From Limnohabitans sp. Rim28 (GTDB lineage: Bacteria; Pseudomonadota; Gammaproteobacteria; Burkholderiales; Burkholderiaceae_C): a DNA stretch of 64,000 nt. Each line of letters begins with the position of its first letter. Within the stretch, counting starts at the first letter, position 1. The notes beneath the pieces are model-generated. The model saw nothing but the letters and a program-made list of their open reading frames with translations, made no database searches and was not told where the DNA came from. The translations under genes were made by a program, and so were the position numbers. Shown here in pieces: positions 1 through 64,000 of this stretch. The stretch spans positions 62,001 through 126,000 of the forward strand of contig NZ_ALKN02000001.1 of assembly GCF_000293865.2 (NCBI RefSeq), given 5' to 3'.

Positions 1-1052
1 AGCGCTGGCGCAGCCGATGTGAGCAGCGGCTGCCAGTTTTGTAAGTTGCCGATGAAACTGAACACGTTGTTGAGCAGCGCAAAGCTGATGCCCGCCAAAA
101 CACCACCAAACACATGTCCAGCGATTTGACCGGATCGGAAGTGAAGGTAAGCAAACGGCAGTGCCAGCACCAACATGACCAGACAGCTCAAAGGGTAGAA
201 CACCTTGCGCCAAAACTCGATTTCGTAGCGTTGCGCGTTTTGGTTGTTCACGGACAGATGCCGCATGTAACCAAATAATTCCCAAGTGCTCATGCGGTCT
301 GGGCTGAGCAAGGCGGCGGCCACCATGTCGGAGCTGATGCCGGTTGGCCAGCGCTCATGGTCTGTCTTGACCGCTGTGAATTGGACCGATGGATGGGTGT
401 TGCCTGCTGTGATGGACTTGTGGTTCACCTGGTGCAGCTGCCATTGCCCCGCTTGAATTTGCGCATTTTTGGCATGGGTGATGGCCAGCAATTGACCGGT
501 CTGGTTGAAGGCATGGATGCGAACATCTTCCATTTGGTCAATGCCATCAAAGCGGCGCACATTCACGGCGTACTGCTGATTGCCTTGTTTCTCGCGCAGC
601 CAGGCGCCGGTTTGCCCCAAGGTCAGTTGACCTAGAAAGGGGGCTTTGATTTGTTGGGCTTGTCGCTCTGCCCAAGGGGCTGCGTAGTCGCCTAAAAAAA
701 AGGTCATGCCCACGAAGATCAAACCCAGTTTGAGCAGGGAACTCAAGGCCATCCAGGGCTCAAGACCACCCGTACGCAAAATGGTGAATTCCGAGCTTTG
801 CGCCAGGCGTGCCATTACAAAAATACTGCCAATCAAAACCGATATGGGCAGTAACTCGTACAGGTGCGATGGAATTTTGAGGGAGATAAAAAGCAGCGCG
901 TGTTGCAGCAGGTAACCCTGGCCGGCGAAGCGAGACAGTGACTGCAGCTCATCGACCATGTCGAAAAACAAGAAAAGCGCGAGAAAGCCCAAGGCCACAA
1001 ACACCACTGCGCGGATGATTTCACCGAACAGCAAACGACGAACGGTTTTCAT
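1..1052 (-). CDS. lptG: LPS export ABC transporter permease LptG (C-terminus cut by window start)
   Basis: LptG and LptF form the inner-membrane permease pair that, with the LptB ATPase, extracts lipopolysaccharide from the inner membrane and pushes it across the periplasmic LptC-A-D bridge. The minus-strand frame is open for 350 codons from the ATG at 1052 to the window edge; family members are about 360 residues, so only the last few residues are missing. The protein starts MKTVRRLLFGEII, has hydrophobic segments near residues 12-32, 58-80 and 95-115, a central soluble beta-rich region and two more hydrophobic segments at the end (about 285-350), the YjgP/YjgQ layout. Its start overlaps the lptF stop by 4 nt (ATGA), so the two are translationally coupled. 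The LptG versus LptF assignment rests on gene order. Confidence 0.93.
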   Translation of the reverse strand, partial: MKTVRRLLFGEIIRAVVFVALGFLALFLFFDMVDELQSLSRFAGQGYLLQHALLFISLKIPSHLYELLPISVLIGSIFVMARLAQSSEFTILRTGGLEPWMALSSLLKLGLIFVGMTFFLGDYAAPWAERQAQQIKAPFLGQLTLGQTGAWLREKQGNQQYAVNVRRFDGIDQMEDVRIHAFNQTGQLLAITHAKNAQIQAGQWQLHQVNHKSITAGNTHPSVQFTAVKTDHERWPTGISSDMVAAALLSPDRMSTWELFGYMRHLSVNNQNAQRYEIEFWRKVFYPLSCLVMLVLALPFAYLHFRSGQIAGHVFGGVLAGISFALLNNVFSFIGNLQNWQPLLTSAAPA

Positions 1053-2158
1053 GCCGGCGCCCCTTTCGCATGGCGCAAATCAGGCAAAACATTGCGCCAA
1101 CTCCAATTCATGTGACGCCACGATAGCCAAACCATGGACACCGCCAAAACACCACCATGCAACACCAAAATAAACCCGATCGCACTGACGCGTCCCGTAC
1201 TGATCCAGCTCTGACCCACATTCAACAGGTTGTAATAAGCCACGAAAACGAACAGGGCCAACCCCAAGTGGTAACTTCGGCCCACACGCGGATTCACCGC
1301 AGACAGGGCCAAGGCCAGCAGCACCATGTTGATGGCGGTGAATACCAAACCAACGCGCCAAGCCAATTCAGCTTGGTTGTTGGGGCTGGGTTGTTGGATC
1401 AGTTGAAGCGTGGTGCTTTGTCGGCTGTTGCGTACACCGCCATCGGGCGCCGTGTCGGTATCGATCAACAATTGGTAACGCTCAAACTGGGTCAAGCGCG
1501 TCTCGCCGGTGTCCAAATGGGTTAACCATTGCTGGCCGTTTTCCAAAAATAAAAAACGGTCCGACCCAACGATCTCGATGCGTCCTTGCGAAGCCGTGGT
1601 CACACTTTCCAACTGCCCGTCACGGCTGGACACGAACACATTGTTGCCCCATTCTTGACCCGGGCTGTCTTTGTCGATGAAAAAGACGCGGTTGCCGCCC
1701 GCCGACTCTTGAAATTGGCCAGGGGCGATGCGCTCCACGTCGTTTCTCTTTTCATAGCGCTGGCGCAAGTCTTGGATTTGCTGATGGCTCCAGGGCCAGA
1801 CAAAAAGTGACAACAGGCCAATCACCACAAAAATAGGCCAAGAAAACCGGAAAAGGGGCCGTATAAATTGGGCGAGACCCTGTCCGCTGGAAAACCAGAT
1901 GACCATCTCGCTTTCACCGTACATGCGCGACAAAGTGGCCACACAGGAGATGAAGAGGCTGAGGGTGATGATGGTGGTCATTTGCCCCAGCACACTGAAG
2001 CCCATGACCAGCAAAACCTCTGAGGGGTTCACGCTGCCCCGACTTGCTTGTCCCAAGGTGCGGATCAAGATGATCGTCATGACGATGGTCACGAGAATCA
2101 AAAGCGTCGCACCAAAGTTGCGCGCCAAGTCTTTGCGTAATGAGGAATGGAATAACAT
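1049..2158 (-). CDS. lptF: LPS export ABC transporter permease LptF
   Basis: Partner of LptG in the LptB2FG lipopolysaccharide extractor. The 369-residue protein begins MLFHSSLRKDLARNFG, the typical LptF opening, followed by membrane segments near residues 15-37, 50-75 and 98-120, a periplasmic domain (about 130-260), and a C-terminal group of membrane segments (about 265-345) ending in a basic tail. The open frame continues far upstream into the antisense of pepA; that extension is rejected because it has no membrane or family features and because the usual length (about 360-370) fits the ATG at 2158. The start codon lies only 24 bp from the divergent pepA start, so its promoter must sit largely inside pepA coding sequence or upstream of it. 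Confidence 0.95.
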   Translation of the reverse strand: MLFHSSLRKDLARNFGATLLILVTIVMTIILIRTLGQASRGSVNPSEVLLVMGFSVLGQMTTIITLSLFISCVATLSRMYGESEMVIWFSSGQGLAQFIRPLFRFSWPIFVVIGLLSLFVWPWSHQQIQDLRQRYEKRNDVERIAPGQFQESAGGNRVFFIDKDSPGQEWGNNVFVSSRDGQLESVTTASQGRIEIVGSDRFLFLENGQQWLTHLDTGETRLTQFERYQLLIDTDTAPDGGVRNSRQSTTLQLIQQPSPNNQAELAWRVGLVFTAINMVLLALALSAVNPRVGRSYHLGLALFVFVAYYNLLNVGQSWISTGRVSAIGFILVLHGGVLAVSMVWLSWRHMNWSWRNVLPDLRHAKGAPA

Positions 2159-2182
2159 TGGCGAAACAGGAAAACCCGAATT

Positions 2183-3745
2183 ATGAACTTCGAAATCCAA
2201 AAGCTCTCTCTCGCCCGTGCAATTCAGGGCCAACTGGATGCCATGGTCGTTTTGTGGCCCAGTGAAACGGTGCCTGAGGCCTTGGGGCATGACCCCGTCA
2301 CCCGCTGGGTGGCCACAGCCATGGAGCAGGGCGATTTTGAACTCAAAGCCGGTGCCGTCTTGACGCTCTATTGCCAACCAGGCATCACGCCTCGTCATTT
2401 GGTCGTGGTCTGCACTGCTCAAAACCAAGCGGGCCAGATTCGAAGCGCCGTTCAGACCGCATGGAGCGCGCTCAAGTCCGCCAAGGTCAAACAGTTGGGC
2501 TTGCATGTGGTGGGTGATGTCACGTCGCAGGGCCTGCAACTGGCTTTGTCGTGCCTGGCAGATGCCAGTTACAGCTACACCACCACTTTGAGCAAGCCTA
2601 AAACCCGTTTGCTCAAACAAGTGACCGTCAGCACTGAAAAAACCACGCTGGCCCTCGAAAACGCTGTGCGACACGCCCAAGCCTTGGTTTCCGGCGTCGA
2701 GTTGGCCAAAGAATGGGCCAACCGCCCGGCCAATCACGCCACGCCCAGCCATTTGGCACATGCTGCCAAAGACATCGCCAAGGGCAAAGCGTTCAAGTGC
2801 GAGGTGTTGGGCCCCAAAGAGGTGGCCAAGTTGGGCATGGGTGCCTTCATGGCGGTGGCCCAAGGTTCTGCCGAGCCTTTGAGGTTCATTGTCATGCGCT
2901 ACAACGGTGCTGCAGCCACACAAGCGCCTGTTGTTTTGGTGGGCAAGGGGATCACTTTCGACACGGGTGGCATCTCTATGAAGCCCGCGCCAGAAATGGA
3001 CGAGATGAAGTACGACATGGGCGGTGCGGCCAGCGTGTTGGGCGTCTTCAAGGCCTTGACCTACTTGAAGCCTACCCTCAACGTGGTGGGGCTGATTCCA
3101 GCCACTGAAAACATGCCCGATGGCCTGGCCGTCAAGCCTGGCGACGTGGTCACCAGCATGAGTGGTCAAACCATTGAAATCCTGAACACCGATGCCGAAG
3201 GTCGTTTGGTGCTGTGCGACGCGCTCACCTATGCCGAACGCTTCAAACCGCAGGCAGTGATCGACATTGCCACCCTCACGGGTGCTTGTGTGATTGCTCT
3301 GGGCGCCGTGCGCACGGGCTTGTTTTCGAGCAACGATGCGTTGGCCCTGCAGTTGCAGCAAGCAGGGGAGACTTCGGGTGACACCTGCTGGCGCATGCCC
3401 TTGGACGAAGACTATGCCGAGGGTCTCAAGTCGCGTTTTGCCGATGTGGCCAACGTGGCAGGCCGTGCGGCCGGATCGGTCACTGCGGCCAAGTTTTTGC
3501 AGCGTTTTGCGCAGAATTTTGCCTGGGCTCACTTGGACATTGCGGGCACAGCATGGCGCAGTGGCGCAGCCAAAGGGGCCACGGGTCGCCCAGTGGGATT
3601 GCTGCTGCAATACCTGACCGAACTTGCGGGCGCTGACAAGCCGTCACTGGTGGCGAAGTCCAAACGGCCGCGCCTGAACCCCTCGACCCCGCCCGTCAGC
3701 CGTGTCCCCGCCAAGCCCAAAGCACGTGCTTTGCGAAAAGCCTGA
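2183..3745 (+). CDS. pepA: Leucyl (cytosol) aminopeptidase PepA, M17 family
   Basis: Cytoplasmic di-metal exopeptidase that removes N-terminal residues from peptides; in E. coli the same protein also binds DNA in Xer recombination and carAB control. The 520-residue length fits M17 enzymes. The N-terminal macro-like domain (about 1-170) is followed by the catalytic domain with the metal-binding stretch VGKGITFDTGG (Lys about 255), KYDMGGA, and the signature NTDAEGRLVL at about 335-344, which supplies the Asp, Glu and Arg of the active site. A short basic, Pro-rich tail follows residue 490. It is divergent from lptF with a 24-bp gap and is followed by holC 23 bp later, an order common in proteobacteria. 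Confidence 0.96.
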   Translation: MNFEIQKLSLARAIQGQLDAMVVLWPSETVPEALGHDPVTRWVATAMEQGDFELKAGAVLTLYCQPGITPRHLVVVCTAQNQAGQIRSAVQTAWSALKSAKVKQLGLHVVGDVTSQGLQLALSCLADASYSYTTTLSKPKTRLLKQVTVSTEKTTLALENAVRHAQALVSGVELAKEWANRPANHATPSHLAHAAKDIAKGKAFKCEVLGPKEVAKLGMGAFMAVAQGSAEPLRFIVMRYNGAAATQAPVVLVGKGITFDTGGISMKPAPEMDEMKYDMGGAASVLGVFKALTYLKPTLNVVGLIPATENMPDGLAVKPGDVVTSMSGQTIEILNTDAEGRLVLCDALTYAERFKPQAVIDIATLTGACVIALGAVRTGLFSSNDALALQLQQAGETSGDTCWRMPLDEDYAEGLKSRFADVANVAGRAAGSVTAAKFLQRFAQNFAWAHLDIAGTAWRSGAAKGATGRPVGLLLQYLTELAGADKPSLVAKSKRPRLNPSTPPVSRVPAKPKARALRKA

Positions 3746-3768
3746 AGACCCTTTGACCCACCGATTTG

Positions 3769-4203
3769 ATGATCCGCATCGAATTTCACTTCAACACCCA
3801 CGAGCGCTTGCTGCACACCTGCCGCTTGCTGCGCAAAGCGCGTTCTCAAAACATGCGTGTTGCTGTGGTTGGGGCGCCGGTCACTTTGAGGCAACTCGAT
3901 GCCGAGCTGTGGCGCTTCCAAGATGTGGCTTTCTTGGCGCATTGCACCTCAGATTCATCGCCCGAGGTCCAAAGCGCCTCACCCATTTGCCTCGGTCCCG
4001 ACCCGCTGGCATGGGGAATGAAGGACGTGCTGGTCAATCTCGGCGATGACGTGCCCTCAGGTTTTGAGGGTTTCCAGCGCCTGATCGAGATCGTTTCCAG
4101 CGACGACCATGGCAAAGCCCAAGCGCGTCTTCGGTGGAAACATTACAAAAGCCTGGGTTTCGACCTGGTGCAACATGATTTATCCAAAAGCACTGAGCCA
4201 TGA
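3769..4203 (+). CDS. holC: DNA polymerase III chi subunit HolC
   Basis: Chi is the clamp-loader accessory subunit that binds SSB and, with psi, links the replisome to single-stranded DNA on the lagging strand. The 144-residue protein shows the chi pattern: MIRIEFHFN start, a CRLLRKA segment around residue 18-25, the LWRFQD segment near 45-50 and the LGPDPLAWGMKDVLVNLGDD segment near 72-91, where the family carries the H/LxDVLINL-type motif. The ATG at 3769 is used; a TTG one codon upstream is also in frame. It follows pepA closely and overlaps the next small gene by ATGA, suggesting one transcript. Confidence 0.9.
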   Translation: MIRIEFHFNTHERLLHTCRLLRKARSQNMRVAVVGAPVTLRQLDAELWRFQDVAFLAHCTSDSSPEVQSASPICLGPDPLAWGMKDVLVNLGDDVPSGFEGFQRLIEIVSSDDHGKAQARLRWKHYKSLGFDLVQHDLSKSTEP

Positions 4204-4463
4204 ACGCTGTATCGAATGCGACGCCAGAGGTTCGTCCTTTGCCTGACGAAATACCCACCTTGACACAAGAGATGGACGAGGTGCCGTCTTCGGTCGCGTG
4301 CGCTTTAGACGCCCGTGCAGCAGAAAAACAAGCCTTCATGGCTTTGTCGGCCGAGTTGTTGCAGCAACTCCGTCCGGAATTTGAGCGTTTGGCCGCAGGT
4401 TTGGTGCATCGCACCTTGGAAACAGCCTGGCATCACAAGGCCAACACCCCCACAAAGCCATGA
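4200..4463 (+). CDS. Small hypothetical protein coupled to holC
   Basis: An 87-residue acidic protein that I do not recognise. It begins at the ATG overlapping the holC stop (ATGA), strong evidence that it is really translated. The first 35 residues are Pro/Glu-rich and probably unstructured; residues 36-75 (around ALDARAAEKQAFMALSAELL and RPEFERLAAGLV) look like one or two amphipathic helices. There is no signal peptide, membrane segment or cysteine motif apart from one Cys. Its placement suggests a small partner of HolC or a helper of pepA-holC expression, but this is inference from position only. Confidence 0.7.
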   Translation: MNAVSNATPEVRPLPDEIPTLTQEMDEVPSSVACALDARAAEKQAFMALSAELLQQLRPEFERLAAGLVHRTLETAWHHKANTPTKP

Positions 4464-4574
4464 GCCTGTGTTTTTCATAATCTGTCACTTTGGTTTTCCC
4501 TGAGTCACAAGTGCCTCAATTTGCAGTATCTTTGAGGCTTGCTTGATTGAAGCAATTTTTGTACGGAGTAATCT

Positions 4575-5741
4575 ATGAAATTTTCTGGTTCGCGTTCTTT
4601 GACTGTGGTGGCTTTGGCTGCTGCTGCCGTTGCTTTGGCCGCTTGCGGCAAAAAAGAAGTGGTCTCCAACGAGATGGTTGTCAAAATTGGCCACGTCGGT
4701 CCGGTCAGTGGCGCCATTGCCCACTTGGGCAAAGACAACGAAAACGGTGCACGCATGGCCATTGAAGAGCTGAACGCCGCTGGCCTGAAGATTGGTGACA
4801 AAACCGTCAAGTTTGAGCTGCTGACCGAAGACGATGCAGCAGACCCCAAACAGGGCACTGCAGCCGCACAAAAATTGGTGGATGCCAAAGTCAATGGCGT
4901 GATCGGTCACCTCAATTTGGGCACCACCATCCCTGCATCACAGATTTACAACACAGCCGGTATTCCCCAGATCTCACCATCGGCCACCAACCCCAAGTAC
5001 ACCCGTCAAGGCTATGCAGGGGCTTTCCGTGTGGTGGCTGACGACGTTCACTTGGGTGGCACGCTGGGCAAATACGCCGTTGAAACCCTGAAGGGCAAAA
5101 GCATTGCAGTCATCGACGACCGTACCGCTTACGGTCAAGGTGTCGCTGAAGAGTTCAAGAAGGCCGTTACGGCCGCCGGTGGCGCCATCGTGGGTCATGA
5201 ATTCACCACCGACAAGGCTTCAGACTTCAATGCCATTTTGACCACGCTCAAGGCCAAGAAGCCGGACATCGTTTTCTTTGGCGGCATGGACGCTGTGGCG
5301 GGCCCGATGTTGCGCCAGATGAAGTCCTTGGGCATCCAAGCCAAGTTCATGGGCGGCGACGGCATTTGCACTTCGGAGTTGGCCAAATTGGCGGGCGACG
5401 CCATGCGGGATGAAGGCGTGGTGTGTGCTGAAGCCGGTGGTGTCGAAGGCGAGCAAAAAGTGGGCATGGACAAGTTCCGTACCGACTTCAAGGCCAAATT
5501 CAACGCCGACGTGCAGGTTTATGCCCCTTATGTTTATGACGCGGTCAAAGTCATGGCCACCGCCATGGTCAATGCCGGTTCTGCTGATCCAGCCAAGTAT
5601 TTGCCCGCGCTCAAGAGCATCACTTACAAAGGTGTGACCGGTGACATCGCTTTTGATGAAAAGGGCGACATCAAGAATGGCGCTTTGACGCTGTACACCT
5701 ACAAAGGTGGCGAGCGTTCACAAATCGCTGTGGTTCGCTGA
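4575..5741 (+). CDS. Branched-chain amino acid type ABC substrate-binding protein (orphan, lipoprotein signal)
   Basis: A 388-residue periplasmic type I binding protein of the LivJ/LivK family, which captures branched-chain amino acids or related carboxylates for a Liv-type ABC importer. A signal peptide ends in a lipobox-like ALAAC with the Cys at residue 24, so the mature protein should be lipid-anchored, less common for Gram-negative binding proteins than free periplasmic export. Residues 36-60 (VVKIGHVGPVSG) start the first lobe; the ligand region includes SPSATNPKYT and the hinge segments around DDRTAYGQG. A GGAG-like ribosome site (acggag) precedes the ATG. No permease or ATPase gene is adjacent; a full Liv cassette with its own binding protein lies 29 kb downstream, so this one either serves it or another transporter elsewhere. 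Confidence 0.9.
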   Translation: MKFSGSRSLTVVALAAAAVALAACGKKEVVSNEMVVKIGHVGPVSGAIAHLGKDNENGARMAIEELNAAGLKIGDKTVKFELLTEDDAADPKQGTAAAQKLVDAKVNGVIGHLNLGTTIPASQIYNTAGIPQISPSATNPKYTRQGYAGAFRVVADDVHLGGTLGKYAVETLKGKSIAVIDDRTAYGQGVAEEFKKAVTAAGGAIVGHEFTTDKASDFNAILTTLKAKKPDIVFFGGMDAVAGPMLRQMKSLGIQAKFMGGDGICTSELAKLAGDAMRDEGVVCAEAGGVEGEQKVGMDKFRTDFKAKFNADVQVYAPYVYDAVKVMATAMVNAGSADPAKYLPALKSITYKGVTGDIAFDEKGDIKNGALTLYTYKGGERSQIAVVR

Positions 5742-5747
5742 TCGACG

Positions 5748-5766
5748 GCCCCCGCTTGTCGGGGGC
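5748..5766 (+). terminator. GC-rich hairpin after the binding-protein gene
   Basis: A perfect 7-bp stem (GCCCCCG / CGGGGGC) with a 5-nt loop begins 7 nt after the stop codon of the preceding binding-protein gene. It lacks a T-tract, so it may protect the 3' end of the transcript or assist the true terminator 50 nt downstream rather than terminate by itself. Confidence 0.4.
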
Positions 5767-5812
5767 GCATGTCCGTGGGGTGCTTCTCGGCACCTGACGA
5801 CAAGCACAGACG

Positions 5813-5843
5813 AAAAAAAGCCTGCACATGTGCAGGCTTTTTT
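5813..5843. terminator. Bidirectional rho-independent terminator
   Basis: A perfect inverted repeat (AAGCCTGCACA / TGTGCAGGCTT) is flanked by a run of A on the left and a run of T on the right, so it can terminate both the plus-strand binding-protein transcript and the minus-strand tRNA-Ser transcript that converge here. Confidence 0.85.
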
Positions 5844-5847
5844 GATT

Positions 5848-5938
5848 TGGCGGAGCAGGCGGGATTCGAACCCGCGGTGGGCTATTAACCCACACACGCT
5901 TTCCAGGCGTGCGACTTAAACCACTCATCCACCGCTCC
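5848..5938 (-). tRNA. tRNA-Ser (anticodon GGA)
   Basis: Reading the minus strand, a 7-bp acceptor stem starting GGAGCGG pairs (with one G-U) to CTGCTCC near the 3' end, followed by a G discriminator and an encoded CCA at 5850-5848. The anticodon loop is CTGGAAA, giving GGA, which reads UCC and UCU. The long variable arm (GTGGGTTAATAGCCCAC) is the hallmark of a serine tRNA, and the T-arm has the usual GGTTCGAATCC. Total length with CCA is 91 nt. It converges on the binding-protein gene across the shared terminator. Confidence 0.97.
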
Positions 5939-6134
5939 GAAGGGGCAGATTGTAGCAGTGGATCCCTTGATTTTTGACCCATGGTGCCGATTGTTGTGAC
6001 GGTTCTCAAGACTTGGCACGACCAGTTTTTTGCCATTTTGTGGTTTGACGCGCTTTGCGGAGGCTTTTTATCCTTAAACTTCGCCTTCGTTTGAATTTCT
6101 TTGTCCCTCCATCGGCACAACGCCCCATCAGCCC

Positions 6135-8408
6135 ATGAAATTTCGTTTCCCCATCGTCATCATTGACGAAGACTACCGCTCCGAAAACACCTCGGGCTTG
6201 GGCATCCGGGCATTGGCCGACGCCATCGTGGCTGAAGGTCTGGAAGTGCTGGGTGTGACCAGTTATGGCGACTTGTCGCAGTTTGCCCAACAGCAAAGCC
6301 GCGCCAGTGCCTTCATTTTGTCGATCGACGACGAAGAGTTTTCACCCGGACCCGACCTGGATCCGGCCGTGATCAATTTGCGCGCCTTCATTGACGAAGT
6401 CCGGCGCAAAAACGCCGATGTGCCCATTTACATCTATGGCGAGACCAAAACTTCGCGCCATTTGCCCAACGACATTTTGCGTGAGTTGCATGGCTTCATC
6501 CACATGTTTGAAGACACGCCCGAGTTTGTGGCGCGACACATCATCCGCGAGGCCAAAAGCTACCTCGAGGGCGTGCAACCCCCTTTCTTCAAAGCCTTGC
6601 TTGATTACGCGGAAGATGGCTCTTACTCTTGGCACTGCCCGGGTCACTCGGGTGGAGTGGCTTTCTTGAAAAGCCCTGTCGGTCAGATGTACCACCAGTT
6701 TTATGGCGAGAACATGCTGCGTGCCGACGTGTGTAACGCGGTGGAAGAGCTGGGTCAGCTGCTGGACCACAACGGCGCGATTGGCGAAAGCGAGCGCAAT
6801 GCGGCCCGCATTTTCAACGCAGACCATTGTTTCTTTGTGACCAACGGTACCAGCACCTCCAACAAAATGGTGTGGCACCACACCGTGGCGCCGGGTGACG
6901 TGGTGGTGGTGGACCGCAATTGCCACAAGTCGATCTTGCACGCCATCATCATGACCGGCGCTGTGCCAGTCTTCATGAAGCCCACGCGCAACCATTTCGG
7001 CATCATTGGCCCCATACCCAAGAGCGAGTTCGAGCCCGCGGCCATCATGGCCAAGATCAAAGCCAACCCCTTGCTCAAGGGTGTGGACCCTAAAAAGGTC
7101 AAACCCCGCGTGATGACGCTTACGCAGTCCACCTACGACGGCGTGCTCTACAACACCGAGACCATCAAGTCCATGCTGGACGGCTACGTCGACAACCTCC
7201 ATTTCGATGAAGCTTGGCTCCCGCACGCGGCTTTCCACCCGTTTTATGGCCCGTACCACGCGATGGGCAAAAAGCGCGCACGACCCAAAGAGTCCATGGT
7301 GTATGCCACCCAATCCATCCACAAGTTGCTGGCCGGCATCAGCCAAGCCAGCCATGTGTTGGTGCAAGACGCCCAAAACGTCAAACTCGACAGGCACTTG
7401 TTCAACGAAGCCTATCTGATGCACACCTCGACCTCGCCGCAGTACAGCATCATTGCCAGCTGCGATGTGGCTGCTGCCATGATGGAGCCACCCGGTGGCA
7501 CAGCATTGGTGGAGGAAAGCATTGCCGAGGCGCTGGACTTCCGCCGGGCCATGCGCAAAATCGATGCCGAATACGGCAAGGATTGGTGGTTCAAAGTGTG
7601 GGGCCCCGAGAAGTTTGCCGAAGAAGGCATTGGCCGAGCTGACGACTGGATCTTGCGCAACGACCCTCGTAAAAAAGCCAGCAAGTGGCACGGTTTTGGT
7701 CAGCAACTGGCCGATGGCTTCAACATGCTGGACCCGATCAAGTCCACCATCGTCACGCCTGGCCTCGATCTGGATGGCAAGTTCGACAAGACCGGTATTC
7801 CCGCGTCCATCGTCAGCAAGTTTTTGACCGAGCACGGTGTGGTGGTCGAGAAGACGGGCCTCTACAGCTTCTTCATCATGTTCACCATCGGCATCACCAA
7901 GGGCCGCTGGAATACCTTGCTCACCGCACTGCAGCAGTTCAAGGACGAATACGCCAAGAACCAGCCGATGTGGAAAATCATGCCGGAGTTCTGCCAAAAG
8001 CATCCTCGCTACGAGCGCATGGGCCTGCGTGACCTGTGCCAGCATGTGCACGAGATGTATGCCAAGTACGACATCGCCATCTTGACCACCGACATGTACT
8101 TGTCGGATTTGGCTCCGGCCATGCGCCCCTCAGACGCCTATGCCCACATCGCCCAGCGCAAGACCGAGCGGGTGGAAATCGATCACCTGGAAGGCCGCAT
8201 CACCGTGGGCTTGGTCACGCCTTACCCACCGGGCATTCCGCTTTTGATTCCCGGTGAAGTCTTCAACAAGAAGATCGTGGACTACCTCAAGTTTGCACGC
8301 GAGTTCAACGAGAAGTGCCCAGGGTTTGAGACCGATATTCATGGTTTGGTCGAGATCACGGACGATGAGGGCAAAAAACGCTACTACGCTGACTGCGTCA
8401 TGGCCTGA
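6135..8408 (+). CDS. Orn/Lys/Arg decarboxylase, PLP fold-type I (biodegradative arginine-decarboxylase-like)
   Basis: A cytoplasmic PLP enzyme that decarboxylates a basic amino acid to a diamine or agmatine, consuming a proton. The 757-residue length is closest to the AdiA type. An N-terminal response-regulator-like wing domain (about 1-140, VVIIDEDYRSENTSGLGIR) is followed by the PLP domain; the cofactor lysine is Lys397 in ATQSIHKLLAG, and WHCPGHSGG near residue 170 is a conserved family stretch. The C-terminal domain (about 600-757) carries PYPPGIPLLIPGE, also conserved. Substrate among arginine, lysine and ornithine cannot be fixed from sequence. It stands alone after the tRNA with no antiporter gene beside it, so a simple acid-resistance pair is not seen; polyamine supply is an alternative. 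Confidence 0.92.
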   Translation: MKFRFPIVIIDEDYRSENTSGLGIRALADAIVAEGLEVLGVTSYGDLSQFAQQQSRASAFILSIDDEEFSPGPDLDPAVINLRAFIDEVRRKNADVPIYIYGETKTSRHLPNDILRELHGFIHMFEDTPEFVARHIIREAKSYLEGVQPPFFKALLDYAEDGSYSWHCPGHSGGVAFLKSPVGQMYHQFYGENMLRADVCNAVEELGQLLDHNGAIGESERNAARIFNADHCFFVTNGTSTSNKMVWHHTVAPGDVVVVDRNCHKSILHAIIMTGAVPVFMKPTRNHFGIIGPIPKSEFEPAAIMAKIKANPLLKGVDPKKVKPRVMTLTQSTYDGVLYNTETIKSMLDGYVDNLHFDEAWLPHAAFHPFYGPYHAMGKKRARPKESMVYATQSIHKLLAGISQASHVLVQDAQNVKLDRHLFNEAYLMHTSTSPQYSIIASCDVAAAMMEPPGGTALVEESIAEALDFRRAMRKIDAEYGKDWWFKVWGPEKFAEEGIGRADDWILRNDPRKKASKWHGFGQQLADGFNMLDPIKSTIVTPGLDLDGKFDKTGIPASIVSKFLTEHGVVVEKTGLYSFFIMFTIGITKGRWNTLLTALQQFKDEYAKNQPMWKIMPEFCQKHPRYERMGLRDLCQHVHEMYAKYDIAILTTDMYLSDLAPAMRPSDAYAHIAQRKTERVEIDHLEGRITVGLVTPYPPGIPLLIPGEVFNKKIVDYLKFAREFNEKCPGFETDIHGLVEITDDEGKKRYYADCVMA

Positions 8409-8450
8409 TGTCCACCCCCAACGCAGGTCTACCCCGGTGCCCCTACACTC

Positions 8451-10877
8451 ATGGGTTACCCCAATAGCCTTGCCATGAACGCCTTTGTAGACGTCTCTTT
8501 TTTCCCACGCGACGCCAAGCCGCTGTCCAGTTACCGCAAGTTCTGGGCTCAGCGCTTTGGCACGGCCCCATTTTTGCCGATGAGCCGCGAAGAAATGACC
8601 CTGCTGGGCTGGGACAGCTGTGACATTGTTCTGGTCACGGGCGATGCCTATGTGGACCACCCCAGTTTCGGCATGGCCGTCATCGGGCGCATGCTCGAAA
8701 ACCAAGGTTTCAGGGTCGGCATCATTGCCCAGCCCGACTGGACCAGCGCTGAGGCCTTCAAGACTCTGGGCAAACCCAATCTGTTTTGGGGCGTGACCAG
8801 CGGCAACATGGATTCCATGATCAACCGCTACACAGCGGACCGCAAAATTCGCACCGACGATGCCTACACCCCGGGCGATGTGGGTGGCAAACGCCCCGAC
8901 CGCGCCGCCATCGTCTACAGCCAGCGATGCCGCGAGGCCTTTCCTGAGGTGCCCATTGTGCTGGGCGGCATCGAAGGCAGTCTGCGGCGCATCGCGCATT
9001 ACGACTACTGGTCTGACAAAGTCCGCCGCTCGGTGGTGGTGGACAGCAAGTGCGACCTGCTGCTGTATGGCAACGCTGAGCGGGCGATTGTTGAGATCGC
9101 CCACCGCTTGGCGGCGAGAGAGGCTGTGCAAAAAATCACCGATGTGCGAGGCACAGCCTTTGTGCGCCGCCAAGGCGACGAATCGGCTTCCGGCTGGTTT
9201 GAAATTGACTCCACCAGCGTTGACACGCCCGGTCACGTCGAGGCGCACATCAACCCCTATTTAATGATCTCGGATCAAGCGAGAGAGCAGGGCGCCACCT
9301 GTGCACGAGAGGAAGAGGCCAAGGAAGTGGCCGAGGGCCATAACGCCAAAAGCACGCAGGGCATCGAGGCCGATTTGTCCGCCGCAGTGGCCCAAGCCCG
9401 CACCGTGCAAGCGGCCATTCAGCCGCTCACCTTTGTGCCCAACCCCGCTTTGCGTGGCAAAGGCACCCACAAAGTCCCGCCCCGCGACAAGAGCGTGATC
9501 CGCCTGCCCAGTTACGAACAGGTCAAAAGCGACGCCGTGCTGTACGCCCACGCCAACCGCGTGCTGCACCTGGAAACCAACCCCGGCAACGCCCGCTGCT
9601 TGGTGCAAGCGCACGGGGAGGGCGCCACCGCCCGCGACGTGTGGATCACACCGCCGCCCATCCCGCTCACCACGGCCGAGATGGACTTGGTGTTTGACCT
9701 GCCCTATGCGCGCAGCCCACACCCACGCTACGCCGATGAAAACGGCAGCCATGACCACGCGACCAAAATCCCCGCTTGGGAGATGATCCGCTTCTCGGTC
9801 AACATCATGCGTGGCTGCTTTGGCGGCTGCACCTTTTGCTCGATCACCGAGCACGAAGGCCGCATCATCCAAAGCCGCTCTGAAGAATCCATCATCCGCG
9901 AGGTGGAAGAGATCCGTGACAAGGTCAAGGGTTTCACAGGTGTCATCTCTGACCTGGGTGGCCCCACGGCCAACATGTACCGTCTGGGTTGCAAGAGCCC
10001 AGCCATCGAGTCGGCCTGCCGCAAACCCAGCTGCGTGTTCCCAGGCATCTGCCAGAACCTGACCACCGACCATGGCCCGCTGATCAACATGTACCGCCGG
10101 GCGCGCAATCTGAAGGGCATCAAGAAGATCCTGATCGGCTCTGGCCTGCGTTATGACTTGGCTGTGCAGTCCCCCGAGTACGTCAAAGAACTGGTCCAGC
10201 ACCATGTGGGCGGTTACCTCAAGATCGCGCCTGAGCACACCGAAGGCGGTCCGCTGTCCAAAATGATGAAGCCGGGCATCGGCAGCTACGACAAGTTCAA
10301 ACAGATGTTTGACAAGTACAGCGAAGAGGCCGGCAAAAAGCAGTTTCTCATCCCTTACTTCATCGCCGCGCACCCCGGCACCAGCGACGAAGACATGATG
10401 AACTTGGCCGTCTGGCTCAAAAAGAATGGCTTCAGGGCCGACCAGGTGCAGACCTTCTACCCCAGCCCCATGGCCACGGCCACGGCCATGTACCACTCCA
10501 CCCGCAACCCGCTGCGCAAAATCACCCGCGACAGTGAAAAAGTCGACGTCGTCAAAGGCGACAAACGCCGCCGCCTGCACAAGGCGTTTTTGCGCTACCA
10601 CGACGCGAACAACTGGCCGTTGCTGCGAGAGGCTTTGAAAGCCATGGGCCGTTCTGACCTGATTGGCAATGGCAAACACCACTTGATCCCCAGCTGGCAA
10701 CCATTGGCCGAAGAAGGCTACCAAAGCGCACGACGCAAAAACAGCACGGGTGCAGGGGCCAAGTCCTCGGTGTCTTTGTCAACCGCCAAGCGCTCTGCGG
10801 GGGCTTCAAATGCTCAGCCCAAAGCAGGGCAGCTCCTCACCCAGCACACGGGCTTACCACCGCGCCGCAAGAGTTGA
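8451..10877 (+). CDS. ygiQ: YgiQ family radical SAM protein
   Basis: A member of the YgiQ/UPF0313 family of iron-sulfur radical SAM proteins; the reaction is not established. Residues about 50-250 form a B12-binding-like N-terminal domain ([33 protein letters not shown]), and the cluster-binding motif CFGGCTFCS lies at about residues 455-463, with further conserved cysteines ([15 protein letters not shown]) near 515-530. At 808 residues it is longer than the E. coli homologue, partly through a charged stretch at about 280-350 and a basic, low-complexity C-terminal tail. An ATG at 8475 ([10 protein letters not shown]) is an equally plausible start; neither has a convincing ribosome site. It follows the decarboxylase after 42 bp. 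Confidence 0.92.
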
Positions 10878-10928
10878 CGACATTTTGAGATTCAGGCCAT
10901 GCCCTGAAACGCCTGAGAAGGTCCCCGC

Positions 10929-11504
10929 TTAAGCGGCGGGCACCGCATTGAAAACACCAAATTGGCTTGCGCTGTAAGCCAATGCTGGGGTGTCGTTCCA
11001 ACCGTAATCGCGCACCTTGCCCAGCACAATCAAATGATCGCCTGCGTCCACCAGTTGGTGCAAGTCGCAGTCAAACCATGCCACTGTGCCGGCCAAGCGC
11101 AGGCGATCGCTGTGGTGTCGTTCCGCCGGCACACCCATAAAACGATCGGTCATGGTGCCAGTGGCAAATTGCATGGCCAGCGCTTGTTGGTCGTGCGCCA
11201 GCACATTCACCATGAAACCATTCGATTCGGTGAAAGCGATCAAACTGCTGGCCGCTTTGCGGATGCTCCACAAGACCATGGCCGGGTTGAGCGACACCGA
11301 GCTGAAAGAGTTGCAGGTCATGCCCACGTCTTGCCAGTCGTGGTGAGCCGTGATCACGGTCACCCCTGTGCCAAAGCAAGCCAAGGCTTTTTTATAGTCA
11401 CCGGTGTTTTCTGGGCGTCCGGGCGGCAAGTCTCGGTCAGCGGCATAAGGGTCGTGGGTCGTGATGTGAGAAGTCTTGGGCAGGGGCAGGTTCATGGGTT
11501 TCAT
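10929..11504 (-). CDS. Flavin reductase-like FMN-binding split-barrel protein
   Basis: A 191-residue member of the flavin-reductase-like split-barrel family, which binds FMN and either supplies reduced flavin to a monooxygenase or acts as a small NAD(P)H-dependent reductase. The core from about residue 36 shows ALACFGTGVTVITA, GMTCNSFSSVSLNPAMVLWS and the FMN-contact region FMVNVLA, then the conserved HLIVLGKV near residue 160. The first 35 residues (Pro/charged) are probably a flexible extension; an internal ATG three codons in (MNLPLPKTS) is an alternative start. The gene begins immediately after the glnD stop, so it is likely co-transcribed with map-glnD. No monooxygenase partner is nearby. 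Confidence 0.88.
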   Translation of the reverse strand: MKPMNLPLPKTSHITTHDPYAADRDLPPGRPENTGDYKKALACFGTGVTVITAHHDWQDVGMTCNSFSSVSLNPAMVLWSIRKAASSLIAFTESNGFMVNVLAHDQQALAMQFATGTMTDRFMGVPAERHHSDRLRLAGTVAWFDCDLHQLVDAGDHLIVLGKVRDYGWNDTPALAYSASQFGVFNAVPAA

Positions 11505-14144
11505 TCAGGAGGGCTGCAAGGTTTGCAGCAACTCGGTTTCGATTTGTATTTGCGCCCGGTTGTGTTGCAACTCGGGGCCGCTGATGAGGAAGTTGTCTTC
11601 AACCCGCTCGCCCAAGGTGCTGATTTTGGCCAAGTGCAGCTGTATGCCATGACGTGCCAGCACCGTGGCAACGCTGTAGAGCAAGCCCATGCGGTCACTG
11701 GCCGAGATGCTGAGCAGCCATTTTTGGGCTTTTTCGTCGGGGCTGAGGCTGACGCGCGGGGTGATGGGAAAGCTTTTGACCCGCCTGGACACACGGCCTC
11801 GCGATGGCGTGGGCAAGGGGCCTTGTTGATCGAGGGCTTGTGCCAAACCTGATTCGACCATGGTCATGAGTTCACGGTAGTGCTCGGGCAGCATGGACGT
11901 GACGATTTGAAACGTGTCCAGCGCCCAACCGGTGCGCGTGGTGTGCACCCGTGCATCGAGGATGCTGAAGCCCGATTGGTCAAAGTGACCGCAGATGCGG
12001 GCAAACAAGTCGGGCTGATCCGGTGTGAACACCAAAACCTGCAAGCCTTCCCCCACAGGGGATGGCCGGGCACGCACGATGGCACGGGCTGGTGAGGCTT
12101 CGGGCAAGGCCACATGGCGCGAGAGTTGCCTGGCGTGCCATGCGATGTCTGAGGCATCGTGGCGCATGAAGTAGCTCACGTCCAAGGTGTCCCAGAGGGC
12201 TTTGTGGCCTTCGTGAGGTTGTGCTTGGCGGGCCAATTCAATCAGGGCTTCGCGTTTTCTGGCCTGCACTTCGGTGTTGGCATCGGGGGCGCTGCCGCCC
12301 AGCACACGCAAAGTGGCCTTGTACAGGTCTTCCAGCAGTTTGCCTTTCCAGGCGTTCCAAACCTTGGGGCTGGTGCCCCGGATGTCGGCCACGGTCAAGA
12401 GATACAGCGCCGTCAGATGCCGCTCGTCGCCCACCCGTTGTGCAAACCGGGCAATGACTTCCGGGTTGCCCAGGTCTTCTTTTTGGGCCACATGGCTCAT
12501 GGTCAGGTGTTCGCTGACCAAAAACTCCACCAGTTTGGCGTCTTCTTTGTCGACACCATGTTGCCTGCAAAAGGTGCGCACCTCGGTGCAACCCAGCTTG
12601 GAGTGGTCACCGCCACGGCCTTTGGCGATGTCGTGGAACAAGGCGGCCGCATACAAGATCCAGGGCTTGTCCCAGTCGCTGGCCAGCTGAGAGCACAAGG
12701 GGTATTCGTGGGTGTGTTCGGCCATGAAAAACCGTCGCACGTTGCGCAGCACCATCAAGATGTGTTGGTCCACCGTGTACGCATGAAACAGGTCGTGCTG
12801 CATTTGGCCCACGATGCGCCGAAACACCCACAAATAGCGGCCCAGCACCGAGGTGTCGTTCATCAGGCGCAGGGCATGTGTGATGCCTTGTGGTTGCTGC
12901 AGGATCTGCAAAAACGTTTGCCGGTTGACCGGGTCAGCCCGAAACCGCCCGTTCATGACCGAGCGCACGTTGTACAGCGCCCGCAGCGTTCGTGCCGACA
13001 GGCCCTTGAGGCCGGGTGTCGCTTGGTAAAGCAAAAAGGTTTCTAGGATGGCGTGCGGGTGCTTTTGGTACAAGTCGTCACTGGCCACTTCGATCAGACC
13101 GGCTTTTTCAAAAAAGCGTTCGTTCAATGGACGGAAATGGTCAATGCTTTCGCCACGTTCGGTCTTCAGGCGGTCCTCAATGTTCAGCAACAAAATCTGG
13201 TTGAGTTGGGTCACCGCCTTGGCCGCCCAGTAATACTGGCGCATCAGTTTCTCGCTGGCCCGCAAAGCCAAGCGGCCCTCAGGTGTCACGTCCGAGCTGA
13301 AGCCAAAGGTTTCGGCCACACTGGTTTGCAGGTCAAACACCAATCGGTCTTCACGGCGCTTGGCTTGCAGGTGCAAACGGGCGCGGATCAAGCCGAGCAA
13401 GGCTTCGTTGCGTTTGATTTGGCGTGCTTCAAGCGGGGTGGCCAAACCCTTGCGGGCCAACTCGTCCCAGCTGTGGCCCAAACCTGCTGCACGGGCGACC
13501 CACAAGATCACTTGCAGGTCGCGCAGACCCCCGGGGGATTCTTTGCAGTTGGGCTCGAGGGCGTAAGGGGTGTTCTCAAACTTGTTGTGGCGTTGGCGCA
13601 TCTCCAGCGTCTTGGCCACCATGAAGGCTTGCGGGTCCATGGCGGCTTGAAAACGCTGCTGAAAATCACCAAACAAATGGGTGTTGCCGGTGACCCTGCG
13701 GGACTCCAGCAAGGACGTCTGAACCGTGATGTCTTTGGCGGCCTCGGCCAAGCATTCTTCGACGGTGCGCACGCTGGAGCCAATGTCCAGGCCCGTGTCC
13801 CAGCAGCTGCCAATGAAACGCTCTAACTGAGCTTGCAGCATTGGGGTGTGCTCGGGGGACTCGCCCTTGGGCAACAGCACCAGGACATCGACATCCGACT
13901 GGGGGAATAACTCCGCGCGGCCAAAGCCACCGACTGCCACCAAACAAAGCTCTGGCGAAAAACCCGCTTGCTGCCACAGCTGTATGAGCAAACCGTCGGC
14001 CAGGATCGACAACTGGCGCAAGGTTTGTTTGAGCCCCCGCGCGGCATAAGTGCTGCTGGCCAAGCCCAACAGCACAGCGACTTTGTCTTGCTTGTAGGTC
14101 TCGCGCAGCACGGCCAGATCGGCCAGCGGAGCAGGGGTTTGCAT
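11505..14144 (-). CDS. glnD: Bifunctional uridylyltransferase/uridylyl-removing enzyme GlnD
   Basis: Senses glutamine and adds or removes UMP on the PII signalling proteins, setting nitrogen assimilation. The 879-residue protein has the nucleotidyltransferase motif [19 protein letters not shown] at about 72-90 (Asp84, Asp86), a GlnE-like helical linker, an HD hydrolase domain with [17 protein letters not shown] near 470-490, and two C-terminal ACT domains (about 690-770 starting [15 protein letters not shown], and 800-875 with [18 protein letters not shown]) that bind glutamine. The ATG at 14144 lies one base after the map stop; an in-frame start at 14171 would overlap map by 26 nt. All catalytic motifs are intact. 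Confidence 0.95.
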
Positions 14145-14145
14145 G

Positions 14146-14961
14146 TCAGGCAGCGGCGGTGCCGGACACAAAGCTGGGGATGGCGGGCGAACCCGCTGAC
14201 ACCGTCAACACTTCGTAGCCTGTTTCGGTGACCAACACCGTGTGCTCCCACTGAGCCGACAAAGAGTGGTCCTTGGTGATGATGGTCCAGCCATCGCCCA
14301 TTTCCTTGATGTCGCGCTTGCCCGCGTTGATCATGGGCTCAATGGTGAAGACCATGCCTGCGACCAATTGGGTGAGCGTGCCTGGCTTGCCGTAGTGCAG
14401 CACCTGGGGTTCTTCGTGGAACACCTGGCCGATACCGTGACCGCAGAACTCGCGTACCACCGAAAAGCCGTGGCCTTCGGCAAACTTTTGGATGGCGTGG
14501 CCGATGTCGCCCAAATGTGCGCCAGGTTTGACCTGCTCAATGCCTTTCCACATGGCGTCGTAGGTGAGGGCGGCCAAGCGCTTGGCGGCAATGGTGCCAT
14601 CTCCCACCATGAACATGCGGCTGGTATCACCGTGCCAGCCGTCTTTGATCACCGTGATGTCGATGTTCACCGAGTCCCCTTTTTTGAGCGGCTTGTCGTT
14701 CGGAATGCCGTGGCACACCTGGTGATTGACCGAGGTGCAGATGGACTTGGGGTAGGGCTTGTAGCCGCCCGGTGCGTAGTTCAAAGGGGCCGGGATGGCG
14801 TGCTGAACGTCGACGATGTAGTCGTGGCAGAGCTTGTCGAGTTCGTTGGTGGTGACACCGGGCTTGACGAAAGGGGTGATGAAGTCCAGAACTTCGGAGG
14901 CCAGACGACCGGCGATGCGCATGGCCGCGGCGTCTTCCTTGCTTTTGATGGTGATGCTCAT
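14146..14961 (-). CDS. map: Methionine aminopeptidase type I
   Basis: Removes the initiator methionine from nascent proteins using a di-metal centre. The 271-residue length fits type I bacterial enzymes. Metal ligands are visible in order: Asp in [12 protein letters not shown] and in HGDTSRMF (about 98-113), His in [15 protein letters not shown] (about 172-186), Glu in FTIEPMI (about 205-211) and Glu in [10 protein letters not shown] near 240. The N-terminus [19 protein letters not shown] is standard. It is the first gene of the minus-strand set map-glnD-flavin reductase; the usual betaproteobacterial rpsB-tsf neighbour would lie upstream but here a GntR operon is divergent instead. Confidence 0.97.
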
Positions 14962-15104
14962 GCCGCAATTATCCCATTCGCAAGCCCTGCTTTCGTTCTG
15001 GGTGCCTGAAGACCCCTCTTGCCCTTCGTGAGATGGCGCCTTGGCCGATTTGCACCCTGGTCATCGGGTTTTCCCTCTCACTGCAGCCCATCTGGTTTTT
15101 GTAT

Positions 15105-15116
15105 TCTGTATACAGA
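15105..15116. promoter_or_regulatory. Perfect 12-bp palindrome, likely operator of the GntR/FCD regulator
   Basis: The sequence TCTGTATACAGA is fully palindromic and ends one base before the regulator ATG at 15118. Its GTATAC core resembles operators described for FCD-type GntR regulators, which often bind TNGTNNNACNA-like sites; this one reads CTGTATACAG at the centre. Its position would let the regulator block its own transcription or translation initiation, and so the whole coupled operon. The role is inferred from position and symmetry. Confidence 0.6.
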
Positions 15117-15117
15117 G

Positions 15118-15804
15118 ATGACTAATCCAAGCATTCAACTGACGACAGCGCCTGATTTGGTGGAGCAGGTCTATGCCCGATTGCTCGATGCCATCAGCGA
15201 AGGCAGCTTGCAAGCTGGCACCCGCTTGAACCAAGAAGAGCTTGCGGCAGGATTTGCAGTGTCAAGACAACCTGTATTGCAAGCCCTGCGTTTGCTCAAA
15301 AAAGACGGGTTTGTCGAGGACGCGCCTGGCCGAGGCGTTCAGGTCACGCAACTCGATGTGAACTGGATTGCCAAGGTGTACCAAGTGCGCGGCAGCCTGG
15401 ATGCTCTGGCCGTGCGTTTGGCCGCCGAGCGGGGCGCCAAGATTGACCCAGAGGTCATGAAACAAGGGCGCAGGGTTCACCAAACGCGCGACGTGCAGGC
15501 CATGATCCAAGCCGATTTGGCTTTCCACCGTGCCATTTACCAAGCTTCGGGTAACCCCCTCATTGCACAAAGCATTGAGCTGCACTGGCACCACCTCAAG
15601 CGGGTCATGGGCGCGGTGCTGCAGTCATCTGAGCAGAGGCAAACCGTGTGGGACGAACACGAAGCCATTGCGCAAGCCATTGCCTCAGGCAAGGCCGATG
15701 TGGCCGTGCGCTTGGTGCAAGAGCACGTCCATGAGGCCAGCGTGCAACTCACGGCCCGACTTTCCGAACAAATTCAACACCTTCAAACAGGAGCGCAAGC
15801 ATGA
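15118..15804 (+). CDS. GntR family transcriptional regulator, FCD (FadR-like) subfamily
   Basis: A 228-residue DNA-binding repressor or activator. Residues about 10-75 form the winged helix-turn-helix (VEQVYARLLDAISEGSLQAGTRL then EELAAGFAVSRQPVLQALRLL), and residues about 85-220 form the all-helical FCD effector domain (VYQVRGSLDALAVRLAAERG, DLAFHRAIYQASGNP, with the His residues that bind a metal and help hold carboxylate effectors). The ATG at 15118 is chosen because family members begin just before this helix and because the upstream extension to 15019 has no recognisable content. The stop overlaps the next gene by ATGA, so it is the first cistron of the operon it probably controls. Confidence 0.92.
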   Translation: MTNPSIQLTTAPDLVEQVYARLLDAISEGSLQAGTRLNQEELAAGFAVSRQPVLQALRLLKKDGFVEDAPGRGVQVTQLDVNWIAKVYQVRGSLDALAVRLAAERGAKIDPEVMKQGRRVHQTRDVQAMIQADLAFHRAIYQASGNPLIAQSIELHWHHLKRVMGAVLQSSEQRQTVWDEHEAIAQAIASGKADVAVRLVQEHVHEASVQLTARLSEQIQHLQTGAQA

Positions 15805-16673
15805 GACTGACCCCCGAACAACTGGAACAATTTGACCGCGATGGTTATTTGTTTTTCCCTGGCCTCTTCACCCCAGAAGAAACCAAAAACATGACCGACG
15901 CGGTCCCGGAGTTGTACAGCCGCCGCGAGGCCTACAACGTGCGCGAAAAAGGCAGCGACGCCGTGCGCACCAACTTTGCGGCCCACATGTACAGCGAGCC
16001 CTTTGCCAAATTGGCACGGCACCCCCGCATGATCGAGCCCGTGCAAGACCTGTTTGGCGAAGAGCTGTACATGCACCAATTCAAGATCAACGGCAAGATG
16101 GCTTTTGAGGGCGATGTGTGGCAGTGGCACCAGGACTACGGCACTTGGCTCAACGACGACATGATGCCCACCGAGCGGGCCATGAACGTGGCGATTTTTC
16201 TGGACGACGTGAACCCCTTCAACGGCCCGCTGATGTTCATCCCCGGCAGCCACAAAAAAGGCGTGGTCGAAGCCAAACATGACCTGTCGACCACCAGCTA
16301 CCCCTTGTGGACGGTGGACAACGACCTGATTGCCCAATTGGTGGAGCGCGCCGGCGGCAAAGAGGGTGGCATCGTCAGCCCCACGGGCCCAGCCGGCTCC
16401 ATGATCCTCTTCCACAGCTGCTTGGTGCATGCATCGGTCGGCAATTTGTCGCCCTGGAACCGAGTGAGTGTGTACCTGAGCCTGTGTGCGGTGTCCAACC
16501 ACATCCGCCGCCACAAGCGACCCGAATACATCGCGCACCGCGATTTCACACCCATCAGCTGCCTGCCCGACGACTGCTTGGTGAACAGTTACCCCGTGGA
16601 CTTGCCCTGGAAGACCGGCATGCCTGAAAGCGCCCTGAAAACCTCGTTGGATGTGTTGAAAGAAGCCGCATGA
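15801..16673 (+). CDS. Phytanoyl-CoA dioxygenase (PhyH) family protein, ectoine-hydroxylase-like
   Basis: A predicted non-heme Fe(II)/2-oxoglutarate dioxygenase of 290 residues that would hydroxylate a small substrate. The iron ligands are His110 and Asp112 in WQWHQDYGTW and His210 in FHSCLVHASVGNLS, with Arg221 positioned for 2-oxoglutarate. The stretch around residues 107-123 resembles the EctD signature (FxWHSDFETWHxEDGMP) and the H-to-H spacing of 100 is close to that of EctD enzymes, but several signature residues differ and there are no ectABC genes in the window, so ectoine itself is not a safe substrate. It is coupled by ATGA overlaps to the regulator before it and the oxidoreductase after it. 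Confidence 0.88.
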   Translation: MRLTPEQLEQFDRDGYLFFPGLFTPEETKNMTDAVPELYSRREAYNVREKGSDAVRTNFAAHMYSEPFAKLARHPRMIEPVQDLFGEELYMHQFKINGKMAFEGDVWQWHQDYGTWLNDDMMPTERAMNVAIFLDDVNPFNGPLMFIPGSHKKGVVEAKHDLSTTSYPLWTVDNDLIAQLVERAGGKEGGIVSPTGPAGSMILFHSCLVHASVGNLSPWNRVSVYLSLCAVSNHIRRHKRPEYIAHRDFTPISCLPDDCLVNSYPVDLPWKTGMPESALKTSLDVLKEAA

Positions 16674-18013
16674 ACCTGCACGCCAAACTCCTGCAACGCG
16701 CTGCAGAAAACCGCCCCATCCGCATTGGTCTGATTGGTGCGGGTAAATTCGGCGCCATGTATTTGGCGCAAATTCCGCGCACCCCCGGTGTGCATTTGGT
16801 GGGCATTGCCGACCTGTCGCCCGACGGCGCCCGCGCCAACCTCGCCCGCGTCGGCTGGGAGGCCGAGCGCCTGTCGGCCCGCAGCCTGGACGATGCCGTC
16901 CAACACGGCACCACCCATGTGGGCGATGACTGGCAAAGCCTGGTGCGTCACCCGGCGGTGGACGTGGTCGTGGAATGCACCGGCTCACCCTTGCACGCGG
17001 TGGACCACATTTTGGAAGCTTTTGCCCACCGCAAACATGTGGTGAATGTGACCGTGGAGGCCGATGCCTTTTGCGGCCCCCTGCTGGCCACACGCGCTCA
17101 AACCGCAGGTGTGGTGTATTCGCTGGCCTTTGGTGACCAGCCTGCACTCATTTGCGATCTGGTGGACTGGGCCCGCACCTGCGGCTTTCCGGTGGTGGCG
17201 GCAGGCCGTGGCCACAAGTGGCTGCCGCACTTCAGCGAATCCACGCCCGAAACCGTGTGGGGCTACTACGGCCTCACACCCGAGCAAGCCGCGCGCGGGG
17301 GTCTGAACCCCAAAATGTTCAACAGCTTTTTGGACGGTTCCAAGCCCTCGATCGAGAGCACGGCGGTGTCCAATGCCACCGGCCTGGGCGTGCCCAGCAA
17401 CGGTTTGCTCTACCCGCCTGCCAGTGTTGAAGACATTCCCTACGTCACCCGCCCCATCTCGGAAGGCGGCGTGCTCGAGCGCAAGGGCATGGTGGAGGTG
17501 ATTTCCAGCCTGGAAACCGATGGCCGCAAAATCCCCTATGACATCCGCATGGGCGTGTGGGTCACGGTGGAGGCCGAGACCGATTACATCAAAAACTGTT
17601 TTGAAGAGTACAACGCCCACACCGACCCCTCGGGCCGTTACTTCACGCTGTACAAGCGCTGGCACCTGATTGGGCTGGAAGTGGGCGTGAGCGTGGCCAG
17701 TGTCGCTCTGCGCAACGAGCCCACCGGCGTGGCCATCGGCTGGAACGCCGACGTGGTGGCCACCGCCAAGCGCGACCTCAAACCCGGCGATATGCTGGAC
17801 GGCGAGGGCGGCTACACCGTATGGGGCAAGCTGCTGCCCGCCGCCACCTCCAAGCGCATGGGTGGGGTGCCGCTGGGCTTGGCGCACGGCGTCAAGGTCG
17901 TTCGCCCCGTGGCCAAAGGCCAAAGCCTCACTTGGGACGACGTGGCCATGGACACAAGCACCCACGCCTACAAAATCCGGCGCGAGATGGAGGCGACTTC
18001 GGTGCTGGGTTGA
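16670..18013 (+). CDS. COG4091-type NAD(P)-binding oxidoreductase with C-terminal SAF domain
   Basis: A 447-residue protein with an N-terminal Rossmann fold (RIGLIGAGKFGAMYLAQI, about 18-35) resembling homoserine dehydrogenase, a middle catalytic-like domain (about 150-340, including SLAFGDQPALICDLVDWAR and FLDGSKPSIESTAVSNATG) and a C-terminal SAF domain (about 365-440, AKRDLKPGDMLDGEGGYTVWG and VRPVAKGQSLTWDDV), which in other proteins binds sugar acids or sialic-type ligands. The family is annotated as predicted homoserine dehydrogenase, but reactions of this group are poorly defined. In this operon it would act on the product or a sibling substrate of the PhyH dioxygenase. It ends the operon before a strong terminator. 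Confidence 0.85.
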   Translation: MNLHAKLLQRAAENRPIRIGLIGAGKFGAMYLAQIPRTPGVHLVGIADLSPDGARANLARVGWEAERLSARSLDDAVQHGTTHVGDDWQSLVRHPAVDVVVECTGSPLHAVDHILEAFAHRKHVVNVTVEADAFCGPLLATRAQTAGVVYSLAFGDQPALICDLVDWARTCGFPVVAAGRGHKWLPHFSESTPETVWGYYGLTPEQAARGGLNPKMFNSFLDGSKPSIESTAVSNATGLGVPSNGLLYPPASVEDIPYVTRPISEGGVLERKGMVEVISSLETDGRKIPYDIRMGVWVTVEAETDYIKNCFEEYNAHTDPSGRYFTLYKRWHLIGLEVGVSVASVALRNEPTGVAIGWNADVVATAKRDLKPGDMLDGEGGYTVWGKLLPAATSKRMGGVPLGLAHGVKVVRPVAKGQSLTWDDVAMDTSTHAYKIRREMEATSVLG

Positions 18014-18030
18014 ACGGTCCATTTGTCGGA

Positions 18031-18080
18031 CATCCAGAAAGCCGTGTTGCATCCGCTGCACGGCTTTTTTCTTCTGGATG
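18031..18080 (+). terminator. Rho-independent terminator of the GntR-PhyH-oxidoreductase operon
   Basis: An inner stem GCCGTG (18041-18046) / CACGGC (18059-18064) is followed directly by six T, and an outer stem CATCCAG (18031-18037) / CTGGATG (18074-18080) encloses it. It begins 17 nt after the operon's last stop codon. Confidence 0.78.
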
Positions 18081-18209
18081 AAGACAGTCATGGATCTGTC
18101 CATCTTGACTCCAGATAAGGGTTTCCCCCGTTAAAATACCGCCTTTGCCGGCCAGCCCCAGTCAGCGGCCCCGGAATGACGGTTTTCTGTCTCTTTACAA
18201 GGCCACCCC

Positions 18210-21200
18210 GTGTCCCTGCACATCACGACTTTTGAAGGCGCCAGCGCCCTCAGCGACTTTCGCATTGCCCAGCTTTTGCCCCGTTTGGCCAGCATTTCGC
18301 CGCAAATTCTGGGCATTTCCGCCCGTTTTGTGCATTTCGTGGCCACAGTGCAGCCCCTGCAAGACGCTCAAAAACAGACCTTGTCCGCCTTGTTGACCTA
18401 CGGCGAACCCTATACCGGACCGGTTGACGGCCCATTGATCGTGGTCAGCCCCCGATGGGGCACCGTCTCGCCTTGGGCCTCCAAAGCCACCGACATTGCA
18501 CACAACTGCGGGTTGGGGGTGCGCCGAGTGGAACGCCTGACCGAATACCGCTTGACGATGAAATCGGGCTTGCTCAGTACCGCCAAGTTGAGGCCCGAGC
18601 AGTTGGAACAGGTGGCGGCCGTGCTGCACGACCGCATGACCGAGTCGGCCATGCCCAGCCGCGATGAAGCCGAAGCCTTGTTCACGGCGCTGGAGCCTGC
18701 ACCCATGGCCCATGTGGATGTATTGGGTGGTGGCCGTTCTGCATTGGAAGAAGCGAACAAAACCTGGGGCCTGGCCCTGGCCGAAGACGAAATCGATTAT
18801 TTGGTCTCCGCTTTCACGGGTCTCAAGCGCAACCCCACCGATGTGGAGTTGATGATGTTCGCGCAGGCCAACAGCGAGCACTGCCGCCACAAGATTTTCA
18901 ACGCCGATTTCACCATCGACGGGGTGGCCCAGCCCAAAAGCCTGTTCGGCATGATCCGCCACACGCACCAAACCAGTCCTCAGCACACCGTGGTGGCGTA
19001 CTCCGACAACGCCTCGGTGATGGCAGGCCACACGGTGGAGCGTTTTGTGGCCCGAACAGCCAATGATGGCAGCGGAAAGGGCGCGGCTTACCAAGCCGAA
19101 CAAGCCCTGCAACATGTGCTGATGAAAGTGGAAACCCACAACCACCCGACCGCGATTTCGCCATTTCCTGGCGCATCCACAGGCGCTGGCGGCGAGATCC
19201 GCGACGAGGGTGCCACGGGGCGCGGCTCCAAGCCCAAGGCAGGTTTGAGTGGTTTCACTGTGTCCAAGCTTTGGGGCGGCATGAGTGATCAAGCGGGCGG
19301 CAAGCCCGTGCACATCGCCAGCCCCTTGCAGATCATGACCGAAGGCCCCTTGGGTGGCGCGGCGTTCAACAACGAATTTGGCCGACCCAACTTGTTGGGC
19401 TATTTCCGGGAATACGAACAAACCGTGGACGGCGTGGTGCGCGGCTACCACAAGCCCATCATGATCGCGGGCGGTCTGGGCCAGATCGATGCCGAGCAAA
19501 CCCAAAAGATCCAATTCCCGGCAGGCAGCCTGCTGATCCAGTTGGGCGGCCCTGGCATGCGCATTGGCATGGGCGGCAGTGCGGCCAGCTCCATGGCCAC
19601 CGGCACCAACGCGGCTGAACTGGATTTTGATTCGGTGCAGCGCGGCAACCCCGAGATCGAGCGCAGGGCGCAAGAGGTCATCAACCACTGCTGGGCGCAA
19701 GGAAAAGATGGAGGCCCCTTCGGTAGGGGCAACCCGATCCTGGCCATCCACGACGTGGGCGCGGGCGGTTTGTCCAACGCCTTCCCCGAATTGACCCATG
19801 ACGCGGGCCGTGGCGCACGCTTCGATTTGCGCGCCGTCAAGCTCGAAGAGTCCGGCCTGTCCCCCAAAGAAATCTGGTCCAACGAAAGTCAAGAGCGCTA
19901 TGTGCTGGCGATTGCGCCCGAGTCATTGGCGCAGTTCAAAGCCTTTTGTGAGCGCGAGCGTTGCCCGTTTGCAGTGATCGGTGTGGCCACCGATGAGCGC
20001 CAGCTGGTTCTGGAAGACCCAGGCCAGGAGTCGCCCGTGGACATGCCCATGGACGTGCTCTTGGGCAAGCCGCCCAAGATGCACCGCGATGTGCAGACCG
20101 TGGTGCGCCAGTCGCCTGCCATGGATTTGACGGGCGTGAGTTTGCAAAAAGCCGTGATTGACGTGCTGAGCCACCCCACGGTGGCGTCCAAGCGCTTTTT
20201 GATCACCATCGGCGACCGCGCCGTGGGGGGCCTTACGCACCGCGACCAGATGGTTGGCCCTTGGCAAGTGCCCGTGGCCGATGTGGCCGTGACCTTGGCC
20301 GACTACGCGAGCTTTGCTGGCGAAGCCATGAGCCTGGGCGAGCGCACGCCGCTGGCCTCGCTCAACGCCGCAGCCTCGGGCCGCATGGCGGTGGCCGAGG
20401 CCATCACCAATTTGCTGGCCGCGCCCATCGAGTTGTCCCGCGTCAAACTGTCGGCCAACTGGATGGCCGCTTGTGGTGAGCCGGGCGAAGACGCCGCTTT
20501 GTTTGAAACCGTCAAAGCCGTCGGCATGGCACTGTGCCCGGCGCTGGGCATCTCCATCCCTGTGGGCAAGGACAGCTTGTCGATGCGCACCCAGTGGCAG
20601 GCCGATGGACAGACCCACAAAGTCACCTCACCCGTGAGCCTGATCGTCACCGCCTTTGCCAGCCTGAGCGACGTGCGTGGCACTTTGACGCCGCAGCTGG
20701 ATGCGCAAGAGGGCGACACCAGCTTGCTGCTGATCGACCTGGGCCAAGGCCAAAACCGCATGGGCGGCAGCGTGCTGGGTCAGGTGCTGGGCCAGTTTGG
20801 CGACAGCGTGCCCGATTTGGAAGAGCCGCAAGCGCTGGTGAACTTGGTCCAAGCCATCAATACCTTGCGCAGTCAGGGCCAGATCCTGGCCTACCACGAC
20901 CGCAGCGATGGCGGCTTGCTGGCCGCTGTGGCCGAAATGGCCTTCGCGGGCCATGTGGGCGTGGCGCTCAATGTGGACATGCTGGTGACGGAGGGCGACG
21001 GCATCAGCGACAGCCGCGCCGACCATGGCGATGCCAAGAACTGGGCCGGGCAGGTCAGTGCGCGACGCGACGAACTCACCCTCAAAGCCTTGTTCAACGA
21101 GGAGTTGGGCGTGGTGCTGCAGGTGCGCACGGCCGAGCGCAATGCGGTGCTGCAAACCTTGCGCGAGCATGGCTTGTCCAAGCACACGCATGTGATTGGC

Positions 21201-22229
21201 AAGACCCGGCCTGTGCAATCGACCATCCAAAAAGGCGTGGGCGAACTCAGTGTGTGGCGCGACACGAAAGAGGTTTTTTCAGCCAAGCTCGAAGACCTGC
21301 ACCAAGTCTGGGACAGCGTGAGCTGGAAGATTTGCCAACTGCGCGACAACCCTGTTTGCGCCGATGCCGAGCACGCCGCCGCAGGCCGTGCCGATGACCC
21401 CGGCATGCATGTGGCCCTGAGTTTTGACCCGGCCGAGAATGTGGCCGCGCCCTTCCTGAATTTGTCACGCCCCAAAGTGGCGATCTTGCGCGAACAGGGC
21501 GTCAACTCGCATGTCGAAATGGCTTACGCCTTTCACAAAGCCGGTTTCGAGTCGCACGATGTGCACATGACCGACCTGCAATCGGGTCGCGCCCACTTGG
21601 CCGACTTCAAAGGCTTGGTCGCTTGCGGTGGCTTCAGTTATGGCGACACTTTAGGCGCTGGCATTGGCTGGGCGCGCAGCATCACCTTCAACCCAGCGCT
21701 GGCGGCGCAGTTCAAGGCGTTTTTTGGCCGCAGCGACAGCTTTGGTTTGGGTGTTTGCAACGGCTGCCAGATGTTTGCCGAATTGGCGGACATCATTCCA
21801 GGCGCCGAAGCTTGGCCGCGTTTCACCACCAACCAGAGCGAGCGCTTTGAAGCCCGCCTGTCCATGGTCGAAGTGCTGGATTCGCCCAGCTTGTTTTTGC
21901 AGGGCATGGCGGGCAGCCGCTTGCCGATTGCGGTGGCCCATGGCGAAGGCTTTGCCAACTTCAAGCACCGGGGCCATGCGGCGCAGGCTTTGGGCGCCAT
22001 GCGCTTTGTGGACAACCATGGCCAGGCCACCGAGCAGTACCCTTTCAACCCGAACGGCAGTGCGGGCGGCCTCACCGCCGTGACCACAGCGGACGGGCGT
22101 TTTACGGCCATGATGCCGCACCCCGAACGCGTGTTCCGCAATGTGCAGATGAGCTGGACAAGTGGCGACATCAACGACTCCAGCCCCTGGCTGCGCGTGT
22201 GGCAAAACGCCCGCAAGTGGGTGGCTTGA
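18210..22229 (+). CDS. purL: Phosphoribosylformylglycinamidine synthase (large single-chain PurL)
   Basis: Fourth step of purine synthesis: converts FGAR, glutamine and ATP to FGAM in the cytoplasm. At 1339 residues this is the large gammaproteobacterial-style single chain. In order: PurS-like N-terminal domain (1-150), linker, AIRS-type ATP-binding halves with [14 protein letters not shown] (about 222-235) and [18 protein letters not shown] (about 310-327), and a class I glutamine amidotransferase domain from about 1085, with nucleophile Cys1183 in [10 protein letters not shown] and the His-Glu pair in MMPHPERV near the end. The start is GTG at 18210, giving [10 protein letters not shown], the usual N-terminus. 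A TAAAAT hexamer at 18132-18137 could be its -10 element. Confidence 0.97.
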
Positions 22230-22241
22230 CCTCAAGAGCGC

Positions 22242-25200
22242 ATGAAGTCCAACAACCCGGCCCAATGGTTCCCGCCTTCGCAACTGGCTTTTTACTTTGA
22301 CCAGGGCGCTTGGTCTCGCGGCACCACCCTGTATTTGCAAGACAAGGTCTTGTTTTCGCAACTGACACCTGACGGCGACGGCTGGCGTCTGCAGGGTCAA
22401 GTTCAGGGCAATGATGCGCAGCCTTATTCGGTCAATGCCGAACTGCGTGTGAGTGCGGGGGGCAACCTCAGCGAATGGCGCAGCGGTTGCACTTGCCCAG
22501 TGGGTCGTTACTGCAAACATGGGGCGGCGCTGGGCATTTTGGCCTCGATGCAAGGCTTGAACCTGCAAAACGAATGGGGTCCAGAGGGGCCTTCGGCCGA
22601 AGTGCTGGAGCGCCGTTCGCAAATGGAAAAAGAGCGTGCATTGAGTCAGGCCGAATACCAAGTGCGCGATTGGCTTACCCGCTTGGAGAACGCCAATGGC
22701 CCAGCGGCCTACACCTTGCCCGGCAGCACGCACGACCAGTTTGTGTACAGCTTGTCGGTGGTGCAAACCGCTTACAAACCATTGTTTCATTTGGCCGTCA
22801 AAAGGGCAGCGCAAAAGCGCAATGGCGAGTGGGGAAAAGCCAAAAAACTGAGCAGCGAGCCCTCTTCGCACGACCCGATTTGGCAAACCAGCACGACGCT
22901 GGACCGCGATATCTTTGACCTGTTGAAGGCCTGTCCTGCCGCCAGCAGTTTCAGCTCTTATGGCTTCCAAAGTGAGGTCAAACTGCACGGCATGCCCGGC
23001 CAATTGTTGTTGCAGTTGTGCAGCCAAACCGGCCGTTTGGTCTCAGACGATGGCATCGCTTTGCGCTGGCAAGACACCCCGGAAGCTTTGGTGGGAACAT
23101 GGCGCGAAGTCAAGAGCGATGACCACCAGCCCGATGGCTGGCAGCTTCGCATGCAGCCGATGCGAGAAGGTGTGGTCTTTGGCTTGAACCAGCCCCCTTT
23201 TTTCATGGACCCGGTGCAAGGCCTGTGCGGCCCGCTGGATACGCAGGGCCTGAGCGCCAACGAGCTGCAAGTCTTGTCCAACTCACCCGTGTTGCCCGAA
23301 AGTGTGGCGTTCAAGTTTCAAAACCAGTTGCTCGAGCGTTTGGGCCCAGTCCCACTGCCACCCGTGATCCAGAAAATGCCCGAAATTCGAGGCATTCGAC
23401 CCCGCGCTGTGCTGGAGGTTGCGCCCACACACCCCGCTGACCGGGGCTTGCAAGGCCTGTTTTTGGCCGAATTGACCTTTGACTATGGTGGCCACCGCGG
23501 CTTTTGGCCGGGCTCCCAAAACCGCGTCATGGTGGGGCAGGGCACACAAGCGCGCATGTTGCAGCGGGATCTGCCCACTGAGCGCAAAGCTTGGGACGCT
23601 CTGGCCGCTTTAGGGCTGGTCACTTCAGACGCCAACATGTTGGTCTTGCCTCCTGATCAATCGCAGCAGCGCTGGCTGGCGTGGGTAGAGAGTGACTTTG
23701 CCCCGCTGCGCCAAGCAGGTCTGGATGTCCATTTCATTTCGGGCAACACCCCGTGGTTGCGCGAAGCCGAGGACGTGCACATCGATTTATTGGGTGACGC
23801 CGAAGCGCCAGAAACCTCTCCTTGGTTTGACTTGTCGCTGGGCATGGACATCGACGGTCAGCGCATCAACATCCTGCCTTGGGTGCCCACTATTTTGACG
23901 ACCCTGGCACACATCAGCAGCGCCACCGCTGAGGGTGAAAAGGCCGCCTTGCCGCCGTTTTTGTACCTGCCCGACCTGAAGGGCGAAGGCTTCGTCAAGT
24001 TGCCAACGGCCAAGATTGAGCCTTGGCTGAGCACCTTGATGGAGCTGGTGTCTGAGCGCGGGCGTGACTGGAGCGGTGGTGCGTTGCGCCTGTCGCGCCT
24101 GGAAGCTTTGCGCACCGCTGCCTCGCTGGGCGACGGGGTCGCTTGGGCGGGCGCACAAAGCCTGATGAATTTGGTTCAGCAGATGCGCGGCCTCAGCACC
24201 TTGCCTGGGGTGCCGGTGCCCGACAGTTTGCAAGCCACCTTGCGGCCCTACCAGCAGCAGGGCTTGAACTGGTTGCAGTTCTTGCGCACCCATCAATTGG
24301 CCGGTATCTTGGCCGACGACATGGGCCTGGGCAAAACCCTGCAAACGCTGGCGCATATCCTGACCGAGAAAGAAGCCGGACGGCTGACGCATCCCGCGCT
24401 GATCGTGGCCCCGGTCAGCTTGCTGGGCAATTGGCAGCGCGAAGCCGCCCGGTTTTGCCCCAGCCTGCGCACCCACATTCACCACGGCCTGACGCGTCAT
24501 GACGCTGCCCAAGACTTGCGTGGTTTTGACATCGTGCTCACGCCTTACTCCTTGCTGCACCGCGACCGCGATCTGTGGATGGCCACCGATTGGCACCTGC
24601 TGGTGCTGGACGAAGCACAGAACATCAAGAACGCCAACACGACTGCTGCGCAAACCGCGGGCGATATCCCGGCCCGACACCGCTTGTGCCTGTCGGGGAC
24701 ACCCATGGAAAACCACTTGGGTGAGCTCTGGAGCCTGTTCCACTTTTTGATGCCTGGCTTTTTGGGCAGCCAAAAACGTTTTGGCGAGCTTTTTCGAAAC
24801 CCGATTGAGCGCCAAGGCCACAGCGAAAAAATGGACCAGCTGCGCAAGCGCATCACCCCCTTCATGCTGCGCCGCACCAAGGATGTGGTGGCCAGTGAGC
24901 TGCCGCCCAAAATCGAAACCCTGATGCCAGTGCCGATGCAAGGCCAACAGGCCGACCTGTACGAAACCATCCGTTTGGGCATGGAAAAAACCGTGCGCGA
25001 CGCGCTGAACGCGCAGGGTTTGGCCAAATCGCAAATCACCATCTTGGATGCACTGCTGAAGTTGCGCCAAGTGTGTTGCGACCCGCGCTTGCTCAAGCTG
25101 GGCGCGGCCCGCCAAGTGCAGCAATCGGCCAAGCTGGCGCAGTTGCTCGACATGCTGCCCGAGATGGTGGCCGAGGGGCGCAAGATTTTGCTGTTCTCTC

Positions 25201-25640
25201 AGTTCACCCAAATGCTGAGTTTGATCGAGCAAGAGCTGCCGCGTCTGGGCATCCCCTGGGTCAAGCTCACGGGGCAAAGCAAAAATCGCGACGCCATCAT
25301 CGACCAATTCACCAGCGGGCAGGTGCCGCTGTTCCTGATCAGCCTCAAAGCGGGGGGGGTGGGCCTGAACCTGCCGCAGGCCGACACCGTGATCCATTAC
25401 GACCCGTGGTGGAACCCCGCAGTAGAAAACCAAGCCACCGACCGCGCGCACCGCATTGGGCAAACGCAAAGCGTTTGGGTGCTCAAGCTGGTGGCTCAGG
25501 GCACCATTGAAGAACGCATGCTGGCCCTGCAAGAGCGCAAAGCCCAACTGGCGCAAGACATGTACTCGGGTGCTGTACAGCGCAAAGAACCGCTCTTTGG
25601 GGAGTCGGATCTGAATGAACTCTTCAAGCCCTTGGGCTGA
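22242..25640 (+). CDS. SNF2 family helicase with SWIM zinc finger
   Basis: A 1132-residue SF2 ATPase of the SNF2/HepA type, expected to translocate on duplex DNA or remodel protein-DNA complexes. A SWIM-type zinc motif (CTCPVGRYCKHGAALGIL) lies at about residues 84-101, followed by a long poorly conserved central region (about 110-640). The motor is C-terminal: Walker A DDMGLGKTLQTLAHI near 690-704, DEAQ box LVLDEAQNIKN near 787-797, SGTPMENHLGELWS near 815, and helicase C motifs LFSQFTQML and TDRAHRIGQTQ near 985 and 1067. Close relatives are common stand-alone proteins in Burkholderiales. It follows purL by 12 bp and may be co-transcribed, with no clear functional tie. Confidence 0.9.
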   Translation: MKSNNPAQWFPPSQLAFYFDQGAWSRGTTLYLQDKVLFSQLTPDGDGWRLQGQVQGNDAQPYSVNAELRVSAGGNLSEWRSGCTCPVGRYCKHGAALGILASMQGLNLQNEWGPEGPSAEVLERRSQMEKERALSQAEYQVRDWLTRLENANGPAAYTLPGSTHDQFVYSLSVVQTAYKPLFHLAVKRAAQKRNGEWGKAKKLSSEPSSHDPIWQTSTTLDRDIFDLLKACPAASSFSSYGFQSEVKLHGMPGQLLLQLCSQTGRLVSDDGIALRWQDTPEALVGTWREVKSDDHQPDGWQLRMQPMREGVVFGLNQPPFFMDPVQGLCGPLDTQGLSANELQVLSNSPVLPESVAFKFQNQLLERLGPVPLPPVIQKMPEIRGIRPRAVLEVAPTHPADRGLQGLFLAELTFDYGGHRGFWPGSQNRVMVGQGTQARMLQRDLPTERKAWDALAALGLVTSDANMLVLPPDQSQQRWLAWVESDFAPLRQAGLDVHFISGNTPWLREAEDVHIDLLGDAEAPETSPWFDLSLGMDIDGQRINILPWVPTILTTLAHISSATAEGEKAALPPFLYLPDLKGEGFVKLPTAKIEPWLSTLMELVSERGRDWSGGALRLSRLEALRTAASLGDGVAWAGAQSLMNLVQQMRGLSTLPGVPVPDSLQATLRPYQQQGLNWLQFLRTHQLAGILADDMGLGKTLQTLAHILTEKEAGRLTHPALIVAPVSLLGNWQREAARFCPSLRTHIHHGLTRHDAAQDLRGFDIVLTPYSLLHRDRDLWMATDWHLLVLDEAQNIKNANTTAAQTAGDIPARHRLCLSGTPMENHLGELWSLFHFLMPGFLGSQKRFGELFRNPIERQGHSEKMDQLRKRITPFMLRRTKDVVASELPPKIETLMPVPMQGQQADLYETIRLGMEKTVRDALNAQGLAKSQITILDALLKLRQVCCDPRLLKLGAARQVQQSAKLAQLLDMLPEMVAEGRKILLFSQFTQMLSLIEQELPRLGIPWVKLTGQSKNRDAIIDQFTSGQVPLFLISLKAGGVGLNLPQADTVIHYDPWWNPAVENQATDRAHRIGQTQSVWVLKLVAQGTIEERMLALQERKAQLAQDMYSGAVQRKEPLFGESDLNELFKPLG

Positions 25641-25658
25641 TCCAGGGGCTGCACGGTG

Positions 25659-26009
25659 ATGCTGAAAGCCTGGTTGATCGTGGCAGCCGTTGCGATGGGA
25701 GCCTGCAGTCCTGAGAGGCCTGCAGAGACCGCCAGCCCCTCTGGCCCAGGCACATGGGTTTCGATCGATGCTTTCAGCCCCGATGTGCAAGAAGCCGCCC
25801 GTTTTGCGGTGCAGACCTTTGCGGTCCAAAACAAGCAACGGGTGCTTTACAAAGACGTGACCCAAGCCCGTCAGCAAGTCGTGGCAGGCTTGCAGTTTGA
25901 ACTGGCCTTGCAAGTCACGCTGGATGGGACCCATCAGCGCGCCCAAGCCCTCGTTTGGCGACAAGCAGATGGGGTTTACAAACTGCAGTCTTGGGCTTGG
26001 CTGGACTGA
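25659..26009 (+). CDS. Small cystatin-like lipoprotein
   Basis: A 116-residue exported protein. The N-terminus (LIVAAVAMGAC) is a short signal peptide with a lipobox-like end and lipidated Cys16. After a Pro/Ser/Glu-rich linker comes a domain of about 80 residues with the pattern of a cystatin fold: a helix (DVQEAARFAVQTFAVQNK, about 42-59) followed by a strand and the loop QQVVAG (72-77), matching the QxVxG protease-binding motif of cystatins, then two strands ending LQSWAWLD. In animals this motif inhibits papain-like proteases; in bacteria such domains are little studied. A GTG one codon upstream is an alternative start. It sits 18 bp after the helicase gene and converges with rlhA. Confidence 0.8.
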   Translation: MLKAWLIVAAVAMGACSPERPAETASPSGPGTWVSIDAFSPDVQEAARFAVQTFAVQNKQRVLYKDVTQARQQVVAGLQFELALQVTLDGTHQRAQALVWRQADGVYKLQSWAWLD

Positions 26010-26020
26010 TCCCCGCAGAA

Positions 26021-28003
26021 TCAGTGCAGACCCACCACAGGGCCTGATTTGTAGAACTGAACAGGGCTTTCCGGGACGGCATTCAACACCGACTTCTTGA
26101 TCTTGCCCACCACATGCATTTCGCAGGGTTTGCAGTCAAAGCGCAGGGTGAGCTTTTCCTTGCCGTTGATCAATTGCATCGGCTCGGCTTTGACCGTGCC
26201 TTGCACACCGGTCACGCCTTTGGCCTGCTTGGGACACAAACTCAGACTGAAGCGCACGCAGTGCTTGGTGATCATCAGGCTGACTTCACCGAGTTCTTCC
26301 TGGCTCTCATAGGCCGAATCGATGACCTTGACACCGTGCTTGGCATAAAAATCACGGGCCTTCTGGTTGAACACATTGGCCAGGTAAGTGAGGGTGTCTT
26401 CCGGGTAGGCGACCGGCGGTTCCACCGGGACAGCACGCGGCAAACGGTGCAAACCCTGTGCGCGTGCAGTTTCCAGTGCCTGCAAGGCTTCTCGGCGCAA
26501 AGCGTTGAGCTGTGAAGGGGGCACAAACCAGGGTCGGGACAGGGTGAGCTGCACATCGAGCGGCTCGAACAAGGTGTCGCCCAATTTGCCCAAGGCTGTT
26601 TTCAGTTTGTCCTCGGCTTGGGCCGCGTCATGGGGTGCTTGCCAGGCGATGGCCAGCTGCGCAGTGCCCACGTGCCCGGCTTCGTCGGTCAGCGTCAGCT
26701 GCAATCCATCACCCTTGGCCGCTGGGCTCTCGCTCAATTGCATCCAAACGCCCATACGGCGTTCAGCCGATTTTTTATCCAGCGTACGCACCCAACTCAT
26801 GTCCCGGTTGCGGTTGATCTGCACGCCTTTGCGCAAGTCCTTGAAGCCGGCCATCGGGTCTTTGGGAAACAACTTCCACACACCTGGGGTTTTTTGCGCT
26901 TCGGCGCGGTTGATCTGCAGTCCGATCAATTCCTTTTGCAGGTCGTAGTAGCAAAGGCCATCGCCGTTGTGCAACTCGGTAGACGGTTCATCGGTGTGGA
27001 TCTCGACATGCTCGGGCGTGACCTTGCTGACCCAGCCAATCGGCTGGCCAGGGTTCTTGGGCGTGTCAAAGGCGCCAATGTCTTCCTTGCGGCCTTGCAC
27101 AAAGTAGTCGGTGAACTCTCGGTTGAAGTTCTGATTGGGGTCGGGCTCGAAGCTGAAAGTGGTGCGTCCATGAGACGCGGCGGCCAGCTCGGGGCGCTCG
27201 GTCAGCACCTCGTCGAACAGCTTGCGGTAATGGGCCGTGATGTTCTTCACATAGGCCATGTCCTTGTAACGGCCTTCGATTTTGAAGCTGCGGATGCCTG
27301 CGTCCACCAGGTCGCGCAGGTTCTCGCTTTGGTTGTTGTCCTTCATGCTCAACACATGCTTGTCGTGCGCCACGATGCGGCCTTGCGCATCTTTCACTTC
27401 GTAAGGCAATCGGCAGGCTTGCGAGCAGTCGCCGCGGTTGGCGCTGCGGCCGGTGTGGGCGTGGCTGATGAAGCACTGACCGCTGTAGGCCACGCACAAA
27501 GCGCCATGCACAAAAAATTCGATCACCGTGCGGTCGGTGTCGATCACATCGCGGATGGCGCTGATCTGCGGCAGCGTCAGTTCGCGGGCCAGCACGATCT
27601 GGCTCAAACCCGCGTCTTGCAAAAACTTGGCCTTTTCGGGCGTTCGGATGTCGGTCTGGGTGCTGGCATGCAACTGGATGGGCGGCATGTCGATCTCGAG
27701 CAAGCCCATGTCTTGCACGATCAGCGCGTCCACGCCCGCTTCATAAAGCTGCCAGGCCTGTTTTCGCGCGGCTTCCAATTCATCGTCTCGCAAGATGGTG
27801 TTGAGCGTGACAAAAATGCGGCTGTGAAAGCGGTGTGCGTATTGCACCAGCTTGGCGATGTCTTGCACCGAGTTGTCGGCGGTGGAACGAGCGCCGAACG
27901 AGGGACCGCCGATGTAGACCGCATCGGCGCCATGGTTGATGGCTTCGATCCCGATGTCGAAGGTGCGGGCTGGGGCGAGGAGTTCGAGTTGGTGAGGCTG
28001 CAT
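26021..28003 (-). CDS. rlhA: U32 peptidase-family protein, 23S rRNA C2501 hydroxylase RlhA-like
   Basis: In E. coli the long U32 protein RlhA (YdcP) hydroxylates C2501 of 23S rRNA, using an iron-sulfur cluster and prephenate-dependent chemistry. This 660-residue protein has the RlhA length (tRNA-acting TrhP is about 450). The U32 barrel starts ELLAPARTFDIGIEAINHGADAVYIGG, and the cluster cysteines are visible around residues 165-200 (GALCVAYSGQCFIS then GDCSQACRLPYEV). The region from about 380 to 500 corresponds to the collagenase-like insert of the long subfamily, and the C-terminal part carries a further CKPCEMH motif near 640. RlhA is preferred over other U32 types on length and the four-Cys pattern. 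Confidence 0.88.
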   Translation of the reverse strand: MQPHQLELLAPARTFDIGIEAINHGADAVYIGGPSFGARSTADNSVQDIAKLVQYAHRFHSRIFVTLNTILRDDELEAARKQAWQLYEAGVDALIVQDMGLLEIDMPPIQLHASTQTDIRTPEKAKFLQDAGLSQIVLARELTLPQISAIRDVIDTDRTVIEFFVHGALCVAYSGQCFISHAHTGRSANRGDCSQACRLPYEVKDAQGRIVAHDKHVLSMKDNNQSENLRDLVDAGIRSFKIEGRYKDMAYVKNITAHYRKLFDEVLTERPELAAASHGRTTFSFEPDPNQNFNREFTDYFVQGRKEDIGAFDTPKNPGQPIGWVSKVTPEHVEIHTDEPSTELHNGDGLCYYDLQKELIGLQINRAEAQKTPGVWKLFPKDPMAGFKDLRKGVQINRNRDMSWVRTLDKKSAERRMGVWMQLSESPAAKGDGLQLTLTDEAGHVGTAQLAIAWQAPHDAAQAEDKLKTALGKLGDTLFEPLDVQLTLSRPWFVPPSQLNALRREALQALETARAQGLHRLPRAVPVEPPVAYPEDTLTYLANVFNQKARDFYAKHGVKVIDSAYESQEELGEVSLMITKHCVRFSLSLCPKQAKGVTGVQGTVKAEPMQLINGKEKLTLRFDCKPCEMHVVGKIKKSVLNAVPESPVQFYKSGPVVGLH

Positions 28004-28050
28004 GGGCTGTGATTATCCCAGAGCGCTCGTCACAGAGCGTCGCAGAGACA

Positions 28051-28076
28051 AAAAACGCGACCTCAGTCGCGTTTTT
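28051..28076. terminator. Bidirectional terminator between the parvulin gene and rlhA
   Basis: A perfect 11-bp inverted repeat (AAAAACGCGAC / GTCGCGTTTTT) with a 4-nt loop has an A-run on one side and a T-run on the other. On the minus strand it lies 20 nt after the parvulin stop and before rlhA, so it should end the msrB-bolA-parvulin side transcripts and give rlhA its own promoter. Confidence 0.87.
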
Positions 28077-28095
28077 GAAGTCAGTCCAATTCAGA

Positions 28096-28869
28096 TCACT
28101 GGATCTTGGCTTTGCTGCGCAGCCCTTCCTGGAAGCTGCTGAGTTTTTGCTGCTGCAGTTGCTGGGCAATCTGGGGTTTGACATCGTTCAATTTGGGCAA
28201 ATCGGCTTCGCGCACATCGTCCACACGGATGATGTGAAAACCAAACTGGCTCTTGACCGGCGTGTCTGTCATCTGGCCCTTGGCCAATTTCACCATCGCG
28301 TCTGAAAACTCGGCCACATAGCTGCCGGCAGCCGCCCAATCCAAGTCGCCACCGTTGGCACCCGACCCTGGGTCCTTGGAGGCTTTTTTGGCCAAATCTT
28401 CAAATTTGGCGCCTTTTTTGATGTCGGCGATCAATGCCTTGGCTTCGTCTTCCTTTTCAACCAAGATGTGCCGGGCACGGTATTCCTTGCCACCATTGGC
28501 AGCAACGAATTTGTCGTATTCGGCTTTGATTTCAGCGTCGGTGACCGGGTTCTTTTTCTGATGATCGGCAAACAATTGGCGGATCAAAATGGTCTGACGG
28601 GCCAGTTCCAACTGGGTCTTGTAGTCGTCCGAGGCGTCCAGGCCACGCTTGCGGGCTTCTTGCATGAAGACTTCACGGGCAATCAACTCTTCCTTGATTT
28701 GGGCCATGATTTCAGGCGTGATGGGCCGGCCAGAGGCTTCAACTTGCTGCTGCAAGGCTTTGATGCGCGACGATGGCACCGGCTTGCCATTGACCACAGC
28801 CAGGTTTTGCGCCAGAACAGGTGCGGCCAGCAGGGCCACCAAAGCGGCGCTGAACAATTGCTTTTTCAT
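28096..28869 (-). CDS. Periplasmic peptidyl-prolyl cis-trans isomerase, parvulin type
   Basis: A 257-residue parvulin that should catalyse proline isomerisation and assist folding of exported or outer-membrane proteins. The start ATG at 28869 has a GAGGA ribosome site and opens a signal peptide (MKKQLFSAALVALLAAPVLA, cleavage before QNLAV). A SurA-like N-terminal helical region (about 30-125, VEASGRPITPEIMAQIKEEL) is followed by one PpiC domain (about 130-225) with YRARHILVEKEDEAK, GSGANGGDLDW and SQFGFHIIRVDDV. The open frame extends 13 codons upstream without signal features and is not used. Family members with one parvulin domain are commonly placed beside bolA and yciB in Burkholderiales. 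Confidence 0.92.
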   Translation of the reverse strand: MKKQLFSAALVALLAAPVLAQNLAVVNGKPVPSSRIKALQQQVEASGRPITPEIMAQIKEELIAREVFMQEARKRGLDASDDYKTQLELARQTILIRQLFADHQKKNPVTDAEIKAEYDKFVAANGGKEYRARHILVEKEDEAKALIADIKKGAKFEDLAKKASKDPGSGANGGDLDWAAAGSYVAEFSDAMVKLAKGQMTDTPVKSQFGFHIIRVDDVREADLPKLNDVKPQIAQQLQQQKLSSFQEGLRSKAKIQ

Positions 28870-28953
28870 GGGGTTTTCCTCAAATACAAAGAGACGGATA
28901 CAGGTCAAAGTAAAAACGAATTCAAAAAGTGGGCGAATTGTGACGGGCCCAAT

Positions 28954-29226
28954 TCAGATCAGTTCGATGGCCAAAGCGTGCAAGCCTTGGTCGATGAAAT
29001 CTTGCAGCGCATCATACACAAGGCGATGGCGCTGAACCCGGCTGAGCGATTCAAACAAGGGGGAAGCAATGCACACACGCATGTGTGTCCCTTGGCCGCT
29101 CTCGTTGGCGCCCATGTGGCCGGCGTGGTCGGCACTTTCGTCAAGGACACGCAACTCGGTGGCTTGCAGCCGCTCCATCAAGCGCGCATGGATTTGTTGA
29201 CTCAGGGGAAGGGGGATGGCGTTCAT
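28954..29226 (-). CDS. bolA: BolA family protein
   Basis: A 90-residue BolA protein; members partner with monothiol glutaredoxins in iron-sulfur handling and affect cell shape under stress. The class II KH-like fold is visible: helix [20 protein letters not shown], a strand with the variable Gly-rich segment [11 protein letters not shown], then [27 protein letters not shown] (about 50-76), containing the conserved FxGxxxxxRHRxVY-like region where F and RHRLVY are kept. The ATG at 29226 overlaps the yciB stop by 4 nt, which fixes the start. It is followed by the parvulin gene after 84 bp. Confidence 0.93.
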
Positions 29227-29780
29227 TCTTTGTCGGGATTTTGGGTGGCGTCGTTGTCTTTGGGCAGGTATCTGGAAATGTAAATTCCTTGACCCAATAT
29301 GAACACCAAGGGGAAAACATAACCCCAGAGTTTGAAATTGACCCAGTCTTCGGTGCTGAAATAGTGGGCCACATAGGCATTGATGGTGGCCATGAAAATG
29401 CAATAAACCATCCACGACAGGTTCAAACGGTTCCATACCGCGTGGGGCAGTTGCAATTGTTGGCCCAACAGCAGGTGCAAAAAGTTCTTTTTCAAAAACC
29501 AGTGCGCCACAGCCAAGGCCATGGCCAGACCTGAATACAAAAGGGTAGGCTTCCATTTGATGAAGCGCTCATCGTGCAAGCTCAGCGTCAGGGCACCAAA
29601 GCCCAGCACCAGCACCAGCGTGATCTTGTGCATGGTTTGGAGCTTGCCTTCGAGTTTGTACAGGATGGCCGTCTGCAACACAGTTGCACCCATCAACACC
29701 GCTGTGGCGGTGTAGATGTCGGCCATTTTGTAGGCCCCAAAAAACAACAAGATGGGGAAAAAATCGAGAACGAATTTCAT
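29223..29780 (-). CDS. yciB: Septation protein A / YciB inner-membrane protein
   Basis: A 185-residue integral membrane protein of the YciB/IspZ family, implicated in septation and cell-envelope synthesis through contacts with divisome and elongasome proteins. It starts [18 protein letters not shown], the standard N-terminus, and shows five hydrophobic spans (about 5-22, 25-42, 50-66, 77-93, 118-170) with the conserved [14 protein letters not shown] and [14 protein letters not shown] segments. It lies between msrB (43 bp before it) and bolA (4-nt overlap), a conserved order in the Burkholderiales. Confidence 0.94.
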
Positions 29781-29823
29781 GAGGAACGTGGAAAAACCGC
29801 GCCTTGTGCGCAGCCGGTTGGGG

Positions 29824-30231
29824 TCAAGAGGCTTCGAAGTCTAACGAAGCGGAATTCATGCAGTAACGCAAGCCGGTCGGTGCAGGACCGTCCTCGAACA
29901 CATGCCCCAAATGGGCACCACATTGGGCGCAAACGGTTTCTACCCGGCGCATGCCGTGGCTGTTGTCGACGCGGTCCTCGATGGCACCATCCACGGAAGA
30001 TTGGTAAAAGCTGGGCCAGCCACAACCCGCGTCAAACTTGGTGTCGGATTTGAAGAGCTCGGCATCGCAGCACACGCAGCGGTAGGTGCCGCGTGCCCAA
30101 TGGCCTTCGTATTTGCCCGTGAAGGGGCGCTCGGTCGCCGCTTGGCGCGTGACCGCAAAGGCCACAGGCTCAGCGCCTTTGGCAGCCAGCAGGTCACGCC
30201 ATTCTTGGTCGGTTTTTGTGATTTTGCTCAT
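29824..30231 (-). CDS. msrB: Peptide-methionine (R)-S-oxide reductase MsrB
   Basis: Repairs methionine-R-sulfoxide in proteins. The 135-residue protein has the structural zinc cysteines Cys52/Cys55 ([10 protein letters not shown]) and Cys101/Cys104 ([10 protein letters not shown]), the conserved GCGWPSF segment with Cys70, a likely resolving cysteine, and the catalytic Cys124 in [10 protein letters not shown]. No signal peptide is present, so it acts in the cytoplasm. Its start overlaps the selO stop by ATGA, so the two redox-linked genes are coupled. Confidence 0.96.
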
Positions 30232-31775
30232 GAGGAACAGCTGATTTCAAGTTGACCCGCCCAATCTGGCGGCAAATCGGCATAGGCTTCAAAGCCCGTA
30301 TGCTCGTCGAAAGGGGACTTTAACAAGTTGTGCAGGACTTCGATTTCAGAAAAATCGCCCAGTTGGGCTTGGCGAATGGCGATTTCGGCCAAATGGTTTC
30401 GCAGGACGAACTTGGGGTTGGTGCGCAGCATCTGCTGGCCCATGGCCGCGAAGCTGCCTTGGCCTGCTCGCTCGCCATAACGGGCTAGCCAGGCCTGCAG
30501 ACGGGGGCGGTCCAGCACCAGATCGGTGACGCTGCGCCAGCCCGCATCGGTCAAAGTCGCGTTTTTCGATTGCAGCGACACCGCTTGGCTCAATTGCCGC
30601 CAGAACACCGTGAAGTCCACTTTTTCGGCCGCCATGTGCTGCATCACGTCTTCCACCAAAGTCCAATCGGCTTCGCGTTCGGATTCGGGCGCCAGGTCGC
30701 CGACCAGGCCCAGTTTGGCCCGCATGGCATCACCCAGACAGCGGGGAAACAGGGTTTTGTAAACCTCGAGCACCTGCAGCGTCATGTCGTGGTCATCGAT
30801 CAGCGGGGCCAAGGCCTGGGCCAGGCAGTACAAATTCCAGTAAGCCACATTCGGCTGGCGGCCATAGGCGTAGCGGCCTTGGTAGTCCGAGTGGTTGCAA
30901 ATGTGAGCGGGGTCAAAGCCGTCCATGAACTGGAAGGGGCCGTAGTCGATGGTCAGGCCCAAGACGCTCATGTTGTCGGTGTTCATGACCCCGTGGCAAA
31001 AACCCACCGCCTGCCACTGCGCCAACAGCTTTGCGGTGCGTTCTTGCACCTCGTCCAGCAAGGCCGCATACACATTGCCCTGCCACTGCGCGGCTCGCTC
31101 GCGGCACTCGGGCAGGTGGTGGGCAATGACATGGTCGGCCAGCGTGCGCAGCTTGTTGGTGTCGCCTTGGGCCGAAAAGTGTTCAAAGTGCCCAAAACGC
31201 AAAAAGCTGGGGGCCACACGGGCGACCACGGCGGCGGTTTCCAAGGTCTCGCGCCGCACCGGCTCGGGCGAAGCGACCAAGCTCAGGGCCCGGGTGGTCG
31301 GGATGCCCAATCCGTGCATGGCCTCGCTGCACAAATACTCTCGAATGCTTGACCGCAAAACGGCCCGACCGTCGCCACCACGCGAGTAGGGCGTGCGGCC
31401 AGCGCCTTTGAGTTGAATTTCTTGCGGCCCATGGTCAGATTGCGCCTCACCCAACCAAATGGCCCGGCCATCCCCTAATTGACCTGCCCACTGGCCAAAC
31501 TGGTGGCCGCTGTAAACCGTGGCCAAAGGCATAGAACCGGCCATCAAGGCATTGCCGCCCAAAGCTTGCAGATGGGTTTCGTCAAACAAGGCGGCAGGCC
31601 AACCCAGCTCTGTACGCAATGCTTCGTTGCGAGCCGCCCAAGTGGGGGCGGCCAACGGGGTGGGCTGCAAAGGCGTGAAAAAGTCCGGGCCTAAGTGGCT
31701 CAAGCGATGGGTCCAGTTCAAAACGGACAGATCGTGGGGCGGATGGACAGGAACATCCAAGGGAGCAATGGTCAT
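30228..31775 (-). CDS. selO: Protein adenylyltransferase SelO (YdiU family)
   Basis: A pseudokinase-fold enzyme that transfers AMP from ATP to Ser/Thr/Tyr of target proteins and is linked to redox stress. The 515-residue protein, counted from the ATG at 31775, shows [22 protein letters not shown] (about 83-104), [22 protein letters not shown], the [17 protein letters not shown] segment carrying the metal-binding Asn and Asp (about 255-271), and a C-terminal LEISCSS where the Cys lies near the end, the region that holds selenocysteine in vertebrate SelO. The frame extends upstream to 31919 but that part has no family features. Overlap with msrB suggests a two-gene oxidative-stress unit. Confidence 0.94.
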
Positions 31776-31895
31776 GTGCCCATTGTCACGCCCTTGACAA
31801 GTACCCGCTGTTTGGCGGGTTTTAGGGGAGGGCTTTTGAATCACGGGGTGCACAATCAACCGTTTCAGAAACATCCACTGGACAGGAGACACCCC

Positions 31896-33524
31896 ATGCT
31901 GGGATTGATGCAACAGCAATCATTGCTGATTTCTTCGTTGATTGATTTTGCCGAAAAACACCATGGCGACAGCGAGGTGGTCTCGCGGCGTGTCGAGGGT
32001 GACATTCACCGCAGCAATTGGGCACAGGTGGCACGCCGTTCGCGTCAAGTGGCCAACGCGCTGGACGCTCAGAACGTGCCACATGGGGCCCGTATCGCCA
32101 CCTTGGCTTGGAACGGATACCGTCACCTGGAACTTTATTTTGGCGTCAGCGGATCGGGCCGCGTCTTGCACACCATCAATCCGCGCCTGCACCCTGAACA
32201 AATGGCTTGGATTGCCAACCATGCCGAAGACCAAGTCTTGTGTTTTGACATGACGTTTTTGCCTTTGGTCCAAGCTTTGCATGCCCATTGCAAGACCGTG
32301 ACCCATTACGTGGCCCTGTGCGATGCCGACAAACTGCCCGCCGACTCGGGCATCCCCAATTTGCTGAGCTACGAAGCTTGGATGGGGCAACAGGCCGACA
32401 CTTACGCTTGGCCACAGCTCGATGAAAACACCGCTTGCAGCCTTTGCTACACAAGCGGTACCACAGGAAATCCCAAGGGTGCCTTGTACAGTCACCGATC
32501 GACTGTCTTGCACGCGTATGCAGCCGCATTGCCCGATTCCATGTGCATATCTGCCAGAGACGCCATCTTGCCTGTGGTGCCCATGTTCCACGTCAATGCT
32601 TGGGGTATTCCTTACAGTGCGGCCATGGCCGGTGCCAAGCTGGTGTTTCCAGGTCCCGCCTTGGACGGCAAATCGGTTTACGAGTTGATCGAATCCGAAG
32701 GTGTGAGTTTTGCAGCCGGTGTTCCCACGGTGTGGCAAATGTTGCTGGGTCACATGAAGCCGGCAGGCCTGAAGTTCAGCACACTTCAGCGCACCGTGAT
32801 CGGTGGTTCGGCCTGTCCGCCAGCCATGATCGATGCTTTCCGAGAGGATTACGGGGTGGACGTTTTGCACGCTTGGGGCATGACCGAAATGAGCCCCTTG
32901 GGCACCGTTTGCACCTTGAAAAACAAGCACTTGGGCTTGCCTGCCGACGCGCAAATGAAGTTGCGCATGAAACAAGGTCGATGCATTTACGGCATCGACA
33001 TGAAGATCGTGGATGCCGATGGCCGTTCATTGCCGCATGACGGCAAAGCCGCTGGCGACCTTTTCGTCAAAGGCCCCTGGGTCATTGCCACTTATTACAA
33101 GCAAGAAGGTGGAGACCCCTTGTTGGAGGGATGGTTCCCCACTGGCGATGTGGCCACCATCGATGCCGACGGCTTCATGCAAATCACCGACCGCAGCAAA
33201 GACGTGATCAAGTCGGGCGGAGAATGGATCAGCTCCATCGATGTTGAGAACATCGCCATGGGCCACCCGGCCGTGGCCATGGCGGCGTGCATCGGCATGC
33301 GGCATCCCAAATGGGACGAGCGGCCGATTGTGTGTGTGGTCAAAAAGCCCGGATTGGAGGTCAGTCGCGAAGAACTGATCGCTTTTTATGAAGGGAAAAC
33401 GGCCAAGTGGCAAATTCCAGACGATGTTGTTTTTGTCGATGCCATTCCTTTGGGTGGCACAGGCAAGATGCTCAAAACACGCCTGCGTGAGCAATTGAGC
33501 CATTACGTGTTGCCTGGGCTTTGA
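31896..33524 (+). CDS. Acyl-CoA ligase (AMP-binding, FadD/fatty-acyl-CoA synthetase-like)
   Basis: Activates a carboxylic acid to its CoA thioester through an acyl-adenylate. The 542-residue protein has the ATP-binding loop [18 protein letters not shown] (about 188-205), the MFHVNAWG segment, the [13 protein letters not shown] motif (about 325-337), the [12 protein letters not shown] hinge (about 413-424) and the C-terminal catalytic lysine in [13 protein letters not shown] (about 520-532). The ATG at 31896 has a clear AGGAG site and is 542 residues, the family norm; the longer frame from 31695 is antisense to selO. It opens the 17-kb catabolic block. Medium- or branched-chain and aryl-acetic type acids are all possible substrates. 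Confidence 0.92.
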
Positions 33525-33650
33525 AACCATCATGAATTGAAGATTAAAAGTCGCGGGGGTGATATGCCTTAGGGGCAAACCCCGAGCGATTTTCATTTTC
33601 CAGCGGTTACGCTGTGCATGTTTTAGATTCACAACGCAGGAGACCCTGAA

Positions 33651-34883
33651 ATGAAAACCACCATCCGTTTGATCGCGGCAACCGCTTTGGTCGTCAGCAG
33701 CTTTGGCGCATACGCCCAAAAAGGCGAAACCGTCAAAATAGCTTGGATTGATCCTCTATCGGGTCTGATGGCACCTGTTGGCAGCAACCAGCTCAAAAGC
33801 TTTCAGTTTTTCGCTGAAAAGTTCAGCAAAACCAACCCTGCAGGCGTTAAGTTTGAGGTCATCGGCATCGACAACAAGTTGAGCCCCGCCGAAAGCCTGA
33901 ACGCGCTCAAGGCCGCCATGGACCAAGGCGTGCGTTACATCACCCAAGGTAACGGCTCGTCGGTTGCTGGCGCCCTGATCGAAGCCGTGAACAGACACAA
34001 CGAACGCAACCCTGGCAAAGAAATCATTTTCTTGAACCACTCTGCGGTTGACCCAGATTTCACCAACAGCAAGTGCAGCTACTGGCACTTCCGTTTTGAT
34101 GCCGACACGTCCATGAAGATGGAGGCCATGACCACCTTCATGAAAGACCAAAAAGACATCAAAAACGTCTACCTGCTCAACCAGAACTATTCGCACGGCC
34201 ATCAAGTGGTGCGTTATGCCAAAGAAAACTTTGCACGCAAGATGCCCGATGTCAAGATCGTTGGCGAAGACCTGCACCCCTTGGCACAAGTTCGTGATTT
34301 CGCACCCTACATCGCCAAGATCAAGGCATCGGGTGCCGACACCGTGATCACTGGTAACTGGGGCTCTGACTTGGCTTTGCTCATCAAGGCGGCCAACGAG
34401 GGGGGTTACAACGGCAAGTTCTACACCTATTACACCGGTGTGACGGGCACACCGACGGCTTTGGGTCAAGGCGGTGCTGGGCGTGTTTTCCAAATTTCCT
34501 ATAACCACTACAACATGGGTGGCGACATGGGCAAATGGATGGCCGAGTTCAAGCAAAAGTTCAACGATGACTTCTACACAGGCTCTGTGATTTCGATCTA
34601 CAGCGCTCTGGGTGAGGCCATGGCCAAGGCCAAATCGACCGACCCTGTCAAAGTAGCGGCTGCTCTTTCTGGCTTGACCTTCAAGAGCTACCACGGCGAA
34701 GTGCAAATGCGCAAAACCGACCACCAGTTGCAACAACCTCTGTGGATGACGGTCTGGCAAAAGGCGGACAAGAAGTTCCCTTACAGCCCAGAAAACACTG
34801 GCATGACTTTGGCTCCTGTCAAAGATTTCCCATCCTTCGTCTCCAGCACGCCCACCAGCTGCCAGATGAAGCGTCCTGGCTGA
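33651..34883 (+). CDS. livK: Branched-chain amino acid type ABC substrate-binding protein
   Basis: A 410-residue periplasmic binding protein. The signal peptide (MKTTIRLIAATALVVSSFGAYA) ends AYA before QKGETVK, so it is a soluble periplasmic protein, unlike the lipoprotein homologue at 4575. The type I fold begins KIAWIDPLSGLMAPVG; later segments include GNGSSVAGALIEAVN, NYSHGHQVVRYA and GNWGSDLALLIKAANEGG. The ribosome site is AGGAG, 10 nt before the ATG. It is followed by a terminator hairpin and then the cognate permease and ATPase genes, and preceded by an acyl-CoA ligase, so a carboxylate ligand is at least as likely as an amino acid. Confidence 0.93.
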   Translation: MKTTIRLIAATALVVSSFGAYAQKGETVKIAWIDPLSGLMAPVGSNQLKSFQFFAEKFSKTNPAGVKFEVIGIDNKLSPAESLNALKAAMDQGVRYITQGNGSSVAGALIEAVNRHNERNPGKEIIFLNHSAVDPDFTNSKCSYWHFRFDADTSMKMEAMTTFMKDQKDIKNVYLLNQNYSHGHQVVRYAKENFARKMPDVKIVGEDLHPLAQVRDFAPYIAKIKASGADTVITGNWGSDLALLIKAANEGGYNGKFYTYYTGVTGTPTALGQGGAGRVFQISYNHYNMGGDMGKWMAEFKQKFNDDFYTGSVISIYSALGEAMAKAKSTDPVKVAAALSGLTFKSYHGEVQMRKTDHQLQQPLWMTVWQKADKKFPYSPENTGMTLAPVKDFPSFVSSTPTSCQMKRPG

Positions 34884-34953
34884 TCACAACACAGCCAAGC
34901 TGTTCAGTCTTGCAGGGCATCGACACTTCGTCTTTGCCCTGCAATGTGGGCCC

Positions 34954-34994
34954 AGACCCGATCAACACACGTTCATCGGGTCTTTTGTTTTTTG
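34954..34994 (+). terminator. Hairpin terminator/attenuator between binding protein and permease genes
   Basis: AGACCCGAT (34954-34962) pairs with ATCGGGTCT (34975-34983), followed by TTTTGTTTTTT. It lies 70 nt after the livK stop and 77 nt before livH. Partial termination here would give more binding protein than permease, a usual arrangement for periplasmic transporters. Confidence 0.8.
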
Positions 34995-35070
34995 ATTCCC
35001 CTTATTGGGTTGGTTGTTTGACCCACTTTCGGTAACGCAGTTAGACCCTTGAAGGTCTGGAAAGTTTTTT

Positions 35071-36105
35071 ATGGAGTTTTTCATCATCTCCATGCTCAAC
35101 GGTCTCAGTTACGGACTGTTGCTCTTCATGCTCAGCTCCGGCCTGACGCTGATTTTCAGCATGATGGGTGTGCTCAATTTTGCACACGCCAGTTTTTACA
35201 TGGTCGGGGCTTATTTTGGCTACACCTTGTCCGGCTGGATTGGTTTTTGGCCCGCCTTGGTGATCGCGCCATTGCTGGTGGGTGCTTGCGGCGCTGTCTT
35301 CGAACGCATCACCCTGCGCAAGGTTCATCCTTTTGGCCATGTCCCGGAGTTGTTGGTGACCTTTGGCTTGTCCTATGTCGTGTTGGAATTGGTTCAATTG
35401 GTTTGGGGTCGCACGGCCGTGGAGTTTCCCCCCCCCGAAATTTTGCGCAGCTCGGCGTTCACCCTGATCAACCACTCGGTGGATGGTCTCAGTTTTGTTT
35501 GGGGTGCCGCACCAGCTGAGGCATGCACCGCGGCAGATACCGCTATTCGTTTGGTGTGTTCACCTTTCCCGGCCACGCGTGGCTTCATGATGTTGGTGGC
35601 TGTTTTGATGCTGTTGTCATTGTGGCTCTTGCTCACCCGCACCCGCATTGGTCTGGTGATTCAAGCAGCTTTGACGCACCCCGAAATGGTCGAATCCTTG
35701 GGCCACAACGTGCCTCGGGTATTCATGTTGGTTTTTGGGGCAGGCACCGGTTTGGCCGGCTTGGCCGGTGTCATTGGTGGCAGCACTTTTGTCACCGAGC
35801 CCGCCATGGCAGCCACTGTCGGTTCGGTGATCTTTGTGGTGGTGGTCGTGGGCGGTATGGGCTCTTTGTCTGGCGCTTTCTTGGCCTCGGTTTTGATTGG
35901 CGTGATCCAGACCTTTGCGGTGGCCATTGATTACTCTTTCCTCACACTGGCCAAGGACATGGGTTGGGCGTTGTCGGCCGCCACGCAAGAAAACTCTTTT
36001 GCAAAACTGACGATTTCACAGGTCGCACCGATCTTGCCCTACTTGTTCTTGGTTCTGATCCTGATCTTCCGGCCCAAGGGCCTCTTGGGCACACGCGAAG
36101 GTTAA
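35071..36105 (+). CDS. livH: Liv-type ABC transporter permease LivH
   Basis: One of two inner-membrane permeases of the importer. The 344-residue protein starts MEFFIISMLNGLSYGLLLFMLSSGLTLIFSMMGVLNFAH, the LivH signature opening, and has about eight hydrophobic spans. An extra-cytoplasmic loop at about 118-165 contains two Cys (PAEACTAADTAIRLVCSPF). The coupling segment EPAMAATVGSVIFVVVVVGGMGSLSGAF near 248-272 is conserved. It ends 3 nt before livM. Confidence 0.95.
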   Translation: MEFFIISMLNGLSYGLLLFMLSSGLTLIFSMMGVLNFAHASFYMVGAYFGYTLSGWIGFWPALVIAPLLVGACGAVFERITLRKVHPFGHVPELLVTFGLSYVVLELVQLVWGRTAVEFPPPEILRSSAFTLINHSVDGLSFVWGAAPAEACTAADTAIRLVCSPFPATRGFMMLVAVLMLLSLWLLLTRTRIGLVIQAALTHPEMVESLGHNVPRVFMLVFGAGTGLAGLAGVIGGSTFVTEPAMAATVGSVIFVVVVVGGMGSLSGAFLASVLIGVIQTFAVAIDYSFLTLAKDMGWALSAATQENSFAKLTISQVAPILPYLFLVLILIFRPKGLLGTREG

Positions 36106-36108
36106 GCC

Positions 36109-37401
36109 ATGGCAGCTGTTTACAAATTCAAACCGTACAACGTTGGGCGTTGGGTCATCTGGAGCGCTTTTGCGCTGGTGTTGGTCTTCGCGCCGTTGGT
36201 GTTCACCAGCAACTTGTCGATCACCATGTTGGCGCAAATGGGCATTGCCATCATTGCCTGCCTTTCGTACAACATGCTCTTGGGTCAGGGCGGCATGCTC
36301 AGCTTTGGCCACGCGGTCTACACGGGGTTGGGCTCTTACATGGCCATCCATGCCTTGAATGCTGTCACCGGCGGCAAATTGCACATTCCCGTGAGTTTGC
36401 TGCCCATTGTGGGTGGAGTGGCCGGCATGGGCTTTGCCATCCTGCTCGGCTGGGTGACCACGCGCAAATCCGGCACCCCCTTTGCCATGATCACCTTGGG
36501 TGTGGCCGAGTTGGTGTTTGCCATGTCACTCATGTTTTCTGAGTTTTTTGGCGGGGAGGCGGGTGTTTCGGGCAACCGCGTGACCGGTGAGGCCTTCTTC
36601 GGCATCACCTATGCCCAACAAATTCAGGTTTATTACCTGATCGCTATCTACACCTTTGTGTGTGTGGCGCTCATGTATGCCTTTACCCAAACCCCTTTGG
36701 GCCGCATCCTGAATGCGGTGCGCGACAACCCCGAGCGGGTTGAGTTCATTGGTTACAACACGCAACGCGTGCGTTACTCGGCCTTCATCATTTCTGGTTT
36801 TTTTGCCGGCATTGCAGGCGGTTTGGGCGCTCTTAACTTTGAAATCGTGACGGCCGAAGTCGTGGGTGCCGGCCGTTCGGGCGCCTATCTGCTGTTCACA
36901 TTCTTAGGTGGCGCAACCTTTTTCTTTGGCCCCATCATCGGGGGCATTCTGATGATCATCGCATTCGTGCTCCTGTCTGAGTTGACCAAGGCGTGGTTGT
37001 TGTACCTGGGCTTGATTTTCTTGTTCATGGTGATGTACGCACCCGGTGGCATTGCCAGTTTGATCATGATGAATTTGCGTGTTGCCAAGTTTGGCAAGTT
37101 GCGCCAACTCTGGACCACCTACTTGGCTTTGGGCGTGACAGCCATCGTGATGCTCGCAGGCGCAGGCGCCATGATTGAAATGGTCTACCACTTGCAGCTC
37201 AATTCAGCCTTAGGCGATACCGTGAAATTCATGGGTGCCAGCCTGAATGCGCGTGGTCTTGACAGCTGGTTTGGCTCAGCTTTTGTCATGCTGACCGGCC
37301 TGGGTTTGTTCGAGTTGACGCGACGCCAATTTGCCCGTGACTGGGGTGAAATCCAGACGGAAATCGAAAAAGAAATCAAGCGAAGGGAAACTGCGGTATG
37401 A
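36109..37401 (+). CDS. livM: Liv-type ABC transporter permease LivM
   Basis: Second permease subunit, 430 residues, with about ten hydrophobic spans and the LivM features SYNMLLGQGGMLSFGHAVYTGLGSY (about 60-85), the KSGTPFAMITLGVAELVFAMSL segment, and AVRDNPERVEFIGYNTQRVRYSAF (about 203-226), the cytoplasmic coupling helix. The last 50 residues after the final span are charged (QTEIEKEIKRRETAV). It overlaps livG by 4 nt. Length is at the upper end for LivM because of extra C-terminal membrane spans. Confidence 0.95.
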   Translation: MAAVYKFKPYNVGRWVIWSAFALVLVFAPLVFTSNLSITMLAQMGIAIIACLSYNMLLGQGGMLSFGHAVYTGLGSYMAIHALNAVTGGKLHIPVSLLPIVGGVAGMGFAILLGWVTTRKSGTPFAMITLGVAELVFAMSLMFSEFFGGEAGVSGNRVTGEAFFGITYAQQIQVYYLIAIYTFVCVALMYAFTQTPLGRILNAVRDNPERVEFIGYNTQRVRYSAFIISGFFAGIAGGLGALNFEIVTAEVVGAGRSGAYLLFTFLGGATFFFGPIIGGILMIIAFVLLSELTKAWLLYLGLIFLFMVMYAPGGIASLIMMNLRVAKFGKLRQLWTTYLALGVTAIVMLAGAGAMIEMVYHLQLNSALGDTVKFMGASLNARGLDSWFGSAFVMLTGLGLFELTRRQFARDWGEIQTEIEKEIKRRETAV

Positions 37402-38168
37402 GTTACGCCCTAGAACTGAAAGATGTGCGCAAGAGCTTTGGCAAAACCGAAATCATCCGTGGCGTTGATCTGGCGGTTGAGGCCGGTGAGCGGATTGCGG
37501 TGATTGGCCCCAATGGTGCGGGCAAATCCACGCTGTTCAATTTGATCAGCGGTCGATTTGGACCCACCAGCGGCGATATTTTGCTCAACGGTCAGCGCAT
37601 CCAAAACAAGACGCCCTACGAGATCAACCGCATGGGCTTGTCGCGCAGCTTTCAGATCACCAACATTTTCCCCAAGTTGAGTGTTTTTGAAAATTTGCGT
37701 TGTGCTGTGCTCTGGAGCTTGGGCTACAAATACACCTTCATCAAATTTTTGTCTGGATTGAAAGATGCCAATGAGCGCACTGACCAGCTGCTGGAGATGA
37801 TCCACCTGGACAAAAAGCGCGATGTCTTGGCCATGAACCTGACCTATGCCGAACAACGTGCGCTGGAAATCGGCGTGACGATCGCAGGTGGCGCCGATGT
37901 CATTTTGCTGGACGAACCGACTGCGGGCATGAGCAAAAGCGAAACCTCACGTTTCATTCAACTCATCAAAGAAGTGACTGTGGGCAAAACTTTGCTCACG
38001 GTGGAACACGATATGGGTGTGGTTTTTGGCTTGGCCGACAAAATTGCGGTGGTGGTTTACGGCGAAGTGATCGCCTTTGACACGCCCGAATTGGTTCGTG
38101 CCAATCCCAAAGTGCAGGAAGCCTACTTGGGCTCACCGGTTGCTGACAACCAAGCAGGAGGCCATTGA
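37398..38168 (+). CDS. livG: Liv-type ABC transporter ATPase LivG (altered signature motif)
   Basis: A 256-residue ATPase subunit. Walker A is canonical, GPNGAGKST with Lys43. Walker B is VILLDEPTAGMS near 168-179 with the catalytic Glu. The ABC signature is LTYAEQ at 148-153, where the usual LSGGQ or the LivG-type LAYGQ has lost its glycine at position 151 (Ala). The H-loop His is in TVEHDMG. The C-terminal extension that marks LivG (VVYGEVIAFDTPELVRANPKVQEAYLG) is present. The altered signature would pair with the Walker A of LivF, which is itself altered. ATGA overlap with livM and a 1-nt overlap with livF indicate one transcript. Confidence 0.95.
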   Translation: MSYALELKDVRKSFGKTEIIRGVDLAVEAGERIAVIGPNGAGKSTLFNLISGRFGPTSGDILLNGQRIQNKTPYEINRMGLSRSFQITNIFPKLSVFENLRCAVLWSLGYKYTFIKFLSGLKDANERTDQLLEMIHLDKKRDVLAMNLTYAEQRALEIGVTIAGGADVILLDEPTAGMSKSETSRFIQLIKEVTVGKTLLTVEHDMGVVFGLADKIAVVVYGEVIAFDTPELVRANPKVQEAYLGSPVADNQAGGH

Positions 38169-38863
38169 TGCTGAAAATTGAAAACCTGCACGCTTTTTAT
38201 GGCAAAAGTCATGTCTTGCATGGTGTGAATTTCGACGTGGCACCGGGTGAGATCGTGGCCCTTTTGGGCCGCAACGGTTCAGGTCGATCCACCACGGCCA
38301 AAGCCATCATGGGTTTGGTGGAGTGCCAAGGTCGAATTGACTGGAAAGGTCAAGCGATTCAAGGCAAAAAGGCCTTTGAAATCGCTCACCAAGGTTTGGG
38401 CTATGTGCCTGAAAATCGCGAGATCTTCCCCAAACTCACTGTTCATCAAAATTTGCAACTCGGTCAAAAGCGCAGTGGCAAAAATGGTCGCTGGTCATTT
38501 GAAGACATGTTCAACATGTTCCCACGGCTGAGGGAGCGCGAGCACACCGAAGCCGGCGTGCTGTCTGGCGGCGAGCAACAGATGCTGACTTTGTGCCGAA
38601 CATTGATGGGCGATCCGGATCTGATCATCATCGACGAACCTACAGAAGGTCTGGCGCCCAAAATCGTTGAACTGGTCGGACAGTTTCTACAAAGCCTGAA
38701 AACTCGAGGCGTGTCTGTGCTCTTGATTGAACAAAAACTGACCATTGCCATGAACATTTCTGACCGGGCCTTGGTCATGGGTCATGGCAGCATCGTGTTT
38801 GAGGGCACCCCTGATGAACTGCGGGCCAACAATTACATCCGCAAGGAATGGCTCGAGGTCTGA
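38168..38863 (+). CDS. livF: Liv-type ABC transporter ATPase LivF (Walker A Lys replaced by Arg)
   Basis: Second ATPase, 231 residues from the ATG at 38168 whose first base is the last base of the livG stop. The Walker A reads GRNGSGRST (34-42), with Arg40 where the invariant Lys should be. The signature LSGGEQQ (132-138), Walker B IIIDEPTEG with Glu157, and the LLIEQKL switch region are normal. An Arg Walker A usually lowers nucleotide hydrolysis. Since LivF Walker A forms its site with the LivG signature, both changes fall in the same composite site, leaving LivG Walker A plus LivF signature as the intact one. Confidence 0.95.
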   Translation: MLKIENLHAFYGKSHVLHGVNFDVAPGEIVALLGRNGSGRSTTAKAIMGLVECQGRIDWKGQAIQGKKAFEIAHQGLGYVPENREIFPKLTVHQNLQLGQKRSGKNGRWSFEDMFNMFPRLREREHTEAGVLSGGEQQMLTLCRTLMGDPDLIIIDEPTEGLAPKIVELVGQFLQSLKTRGVSVLLIEQKLTIAMNISDRALVMGHGSIVFEGTPDELRANNYIRKEWLEV

Positions 38864-38930
38864 TCACCGTCAGGTGAGGGACGGGTCTCTGGGGCGACAA
38901 AAATTTTTTTGGTTGCCCTTTTTTTGTGCC

Positions 38931-38962
38931 TACAATGCCCATAAACGAACGGTCGTTCTTTT
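38931..38962 (+). promoter_or_regulatory. Promoter -10 and TetR-like operator upstream of the FadB-type gene
   Basis: A good -10 hexamer TACAAT (38931-38936) is followed at 38943-38962 by an imperfect palindrome, AAACGAACG-GT-CGTTCTTTT, with one mismatched pair. Only a weak -35 (TTGGTT at 38909-38914) is visible. A palindrome over the transcription start is a repressor site layout, and its GAACG/CGTTC arms suit TetR-family regulators, which control fatty-acid and acyl-CoA degradation in betaproteobacteria. The regulator itself is not in the window. Confidence 0.55.
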
Positions 38963-38989
38963 TTCATTTTCTTTCTAAGGAATTCCAGC

Positions 38990-41101
38990 ATGACAGCTGA
39001 ATACAAAGTCCACGGTGATGTCGCGGTCATCACTCTGATGAACCCGCCCGTCAACGGTTTGGGGCTGTCCACGCGTGTGGGCATCACCGATAACCTGGAA
39101 AAAGCCAACAACGACCCCGCCGTCAAGGCCATCGTCATCACCGGAGCGGGCAAGGCCTTTTCGGGCGGTGCCGACATTCGTGAATTTGGCTCTCCCAAGG
39201 CACTGCAAGAACCCAATTTGCTGAGTGTGATCCGCGCTTGCGAAAATTCAGCCAAGCCTGTTGTTGCTGCCATGCATTCGGTGGTGATGGGTGGGGGTCT
39301 TGAGCTGGCACTGGGCTGCCACTACCGAATTGCCGCACCCGGCACATCCATTGCCTTGCCTGAAGTCAAATTGGGCTTGATCCCTGGCGCAGGTGGTACG
39401 CAGCGTTTGCCCCGCGTCATCGGAGTCGAACCTGCCCTCAACATGATCGTCAGCGGCGAAGCCATCAAGAGCGAGATGCTGGCCATGTTGCCTGGCCAAA
39501 AGTTGTTCGATGCCATGGCCCAATCGGCAGAATCTTTGGCTGAAGAGGCTTTGGCGATGGCCAAAAAAGTGGCTGCGGCCCATGCCGATGGTGCGCCCAT
39601 GCCCTTGGTGCGCAATTTGCCCTGCAAGCACCCCCAAGGCGACGCTTACTTTCAGTTTGCCCGCAACATGGTCAAAGGCATGGCCAAAAACCTGCCGGCT
39701 CCAGCCAAATGCGTGGATGCTGTGGAGGCGGCCACCAAGAAGAAGTTCGAAGACGGTTTGGTCTTTGAGCGCGAAATTTTCATCAATTTGATGTGGACCC
39801 CCGAGTGCCGCGCATTGCGCCACATTTTCATGGCCGACCGTGCGGCCAGCAAAATCCCTGATGTGCCCGAAGACACCCCCAAGCGCGACATCAAGAGCAT
39901 CGCCGTGATCGGTGCCGGCACCATGGGCGGCGGCATCTCGATGAACTTCCTGAACGCGGGTATCCCGGTCAAGATGCTCGAGATGAAGCAAGAAGCCTTG
40001 GACCGAGGCGTTGCCACCATCCGCAAAAACTACGAAGCGCAAGTCAAAAAAGGCAAGCTCAAACAGGAAAAGTACGACGAGCGCATGGCACTGTTGTCCA
40101 CCACGCTGAGCTATGACGACATCGGTCAGGCCGATTTGGTGATTGAAGCCGTGTTTGAAGAAATGGGCGTGAAAGAAGCCGTCTTCAAAGAACTGGACCG
40201 TGTGATGAAGCCCGGCGCGATTTTGGCGTCCAACACCTCCACTTTGGACGTGAACCAGATCGCTTCATTCACCAAGCGCCCACAAGACGTGGTGGGCATG
40301 CACTTCTTCAGCCCCGCCAACGTGATGAAGCTGCTGGAAGTCGTTCGTGGCGAAAAGACGGGCAAAGACGTTTTGGCCACCGTGATGGCCATCGGCAAGA
40401 AAATCAAGAAGACGTCTGTGGTGTCTGGCGTTTGCGATGGTTTCATCGGCAACCGCATGATCGAGCAGTACAGCCGCCAAGCCGGATTCCTGATCGAAGA
40501 AGGTTGCACGCCAGCCCAAGTCGACAAAGCGGTCGAAAAGTTTGGTTTTGCCATGGGCCCCTTCCGCATGGGCGATCTGGCAGGCAACGACATCGGCTGG
40601 GCCATCCGCAAGCGCCGTTACACCGAAAAGCCCAACCTCAAGTACAGCAAAACCGCTGACTTGTTGTGCGAGATGGGCCGTTATGGTCAAAAGACAGGCG
40701 CCGGCTGGTACGACTATCAGACCGGCAAACGCGATGCGATCCCGAGTAGCGTGGTGGTCGAGATGATCGAAAAACACCGCGCTCACCTCGGAATCACGCC
40801 ACGCAAAATCTCAGACGAGGAAATTGTGCAGCGCTTGGTGTATTCGCTGGTCAATGAAGCCGCGCACATCCTGGAGGAGGGCATTGCCAGCAAGGCCAGC
40901 GACATCGACATGGTCTACCTGACCGGTTATGGTTTCCCGATTTGGCGCGGTGGCCCCATGAATTACGCCGACACCATCGGCTTGTTCAATGTGGCCGAAG
41001 CCATGAAGCGCTTTGCCAAGAACCCGCACGACGACGCCCAGTTTTGGCAACCCGCACCTTTGTTGGCGCGCTTGGTGGCCGAAGGCAAGACATTCAACTG
41101 A
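38990..41101 (+). CDS. fadB: Bifunctional enoyl-CoA hydratase / 3-hydroxyacyl-CoA dehydrogenase (FadB/FadJ type)
   Basis: Carries out hydration and NAD-dependent oxidation steps of beta-oxidation. The 703-residue chain has an N-terminal crotonase domain (1-190) with oxyanion-hole segments AFSGGADIREFG (about 54-65) and HSVVMGGGLELALG (about 97-110) and the Glu-containing PEVKLGLIPGAGGTQRLPR (about 124-142), then a Rossmann domain starting IAVIGAGTMGGGIS at about 303-316, and C-terminal 3HCDH domains with HFFSPANVMKLLEVV (about 439-453). Its promoter carries a palindromic operator. The AAGGAA ribosome site sits 7 nt before the ATG. Together with the thiolase downstream it forms a FadBA-like pair, although the chain length is shorter than enterobacterial FadB. 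Confidence 0.94.
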   Translation: MTAEYKVHGDVAVITLMNPPVNGLGLSTRVGITDNLEKANNDPAVKAIVITGAGKAFSGGADIREFGSPKALQEPNLLSVIRACENSAKPVVAAMHSVVMGGGLELALGCHYRIAAPGTSIALPEVKLGLIPGAGGTQRLPRVIGVEPALNMIVSGEAIKSEMLAMLPGQKLFDAMAQSAESLAEEALAMAKKVAAAHADGAPMPLVRNLPCKHPQGDAYFQFARNMVKGMAKNLPAPAKCVDAVEAATKKKFEDGLVFEREIFINLMWTPECRALRHIFMADRAASKIPDVPEDTPKRDIKSIAVIGAGTMGGGISMNFLNAGIPVKMLEMKQEALDRGVATIRKNYEAQVKKGKLKQEKYDERMALLSTTLSYDDIGQADLVIEAVFEEMGVKEAVFKELDRVMKPGAILASNTSTLDVNQIASFTKRPQDVVGMHFFSPANVMKLLEVVRGEKTGKDVLATVMAIGKKIKKTSVVSGVCDGFIGNRMIEQYSRQAGFLIEEGCTPAQVDKAVEKFGFAMGPFRMGDLAGNDIGWAIRKRRYTEKPNLKYSKTADLLCEMGRYGQKTGAGWYDYQTGKRDAIPSSVVVEMIEKHRAHLGITPRKISDEEIVQRLVYSLVNEAAHILEEGIASKASDIDMVYLTGYGFPIWRGGPMNYADTIGLFNVAEAMKRFAKNPHDDAQFWQPAPLLARLVAEGKTFN

Positions 41102-41160
41102 TTTTTTAATTTTCGGGAAAGCGGTTTTTGGACCGTTAGCCCACATGAAAGGTTTTCATC

Positions 41161-42336
41161 ATGACGAATGCTGTCATCGTATCCACCGCACGCACCCCAT
41201 TGGCCAAGAGCTGGAAGGGTGCCTTCAACATGACCCATGGCGCCACTTTGGGCGGGCATGCCGTTCAACACGCCGTGGCCCGCGCAGGCATTGATGCCGC
41301 TGAGGTGGAGGACGTCATCATGGGTTGCGCCAGCCCCGAAGGCGCCACGGGTGCGAACATCGCACGCCAAATCGCCCTCAAGGCCGGTTTGCCCATTTCG
41401 GTATCGGGCATGACTGTGAACCGCTTTTGCTCCTCGGGCCTGCAAACCATCGCTTTGGCGGCTCAGCGCATCATTGCTGGCGAAGGCCAGGTGTATGTCG
41501 CGGGTGGCGTTGAAAGCATCTCTTGCGTCCAGCAAGAAATGAACCTGCACATGATGCAGGACTTGGCCTTGGCCAAGATGAAACCTGAGATTTACTGGAA
41601 CATGCTCCAAACGGCTGAGCAAGTGGCCAAACGCTACAAAATCAGCCGTGACGTGATGGATGCGTATGGCGCAGCCAGCCAGCAAAAGGCTTGCGCTGCG
41701 CAAGCAGCAGGCTTGTTCAGTGACGAAATCGCACCCATCACCGTGACAGCGGGTGTGGTGGACAAGGTCATGGGTTTGACCACCAAGCAAGTCACAGTGA
41801 GTGTTGATGAAGGTCTGCGCGAAGGCACCACCGTCGAAGCCATCAGTGGCCTGCGCTCGGCACTGCCCGGTGGATTGGTCACAGCGGGCAATGCCAGCCA
41901 GTTTTCCGACGGTGCAGGCGCTTGCGTGTTGATGGACGAAAAGCTGGCCGAACAGCGTGGCCTCCAACCCATGGGCCGCTTCTTGGGTTTTGCGGTGGCC
42001 GGTTGTGAGCCCGATGAGATGGGCATTGGCCCGGTGTATGCCGTGCCCAAAGCCTTGGCGCGTTTGGGCCTCAGCGTCAATGACATTGACCTGTGGGAAC
42101 TGAACGAAGCCTTTGCGGTGCAGGTCCTGTACTGCCGCGACAAACTGGGCATTCCAGCGGACCGTTTGAACGTCAACGGCGGCGCCATCGCGGTGGGTCA
42201 CCCCTACGGCGTATCGGGCCAGCGCCTGACAGGCCATGCCTTGATCGAAGGCAAACGACGTGGTGCCAAGCGCGTGGCGGTGACCATGTGCATTGGCGGC
42301 GGCATGGGCGCCTGCGGCATTTTTGAAGTGCTGTGA
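41161..42336 (+). CDS. Acetyl-CoA acyltransferase (thiolase, FadA type)
   Basis: Cleaves 3-ketoacyl-CoA with CoA to release acetyl-CoA. The 391-residue protein has the nucleophile Cys90 in [11 protein letters not shown], the conserved [16 protein letters not shown] segment with the active-site His near 347-348, and the second catalytic Cys in [10 protein letters not shown] near the C-terminus. The usual NGGA-HP(L)G motif reads HPYG here, a modest variation. It follows the FadB-type gene after 59 bp and is followed by a strong terminator. Confidence 0.94.
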
Positions 42337-42380
42337 GTGTGAACGGCATCGGCTGTCGCCTGGATGGCTGATGCGAACAG

Positions 42381-42412
42381 GGGCAGGGGGCATGATGCCT
42401 CTTGCCCTTTTT
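42381..42412 (+). terminator. Rho-independent terminator after the thiolase gene
   Basis: GGGCAGGGGGC (42381-42391) pairs with GCCTCTTGCCC (42397-42407), with two G-U pairs, around a short ATGAT loop, followed by five T. It separates the FadB-thiolase pair from the acyl-CoA dehydrogenase unit 23 nt later. Confidence 0.78.
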
Positions 42413-42434
42413 CATTTGGAAGAGACGAACCGAC

Positions 42435-44276
42435 ATGAGCTTGCGCCCCACCGTTGATTTTCTGCTCCACGACTGGCTGAAGGTGGAGACACTTCAAAGC
42501 CGCGAGCGCTTTGCCGACCATTCGCGTGAGACTTTTGACGCGGTGCTCGACACCTGCGAGCGCATCGCCCGCGAAAAATACGCCCCGTTCAACCGGCTGG
42601 TGGACACGCAAGAACCGCACTTTGATGGCGAAAAAGTCATCCTGCCCCAAGCCACGCACGAGGCTTACAAAGCCTATGCCGAATCGGGCATGCTGAGCGC
42701 CGCGCAAGACTACGAGATGGGCGGCATGCAATTGCCCTACACGGTCGAGGCCGCAGCCAACGCGTTTTTTGCCATGGCCTCGGTGAGCATCGGCTCGGGC
42801 ATGCTCACCAGCGGCAACGCCAATTTGCTGATGGTGCATGGCACCGATCTGCAAAAGCAGGTGTTTGCGGCCAACGAATTTTCAGGGCGCTTTTCGGGCA
42901 CCATGTGCCTGTCAGAGCCGCAAGCGGGCTCATCCCTCAGCGATGTGACGACCCGCGCCACACCCGATGGCGAAGGTTTTGAGGCCGACCCGCTGGGCGC
43001 ACGTTACCGCCTCAAGGGCAACAAGATGTGGATCTCTTCGGGCGAGCACGAGCTGTCTGAGAACATCATCCATTTGGTGCTGGCCAAAATTCCGGACAGC
43101 TCAGGCCAACTGATCCCGGGTGTCAAAGGCATCTCCTTGTTCATCGTGCCTAAAAAGCTGGTGGGCGTGGATGGCCAGTTAACGGGCGAGCGCAACGACG
43201 TGGCTTTGGCCGGCTTGAACCACAAATGCGGTTGGCGTGGCACAACCAACACGCTGCTCAATTTTGGCGAAGGCAAGTACCCCGTGCGCGGTGAAGCCGG
43301 CGCAGGCTTGGACGGCGCCGGAAGCGGCGCCGTGGGCTATTTGGTCGGCAAGCCCGGCGAAGGCCTGCGTTGCATGTTCCACATGATGAACGAGGCCCGC
43401 ATCGGCGTGGGCATGGCGGCCACCATGTTGGGCATGGCTGGGTTTTACGCCAGCCTGGATTACGCCAAAAACCGCCCGCAGGGCCGACCCACCGGGGCTG
43501 GGGGCAAAGACCCTGGTCGCCCGCAGGTGCGCATCATTGAGCACGCCGACATCAAACGCATGCTTTTGGCGCAAAAGGCCTACAGCGAAGGTGCGCTGGC
43601 TCTGGCTTTGTATTGCGCCCGTTTGGTGGACGAGCAGCACACCGGTCAAGCGGATGAGGCCGATGTGGCGCGTTTGCTCTTGGAGGTGCTCACGCCGATC
43701 GTCAAGAGTTTTCCAAGCGAGTGGTGTTTGGAAGCCAACAGCTTGGCCATTCAAATCCATGGCGGCTACGGTTACACCCGCGACTTTCCGGTGGAGCAGT
43801 ACTGGCGCGACAACCGTCTGAACATGATCCATGAAGGCACGCACGGCATCCAGGCCATGGACCTGTTGGGCCGCAAGGTCTTGATGGAAAACGGCCGGGG
43901 CCTGAAGTTGCTGGCAGAGCGCATGCTGTCCACGGCCACCAAAGCCGAAGGCAGCTGGGGCCCAGAGGCCGCCGCCTTGCGTGATGCCCTGCAGCAAGTG
44001 GGCCAAGCCACCCAACAAGCTTGGACAGGCGCCGAGCCCGCGCAAGCGCTGGCCAACGCCGTGCCGTATTTACAGGCCTTTGGTCACACCGTGATCGCCT
44101 GGATCTGGCTCGATGTGGCTAACAGCCTCGGCAACGACAACAGCCCAGCCGCCCAAGGCCGACGCGCTGCATGCCTCTACTTCTTCCGCTACGAGCTGCC
44201 CAAGATCGGTGCTTGGCTGAATGTGGTGTGCAGCCGCGATGCGACTTGCGCCGACTTGCCCGAGGAGGCCTTTTGA
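42435..44276 (+). CDS. Acyl-CoA dehydrogenase, long (about 600-residue) subfamily
   Basis: An FAD enzyme that introduces the alpha-beta double bond in an acyl-CoA. The 613-residue protein belongs to the longer subfamily with an extra C-terminal domain. Segments visible are an N-terminal acyl-CoA-dehydrogenase extension (DFLLHDWLKVETLQ), MCLSEPQAGSSLSDVTTRA (about 157-175), KMWISSGEHELSENI and QIHGGYGYTRDFPVEQYWRD (about 439-458), with IHEGTHGIQAMDLLGRK near 466-482 carrying the Glu of the EGT motif, the catalytic base in this group. The ATG at 42435 starts MSLRPTVDF, close to the family start. It overlaps the Dabb gene by one base. Confidence 0.93.
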   Translation: MSLRPTVDFLLHDWLKVETLQSRERFADHSRETFDAVLDTCERIAREKYAPFNRLVDTQEPHFDGEKVILPQATHEAYKAYAESGMLSAAQDYEMGGMQLPYTVEAAANAFFAMASVSIGSGMLTSGNANLLMVHGTDLQKQVFAANEFSGRFSGTMCLSEPQAGSSLSDVTTRATPDGEGFEADPLGARYRLKGNKMWISSGEHELSENIIHLVLAKIPDSSGQLIPGVKGISLFIVPKKLVGVDGQLTGERNDVALAGLNHKCGWRGTTNTLLNFGEGKYPVRGEAGAGLDGAGSGAVGYLVGKPGEGLRCMFHMMNEARIGVGMAATMLGMAGFYASLDYAKNRPQGRPTGAGGKDPGRPQVRIIEHADIKRMLLAQKAYSEGALALALYCARLVDEQHTGQADEADVARLLLEVLTPIVKSFPSEWCLEANSLAIQIHGGYGYTRDFPVEQYWRDNRLNMIHEGTHGIQAMDLLGRKVLMENGRGLKLLAERMLSTATKAEGSWGPEAAALRDALQQVGQATQQAWTGAEPAQALANAVPYLQAFGHTVIAWIWLDVANSLGNDNSPAAQGRRAACLYFFRYELPKIGAWLNVVCSRDATCADLPEEAF

Positions 44277-44578
44277 TGATCCGACACATCGTGATGTGGA
44301 CTTTGCACGAGCAAGCTGAAGGGGCCGACAAGGCCGTCAATCTTCAAAAGGCCAAGGGGCTTTTGCTCTCTTGCGCCGAGGTGGTGCCGGGCATTCGTGC
44401 TTTTGAAGTCGCCACCGCCACCCCGGGCATGGATTGCACCAACGATTTGGTGCTGCACATGCTGCTGGATGACGCGCAGGTGCTAGCGGCTTACCAAAAT
44501 CACCCCGATCATCTGGCCATCAAGCCCTTCATGAAAGCGATCGTCAAAGAGCGACGCTGCATGGATTTCATGGTCTGA
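44276..44578 (+). CDS. Dabb (stress-responsive alpha/beta-barrel) family protein
   Basis: A 100-residue dimeric ferredoxin-like barrel protein of the Dabb family, whose members include small monooxygenases, polyketide cyclases and proteins of unknown role. It opens with the diagnostic MIRHIVMWTL strand and ends VKERRCMDFMV; NDLVLHMLLDD and YQNHPDHLAIKPFMKAIV (about 74-91) are typical. The ATG at 44276 shares its A with the preceding stop (TGATG), so translation is coupled to the acyl-CoA dehydrogenase. No catalytic residues can be assigned with confidence. Confidence 0.88.
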   Translation: MIRHIVMWTLHEQAEGADKAVNLQKAKGLLLSCAEVVPGIRAFEVATATPGMDCTNDLVLHMLLDDAQVLAAYQNHPDHLAIKPFMKAIVKERRCMDFMV

Positions 44579-44606
44579 ACTGACGCACCCAGAAAGGATT
44601 TTTAGC

Positions 44607-45398
44607 ATGGCACGCACCATCCAACAATTGTTCGATTTGACCGGTCAGGTCGCCTTGGTCACAGGCGGCTCTCGGGGTCTGGGCCTCCAAATGGCCCATG
44701 CCCTGGGCGAGGCCGGCGCCAAGATCATGCTCAGCTCGCGCAAAGCCGCAGACTTGGAGCAAGCCGCCGCCGAACTGCAAGCCGCAGGCATCGACGCCCG
44801 TTGGATCGCCGCCGACTGCGGCAAGGAAGAAGACATCCGACGCTTGGCGGCCGAAACCATCGAGCGCATGGGCCCGATCGACATCTTGGTCAACAACGCG
44901 GGCGCCACTTGGGGTGCCCCCGCCGAAGAACACCCCATCGCAGCATGGGACAAGGTCATGAACCTGAACGTGCGCGGGTACTTCATCCTCTCGCAAGAGG
45001 TGGCCCAGCGTTGCATGATCCCGCGTGGCAAGGGTCGCATCCTGAATGTGGCCTCCATTGCTGGGCTGGCCGGCAACCCGTCCGAAATGAAGACGATTGC
45101 CTACAACACCTCCAAAGGCGCGGTGGTCAACTTCACCCGCGCTTTGGCGGGCGAGTGGGGCGAGCACGGCATCACCGTCAACGCCATATGTCCCGGCTTT
45201 TTCCCCAGCAAAATGACCCATGGGCTCCTCGAAAAAATGGGTGCCGAAAAAATGGCCCAAGGCGCACCTTTGCGCCGTTTGGGTGACGACGAAGACCTCA
45301 AGGGCTTGGCCGTTTTGTGGGCATCTGACGCCGGCAAACACATCACCGGCCAGTGGATGGCGGTGGACGGTGGCGTCAGCGCCATCATTGGTGGTTGA
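44607..45398 (+). CDS. Short-chain dehydrogenase/reductase (FabG-like)
   Basis: A 263-residue NAD(P)-dependent classical SDR. The cofactor motif is VTGGSRGLGLQ (about 18-28), NNAG is at about 95-98, and the active site has Ser in NVASIAGLAG (about 145-154) and Tyr/Lys in AYNTSKGAVVN (about 167-177). The stretch NAICPGFFPSKMTHGLLEK follows. In this cluster it could oxidise a hydroxyacyl-CoA or a hydroxy intermediate. An AAAGGA-type ribosome site precedes it. The next gene starts 17 bp after it. Confidence 0.92.
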   Translation: MARTIQQLFDLTGQVALVTGGSRGLGLQMAHALGEAGAKIMLSSRKAADLEQAAAELQAAGIDARWIAADCGKEEDIRRLAAETIERMGPIDILVNNAGATWGAPAEEHPIAAWDKVMNLNVRGYFILSQEVAQRCMIPRGKGRILNVASIAGLAGNPSEMKTIAYNTSKGAVVNFTRALAGEWGEHGITVNAICPGFFPSKMTHGLLEKMGAEKMAQGAPLRRLGDDEDLKGLAVLWASDAGKHITGQWMAVDGGVSAIIGG

Positions 45399-45414
45399 TT
45401 TCAGGCCATCCAAC

Positions 45415-45837
45415 ATGAGCATTCCTTTTGGCGTGAAGATTCCTTTTGTGGAGCATCTGGGTTTCACCCTCGAAAAGTTCGAAGGCGGTCGATCCGAGCT
45501 TCACCACGCACCCAAGCCAGAGCACCTCAACTCGTTTGATGTCACGCACGGCGGCGCGGTGATGGCCTTGCTGGATGTGGTCATGGCCACTGCCGCCCGC
45601 AGCGTCGAGCCCGACATGGGCGTGGTCACCATCGAGATGAAAACCAGCTTCATGCGCCCCGCCAAAGTCGCTCCAGGCCATGTGCTCAAGGCCACTGGGC
45701 AGCTGCTGCACCGCACACGCAGCATGGCTTTCACCGAAGGCAAAGTGTTCGATGCCGACGGCCAGATGTGCGCCCACGCCACGGGCACCTTCAAATATGT
45801 GGCCCGCCGCGCGGCCCAAGCACCGGCCACAGACTGA
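45415..45837 (+). CDS. PaaI-type hotdog thioesterase
   Basis: A 140-residue hotdog-fold protein expected to hydrolyse acyl-CoA or phenylacetyl-type CoA esters, possibly freeing CoA when the pathway stalls. The family motif is HGGAVMALLDVVMATAA (about 43-59), preceded by N-x-x-DVTHGG, with MKTSFMRPA (about 74-82) and TRSMAFTEGKVFDADG afterwards. The ATG at 45415 is chosen because upstream sequence is the tail of the SDR gene in another frame. It is flanked by SDR and MDR genes on the same strand. Confidence 0.9.
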   Translation: MSIPFGVKIPFVEHLGFTLEKFEGGRSELHHAPKPEHLNSFDVTHGGAVMALLDVVMATAARSVEPDMGVVTIEMKTSFMRPAKVAPGHVLKATGQLLHRTRSMAFTEGKVFDADGQMCAHATGTFKYVARRAAQAPATD

Positions 45838-45939
45838 GCCATGTGCCCTTTTTATTACAGCGATACCCGCAGTTTTTGTAGAAGCGGTCTTTGACCGCGA
45901 TGGACCCTCTCTTCACCATTGATCAACCAGGAAACCACC

Positions 45940-46956
45940 ATGACCATCAACCACCGCATCGTTCTCGACAACCGCCCCCAAGGCGAAGCCACCACGGCCA
46001 ACTTCAAATTGATCGAGGTGCCACTGCCCGAGCTGCAAGACGGCCAGGTTTTGGTGTGCCACCATTTCTTGAGCCTGGACCCGTACATGCGTGGCCGCAT
46101 GAACGAGAGCAAAAGCTACGCCGTTCCCCAGCCCTTGGGCGAGGTCATGATCGGTGGCACCGTGGGCGAGGTGGTGGACAGCCGCCACCCCAAATTCAAA
46201 GCCGGTGACCAGGTTGTGGGCATGGGCGGCTGGCAAGAGTTCAGCGTGGTGGATGCCACGGTGCTGGGTGCGCTGCGCAAAGTCGACACCACCCACGTGC
46301 CCTTGTCGCATTACCTGGGCGCAGTCGGCATGCCCGGCGTGACCGCGTGGTACGGTTTGGTCAAGATCATTGCGCCCAAAGCCGGTGAAACCGTCACCGT
46401 GAGCGCGGCCAGCGGCGCTGTGGGCAGCGCTTATGGCGCTCTGGCCAAAGCGCGTGGTTGCCGCGTGGTGGGCATCGCAGGCGGCAAAGACAAGTGCGAT
46501 TACGTGGTCAAAGAACTGGGCTTTGACGCCTGTATCGACTACAAAGAACACAAGGACTACATCAGCTTGTCCAAAGCCCTGCGCGAAGCCTGCCCGAACG
46601 GCATCGACGGCCACTTTGAAAACGTGGGCGGCATGGTTTTGGACGCGGTGATGTTGCGCACCAACGCGTTCGCACGCATCGCCGTGTGCGGCATGATCGC
46701 CGGCTACGACGGCGCGCCGCTGCCCATGGCCAACCCGGCACTGATTTTGGTCAACCGCATGAAGATCGAAGGCTTCATCGTCAGCGAACACATGGAAGTC
46801 TGGCCCGAGGCGCTGCAGGAACTGGGCACCTTGGTGGGGACCGGCAAACTGCGCCCCCGCGAATCCGTGGCCAAAGGCTTGGCGGCTGCGCCAGAGGCTT
46901 TCCTGGGACTGCTGAAAGGCAAGAACTTCGGCAAGCAACTGGTCAAGCTGGTCTGA
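45940..46956 (+). CDS. NADP-dependent medium-chain oxidoreductase (zinc-less, CurA/LTB4DH-like)
   Basis: A 338-residue MDR superfamily protein without the structural or catalytic zinc cysteine set. The N-terminal domain carries LDPYMRGRMNE (about 46-56), the Rossmann part has SAASGAVGSAYGALAK near 154-169 and GGKDKCDYVVKELGFDACIDYK, typical of prostaglandin reductase-like and curcumin reductase-like enzymes that reduce alpha,beta-unsaturated ketones using NADPH. The start at 45940 has an AGGAAA ribosome site 8 nt upstream; a TTG seven codons earlier is in frame but less likely. Confidence 0.9.
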   Translation: MTINHRIVLDNRPQGEATTANFKLIEVPLPELQDGQVLVCHHFLSLDPYMRGRMNESKSYAVPQPLGEVMIGGTVGEVVDSRHPKFKAGDQVVGMGGWQEFSVVDATVLGALRKVDTTHVPLSHYLGAVGMPGVTAWYGLVKIIAPKAGETVTVSAASGAVGSAYGALAKARGCRVVGIAGGKDKCDYVVKELGFDACIDYKEHKDYISLSKALREACPNGIDGHFENVGGMVLDAVMLRTNAFARIAVCGMIAGYDGAPLPMANPALILVNRMKIEGFIVSEHMEVWPEALQELGTLVGTGKLRPRESVAKGLAAAPEAFLGLLKGKNFGKQLVKLV

Positions 46957-46966
46957 GGCTGGCCGC

Positions 46967-47902
46967 ATGTCCGATCTGATCTTGCACCACTACCCGACCT
47001 CGCCTTTTGCTGAAAAGGTTCGGTTGATACTGGGCCACAAGCAACTGGCCTGGAAGAGCGTATTCATCCCGATGGTCATGCCCAAGCCTGACTTGACGGC
47101 GCTCACGGGCGGTTACCGCAAAACGCCGGTGCTGCAGATCGGCGCGGACATCTACTGCGACACCGCCCTGATTGGCGATGTGTTGGAGCACATCGCCCCC
47201 ACGCCTACGCTCTACCCCGAAGCCGTCCAAGGCGCGGCGCGCATCGTGGCGCATTGGGCCGACAGCGCCTTGTTCACGGCTTCGATGGCCTACAACTTCC
47301 AACCTGCGGGCGTGGCCCAAGTGTTTGCGGGCGTACCCGCTGAAGGCGTGCAGGCTTTTGTGGCCGACCGCACCGCCATGCGCGGTGGCGCAGCGCGCAT
47401 GGCATCCTCGGACGCCACCAGCACTTACAAGAGCTATCTGCGCCGCATCGACAGCATGCTGCACCGTCAAGATTTTTTGTTTGGCAGCCAGCCTTGCGTG
47501 GCCGACTTTGCGGTGTATCACCCGATTTGGTTCACGCAAGAGCGCACACCCGCTTTGGCGGGCATTTTGGATGCGACGCCCGAAATTCAACGCTGGATGG
47601 CCCGCATGAAGGCCATCGGCCATGGCACTGTCGGCAAATGCAGCGCTGAAGAAGCCTTGCAAACCGCCCACAGCGCAACGCCTGTCGCCGTTCAAGCCGA
47701 GGTCTTTCAAGACGATCACGGGATCGCCCTGGGTCACCAGGTCGTGATCGCGGCTGACAACTTTGGGATGGAGCCCACCCAAGGCGAGCTGGTTGCGGCA
47801 ACAAGTACCCGATACACCTTGCGCCGCAGCGACGACCGCGCGGGCACCTGCCATGTTCACTTCCCCCGCGTGGGCTTCACATTGAAAAAGGTTTCCCCAT
47901 GA
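46967..47902 (+). CDS. Glutathione S-transferase-like protein with extra C-terminal domain
   Basis: A 311-residue protein. Residues 1-80 are a thioredoxin-fold GST N-terminal domain (HHYPTSPFAEKVRLILG with Ser in the position of the catalytic residue, KTPVLQIGADIYCDTALI), residues about 95-215 are the helical GST C-terminal domain (HRQDFLFGSQPCVADFAVYH is the conserved N-capping region), and about 85 further residues (225-311) form a small beta-rich domain with HHF-type strands such as HVHFPRVGFTLKK. The appended domain is found on a subset of GST-like proteins and has no assigned role. It sits between the MDR reductase and an SDR and overlaps the latter by ATGA. Confidence 0.87.
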   Translation: MSDLILHHYPTSPFAEKVRLILGHKQLAWKSVFIPMVMPKPDLTALTGGYRKTPVLQIGADIYCDTALIGDVLEHIAPTPTLYPEAVQGAARIVAHWADSALFTASMAYNFQPAGVAQVFAGVPAEGVQAFVADRTAMRGGAARMASSDATSTYKSYLRRIDSMLHRQDFLFGSQPCVADFAVYHPIWFTQERTPALAGILDATPEIQRWMARMKAIGHGTVGKCSAEEALQTAHSATPVAVQAEVFQDDHGIALGHQVVIAADNFGMEPTQGELVAATSTRYTLRRSDDRAGTCHVHFPRVGFTLKKVSP

Positions 47903-48804
47903 TCGAAAACTTCAAAGGCAAAACCGCGGTCCTGACCGGTGCAGGTTCAGGCTTTGGCCTGGAATGCGCCCGCATTGGTGCCAAGCTGGGCATGAACCTG
48001 GTGTTGGTGGATGTGCAGCAAGACGCGTTGGACAAGGCCGAGGCCGAAATGACCGCCCAAGGCGCTCAGGTGCTGGCTCGCAAGGTGGACGTGTCGAACG
48101 CCCAAGCCATGGCGCAACTGGCGGCCGATGTCAAAGCACGCTTTGGCGCACCGCACTTGGTGTTCAACAACGCGGGCGTGGGGGCAGGGGGCTTGGTGTG
48201 GGAAAACTCCGTGGCCGACTGGGAGTGGGTGTTGGGTGTCAACCTCTGGGGCGTGGTGCACGGTGTGCGCCTGTTCACCCCGATGATGCTGGAGGCCGCC
48301 AAGGCCGACCCTGCTTATCGCGGCCACATCGTCAACACCGCCAGCATGGCCGGTTTGCTCACACCGCCCAACATGGGCATCTACAACGTCAGCAAACACG
48401 CTGTGGTGTCGTTGACCGAAACCCTTTACCAAGACCTGCACCTGGTCAGCGACCAGGTCAGCGCCAGCGTGCTGTGCCCTTATTTTGTGCCCACCGGCAT
48501 CAGCCAAAGCCACCGCAACCGCCCAGCTGACCTGGCTGCCGACAAGCCCACCGCCAGCCAATTGATTGGGCAAGCGCAGAGCGACAAAGCGGTTGGCAGC
48601 GGCAAAGTCTCGGCCGCCGACGTGGCGCAAAAAGTGTTTGACGCGGTGGCGGCTGACCAGTTCTACATCTACAGCCACCCTCAGGCCCTGGGCAACGTGC
48701 AAAGCCGCATGGAAGCCATCGTGATGGGCAACAACCCGCCTGATCCGTTTGCCGCCCGCCCTGATGTTGGTGAGGGCCTCAGAAAAGCGCTTCGTTCGGC
48801 CTGA
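47899..48804 (+). CDS. Short-chain dehydrogenase/reductase
   Basis: A 301-residue classical SDR. The cofactor site is LTGAGSGFGLECARIGAKL (about 13-31), NNAGVGAGG is at about 91-99, and the active site has Ser in VNTASMAGLLT (about 151-161) and Tyr-x-x-x-Lys in IYNVSKHAVVSL (about 165-176). An extension after residue 200 (HRNRPADLAADKPTASQLI) gives the longer length typical of SDRs that act on steroid- or fatty-alcohol-like substrates, although a substrate cannot be named. It is the last gene of the catabolic block and ends before a hairpin. Confidence 0.92.
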   Translation: MIENFKGKTAVLTGAGSGFGLECARIGAKLGMNLVLVDVQQDALDKAEAEMTAQGAQVLARKVDVSNAQAMAQLAADVKARFGAPHLVFNNAGVGAGGLVWENSVADWEWVLGVNLWGVVHGVRLFTPMMLEAAKADPAYRGHIVNTASMAGLLTPPNMGIYNVSKHAVVSLTETLYQDLHLVSDQVSASVLCPYFVPTGISQSHRNRPADLAADKPTASQLIGQAQSDKAVGSGKVSAADVAQKVFDAVAADQFYIYSHPQALGNVQSRMEAIVMGNNPPDPFAARPDVGEGLRKALRSA

Positions 48805-48820
48805 TCCTGCTCTGAGGCAC

Positions 48821-48861
48821 AAGGCCACAGGCGCCTTGCGTTTCCAACGCGGGGCCTTTTT
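48821..48861 (+). terminator. Probable terminator at the end of the catabolic block
   Basis: AAGGCC (48821-48826) can pair with GGCCTT (48853-48858), with an inner hairpin GCGTT/AACGC (48838-48850), followed by TTT. Its 3' edge meets the stop codon of the convergent lipoprotein gene, so it would end plus-strand transcription there. Confidence 0.5.
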
Positions 48862-49252
48862 ACTTGTGGAAATGGCCCTCGAAACAGTGACGTACCTCGT
48901 GGCCCAGAGCCACATGGTTGGTGCGTGTCCCGGTCACGATCACACATTCTTTACTGGCCACATGCCAGACGGCACACGCCACGGGTGGCGTGATGTAAGC
49001 CTGCTCGCGGCCCATGCCAATGGATTGGGCACAGAACTGGGCCACATCCTCCCGAACCTCCCAGCGCAGTTTGACTTCTTTCATCATCCGCTGTTCTGCA
49101 GATTTGGGTGTGAAGGTTTCATATTCAGAGGCTGGGATGACACCGCCACCCATGACTTGGCATCCTGACAATGTGAGCATCAAGAAAGCGACCGCCAAGC
49201 CCTTCAAGGTCATGATAAAAGTTATGCAATATTTGCTTATGGCGAATTTCAT
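48860..49252 (-). CDS. Small lipoprotein with HExxH motif (putative metallopeptidase-like)
   Basis: A 130-residue exported protein I cannot place in a named family. It has a signal peptide with lipobox LSGC and lipidated Cys31, then a mature part with conserved-looking cysteines (Cys74, Cys93, Cys103, Cys123) and a C-terminal LGHEVRHCFEGHFH where His118-Glu-x-x-His122 is a zinc-binding HExxH, followed by Glu125 and His127/His129. Such motifs usually mark a zinc metallopeptidase, but the protein is small and activity is unproven. The ATG at 49252 is preferred since it has a GGAG site 6 nt upstream; an internal ATG at 49213 would give a minimal signal peptide. It is divergent from tex across an AT-rich region. 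Confidence 0.8.
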   Translation of the reverse strand: MKFAISKYCITFIMTLKGLAVAFLMLTLSGCQVMGGGVIPASEYETFTPKSAEQRMMKEVKLRWEVREDVAQFCAQSIGMGREQAYITPPVACAVWHVASKECVIVTGTRTNHVALGHEVRHCFEGHFHK

Positions 49253-49464
49253 GGTTAACTCCATCAATTGCCAATTTTAACAGTTTGTTATGACTTTAAA
49301 TGGGGAAAGTTACATTGAAAATTGTTTTTTTAAATTTTGCAGTTGTTTGTTTGTATTGTTGATTCGACACGGATCGGGGCTGTCGTGCATGCATCTGGAG
49401 ACAGGATCAGCGCGCAATGCATGTGGCAAACTCGTTGTTTTTTATTCCCGCAGTGACCTGAAAC

Positions 49465-51831
49465 ATGCAGAAAATCCTGGCCCAACTGGCCACTGAAATC
49501 CGAATTCGCCCTGATCAGGTCAAGACAGCAGTAGAGTTGCTGGACAGCGGCGCCACGGTCCCGTTCATCGCCCGTTACCGCAAAGAAGTGACCGATGGAC
49601 TGGACGACATCCAGTTGCGTGAGCTGGAGTCGCGCTTGGGGTACTTGCGCGAGCTGGAAGAACGCCGCGCCGCTGTGATCAAAAGCATCACCGAACAGGG
49701 CAAGATGACGTCCGAATTGCTGGCAGCCATTGACGCCGCGCCCACCAAACAAGAGCTGGAAGACTTGTATTTGCCCTTCAAGCCCAAGCGCCGTACCAAG
49801 GGCATGATTGCCCGCGAAGCCGGTCTGGAGCCGCTGGCCGACAAACTGTTTGCCGACCCGCGCCTGGACCCGCATGCCGAAGCCGCCGCCTTTGTGCTGG
49901 CGGCAGGCGCGATGGAAGGTACCGACTTCACCACCACCGCCGCTGTGCTGGACGGTGTGCGCGACCTGCTGAGCGAGCGCTGGGCCGAAGACGCATCACT
50001 GGTGCAAGCCCTGCGCGAATGGCTGTGGAACGAGGGCCTTTTCAAAAGCAAGCTGGCCGATGGCAAGGACGAAAACAACGCCGATGTGTCCAAGTTCCGA
50101 GATTACTTTGACTACGACGAGCCGATGGGTCGCGTGCCCAGCCACCGCGCTTTGGCGGTGTTTCGCGGTCGTGCACTCGAAATGCTCGACGCCAAGCTGG
50201 TGCTGCCCGTCGAGCCTGAGCCCGGCAAACCGAGCATCGCCGAAGGCAAGATCGCGCTGCACCTGGGCTGGAGCCATGCGGCCCGCCCCTCGGACGACCT
50301 GATCCGCAAATGCGTGGCCTGGACTTGGCGCGTGAAGTTGAGCCTGTCCACCGAGCGCGATTTGTTCACCCGTTTGCGCGAAGAGGCCGAAAAAGTCGCC
50401 ATCAAGGTGTTTGCCGACAACTTGCGCGACTTGCTGTTGGCCGCGCCCGCTGGCCCGCGCGTGGTCATGGGCCTGGACCCGGGCATCCGCACCGGCGTGA
50501 AAGTCGCGGTGGTCGACGCCACCGGCAAACTGGTCGACACGGCCACCGTCTACCCCCATGAGCCGCGCAAGGATTGGGAGGGTTCACTCTTCACACTGGC
50601 CAAGCTGTGTGAAAAGCACCAGGTCAACCTGATCGCCATTGGCAACGGCACAGCCAGCCGTGAGACCGACAAACTGGCGGGCGACCTGATCAAGCAATTG
50701 GCCAAGTTGCGCGAGGGCGTGGAGATTCAGAAGGTGGTGGTCAGCGAGGCGGGCGCTTCGGTGTACTCGGCCAGTGAATTCGCCTCTCAGGAGATGCCCG
50801 ATGTGGACGTGAGCCTGCGCGGCGCGGCATCCATTGCCCGTCGCTTGCAAGACCCGCTGTCAGAGTTGGTCAAGATCGACCCCAAAGCGATCGGCGTGGG
50901 CCAGTACCAGCACGATGTGAACCAAAGCGAGCTGGCCAAAACCCTGGACGCGGTGGTGGAAGACTGCGTGAACTCGGTGGGCGTCGACCTCAACACCGCC
51001 AGCGTGCCCTTGCTCACCCGCGTGTCGGGCTTGTCGGGCAGCGTGGCCAAGGCTGTGGTGCGCTGGCGCGATGCCAACGGCGTGTTCAAGTCCCGCCAAG
51101 ACTTGCTCAAAGTGACGGGTTTGGGTGCCAAGACCTTTGAACAAAGTGCGGGCTTTTTGCGCATTCGCGGCGGCGACAACCCGTTGGACATGACGGGCGT
51201 TCACCCCGAAACCTACCCGGTGGTCGAGCAAATCATCGTCAAAACCGCCAAGCCCATTCAGGACATCATGGGCCGCTCGGATGTGCTCAAAACGCTCAAG
51301 CCTGAGCTGTTTGTGAACGATAAATTCGGTGCCATCACCATCAAAGACATTCTGGGTGAGCTGGAAAAACCGGGCCGCGACCCGCGACCCGACTTCAAAG
51401 TGGCTCGCTTGGCCGACGGCGTGGAAGACATCAAAGACCTGAAAGAAGGCATGACCTTGGAGGGCACCGTGAGCAACGTGGCCCAGTTTGGCGCGTTTGT
51501 GGACCTGGGCGTGCACCAGGACGGCTTGGTCCATGTGAGCCAGCTGGCCAACAAGTTTGTGAGCGACGCCCGCGAAGTGGTCAAGACCGGCGACATCGTC
51601 AAGGTCAAGGTGCTTGAAGTCGACGTGGCCCGCAAGCGCATCAGCCTGACCATGAAGCTCGATGCTGCGCCCACAAGGCGGGATGGCCCCAGAGACAACA
51701 AGTTTGAAGGGGCAGGGCGCGAGCAGCGCCAGCGAGGCGGTGGCAGTTACACCTCGCCCCCCACAGCTTCGACCTCATCGGGCTCGGCCATGGCCAGTGC
51801 TTTTGCCAAGTTACAAGACCTCAAGAAGTAA
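49465..51831 (+). CDS. tex: Tex family RNA-binding transcription accessory protein
   Basis: Tex proteins bind RNA and nucleic acids through an S1 domain, are widely conserved, and affect transcription and expression of virulence or stress genes. The 788-residue protein has N-terminal helical domains (VPFIARYRKEVTDGLDDIQL, about 32-51), a YqgF/RNase H-like core starting VVMGLDPGIRTGVKVAVVD near 333, tandem helix-hairpin-helix motifs (VSGLSGSVAKAVVRW and LLKVTGLGAKTFEQ, about 519-557), and the S1 domain at about 658-728 (GTVSNVAQFGAFVDLGVHQDGLVHVSQL). The C-terminal 55 residues are Ser/Gly/Arg-rich and disordered. Confidence 0.96.
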   Translation: MQKILAQLATEIRIRPDQVKTAVELLDSGATVPFIARYRKEVTDGLDDIQLRELESRLGYLRELEERRAAVIKSITEQGKMTSELLAAIDAAPTKQELEDLYLPFKPKRRTKGMIAREAGLEPLADKLFADPRLDPHAEAAAFVLAAGAMEGTDFTTTAAVLDGVRDLLSERWAEDASLVQALREWLWNEGLFKSKLADGKDENNADVSKFRDYFDYDEPMGRVPSHRALAVFRGRALEMLDAKLVLPVEPEPGKPSIAEGKIALHLGWSHAARPSDDLIRKCVAWTWRVKLSLSTERDLFTRLREEAEKVAIKVFADNLRDLLLAAPAGPRVVMGLDPGIRTGVKVAVVDATGKLVDTATVYPHEPRKDWEGSLFTLAKLCEKHQVNLIAIGNGTASRETDKLAGDLIKQLAKLREGVEIQKVVVSEAGASVYSASEFASQEMPDVDVSLRGAASIARRLQDPLSELVKIDPKAIGVGQYQHDVNQSELAKTLDAVVEDCVNSVGVDLNTASVPLLTRVSGLSGSVAKAVVRWRDANGVFKSRQDLLKVTGLGAKTFEQSAGFLRIRGGDNPLDMTGVHPETYPVVEQIIVKTAKPIQDIMGRSDVLKTLKPELFVNDKFGAITIKDILGELEKPGRDPRPDFKVARLADGVEDIKDLKEGMTLEGTVSNVAQFGAFVDLGVHQDGLVHVSQLANKFVSDAREVVKTGDIVKVKVLEVDVARKRISLTMKLDAAPTRRDGPRDNKFEGAGREQRQRGGGSYTSPPTASTSSGSAMASAFAKLQDLKK

Positions 51832-51835
51832 GCCC

Positions 51836-52927
51836 ATGCGCGCGCTTCACATTCATGCTGGCCCCAAGGCATTGACCCACATCCGCGAACACGGCCTGCG
51901 ACCAGAGCACATCGGCGTTGTTCCTGGTGCGGCGGGCGGGCCCAAAGGCCTGATTTTGGGGCCACTTGACCGCTTGATCTTTGGTGAATGGTTGCTCAAG
52001 AGTACCCAATCGGTGGATTTGGTGGGCGCCTCCATCGGCGCATGGCGCATGGCCACAGCTTGTTTGAGACATCCTGTCGCCGCATTTGAACGGCTGGAGC
52101 ACGATTACATTCACCAGCATTACGAACCAGAGCCGGGCAAAAAGCGTGTGAGCGCCCAACAGGTGAGCGATGCATTTGGCCAAAGCCTGCAAGCCTTTTA
52201 TGGCGGGCGCATCGGCGAGGTTCTGAGCCACCCGCGCTTTCGATTGCACATCGTGACCTCACGAGGGCGGCACATGTTGCAACGCGAACATCCCCTGGCC
52301 ACACCATTGGGCTATGCCGGTGCCTACCTCAGCAACGCACTCAGCCGCAGAGCTTTGGGCGCCTGGCTCGAGCGCGTGGTTTTTTCTGGGCAGGGTGCGC
52401 CATTGCCGTTTGACGCGCGAGACTTTCGCACCCGGACGGTGAATCTGGAGGAGGGCAACTTCATGGCCGCCCTTCAAGCCAGTTGCGCCATTCCATTTGC
52501 CCTGAAAGCCGTGCACGACATACCCGGCGCACCAAGAGGCGCGTATTGGGATGGCGGCATCACCGACTACCACTTGCACCTCAACTGGACCGCGCAAAAG
52601 CCCGAGCAAGGCCAGGAACGCACCCTTGTTCTGTATCCGCATTTCCAAAAAAATGTGGTGCCCGGCTGGCTCGACAAAGCCCTCAAGTGGCGGCATGGCT
52701 CGACCGCCTTTTTAGACAACATCGTGGTTCTGGCCCCCAACCCCGAATGGGTCAAAACACTGCCCAACGGTAAATTGCCGGACCGTCACGATTTTGTGCA
52801 TTACGACCGCGATGTGGCGGGCAGGGTGAAAGTGTGGTCGGCAGCCACAAGCGCCAGTCAGCAATTGGCCGATGAATTCAACGCCTGGTTGCATCAGCCC
52901 GATCCCTCTTGGGTTCAAGCGCTTTAA
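51836..52927 (+). CDS. Patatin-like phospholipase family protein
   Basis: A 363-residue serine lipid acyl hydrolase with the patatin Ser-Asp dyad. The oxyanion loop GAAGGPKG lies at about 31-38, the nucleophile elbow GASIGAW at about 63-69 (Ser65), and the catalytic Asp in YWDGGITDYH at about 240-249. The usual GxSxG is present as GASIG. No signal peptide is visible, so it is predicted cytoplasmic or membrane-associated. The ATG is 4 nt after the tex stop, so the two probably share a transcript, although there is no obvious functional link. Confidence 0.9.
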   Translation: MRALHIHAGPKALTHIREHGLRPEHIGVVPGAAGGPKGLILGPLDRLIFGEWLLKSTQSVDLVGASIGAWRMATACLRHPVAAFERLEHDYIHQHYEPEPGKKRVSAQQVSDAFGQSLQAFYGGRIGEVLSHPRFRLHIVTSRGRHMLQREHPLATPLGYAGAYLSNALSRRALGAWLERVVFSGQGAPLPFDARDFRTRTVNLEEGNFMAALQASCAIPFALKAVHDIPGAPRGAYWDGGITDYHLHLNWTAQKPEQGQERTLVLYPHFQKNVVPGWLDKALKWRHGSTAFLDNIVVLAPNPEWVKTLPNGKLPDRHDFVHYDRDVAGRVKVWSAATSASQQLADEFNAWLHQPDPSWVQAL

Positions 52928-52936
52928 GGATTTCCC

Positions 52937-53224
52937 ATGACCCCAGCCTACGTCGTCGGTCAAATGACTGTGAAAAACCCAGAGAAATGGGCCGAATACC
53001 GATCGCAGGTTTTGGCCACCTTGCTGCCTTTTGGGGGAGAACTGGTCTTTCGAGGAGAGCAGGTCAACGCCTTTTCGGGTGTTTGCCCACATCCTGACAT
53101 CGTGGTGATTCGTTTCCCCTCTATGCCAGCGGCAGAGGGCTGGCATGGATCTGCGGATTACCAGAAATTGATTCCATTGCGCCAACAAGCCGCCGATGTC
53201 GTTTTGGTCACTTATGCCACATGA
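52937..53224 (+). CDS. DUF1330 domain protein
   Basis: A 95-residue dimeric ferredoxin-like barrel protein of the DUF1330 family, whose function is not known. The pattern is clear: [21 protein letters not shown] at the start, [18 protein letters not shown] (about 34-51) and [30 protein letters not shown] (about 59-88 with conserved His, Tyr and Arg). It begins 9 nt after the patatin gene with an AAGGA ribosome site, suggesting co-transcription. Confidence 0.93.
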
Positions 53225-53252
53225 CCCTGTTGGCAAAGCGGATAATCATGGC

Positions 53253-54206
53253 ATGTTGAAAGAATCCCTTTTCCTCACTGCTGCGCTCTATAAATTTGTC
53301 GATCTGCCTGATTTCGTCGATCTGCAAGCACCTCTACAAGCCTGCTGCGAAGCGAACGATGTCAAAGGCACTTTGCTCTTGGCCCCTGAAGGCATCAATG
53401 GCACGATTGCCGGACCTGAAGTCGGCGTTAACGCGGTGCTCTCTTTTTTGCGCGCCGATCCACGCTTGACCAGCCTGGCCCACAAAGCGTCCTGGAGCCC
53501 CAAGCCGCCGTTCACCCGCATGAAGGTCAAGCTCAAAAAAGAAATCGTGACTTTGCGCGTGCCCGAGTTGGACCCCAACAAAACGGTGGGCCAGTACGTG
53601 AAACCCGCCGATTGGAACGCCTTGCTGGCCGACCCGGAGGTGGTGGTCATCGACACGCGCAACGATTACGAAGTGGCGATTGGTACCTTCAAGGGTGCCG
53701 TGAACCCCAAGCTCAAGAACTTTGTTCAGTTGCCCGCCTGGCTAGAGCAGCAGGAAAACCTGAAAACAGCCACCGCCCATAAACCCAAAGTCGCCATGTT
53801 CTGCACCGGCGGCATCCGCTGCGAGAAGTCGACCGCGCTCATGAAAATGCGCGGCTTTGACGAGGTTTACCACCTCGAAGGCGGCATCCTCAAATACCTG
53901 GAAGAAATTCCACCTGAGCAAAGTCTCTGGCAGGGGGAGTGTTTTGTGTTTGACGAGCGTGTGAGTGTGGTTCATGGCTTGGGCTTGGGCAGCCATGAGC
54001 TGTGCCGCTCATGCCGCTGGCCCTTGAGCGCGCAAGACAAGCTGTCGCCACACTATGTCTTGGGCGTGAGCTGTGCCCACTGTCACGACCAGCGCACGCC
54101 TGAGCAGAAAGAAAAACTGGCCGAACGCCAGCGCCAAGTCGAGCTGGCCGAGGCCCGCGGCGAGATCCATGTGGGCGCCAAGATGCCCGACCATCTGACA
54201 GGGTGA
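53253..54206 (+). CDS. trhO: tRNA uridine(34) oxygenase TrhO (rhodanese-type)
   Basis: TrhO (YceA family) hydroxylates U34 of tRNAs to ho5U with oxygen, the first step of cmo5U formation in an oxygen-dependent route. The 317-residue protein has a ferredoxin-like N-terminal domain with [17 protein letters not shown] (about 38-54), a rhodanese domain from about 125 containing [16 protein letters not shown] and the catalytic Cys in [15 protein letters not shown] (about 181-195), and a C-terminal Cys-rich segment CRSCRWPLS and CAHCHDQRT (about 252-280) probably binding zinc. The ATG at 53253 gives the standard start; an upstream extension to 53196 is out of family. Confidence 0.95.
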
Positions 54207-54233
54207 GACTGCAGGGGAGTGACTGCAGCGGTA

Positions 54234-55370
54234 TCACAAGCTTGTCTGCAGCATGTCCCTGTATTCATCGGCCGTGGCGATGCGTGGATTGGTTTTGTGG
54301 CAATGGTCGGCCAGCGCTCCGGTGATGACGGCGTCAAACTGGCCTTCGGTCACACCCATGGCGCCCAAACCTGTTGGCAACCCTAGGCGGGCACACATGT
54401 CCTTGATGGCGTCAGGAATGTCCGAGCCGCTTTGAAGACCCATGGCGTGGGCCATTCGGTTCAGGCGGTTTTCTTTTTGCACCGACTCGGCTGCTGCGTT
54501 GAACAGCACCACCGCCGGCAAAAACATGGCGTTCAAAGTGCCGTGGTGCAGTCGCGGGTTGACGCCGCCCAAGCTGTGACTGAGCGAATGCACGCAGCCC
54601 AAACCTTTCTGGAACGCCATGGCGCCTTGCATGCTGGCGCTCATCATGTTCAGGCGTGCTTCACGGTCCTGGCCCTGCGCTGTTGCCCGTTCGATGTGCG
54701 CCCACCCACGGGCCAGACCATCGAGCGCAATGCCATCAGCAGGTGGGTTGAATGAGGCTGCCATGAAGGTTTCCATGCAGTGCGCGACCGCGTCCATGCC
54801 GGTCGCAGCCGTCAGGATGGGCGGCAGGCCCAAGGTGAGCTCTGGGTCGCAAATGGCGGCTTTGGGCACGATGAACCAAGAATGAAAGCCCACTTTTCGG
54901 CCGTCGTCCAGGATCAATATCGCGCCCCGGGCGACTTCGCTGCCGGTGCCACTGGTGGTCGGCACCGCGATGATGGGGGCGACTCGGTCGGTGATCTTGA
55001 GCGAGCCGCCCTCGATGGTGGCGTAGGTTTTGAGGGGACCTTCGTGGCTCACGGCAATGGCCACGCCCTTGGCGCAGTCAATCGCCGAACCACCGCCCAC
55101 GGCGATCAGGCCGTCGCAGCCGTGTTGTTTGTACAGGGCCGCAGCAGCGCGAACGGCAGCCTCGTTGGGGTTGGATGGCGTCTGATCAAAAACAGTGACC
55201 GGCAAGCCCGGCAGGGCATCGAGGGCCTTTTGCAAAACGCCAGCCGCTTTGACGCCCGCGTCGGTGACGATCAGGGGTTTGTGGATGCCCACGCGCTCAC
55301 ACTCGGTCTGAAGCAGTTTGACCGCACCAAAGTCGATCTGGATTTGGGTGACGTAGTTGATGAAAGACAT
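54234..55370 (-). CDS. Iron-containing alcohol dehydrogenase
   Basis: A 378-residue group III, Fe-dependent NAD(P) alcohol dehydrogenase. The cofactor motif GGGSAIDCAKGVAI lies at about 92-105, and GTGSEVARGAI at about 138-148. Metal ligands are Asp and His in GMDAVAHCMETF (about 192-203, spaced by four), then His in VHSLSHSLGG (about 256-265) and His in HHGTLNAMFLP. Members oxidise or reduce butanol, lactaldehyde or hydroxy acids; substrate cannot be fixed here. It is convergent with trhO, and the start lies 183 bp from the divergent esterase gene. Confidence 0.94.
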   Translation of the reverse strand: MSFINYVTQIQIDFGAVKLLQTECERVGIHKPLIVTDAGVKAAGVLQKALDALPGLPVTVFDQTPSNPNEAAVRAAAALYKQHGCDGLIAVGGGSAIDCAKGVAIAVSHEGPLKTYATIEGGSLKITDRVAPIIAVPTTSGTGSEVARGAILILDDGRKVGFHSWFIVPKAAICDPELTLGLPPILTAATGMDAVAHCMETFMAASFNPPADGIALDGLARGWAHIERATAQGQDREARLNMMSASMQGAMAFQKGLGCVHSLSHSLGGVNPRLHHGTLNAMFLPAVVLFNAAAESVQKENRLNRMAHAMGLQSGSDIPDAIKDMCARLGLPTGLGAMGVTEGQFDAVITGALADHCHKTNPRIATADEYRDMLQTSL

Positions 55371-55553
55371 GTGAAAACTCCAATCAGAGGGCCTGGTTCA
55401 GATATGACAGAACACCGGGCCAAGGCGTTGTAGGATCAAGCTCCATTTTGAAGCAGGAATCGATGGGGGTCCTACCGGAACTGTCACCCTTGTTTGCTTT
55501 GACCCTGATGACCAGCGCTGCTGGAGTCCACCCTCGCCACTGACCCTGATCCC

Positions 55554-56516
55554 ATGAGCAGTCACCACGCCAACCCGCAAGCCTTGCTGAACGACGCCAC
55601 CCGCAGTCTGATTGAGCGGGTGCACCGAGCAGGTCGCCCCCCGATGGCAGCGATGACGCCGGAACAGGCGCGTGAGTTTTACGACATGGGCGGCCCCATG
55701 CTTGACCTGCAGCCCGCGCCGAAAGTGGACCGCGTAGAAGACTTTCACATAGCTGCTCGAGATGGTTATGCGATGTCCGTCCGTTTGTATGCGCCACAAA
55801 GTCCCCAAGCTTTGCCCACACTGTTGTACCTCCACGGCGGTGGATTCACCGTGGGCAGCCTCACCACCCACGACGTTTTATGCCGTCAATTGTCACGCCA
55901 AGGACACTGCGCGGTGGTGTCGCTCGATTACCGACTGGCGCCCGAATACCGTTTTCCGACGGCTGTCAACGACAGCTGGGACGCCTTGAATTGGTTGCAT
56001 CTGCAGGGTCAAACGCGAGGTTTAGACACCTCGCGCTTGGCTGTGGGCGGCGACAGTGCGGGCGGCACATTGGCTGCCGTGTGCGCTTTGATGGCCCGCG
56101 ATGCGGGCATGTCGCTGTGCTTGCAGCTGCTGTTTTATCCCGGTACCGTGGCCAGGCAAAGCACGGCATCGCACCACACTTTTGCTGCTGGCTTCATGCT
56201 CGATAAGCAAACAGTCGATTGGTTTTTTGGCCATTACATTGCCGATGCTGACCGGGACGATTGGCGCTTTGCCCCCATGAATGCACCCGATCACTCAGGT
56301 CTGGCCCCCGCATGGATAGGTCTTGCTGAATGCGATCCCTTGGTGGACGAGGGTGTGCAATATGCCGACACGCTGCGCATGGCCGGTGTGCCCGTGGATC
56401 TGGACATTTACAAAGGCGTTGTCCATGGCTTTATCACCATGGGACGCGCCATTCCCGACGCACTGCAAGCGCACGCCGATGCGGGCCGGGCTCTGCAACA
56501 CGCTTTTGAAAGTTGA
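55554..56516 (+). CDS. HSL-type alpha/beta hydrolase (esterase/lipase)
   Basis: A 320-residue carboxylester hydrolase of the hormone-sensitive lipase group. The oxyanion motif HGGGFTVGS lies at about 94-102, the nucleophile elbow GDSAGG at about 163-168, and the remaining triad residues are Asp in AECDPLVDEG (about 262-271) and His in GVVHGFI (about 293-299). There is no signal peptide, so it is cytoplasmic. It overlaps nothing; the hotdog-GNAT gene starts 4 nt downstream, suggesting a joint transcript. Confidence 0.93.
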   Translation: MSSHHANPQALLNDATRSLIERVHRAGRPPMAAMTPEQAREFYDMGGPMLDLQPAPKVDRVEDFHIAARDGYAMSVRLYAPQSPQALPTLLYLHGGGFTVGSLTTHDVLCRQLSRQGHCAVVSLDYRLAPEYRFPTAVNDSWDALNWLHLQGQTRGLDTSRLAVGGDSAGGTLAAVCALMARDAGMSLCLQLLFYPGTVARQSTASHHTFAAGFMLDKQTVDWFFGHYIADADRDDWRFAPMNAPDHSGLAPAWIGLAECDPLVDEGVQYADTLRMAGVPVDLDIYKGVVHGFITMGRAIPDALQAHADAGRALQHAFES

Positions 56517-56520
56517 ACCC

Positions 56521-57378
56521 ATGAAACGCCAAGACTTCCGTTTTTCTCACCGCATGCGCGTGCGTTGGGTCGAAGTGGACATGCAAAAGATCGTCTTCAA
56601 CGGTCATTACCTGATGTACTTTGACACCGCTGTGACCGATTACTGGCGCCAGTTGGCCATGCCTTATGCTGAAACCATGCACCAACTGGGTGGAGACTTG
56701 TTTGTCAAAAAGGCCAGCCTCGAGTACCACGCCAGTGCCGAGATGGACGATTTCCTTCAAGTCTGTATGCGCTGCGACCGCATCGGCAACTCGTCAATGA
56801 CCTTTGCCGGTGCCATTTTTCGAGGTGAAGAATTGCTGATCACCAGTGAGCTGGTGTATGTGTACGCCGATCCGGTGGCCAAAAAGAGCCAGCCTATCCC
56901 GCCCCCCTTGCGCGACATGCTGGCAGGGTTCGAGCGAGGTGAAGACATGGCGCAGCTTCATGTGGGGTCATGGCATGACTTCCAGAAACAGGCCAGCCCG
57001 CTGCGGACCGAGGTATTTGTGCATGAGCAGAAGGTCCCCGCAGAATTGGAGTGGGATGAGGCGGACGCCACCGCCTTGCACGCCGTGGCATTGAACCGCA
57101 TGGGGATGTGCCTGGCGACAGGCCGCTTGATTCAGCACGCGCCCGGTGTGGCCAGAATTGGGCGCATGGCGGTCAAAAAGCAGATGCGCGGCAGCGCCTT
57201 GGGCCAGCGCGTTTTGCACGCTCTGATTGACGCCGCTCGGCACCGCGGCGACACCCAAGTGATCTTGCATGCCCAGTGCAGCGCAGAAGCTTTTTACAAA
57301 CGATCAGGCTTTGTGCCGCATGGCGCGGTTTTTGAAGAGGCAGGCATTGCCCACGTCGAGATGGTGCTCATGCTTTAA
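56521..57378 (+). CDS. Fusion of hotdog acyl-CoA thioesterase (YbgC/FadM type) and GNAT acetyltransferase
   Basis: A 285-residue two-domain protein. Residues 1-140 are a hotdog thioesterase of the YbgC/FadM group: MRVRWVEVDMQKIVFNGHY (about 12-30) contains catalytic Asp20 and the conserved Asn-Gly-His/Tyr, with DRIGNSSMTFAGAIFRGEE further on. Residues about 145-285 are a GNAT domain (VGSWHDFQKQASPLRTEVFVHEQKVP, then the acetyl-CoA pyrophosphate loop RIGRMAVKKQMRGSALGQRVL at about 213-233, and FYKRSGFVPHGAVFEEAG near 262-279). The two halves could hydrolyse or redirect acyl-CoA: one frees the acid, the other uses an acyl-CoA donor. The start ATG is 4 nt after the esterase stop. Confidence 0.88.
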   Translation: MKRQDFRFSHRMRVRWVEVDMQKIVFNGHYLMYFDTAVTDYWRQLAMPYAETMHQLGGDLFVKKASLEYHASAEMDDFLQVCMRCDRIGNSSMTFAGAIFRGEELLITSELVYVYADPVAKKSQPIPPPLRDMLAGFERGEDMAQLHVGSWHDFQKQASPLRTEVFVHEQKVPAELEWDEADATALHAVALNRMGMCLATGRLIQHAPGVARIGRMAVKKQMRGSALGQRVLHALIDAARHRGDTQVILHAQCSAEAFYKRSGFVPHGAVFEEAGIAHVEMVLML

Positions 57379-57425
57379 GACCAGCGCTTGGGCTGCGCTT
57401 TGGCACTGGTCAACACAGTTTTTTC
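57379..57425 (+). terminator. Possible terminator after the thioesterase-GNAT gene
   Basis: GACCAG (57379-57384) can pair with CTGGTC (57406-57411), enclosing a smaller CGC/GCG hairpin, and a T-run (about 57419-57424) follows 7 nt later. The gap before the T-tract makes it a weak candidate, but the location between two convergent genes fits a terminator. Confidence 0.4.
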
Positions 57426-57484
57426 TTCGCGCTGCGACCCTCCCAAAAAGGGGGCCTGTCCAGCGTCGGACGCTTGAAAAGCGC

Positions 57485-58438
57485 TCAGATGTCGGCCAGC
57501 AAGGGGTAGGGAAGCGGCAGAAAGTCCAGCGCTTGTCCGTCGGTTTTGTCCACGTGCCAACCTGTTTGCATGCTTTCCAGTGTGCCACTGACCAGCGCGT
57601 CAAAGCCTTGTCCATTCGGCCGAGCAACGCTCAACACCACGGTGGCGCAGGCTTGCTCAGGGTCTTCGGGGGTGAATACCTCTTGCCCAGCCGTCAAAAG
57701 CACAGGGCTATGAACCAGCGCCAAACGCCGTTTGAGTGTGCCGCGAAATTGGCTGCGTGCGACGACCTCCTGGCCGGGGTAGCAGCCTTTTTTGAAATTG
57801 ACGCCGCCCACCGATTCGTAATTGAGCATTTGAGGCACAAAAGCTTCAAACACGGCTTGGCTGACCAAGGTCACGCCGCTCATCACTTCGGCCCATTGCC
57901 AAACCTCGGTAGGCAGATCGGCACCAGCAGGGAGCGTGTGGCCCGCCGGGGCGATCCACAAAGCCCGGGGAATTGGGGCGTCGCTCAGCACTGCGGGATA
58001 CAGCGCCACCGTATGCGCCCCATCTTGGACCCTGGTCTGCCAGGGCGCGGCACCGCCCGCCTCAGTCATGGCATTGTTGCCAAGCAAACCGCGCAGCTGC
58101 CACAGGCTGGTGGCATCGCTCATTTTGACTTTGGCCCGCAGCACAAACATGGACAGGCGCTTGAGCGTCTGGGCCAGTAAATCCTGGCTCAAGACCAGCA
58201 AGACGGTGTCAGGTGCGACCTTCATGACGATGAAGCTGGCTTGCATCCGCCCTTTTGCAGAGCAAAAAGCCGCCAAGCGCGACTGGCCAACGGGCAAAAG
58301 CAGCACGTCGTTGCTCAGTTGGTTGTGCAGAAAGTTCGACGCGTCCTCTCCCTGGGCTTGGATAACGCCCAAAGTGGGCAGCGAACTGACGCCTTGTAGG
58401 GCCGACAGGTCGATACTGGATATGACAGGCAAGTTCAT
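57485..58438 (-). CDS. ygfZ: YgfZ/GcvT-like folate-binding protein
   Basis: YgfZ uses tetrahydrofolate to maintain iron-sulfur enzymes such as MiaB. The 317-residue protein has the GcvT-like folate fold (QGEDASNFLHNQLSNDVLLL, about 29-48) and the diagnostic KKGCYPGQEVVAR motif at about 221-233, whose Cys is essential in E. coli. It is divergent from mltG with 61 bp between starts, a conserved neighbourhood in betaproteobacteria. Confidence 0.95.
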   Translation of the reverse strand: MNLPVISSIDLSALQGVSSLPTLGVIQAQGEDASNFLHNQLSNDVLLLPVGQSRLAAFCSAKGRMQASFIVMKVAPDTVLLVLSQDLLAQTLKRLSMFVLRAKVKMSDATSLWQLRGLLGNNAMTEAGGAAPWQTRVQDGAHTVALYPAVLSDAPIPRALWIAPAGHTLPAGADLPTEVWQWAEVMSGVTLVSQAVFEAFVPQMLNYESVGGVNFKKGCYPGQEVVARSQFRGTLKRRLALVHSPVLLTAGQEVFTPEDPEQACATVVLSVARPNGQGFDALVSGTLESMQTGWHVDKTDGQALDFLPLPYPLLADI

Positions 58439-58499
58439 GGGTAGACCGGGTAATGAGGTGATGCAGTCTGAATTATCATCGCCAGCAAGTTTTCAACAC

Positions 58500-59513
58500 A
58501 TGAACAAGGACTCTGCTGTGATCAAAGGCTGGATGCGTTGGTGGATCAGCCTGATGGTCTTGGGCATGGCGGCTGTGATTGCTGTGAATGCTTGGCTTCA
58601 TGCCCCCATCGATACGCGCCAAGCCACTTTGGACTTGTCGATCGAGCCAGGCACATCAGCCCAAGGCATTGCCCAAGCGGTACAAGATGCCGGCGCGCAG
58701 ACTTCGGCAACACTGTTGTTCGCTTGGTTTCGTTTGTCAGGGCAGTCGCGCCTCATGCGTGCTGGCAGCTATGAAATTCCACCGGGCACCTCGCCCAAGC
58801 GCTTGCTCAACATGCTGGTACGGGGCGAAGAAAGCCTGCGCAGCGTGACCTTGGTGGAGGGCTGGAATTGGCGACAAGTGCGCCAAGCCCTTGCAAAGTC
58901 TGAACACCTCAAGCCCGACAGCCGAAATCTGAGTGACGAGGCCTTGATGGGGCAATTAGGACGTCCCGGCGTGACCCCTGAGGGGCGCTTTTATCCTGAC
59001 ACCTATTCATACGCCAAAGGGACCAGCGATCTGACCGTGTTGAAGCGGGCGATGAACGCCATGGACAAGCAGGTTCAACAAGCTTGGCAGTCACGTCACC
59101 CCAGTGCAGCGCTCAGGTCGCCCGATGAAGTCTTGATTTTGGCCAGCATCGTCGAAAAAGAAACCGGCAAAGCGCAAGATCGGCCTGAGATATCTGGGGT
59201 TTTCAACAACCGCTTGCGCATCGGCATGCGCCTGCAAACCGACCCGACGGTCATCTACGGACTCGGCGAAGCCTTTGACGGCAATTTGCGCCGGGTCCAC
59301 CTGACGACAGACAACCCATGGAACACCTATACGCGTGCGGGACTGCCCCCCACCCCGATTGCGATGCCAGGCAAGGCATCTTTGATGGCCGCTGTTCAGC
59401 CCGCTCAAACCCAAGCCCTTTATTTTGTGGCCAAAGGTGATGGCACCAGCCATTTCAGCACCACGCTGGACGAGCACAACCGGGCTGTCAACCGATACCA
59501 ACGGGGCCGATGA
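58500..59513 (+). CDS. mltG: Endolytic murein transglycosylase MltG
   Basis: MltG cleaves nascent peptidoglycan strands at the inner membrane and so helps terminate glycan synthesis. One N-terminal membrane anchor (about 8-26) precedes a LysM-like domain (about 30-105) and the YceG catalytic domain, where the Glu lies in ASIVEKETGKAQDRPEISGVFNNRL (about 216-240); PTVIYGLGEAFDGNL and NTYTRAGLPPTPI follow. The 337-residue length fits. The start given is the ATG at 58500, but an AAGGA site 7 nt before an in-frame GTG at 58518 (giving MIKGWMRWW) makes the later start at least equally likely. The upstream frame to 57936 is antisense to ygfZ. tmk begins 59 nt downstream. Confidence 0.95.
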   Translation: MNKDSAVIKGWMRWWISLMVLGMAAVIAVNAWLHAPIDTRQATLDLSIEPGTSAQGIAQAVQDAGAQTSATLLFAWFRLSGQSRLMRAGSYEIPPGTSPKRLLNMLVRGEESLRSVTLVEGWNWRQVRQALAKSEHLKPDSRNLSDEALMGQLGRPGVTPEGRFYPDTYSYAKGTSDLTVLKRAMNAMDKQVQQAWQSRHPSAALRSPDEVLILASIVEKETGKAQDRPEISGVFNNRLRIGMRLQTDPTVIYGLGEAFDGNLRRVHLTTDNPWNTYTRAGLPPTPIAMPGKASLMAAVQPAQTQALYFVAKGDGTSHFSTTLDEHNRAVNRYQRGR

Positions 59514-59572
59514 CAGACCTTCAGCCTTGACGGCGGCATCGGCGACAATCAAGGATTGAATTCACACCCCCT

Positions 59573-60214
59573 ATGAGCACCGGCACATTCATCAGTTTTG
59601 AGGGCATCGACGGCGCGGGCAAATCCACCCACATTGCCCGTGTGGCCGATTTGTTCCGCCAAGCGGCCAGGGCGGTGGTGTTGACACGTGAGCCTGGGGG
59701 CACACCCCTGTCAGAAAAGCTGCGCGAGTTGGTTTTGCATGAGCCCATGGACCCCCTGACCGAAGCCCTGTTGATGTTTGCGGCCCGCCGCGAGCATTTG
59801 GTGCAAGTGATTGAGCCTGCATTGGCCCGCGGTGAAGTGGTCTTGTCAGACCGTTTTACCGATGCCACCTTTGCTTACCAAGGGGGTGGTCGGGGGTTTG
59901 ATTGGCAGGTGCTGACCCAATTGGAGGGCATGGTTCAGGCCTTGCCGAACCACACGTTGAGGCAACCTGAACTGACGATTTGGTTTGATTTGGACCCGGT
60001 CATCGCCGCCGAACGCCTCGCCTCGGCCCGTGTCCCTGACAAATTTGAATCTCAACCCGCCGATTTTTTTGCCGCGGTTCGAGACGCTTACGCCCGCCGC
60101 CAAGCAGAAATGCCCAGCCGTTTTGCACGCATTGATGCCGCGCAGAGCATGGAGGCTGTGGGCGCAGATGTTTCTCGCACCGTGAGCGAATGGCTGAAGC
60201 GGACTGCTGCATGA
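59573..60214 (+). CDS. tmk: Thymidylate kinase
   Basis: Phosphorylates dTMP to dTDP for DNA synthesis. The 213-residue protein begins with the P-loop [13 protein letters not shown] (about 9-21), then the DRX motif [18 protein letters not shown] (about 91-108) and the dTMP-binding [16 protein letters not shown] (about 38-53). The lid region (about 140-160, [10 protein letters not shown]) is of the bacterial type. It overlaps holB by ATGA, in the usual mltG-tmk-holB order. Confidence 0.97.
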
Positions 60215-61227
60215 GCGCCGAGAAGAACGCTTCGTTGTACGCCCCTTGGATCACTCGGCAGGCCAGCGATTTACTGTCCCAACGCGGCCACGCTTGGTTG
60301 CTACAAGGACCGTCTGGTCTGGGCCAATACGAGTTGGCTCTGGCTTTGGCAACGGCGTGGTTGTGTGAAAAGCCTACCCCTAAGGGCGCTTGCGGTGACT
60401 GCCCGAGTTGTCATGCCATTGCGGTGCGTACGCATGCCGATTTAGAAGTTTTGATGCCCGAGACGGTCATGATCGAGCTCGGCTGGCCTTTGTCGGAAAA
60501 AGCCCAAGACGAGATCGACAAAAAAACCCGCAAACCCAGCAAAGAGATTCGCGTGGACGCGATGCGCGATGCGGTGGAGTTTTCCCAGCGCACCAATGCA
60601 CGTGGGCGCGGCAAGGCCGTTTTGGTGTTTCCGGCCGAGCGGATGAACACCATCACGGCCAATGCCTTGCTCAAAACCCTGGAAGAGCCACCCGGTGATG
60701 TGCGATTTGTGCTGGCCACCGAGGCCAGCCACATGCTGCTGCCCACCATCCGCAGCCGTTGTTTGGCCCACACCATGAAATGGCCCGAACCCGACGAGGC
60801 GCTGGTTTGGTTGACACAGCAGGGCGTCCCCGGTGCGCTTGCACAAGACTGGCTGCGCAGCGCTGGCGGCCGACCTGCCGATGTGCTGCGCCAAGCCGAA
60901 TCCGGTTTGTCGCCGGATTGGTGGGCCGATTTGCCCAAAGCCATGCGCCGAGGTGATGCACGATATCTGGCCGACTTGAGCCCAGCGCAGGCAATCGATG
61001 CGCTGCAAAAACTTTGTCACGATCTCGTTCTGCGCCAGTCGGGCGCTGAGCCGCGATTTTTTGAAACAGCGCAATTACCACCTTGCGCAGCCTCTGTCAT
61101 GGTGTTGACCGATTGGTTCAAGCGCATGATGCAGTCTGCCCGCACAGCGGAGCACCCTTTCAACGCGGGTCTGATGCTGGAAGCCCTGACCGCCGATGCC
61201 CAACAAACCCTGATGTCCAAGGGCTGA
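60211..61227 (+). CDS. holB: DNA polymerase III delta' subunit HolB
   Basis: Stationary clamp-loader subunit. The 338-residue protein, counted from the ATG overlapping the tmk stop, has an AAA+ fold in which the Walker A-like loop reads [11 protein letters not shown], lacking the lysine, as in other delta' subunits that do not hydrolyse ATP. A zinc-type [11 protein letters not shown] lies at about residue 58-68, and [19 protein letters not shown] with the Arg-finger-like SRC motif ([10 protein letters not shown]) is at about 153-190. An extension of the frame upstream to 60190 lies inside tmk and is not used. tatD follows 3 nt after the stop, without the pilZ gene found between them in Pseudomonas. 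Confidence 0.94.
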
Positions 61228-61230
61228 GCC

Positions 61231-62034
61231 ATGTACACCGATTCCCATTGCCACTTGAATTTTCCTGAACTGATGGCCGATCTGGACGCCATCCAGCAAG
61301 CCATGCGCGATGCCGCGGTGACGCGTGCGCTTGTGATCTGCACCACGATGGAAAAATTTGGCGAAGTTCACGACTTGGCCTTGGCCAACGAAAACATGTG
61401 GGCCACTGTGGGCGTCCATCCGGACAATGAAGGTGTGCGTGAGCCCAGTTTGCAGGATTTGCTGGACGGCGCGGCCCTTCCCAAAGTGGTGGCCATTGGC
61501 GAGACCGGACTGGATTACTACCAGATGGAGGAGCGCAAAGGCGGTCGTACTGTGGCGGATATGGAATGGCAGCGGGAGCGTTTTCGAACCCATATTCGGG
61601 CTGCAAGACGAACCGCCTTGCCCTTGGTCATCCACACCCGACAGGCTTCAGACGACACGATCGCCATCTTGAAAGAGGAGGGTGAAACGGGTGGAGGAGG
61701 GTGCGCAGGCGGTGTATTTCACTGTTTCACGGAAAGCCAACAAGTGGCTCGCGCCGCTCTGGATCTGGGTTTTTACATCTCGTTTTCGGGCATCTTGACT
61801 TTCAAAACGGCCGCTGATTTGCGCGAAGTGGCCCAGTTTGTGCCTGATGATCGCTTGTTGATCGAGACGGACAGCCCCTATTTGGCGCCGGTGCCTTTCC
61901 GGGGAAAAACAAACAACCCTTCTTATGTGCCCCATGTGGCCAAGCTCTTGGCGAATTTAAGGGGCCGTTCGGCCGAGGAAATTGGCCATCTGACCACCCG
62001 AAATTTCCTGACCTTGTTCAACAAAACCCATTGA
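61231..62034 (+). CDS. TatD family metal-dependent hydrolase
   Basis: A 267-residue TIM-barrel DNase/hydrolase. Metal ligands are visible: HCHLNF near residue 7-12, the Glu in AIGETGLDYY (about 88-97), His in LPLVIHTRQA (about 130-139), His in GGVFHCFTES (about 161-170) and Asp in LLIETDSPYLAP (about 209-220). Members act as 3'-5' deoxyribonucleases or on D-Tyr-tRNA-related products; the exact substrate is unsettled. It closes the replication gene set and is followed by the ankyrin gene 9 bp later. Confidence 0.95.
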   Translation: MYTDSHCHLNFPELMADLDAIQQAMRDAAVTRALVICTTMEKFGEVHDLALANENMWATVGVHPDNEGVREPSLQDLLDGAALPKVVAIGETGLDYYQMEERKGGRTVADMEWQRERFRTHIRAARRTALPLVIHTRQASDDTIAILKEEGETGGGGCAGGVFHCFTESQQVARAALDLGFYISFSGILTFKTAADLREVAQFVPDDRLLIETDSPYLAPVPFRGKTNNPSYVPHVAKLLANLRGRSAEEIGHLTTRNFLTLFNKTH

Positions 62035-62043
62035 TTTAACCTC

Positions 62044-62757
62044 ATGCATTACATCAATAAAATTGCTTTTAATGTTGTTTTAATTGGACTTTTTTGTTGT
62101 GGCCTGAATGCCCAAGCGGGTTCTTACGAAGATTTTTTCAAAGCGGTTCAGGTCGACAACGTCAGGACGGTTCAAACGCTTTTGCAAAGAGGTTTTGATC
62201 CCAACACGGTCAATCCTGAAGGTGTGCCTGCTTTGATGGTGGCCGTTCGCGAGCCCTCGCTCAAAGTCGCCGAGCTTCTGGCCAGTTGGCCCCAAACACG
62301 GACTGAAGTACGCAACGCCCACGATGAAAGTCCTTTGATGCTTGCCGCGCTCAAGGGTTTTCTTCCATTGGTCAAAAAGCTGGTGAACAACGATGCGGAT
62401 GTGAACAAACCCGGTTGGACGCCTTTGCATTACGCCGCCACAGGTGGACATGTGCCCGTGATTGAGTTTTTGCTCGATGAAAGCGCCTATATCGATGCCG
62501 AGTCGCCCAATGGCACAACGCCCTTGATGATGGCGGCCATGTACGGTAGCCCAGAGGCCGTCAAAGCCTTGATCCAGGCTGGCGCCGATTTGACGCTTAA
62601 AAATCAACAAGGCATGACGGCCTTGGATTTCGCGGTTCGTGGACAACGCGCCAATGCCCGAGAACTGATTGAAACAGGTTTATCGCGTTTGGCTGAGCGT
62701 CAAAAGCGAAACCAACCCGTTGTGCATGCGCCCGCTGTTCAGCCTGCAGCGCGCTGA
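62044..62757 (+). CDS. Exported ankyrin repeat protein
   Basis: A 237-residue protein with an AT-rich N-terminal signal peptide (FNVVLIGLFCCGLNAQA, cleaved before GSYED) followed by about five ankyrin repeats between residues 30 and 210. Typical units are DNVRTVQTLLQRGFDPNTVN, GWTPLHYAATGGHVPVIEFL and NGTTPLMMAAMYGSPEAVKA, with the TPLHYAA/TPLMMAA core. A basic tail ends the protein. It is likely a periplasmic protein-binding scaffold; partner unknown. A comparable ankyrin gene after tatD is common in this group of bacteria. Confidence 0.9.
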   Translation: MHYINKIAFNVVLIGLFCCGLNAQAGSYEDFFKAVQVDNVRTVQTLLQRGFDPNTVNPEGVPALMVAVREPSLKVAELLASWPQTRTEVRNAHDESPLMLAALKGFLPLVKKLVNNDADVNKPGWTPLHYAATGGHVPVIEFLLDESAYIDAESPNGTTPLMMAAMYGSPEAVKALIQAGADLTLKNQQGMTALDFAVRGQRANARELIETGLSRLAERQKRNQPVVHAPAVQPAAR

Positions 62758-62879
62758 TTTTCCTTCAGTCAGATTTAGCCTTTTTAGGGTTTCCAACTTC
62801 CCATTAAATTGCTGACGATGTGCATTATGTAAAGTAAACATGGTACAGGTTGAACCATGGATGGGCCTATGGATAGATT

Positions 62880-64000
62880 TCAGGGTGTCAGTCGCATTGA
62901 GTGGACAGGAACCGGCTGAGACACGGATAAATTTCGGTATTCACCCCGAGCCCATTGCTTGGCCATGTCACGGCTGCGTGTTGAGAAGACATGACCACTT
63001 TGACCTGTTTGGTAAATGAACAAACCTTGACCCCCTGAGCTCAAATCATAGATCGAACGCATCGATGCGGCATGGCGATTGGCAAAAGGTTCTTTCTTGT
63101 CATTGGCCCAGTACTGCCCCACATTGACCGTAAAGAGATCGCCCGGGCTTTCAACACGAACATCGAACAGCGCGCTCAGGCCAGGAACTTTGCCAAATGG
63201 TTTGTGACTGCTGATGGCCGGGTGCCAAGCACCCCAACGCCATTGATTGGGGTCAGACCCCAGCTTCGAGGAAATTCGGTTCAAACTGCGGTCCATGGCG
63301 GCTGAAACCCAGGGGGCGCAGCCAGAACTACCGCACCAAAACTTGTCATCACGGGCCAAAATACCTTCCAAAGAAAGCCTAAAGTGGCGCTTGCCATACA
63401 AACCTTGAAACCGCTCAGCACCCAAACGGGATGACAAAACAGCGCGTGTCATTTCGTCGGCCCAAACATTCAAAATCAGTGCTGCTGCGCTTTGGGTGCG
63501 CATCTGCCCATCAAACGAAGCCAGCAGCTTCATGGCCTGATCGCCCAATGGGTGTGTGGGCTGCGCCTGCAACGCAGCCGGCAAAAGCGACTTTGCGCCC
63601 AATGAAAGTAGATCGTTTTGTACCTGCTGCATGCTTTGCAAATTGTGCATGGGGGTCGCTGAAAGCAACTGCTCAATGCGGTTGAAACGCTCTGGTGTCG
63701 TCCAATCGGCGCCTAAAAAGTGAGGGTAATCTTGGGGCAGGATATTCTGGTTCGCGGTCGCATGCCAGCCCTTGGCGCTGATTTACGCCGTATTCAAACT
63801 GGGGGTTTCTGAATAGGGAATCCAGCCTTGCCAGTCATATTGAGCCAGCCATCCTGGGGCTGGCGCCACACCCAAAATGTCGTTGCTCGCCGAACGAACA
63901 GGGACTTTCCCAATGGCCTTGAAAGCCACCTCCCCTTGTGTGTCGGCCATCACGACACTTTGCATGGGGGCATGGTGGCCCTCAAAGGCCTTTTGAAGCT
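62880..64000 (-). pseudogene. Penicillin acylase family gene interrupted by an in-frame TAA (partial)
   Basis: Two minus-strand frames encode one penicillin-acylase-type Ntn hydrolase, cut by an ochre codon at 63785-63783. The upstream part (to the window end, so N-terminus missing) has MQSVVMADTQGEVAFKAIGK and the DNDILGVAPAPGW...YDWQGWIPYSETP region typical of the beta subunit; the downstream part continues in the same frame (ISAKGWHATANQNILPQDY, GADWTTPERFNRI, SRSRDMAKQWARGEYRNL near the C-terminus). No shift of frame is needed: the codons on either side of TAA run in phase for 38 codons before the next possible start at 63668. Members cleave side-chain amides of beta-lactams or acyl-homoserine lactones. 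The gene is either inactivated, read through, or carries a sequencing error. Confidence 0.82.

Follow-up and report, generated by a model that had tools for sequence, protein, structure and literature searches.

The window, as we call the whole stretch of 64,000 nucleotides that was analysed, contains a short gene on the minus strand, flanked by an SDR-type dehydrogenase gene and by tex (Table 1). An earlier note on this DNA had described a 130-residue open reading frame with a lipobox and a C-terminal HExxH, naming no strand, and that frame proves to be real. A hydrophobic signal runs into the lipobox L-S-G-C31, the combination by which a bacterial lipoprotein (signal peptidase II) is recognised, and the chain ends in LGHEVRHCFEGHFHK, with a single Lys after H129. 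The four cysteines counted in the mature part are indeed there, namely C74, C93, C103 and C123. So are the further His residues, although the conserved one among them, H129, had not been singled out. A search for a sigma-70-like promoter from 48780 to 49480 gave none.

Table 1. Positions of the lipoprotein gene, its parts and its neighbours in the window, with examples from other loci
Feature	Coordinates	Strand	Remark
Lipoprotein CDS, 130 aa	48860..49252	minus	ATG at 49252, stop codon 48860-48862; relatives found
Signal peptide, residues 1-30	49163..49252	minus	By eye; helix 7-28 in the model
Lipobox LSGC, residues 28-31 (L28-S29-G30-C31)	49160..49171	minus	C31 is the presumed lipid-bearing Cys; next residue Q
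C74, conserved cysteine	49031..49033	minus	From the alignment; kept in motif-less paralogues
C93, conserved cysteine	48974..48976	minus	From the alignment; kept in motif-less paralogues
C103, nearly invariant cysteine	48944..48946	minus	From the alignment; kept in motif-less paralogues
HEVRH, residues 118-122	48887..48901	minus	Conserved in relatives; on model helix 113-125
C123, conserved cysteine immediately after H122	48884..48886	minus	From the alignment; by eye in 17 paralogues
H129, putative third zinc ligand	48866..48868	minus	Aligned in 84/84 alignment rows
SDR-type dehydrogenase gene	47899..48804	plus	Convergent with the lipoprotein gene; name from sequence reading alone
tex gene	49465..51831	plus	Divergent from the lipoprotein gene; name from sequence reading alone
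Motif-less/intact twin pair (example)	L007:1022-1366 and L007:1363-1770
tRNA-like leaders (alignment A6, 27 sites; examples)	L150:4653-4748; L156:4658-4768; L176:4618-4713

The dN/dS ratio of the lipoprotein gene (NG86) lies between 0.06 and 0.30 in the 22 of 25 comparisons that yielded a value, dS being saturated in many, and these ratios indicate that the gene is under purifying selection. Identity to the window copy runs from 48 to 88% for the lipoprotein, from 79 to 96% for the SDR protein (24 comparisons) and from 84 to 96% for tex (25). On these figures the lipoprotein is changing faster than its SDR and tex neighbours.

How widespread is the gene? In the window's genus, which takes in Limnohabitans, 48 of the 90 genomes (34 of the 56 good ones) have at least one match to the family, motif-less copies included, and often several. 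The other 42 (22 of the good ones) have no match, and the gene is therefore dispensable. A family-wide draw gave matches in 5 of 299 genomes, four of them from this genus. Draws at the level of the order (4 of 399, two of this genus) and of the class (2 of 369, one being the window's own genome) scored the best 11-12 candidates per genome, so that the gene may be less rare outside the genus than these counts suggest. When the genome collection was scanned with a motif-seeded pattern, 66 loci came back, with Hydrogenophaga, Polynucleobacter, Oxalobacteraceae and Methylococcales records among them.

The position of the gene recurs. In 37 of 67 members checked tex lies within 1.5 kb, and in 33 of these 37 the SDR gene does as well. 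The window copy, too, sits between SDR and tex genes as in many relatives, and a prophage remnant is ruled out on that ground. When 30 loci were chosen by the SDR gene (L441-L470), the lipoprotein gene was present in 25, eight of which had two copies; three were empty, SDR and tex being 110-243 nt apart, and two had no tex in view. The SDR-tex interval (48805-49464 in the window, and its counterparts in L441-L470) is thus a variable slot that may be empty or hold one or two copies of the gene, and its flanks are far more conserved than the gene inside.

Conservation of the motif and paralogues that lack it

HExxH occurs 151,223 times in TrEMBL against 80,000 occurrences expected by chance, according to the excerpt of PMC3650047 at hand, so that the motif alone is weak evidence. 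Our first scan of viral contigs was seeded largely by the motif itself, and conservation in that set, including the invariance of R121, is biased. A second scan was therefore made with a pattern outside the motif. For this, an alignment of 17 phage-type members was cut before the motif (A4), and the pattern was taken from the ACSF region, which picks phage-type members. The best 80 of 104 confirmed stretches on viral contigs gave 41 distinct sequences. Among these, HExxHC-x5-H is present in all 40 complete distinct relatives, and the 41st runs off its contig end. Two bacterial relatives found by profile without any pattern, L194 (HEVGHCFYFSYH) and L195 (HELYHCTNGNFH), also have the motif. Because of purifying selection and the 40/40 retention outside the seed, these sequences argue that the HExxH motif is not a product of chance. 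The earlier note had proposed that the motif be dismissed if homologues failed to keep the His and Glu residues; intact relatives do keep them, and one set of paralogues, taken up below, has lost them.

In an alignment of 84 rows (A5), C74, C93, H118, E119, H122, C123 and H129 are invariant; nine rows were not found by the motif, and the remainder are biased for H118, E119 and H122, but not for H129. R121, invariant in the motif-seeded set, is no longer so here. The third His stands seven residues past H122 (nine in L070 and L075), and in 127 of 142 distinct C-x5-H members it is followed by no residue (56) or by one (71). The note had thought the protein odd for being too small for familiar metallopeptidase folds. 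This needs qualifying, as metallopeptidases on a minimal scaffold, the 'minigluzincins', are described in the excerpted part of PMC4559962. The real oddity is that the chain stops at the third putative ligand.

Seventeen paralogues do without the motif. E119 and H129 are absent from every one of them, H118 and H122 are each kept in 4 of 17, and the cysteines are retained. The set was reached from 16 by dropping L052_2852, which is cut by a contig end, and adding L055_3945 and L213_1057 by hand. Strict expressions for C74, C93 and C103 score 16 of 17, the miss being L008 (CTILT for CTIVT), which keeps its cysteines by eye. C123 was demanded by the search expression, and its 17/17 rests on reading the sequences by eye. 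That E119 and H129 are missing together while the cysteines remain would be expected if the first two residues shared one function and the cysteines had another.

In twelve of the 17 cases an intact copy follows immediately downstream on the same strand (in L006, L007, L055, L058, L059, L060, L061, L064, L196, L197, L198 and L213). The remaining five carry a [GAS]NA[VI]RxC helix; no intact copy was seen next to any of them. In L055 and L056 a gene for a family-3 solute-binding protein (PF00497) follows the intact copy, and in L056 an open reading frame with 12 YDG domains lies upstream. At L060:4564-8920 a motif-less and intact pair, together with a third motif-bearing fragment, is found near a gene for a DncV-like nucleotidyltransferase and a patatin gene, a set that we take to resemble CBASS defence.

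Viral relatives and a tRNA-like leader

The viral contigs that carry the family gene resemble tailed phages. A PHROG scan of 20 recurrent neighbour proteins gave several with phage functions and many without a function. Among the neighbours are phrog_262, a DNA polymerase (E 1e-199), and phrog_94, a head maturation protease (E 9.7e-50). Another is a transcription regulator, named DsbA by Pfam (PF11126, E 2e-6), and one more resembles IF-1 (PF01176, E 7e-17). The gene for the last lies downstream of the family gene in phage operons (L177:5783-6067; cluster 8, 21 viral loci), and near it is one for an uncharacterised protein of 140-200 aa, present in 28 loci. A viral contig also carries a tmRNA (L182:8601-9056), for which Rfam gives overlapping matches to permuted tmRNA (137 bits) and betaproteobacterial tmRNA (119 bits).

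In a tree of 145 rows the window protein groups with chromosomal copies of Limnohabitans. One branch, whose support of 93/81 is not strong, separates 45 bacterial-contig rows (the window included) and 4 viral rows from 78 viral and 18 bacterial-contig rows. The two sides of the family differ in their N-termini as well. A regular expression for the lipobox, which is crude, finds it in 32 of 36 distinct relatives from L017-L054 (the four missed carry near-lipoboxes), in 4 of 26 other bacterial-contig relatives and in 5 of 82 viral ones. L017-L054 are labelled the SDR-tex group by number, and L033 and L050 showed neither neighbour. Because the viral versions mostly have no lipobox, they are probably soluble in the periplasm.

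Many of the phage operons begin with a tRNA-like element. We find it in 37 of 92 distinct phage upstream regions; none of 65 bacterial upstream regions has it, and of 157 random windows one does. It consists of an acceptor stem, a T-arm and a long variable arm, with no normal anticodon loop, and most of the 37 leaders encode an ACCA end. In 35 of the 37 the acceptor stem ends 20-35 nt ahead of the chosen start codon, and by eye a TTGAC/TATAAT-like (sigma-70-type) promoter stands just upstream of the leader. RNAalifold folds 27 leaders into 26 pairs, 13 of which show pair-keeping changes on both sides. Rfam reported no leader at the gathering score in 10 loci; when the threshold was relaxed, a tRNA match of 26.9 bits (gathering 29) appeared for one leader and a tRNA-Sec match of 20.2 bits for another. 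With ARAGORN, 8 of 80 loci have a tRNA call no more than 300 bp away. The excerpt of PMC9004378 treats phage tRNAs and a two-piece tmRNA, and not a leader like the one here.

Is the leader a part of the family gene? A scan with the leader pattern finds it also without that gene, and this idea was rejected. In 80 loci, from at least 120 matching stretches, the leader was followed by the family gene in 53, by an end within 350 nt in 11 and by another gene in 16. Eight of these 16 leaders stand, by eye, directly before a gene that elsewhere follows the family gene, and the other eight are a variant leader before unrelated genes. Since the leader heads the operon with or without the family gene, it belongs to the operon.

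Predicted fold and proposed function

AlphaFold2 models the full protein with pLDDT 90.5 and pTM 0.70, and the mature part with 88.9 and 0.78. The model runs strand-helix-helix-strand-strand-helix (E61-66, H70-77, H82-87, E92-97, E102-107, H113-125). As the earlier note had proposed to check by prediction, the two His of the motif do share a helix in the model, the last one, which also bears E119; the third conserved ligand candidate, H129, comes just beyond it, after G126.

Foldseek found no match in the PDB at E <= 0.001. Its top PDB rows are mostly small GTPases, and the top VIA rows are mostly glyoxalase-type folds with Z under 3. Among the VIA rows, the only ones aligned up to the last residue are PprI, IrrE, MMP-11 and M61 in the first search (4 of 30) and PprI, IrrE twice and MMP-11 in the second (4 of 27), all of them chains that we take to be zincins. 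These rows have Z of 2.0-2.7 only (2.2-2.7 for the IrrE/PprI chains), were singled out after the fact and are weak. Absence of a family from the PDB fold lists was not counted against that family. In a viral structure library, BFVD A0A6J5LHA2 from an uncultured Caudovirales phage matches with a Foldseek E of 4.7e-8 and 28% identity over 116 columns; this structural match is to an uncharacterised protein and gives no function. SprT-like and PolyVal-metallopeptidase names appear in that library at E 0.66-1.8, which is not significant.

What might such a protein do? From what is directly observed, that is the gene, its lipobox motif, the conservation, the helix of the model and the joint absence of E119 and H129 in the paralogues, the protein is probably a zinc enzyme of miniature size that belongs to an uncharacterised family. 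The reading that we favour, with somewhat more confidence than doubt, is a minimal zinc metallopeptidase, or a closely similar zinc hydrolase. It would be exported through Sec, lipidated at C31 and anchored in the envelope facing the periplasm. A single zinc would be held by H118 and H122 on their common helix and by the C-terminal H129, and E119 would serve as the general base that activates water for hydrolysis. Two disulfides among C74, C93, C103 and C123 may hold the small fold together. The likeliest substrate would be a periplasmic or outer-membrane protein. Lipoproteins whose residue after the lipid-bearing Cys is not Asp are as a rule sorted to the outer membrane; as that residue is not Asp here, the lipoprotein is probably on the outer membrane.

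The earlier note had been content with either a membrane-anchored miniature metallopeptidase or a zinc-binding envelope protein; the motif on which it drew is kept, but no confident match to a solved metallopeptidase fold has come with it. Could the three His carry zinc without catalysis, for structure, storage or delivery? Such an envelope protein would suit a chain that has no C-terminal subdomain to form a substrate cleft. But three-His zinc binding has no need of E119, and all 40 relatives that were found through a pattern outside the motif possess it; none of the 17 motif-less paralogues has E119 or H129, while their cysteines stay. We therefore consider a non-catalytic role unlikely. A zinc hydrolase of the same architecture might instead act on a non-protein target such as peptidoglycan or a lipid headgroup, as its location in the envelope would allow. 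The window protein is without any Pfam domain, and a HExxH with a general-base Glu most often belongs to a peptidase, which makes this alternative distinctly improbable. A structural disulfide protein in which the motif is no more than an accident is hardly credible: 17 paralogues in related bacteria do live without the motif, but its 40/40 retention outside the seed and the absence of E119 and H129 together, not singly, speak against this view.

A metallopeptidase or similar hydrolase might also be placed in a conflict between phage and host, and here we can offer only a speculation, which we think quite unlikely to be right in all its parts. In this scenario a new family of mini-zincins with a terminal ligand would be present on both sides. 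The phage's soluble periplasmic version would alter the host envelope, hypothetically by acting on a receptor or a lysis-limiting protein, for example; the host's lipid-anchored version would be kept at a fixed chromosomal site; and the motif-less twins immediately upstream of intact copies would be inhibitors or decoys.

If the enzymatic reading is true, the protein would represent a new family of exported mini-metallopeptidases, unnamed in Pfam and NCBIfam and of 'unknown function' in PHROG, that about half of the genomes in a freshwater genus possess and many viral contigs carry. With its C-terminal subdomain absent, it would help to show, on a small scale, how far a zincin can be reduced, and the intact and motif-less twins would form a natural set for dissecting function.

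Comparison with known families

Named families offer little. Pfam gave the window protein no family at E <= 10 (its filters drop most matches above about 0.1), SprT-like (PF10263) and peptidase M78/IrrE (PF06114) included, and none over the cut-off for eight relatives; NCBIfam had no family for the window protein. A PDB search by sequence returned nothing, and another a single viral capsid chain at E 1; tblastn of phage and plasmid records gave no significant result. No paper on such a family was found in the literature by title and start of abstract, and in the main text of PMC12195039, on the first Limnohabitans phages, the words 'peptidase', 'protease' and 'lipoprotein' each occur zero times. 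By profile, the nearest named family is PHROG 27783, which matches residues 94-130 of the window protein at E 7.4e-4 (default cut-off 0.001) and all eight relatives at E <= 1, from 4.4e-8 for the phage relative L121 to 0.099 for L070, four of them below 0.001. Most of these E-values are modest; the family is a phage one of 88 positions, has no assigned function and is without the lipoprotein N-terminus.

Among zinc peptidases, the protein agrees with zincins in the broad sense in having HExxH on one predicted helix, and it has a conserved third ligand as a candidate only. With minigluzincins, SprT-like proteins and M78 (IrrE) it shares a small scaffold, minigluzincins being about 100 residues long, and, judged from the sequences, an edge strand and a loop before the HExxH helix. 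Those families place their third ligand well past the motif helix, in a segment for which the lipoprotein has no counterpart, and no profile match is significant. A profile set for SprT (10 of 12 fetched loci gave a row; L307 and L308 came from matches below the cut-off) resembles it over the motif region only (17 columns, P 0.029; global mode P 0.41), as does one for M78 (again 10 of 12; 23 columns, P 0.011; global mode P 0.94). With no family match and a likeness limited to the motif region, membership in either is not supported. In gluzincins and minigluzincins the third ligand is a Glu in the helix after the motif helix; here the model has no helix after 113-125 and only five residues remain, so that this assignment falls. 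Peptide deformylase takes a Cys on a strand as its third ligand. C93 could play that part here, but it is kept in the motif-less paralogues whereas H129 is absent, and this disfavours a deformylase-like site. For the paralogues themselves, the excerpt of PMC3650047 offers a precedent, and a precedent only, in CLCA and other HExxH families, some members of which have substituted sites and have lost catalytic residues.

Metzincins, as excerpted from PMC8235301, are defined by HExxHxxGxxH/D and a Met-turn. The spacing here is HExxHxxxGxxH and no segment is left for a Met-turn, and membership is ruled out. In the Mtz/Tim pair of Listeria, which the same excerpt describes, a secreted zinc protease of phage origin cleaves a lipoprotein, and the cells are then more sensitive to lysis. 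Mtz has the metzincin signature and the Met-turn, while the lipoprotein chain ends at or just after its third His; both are secreted, carry HExxH with a third His beyond a Gly and have a connection with phages. As a precedent for the idea, and not as evidence, Mtz/Tim of Listeria appears to be the nearest functional analogue that we found.
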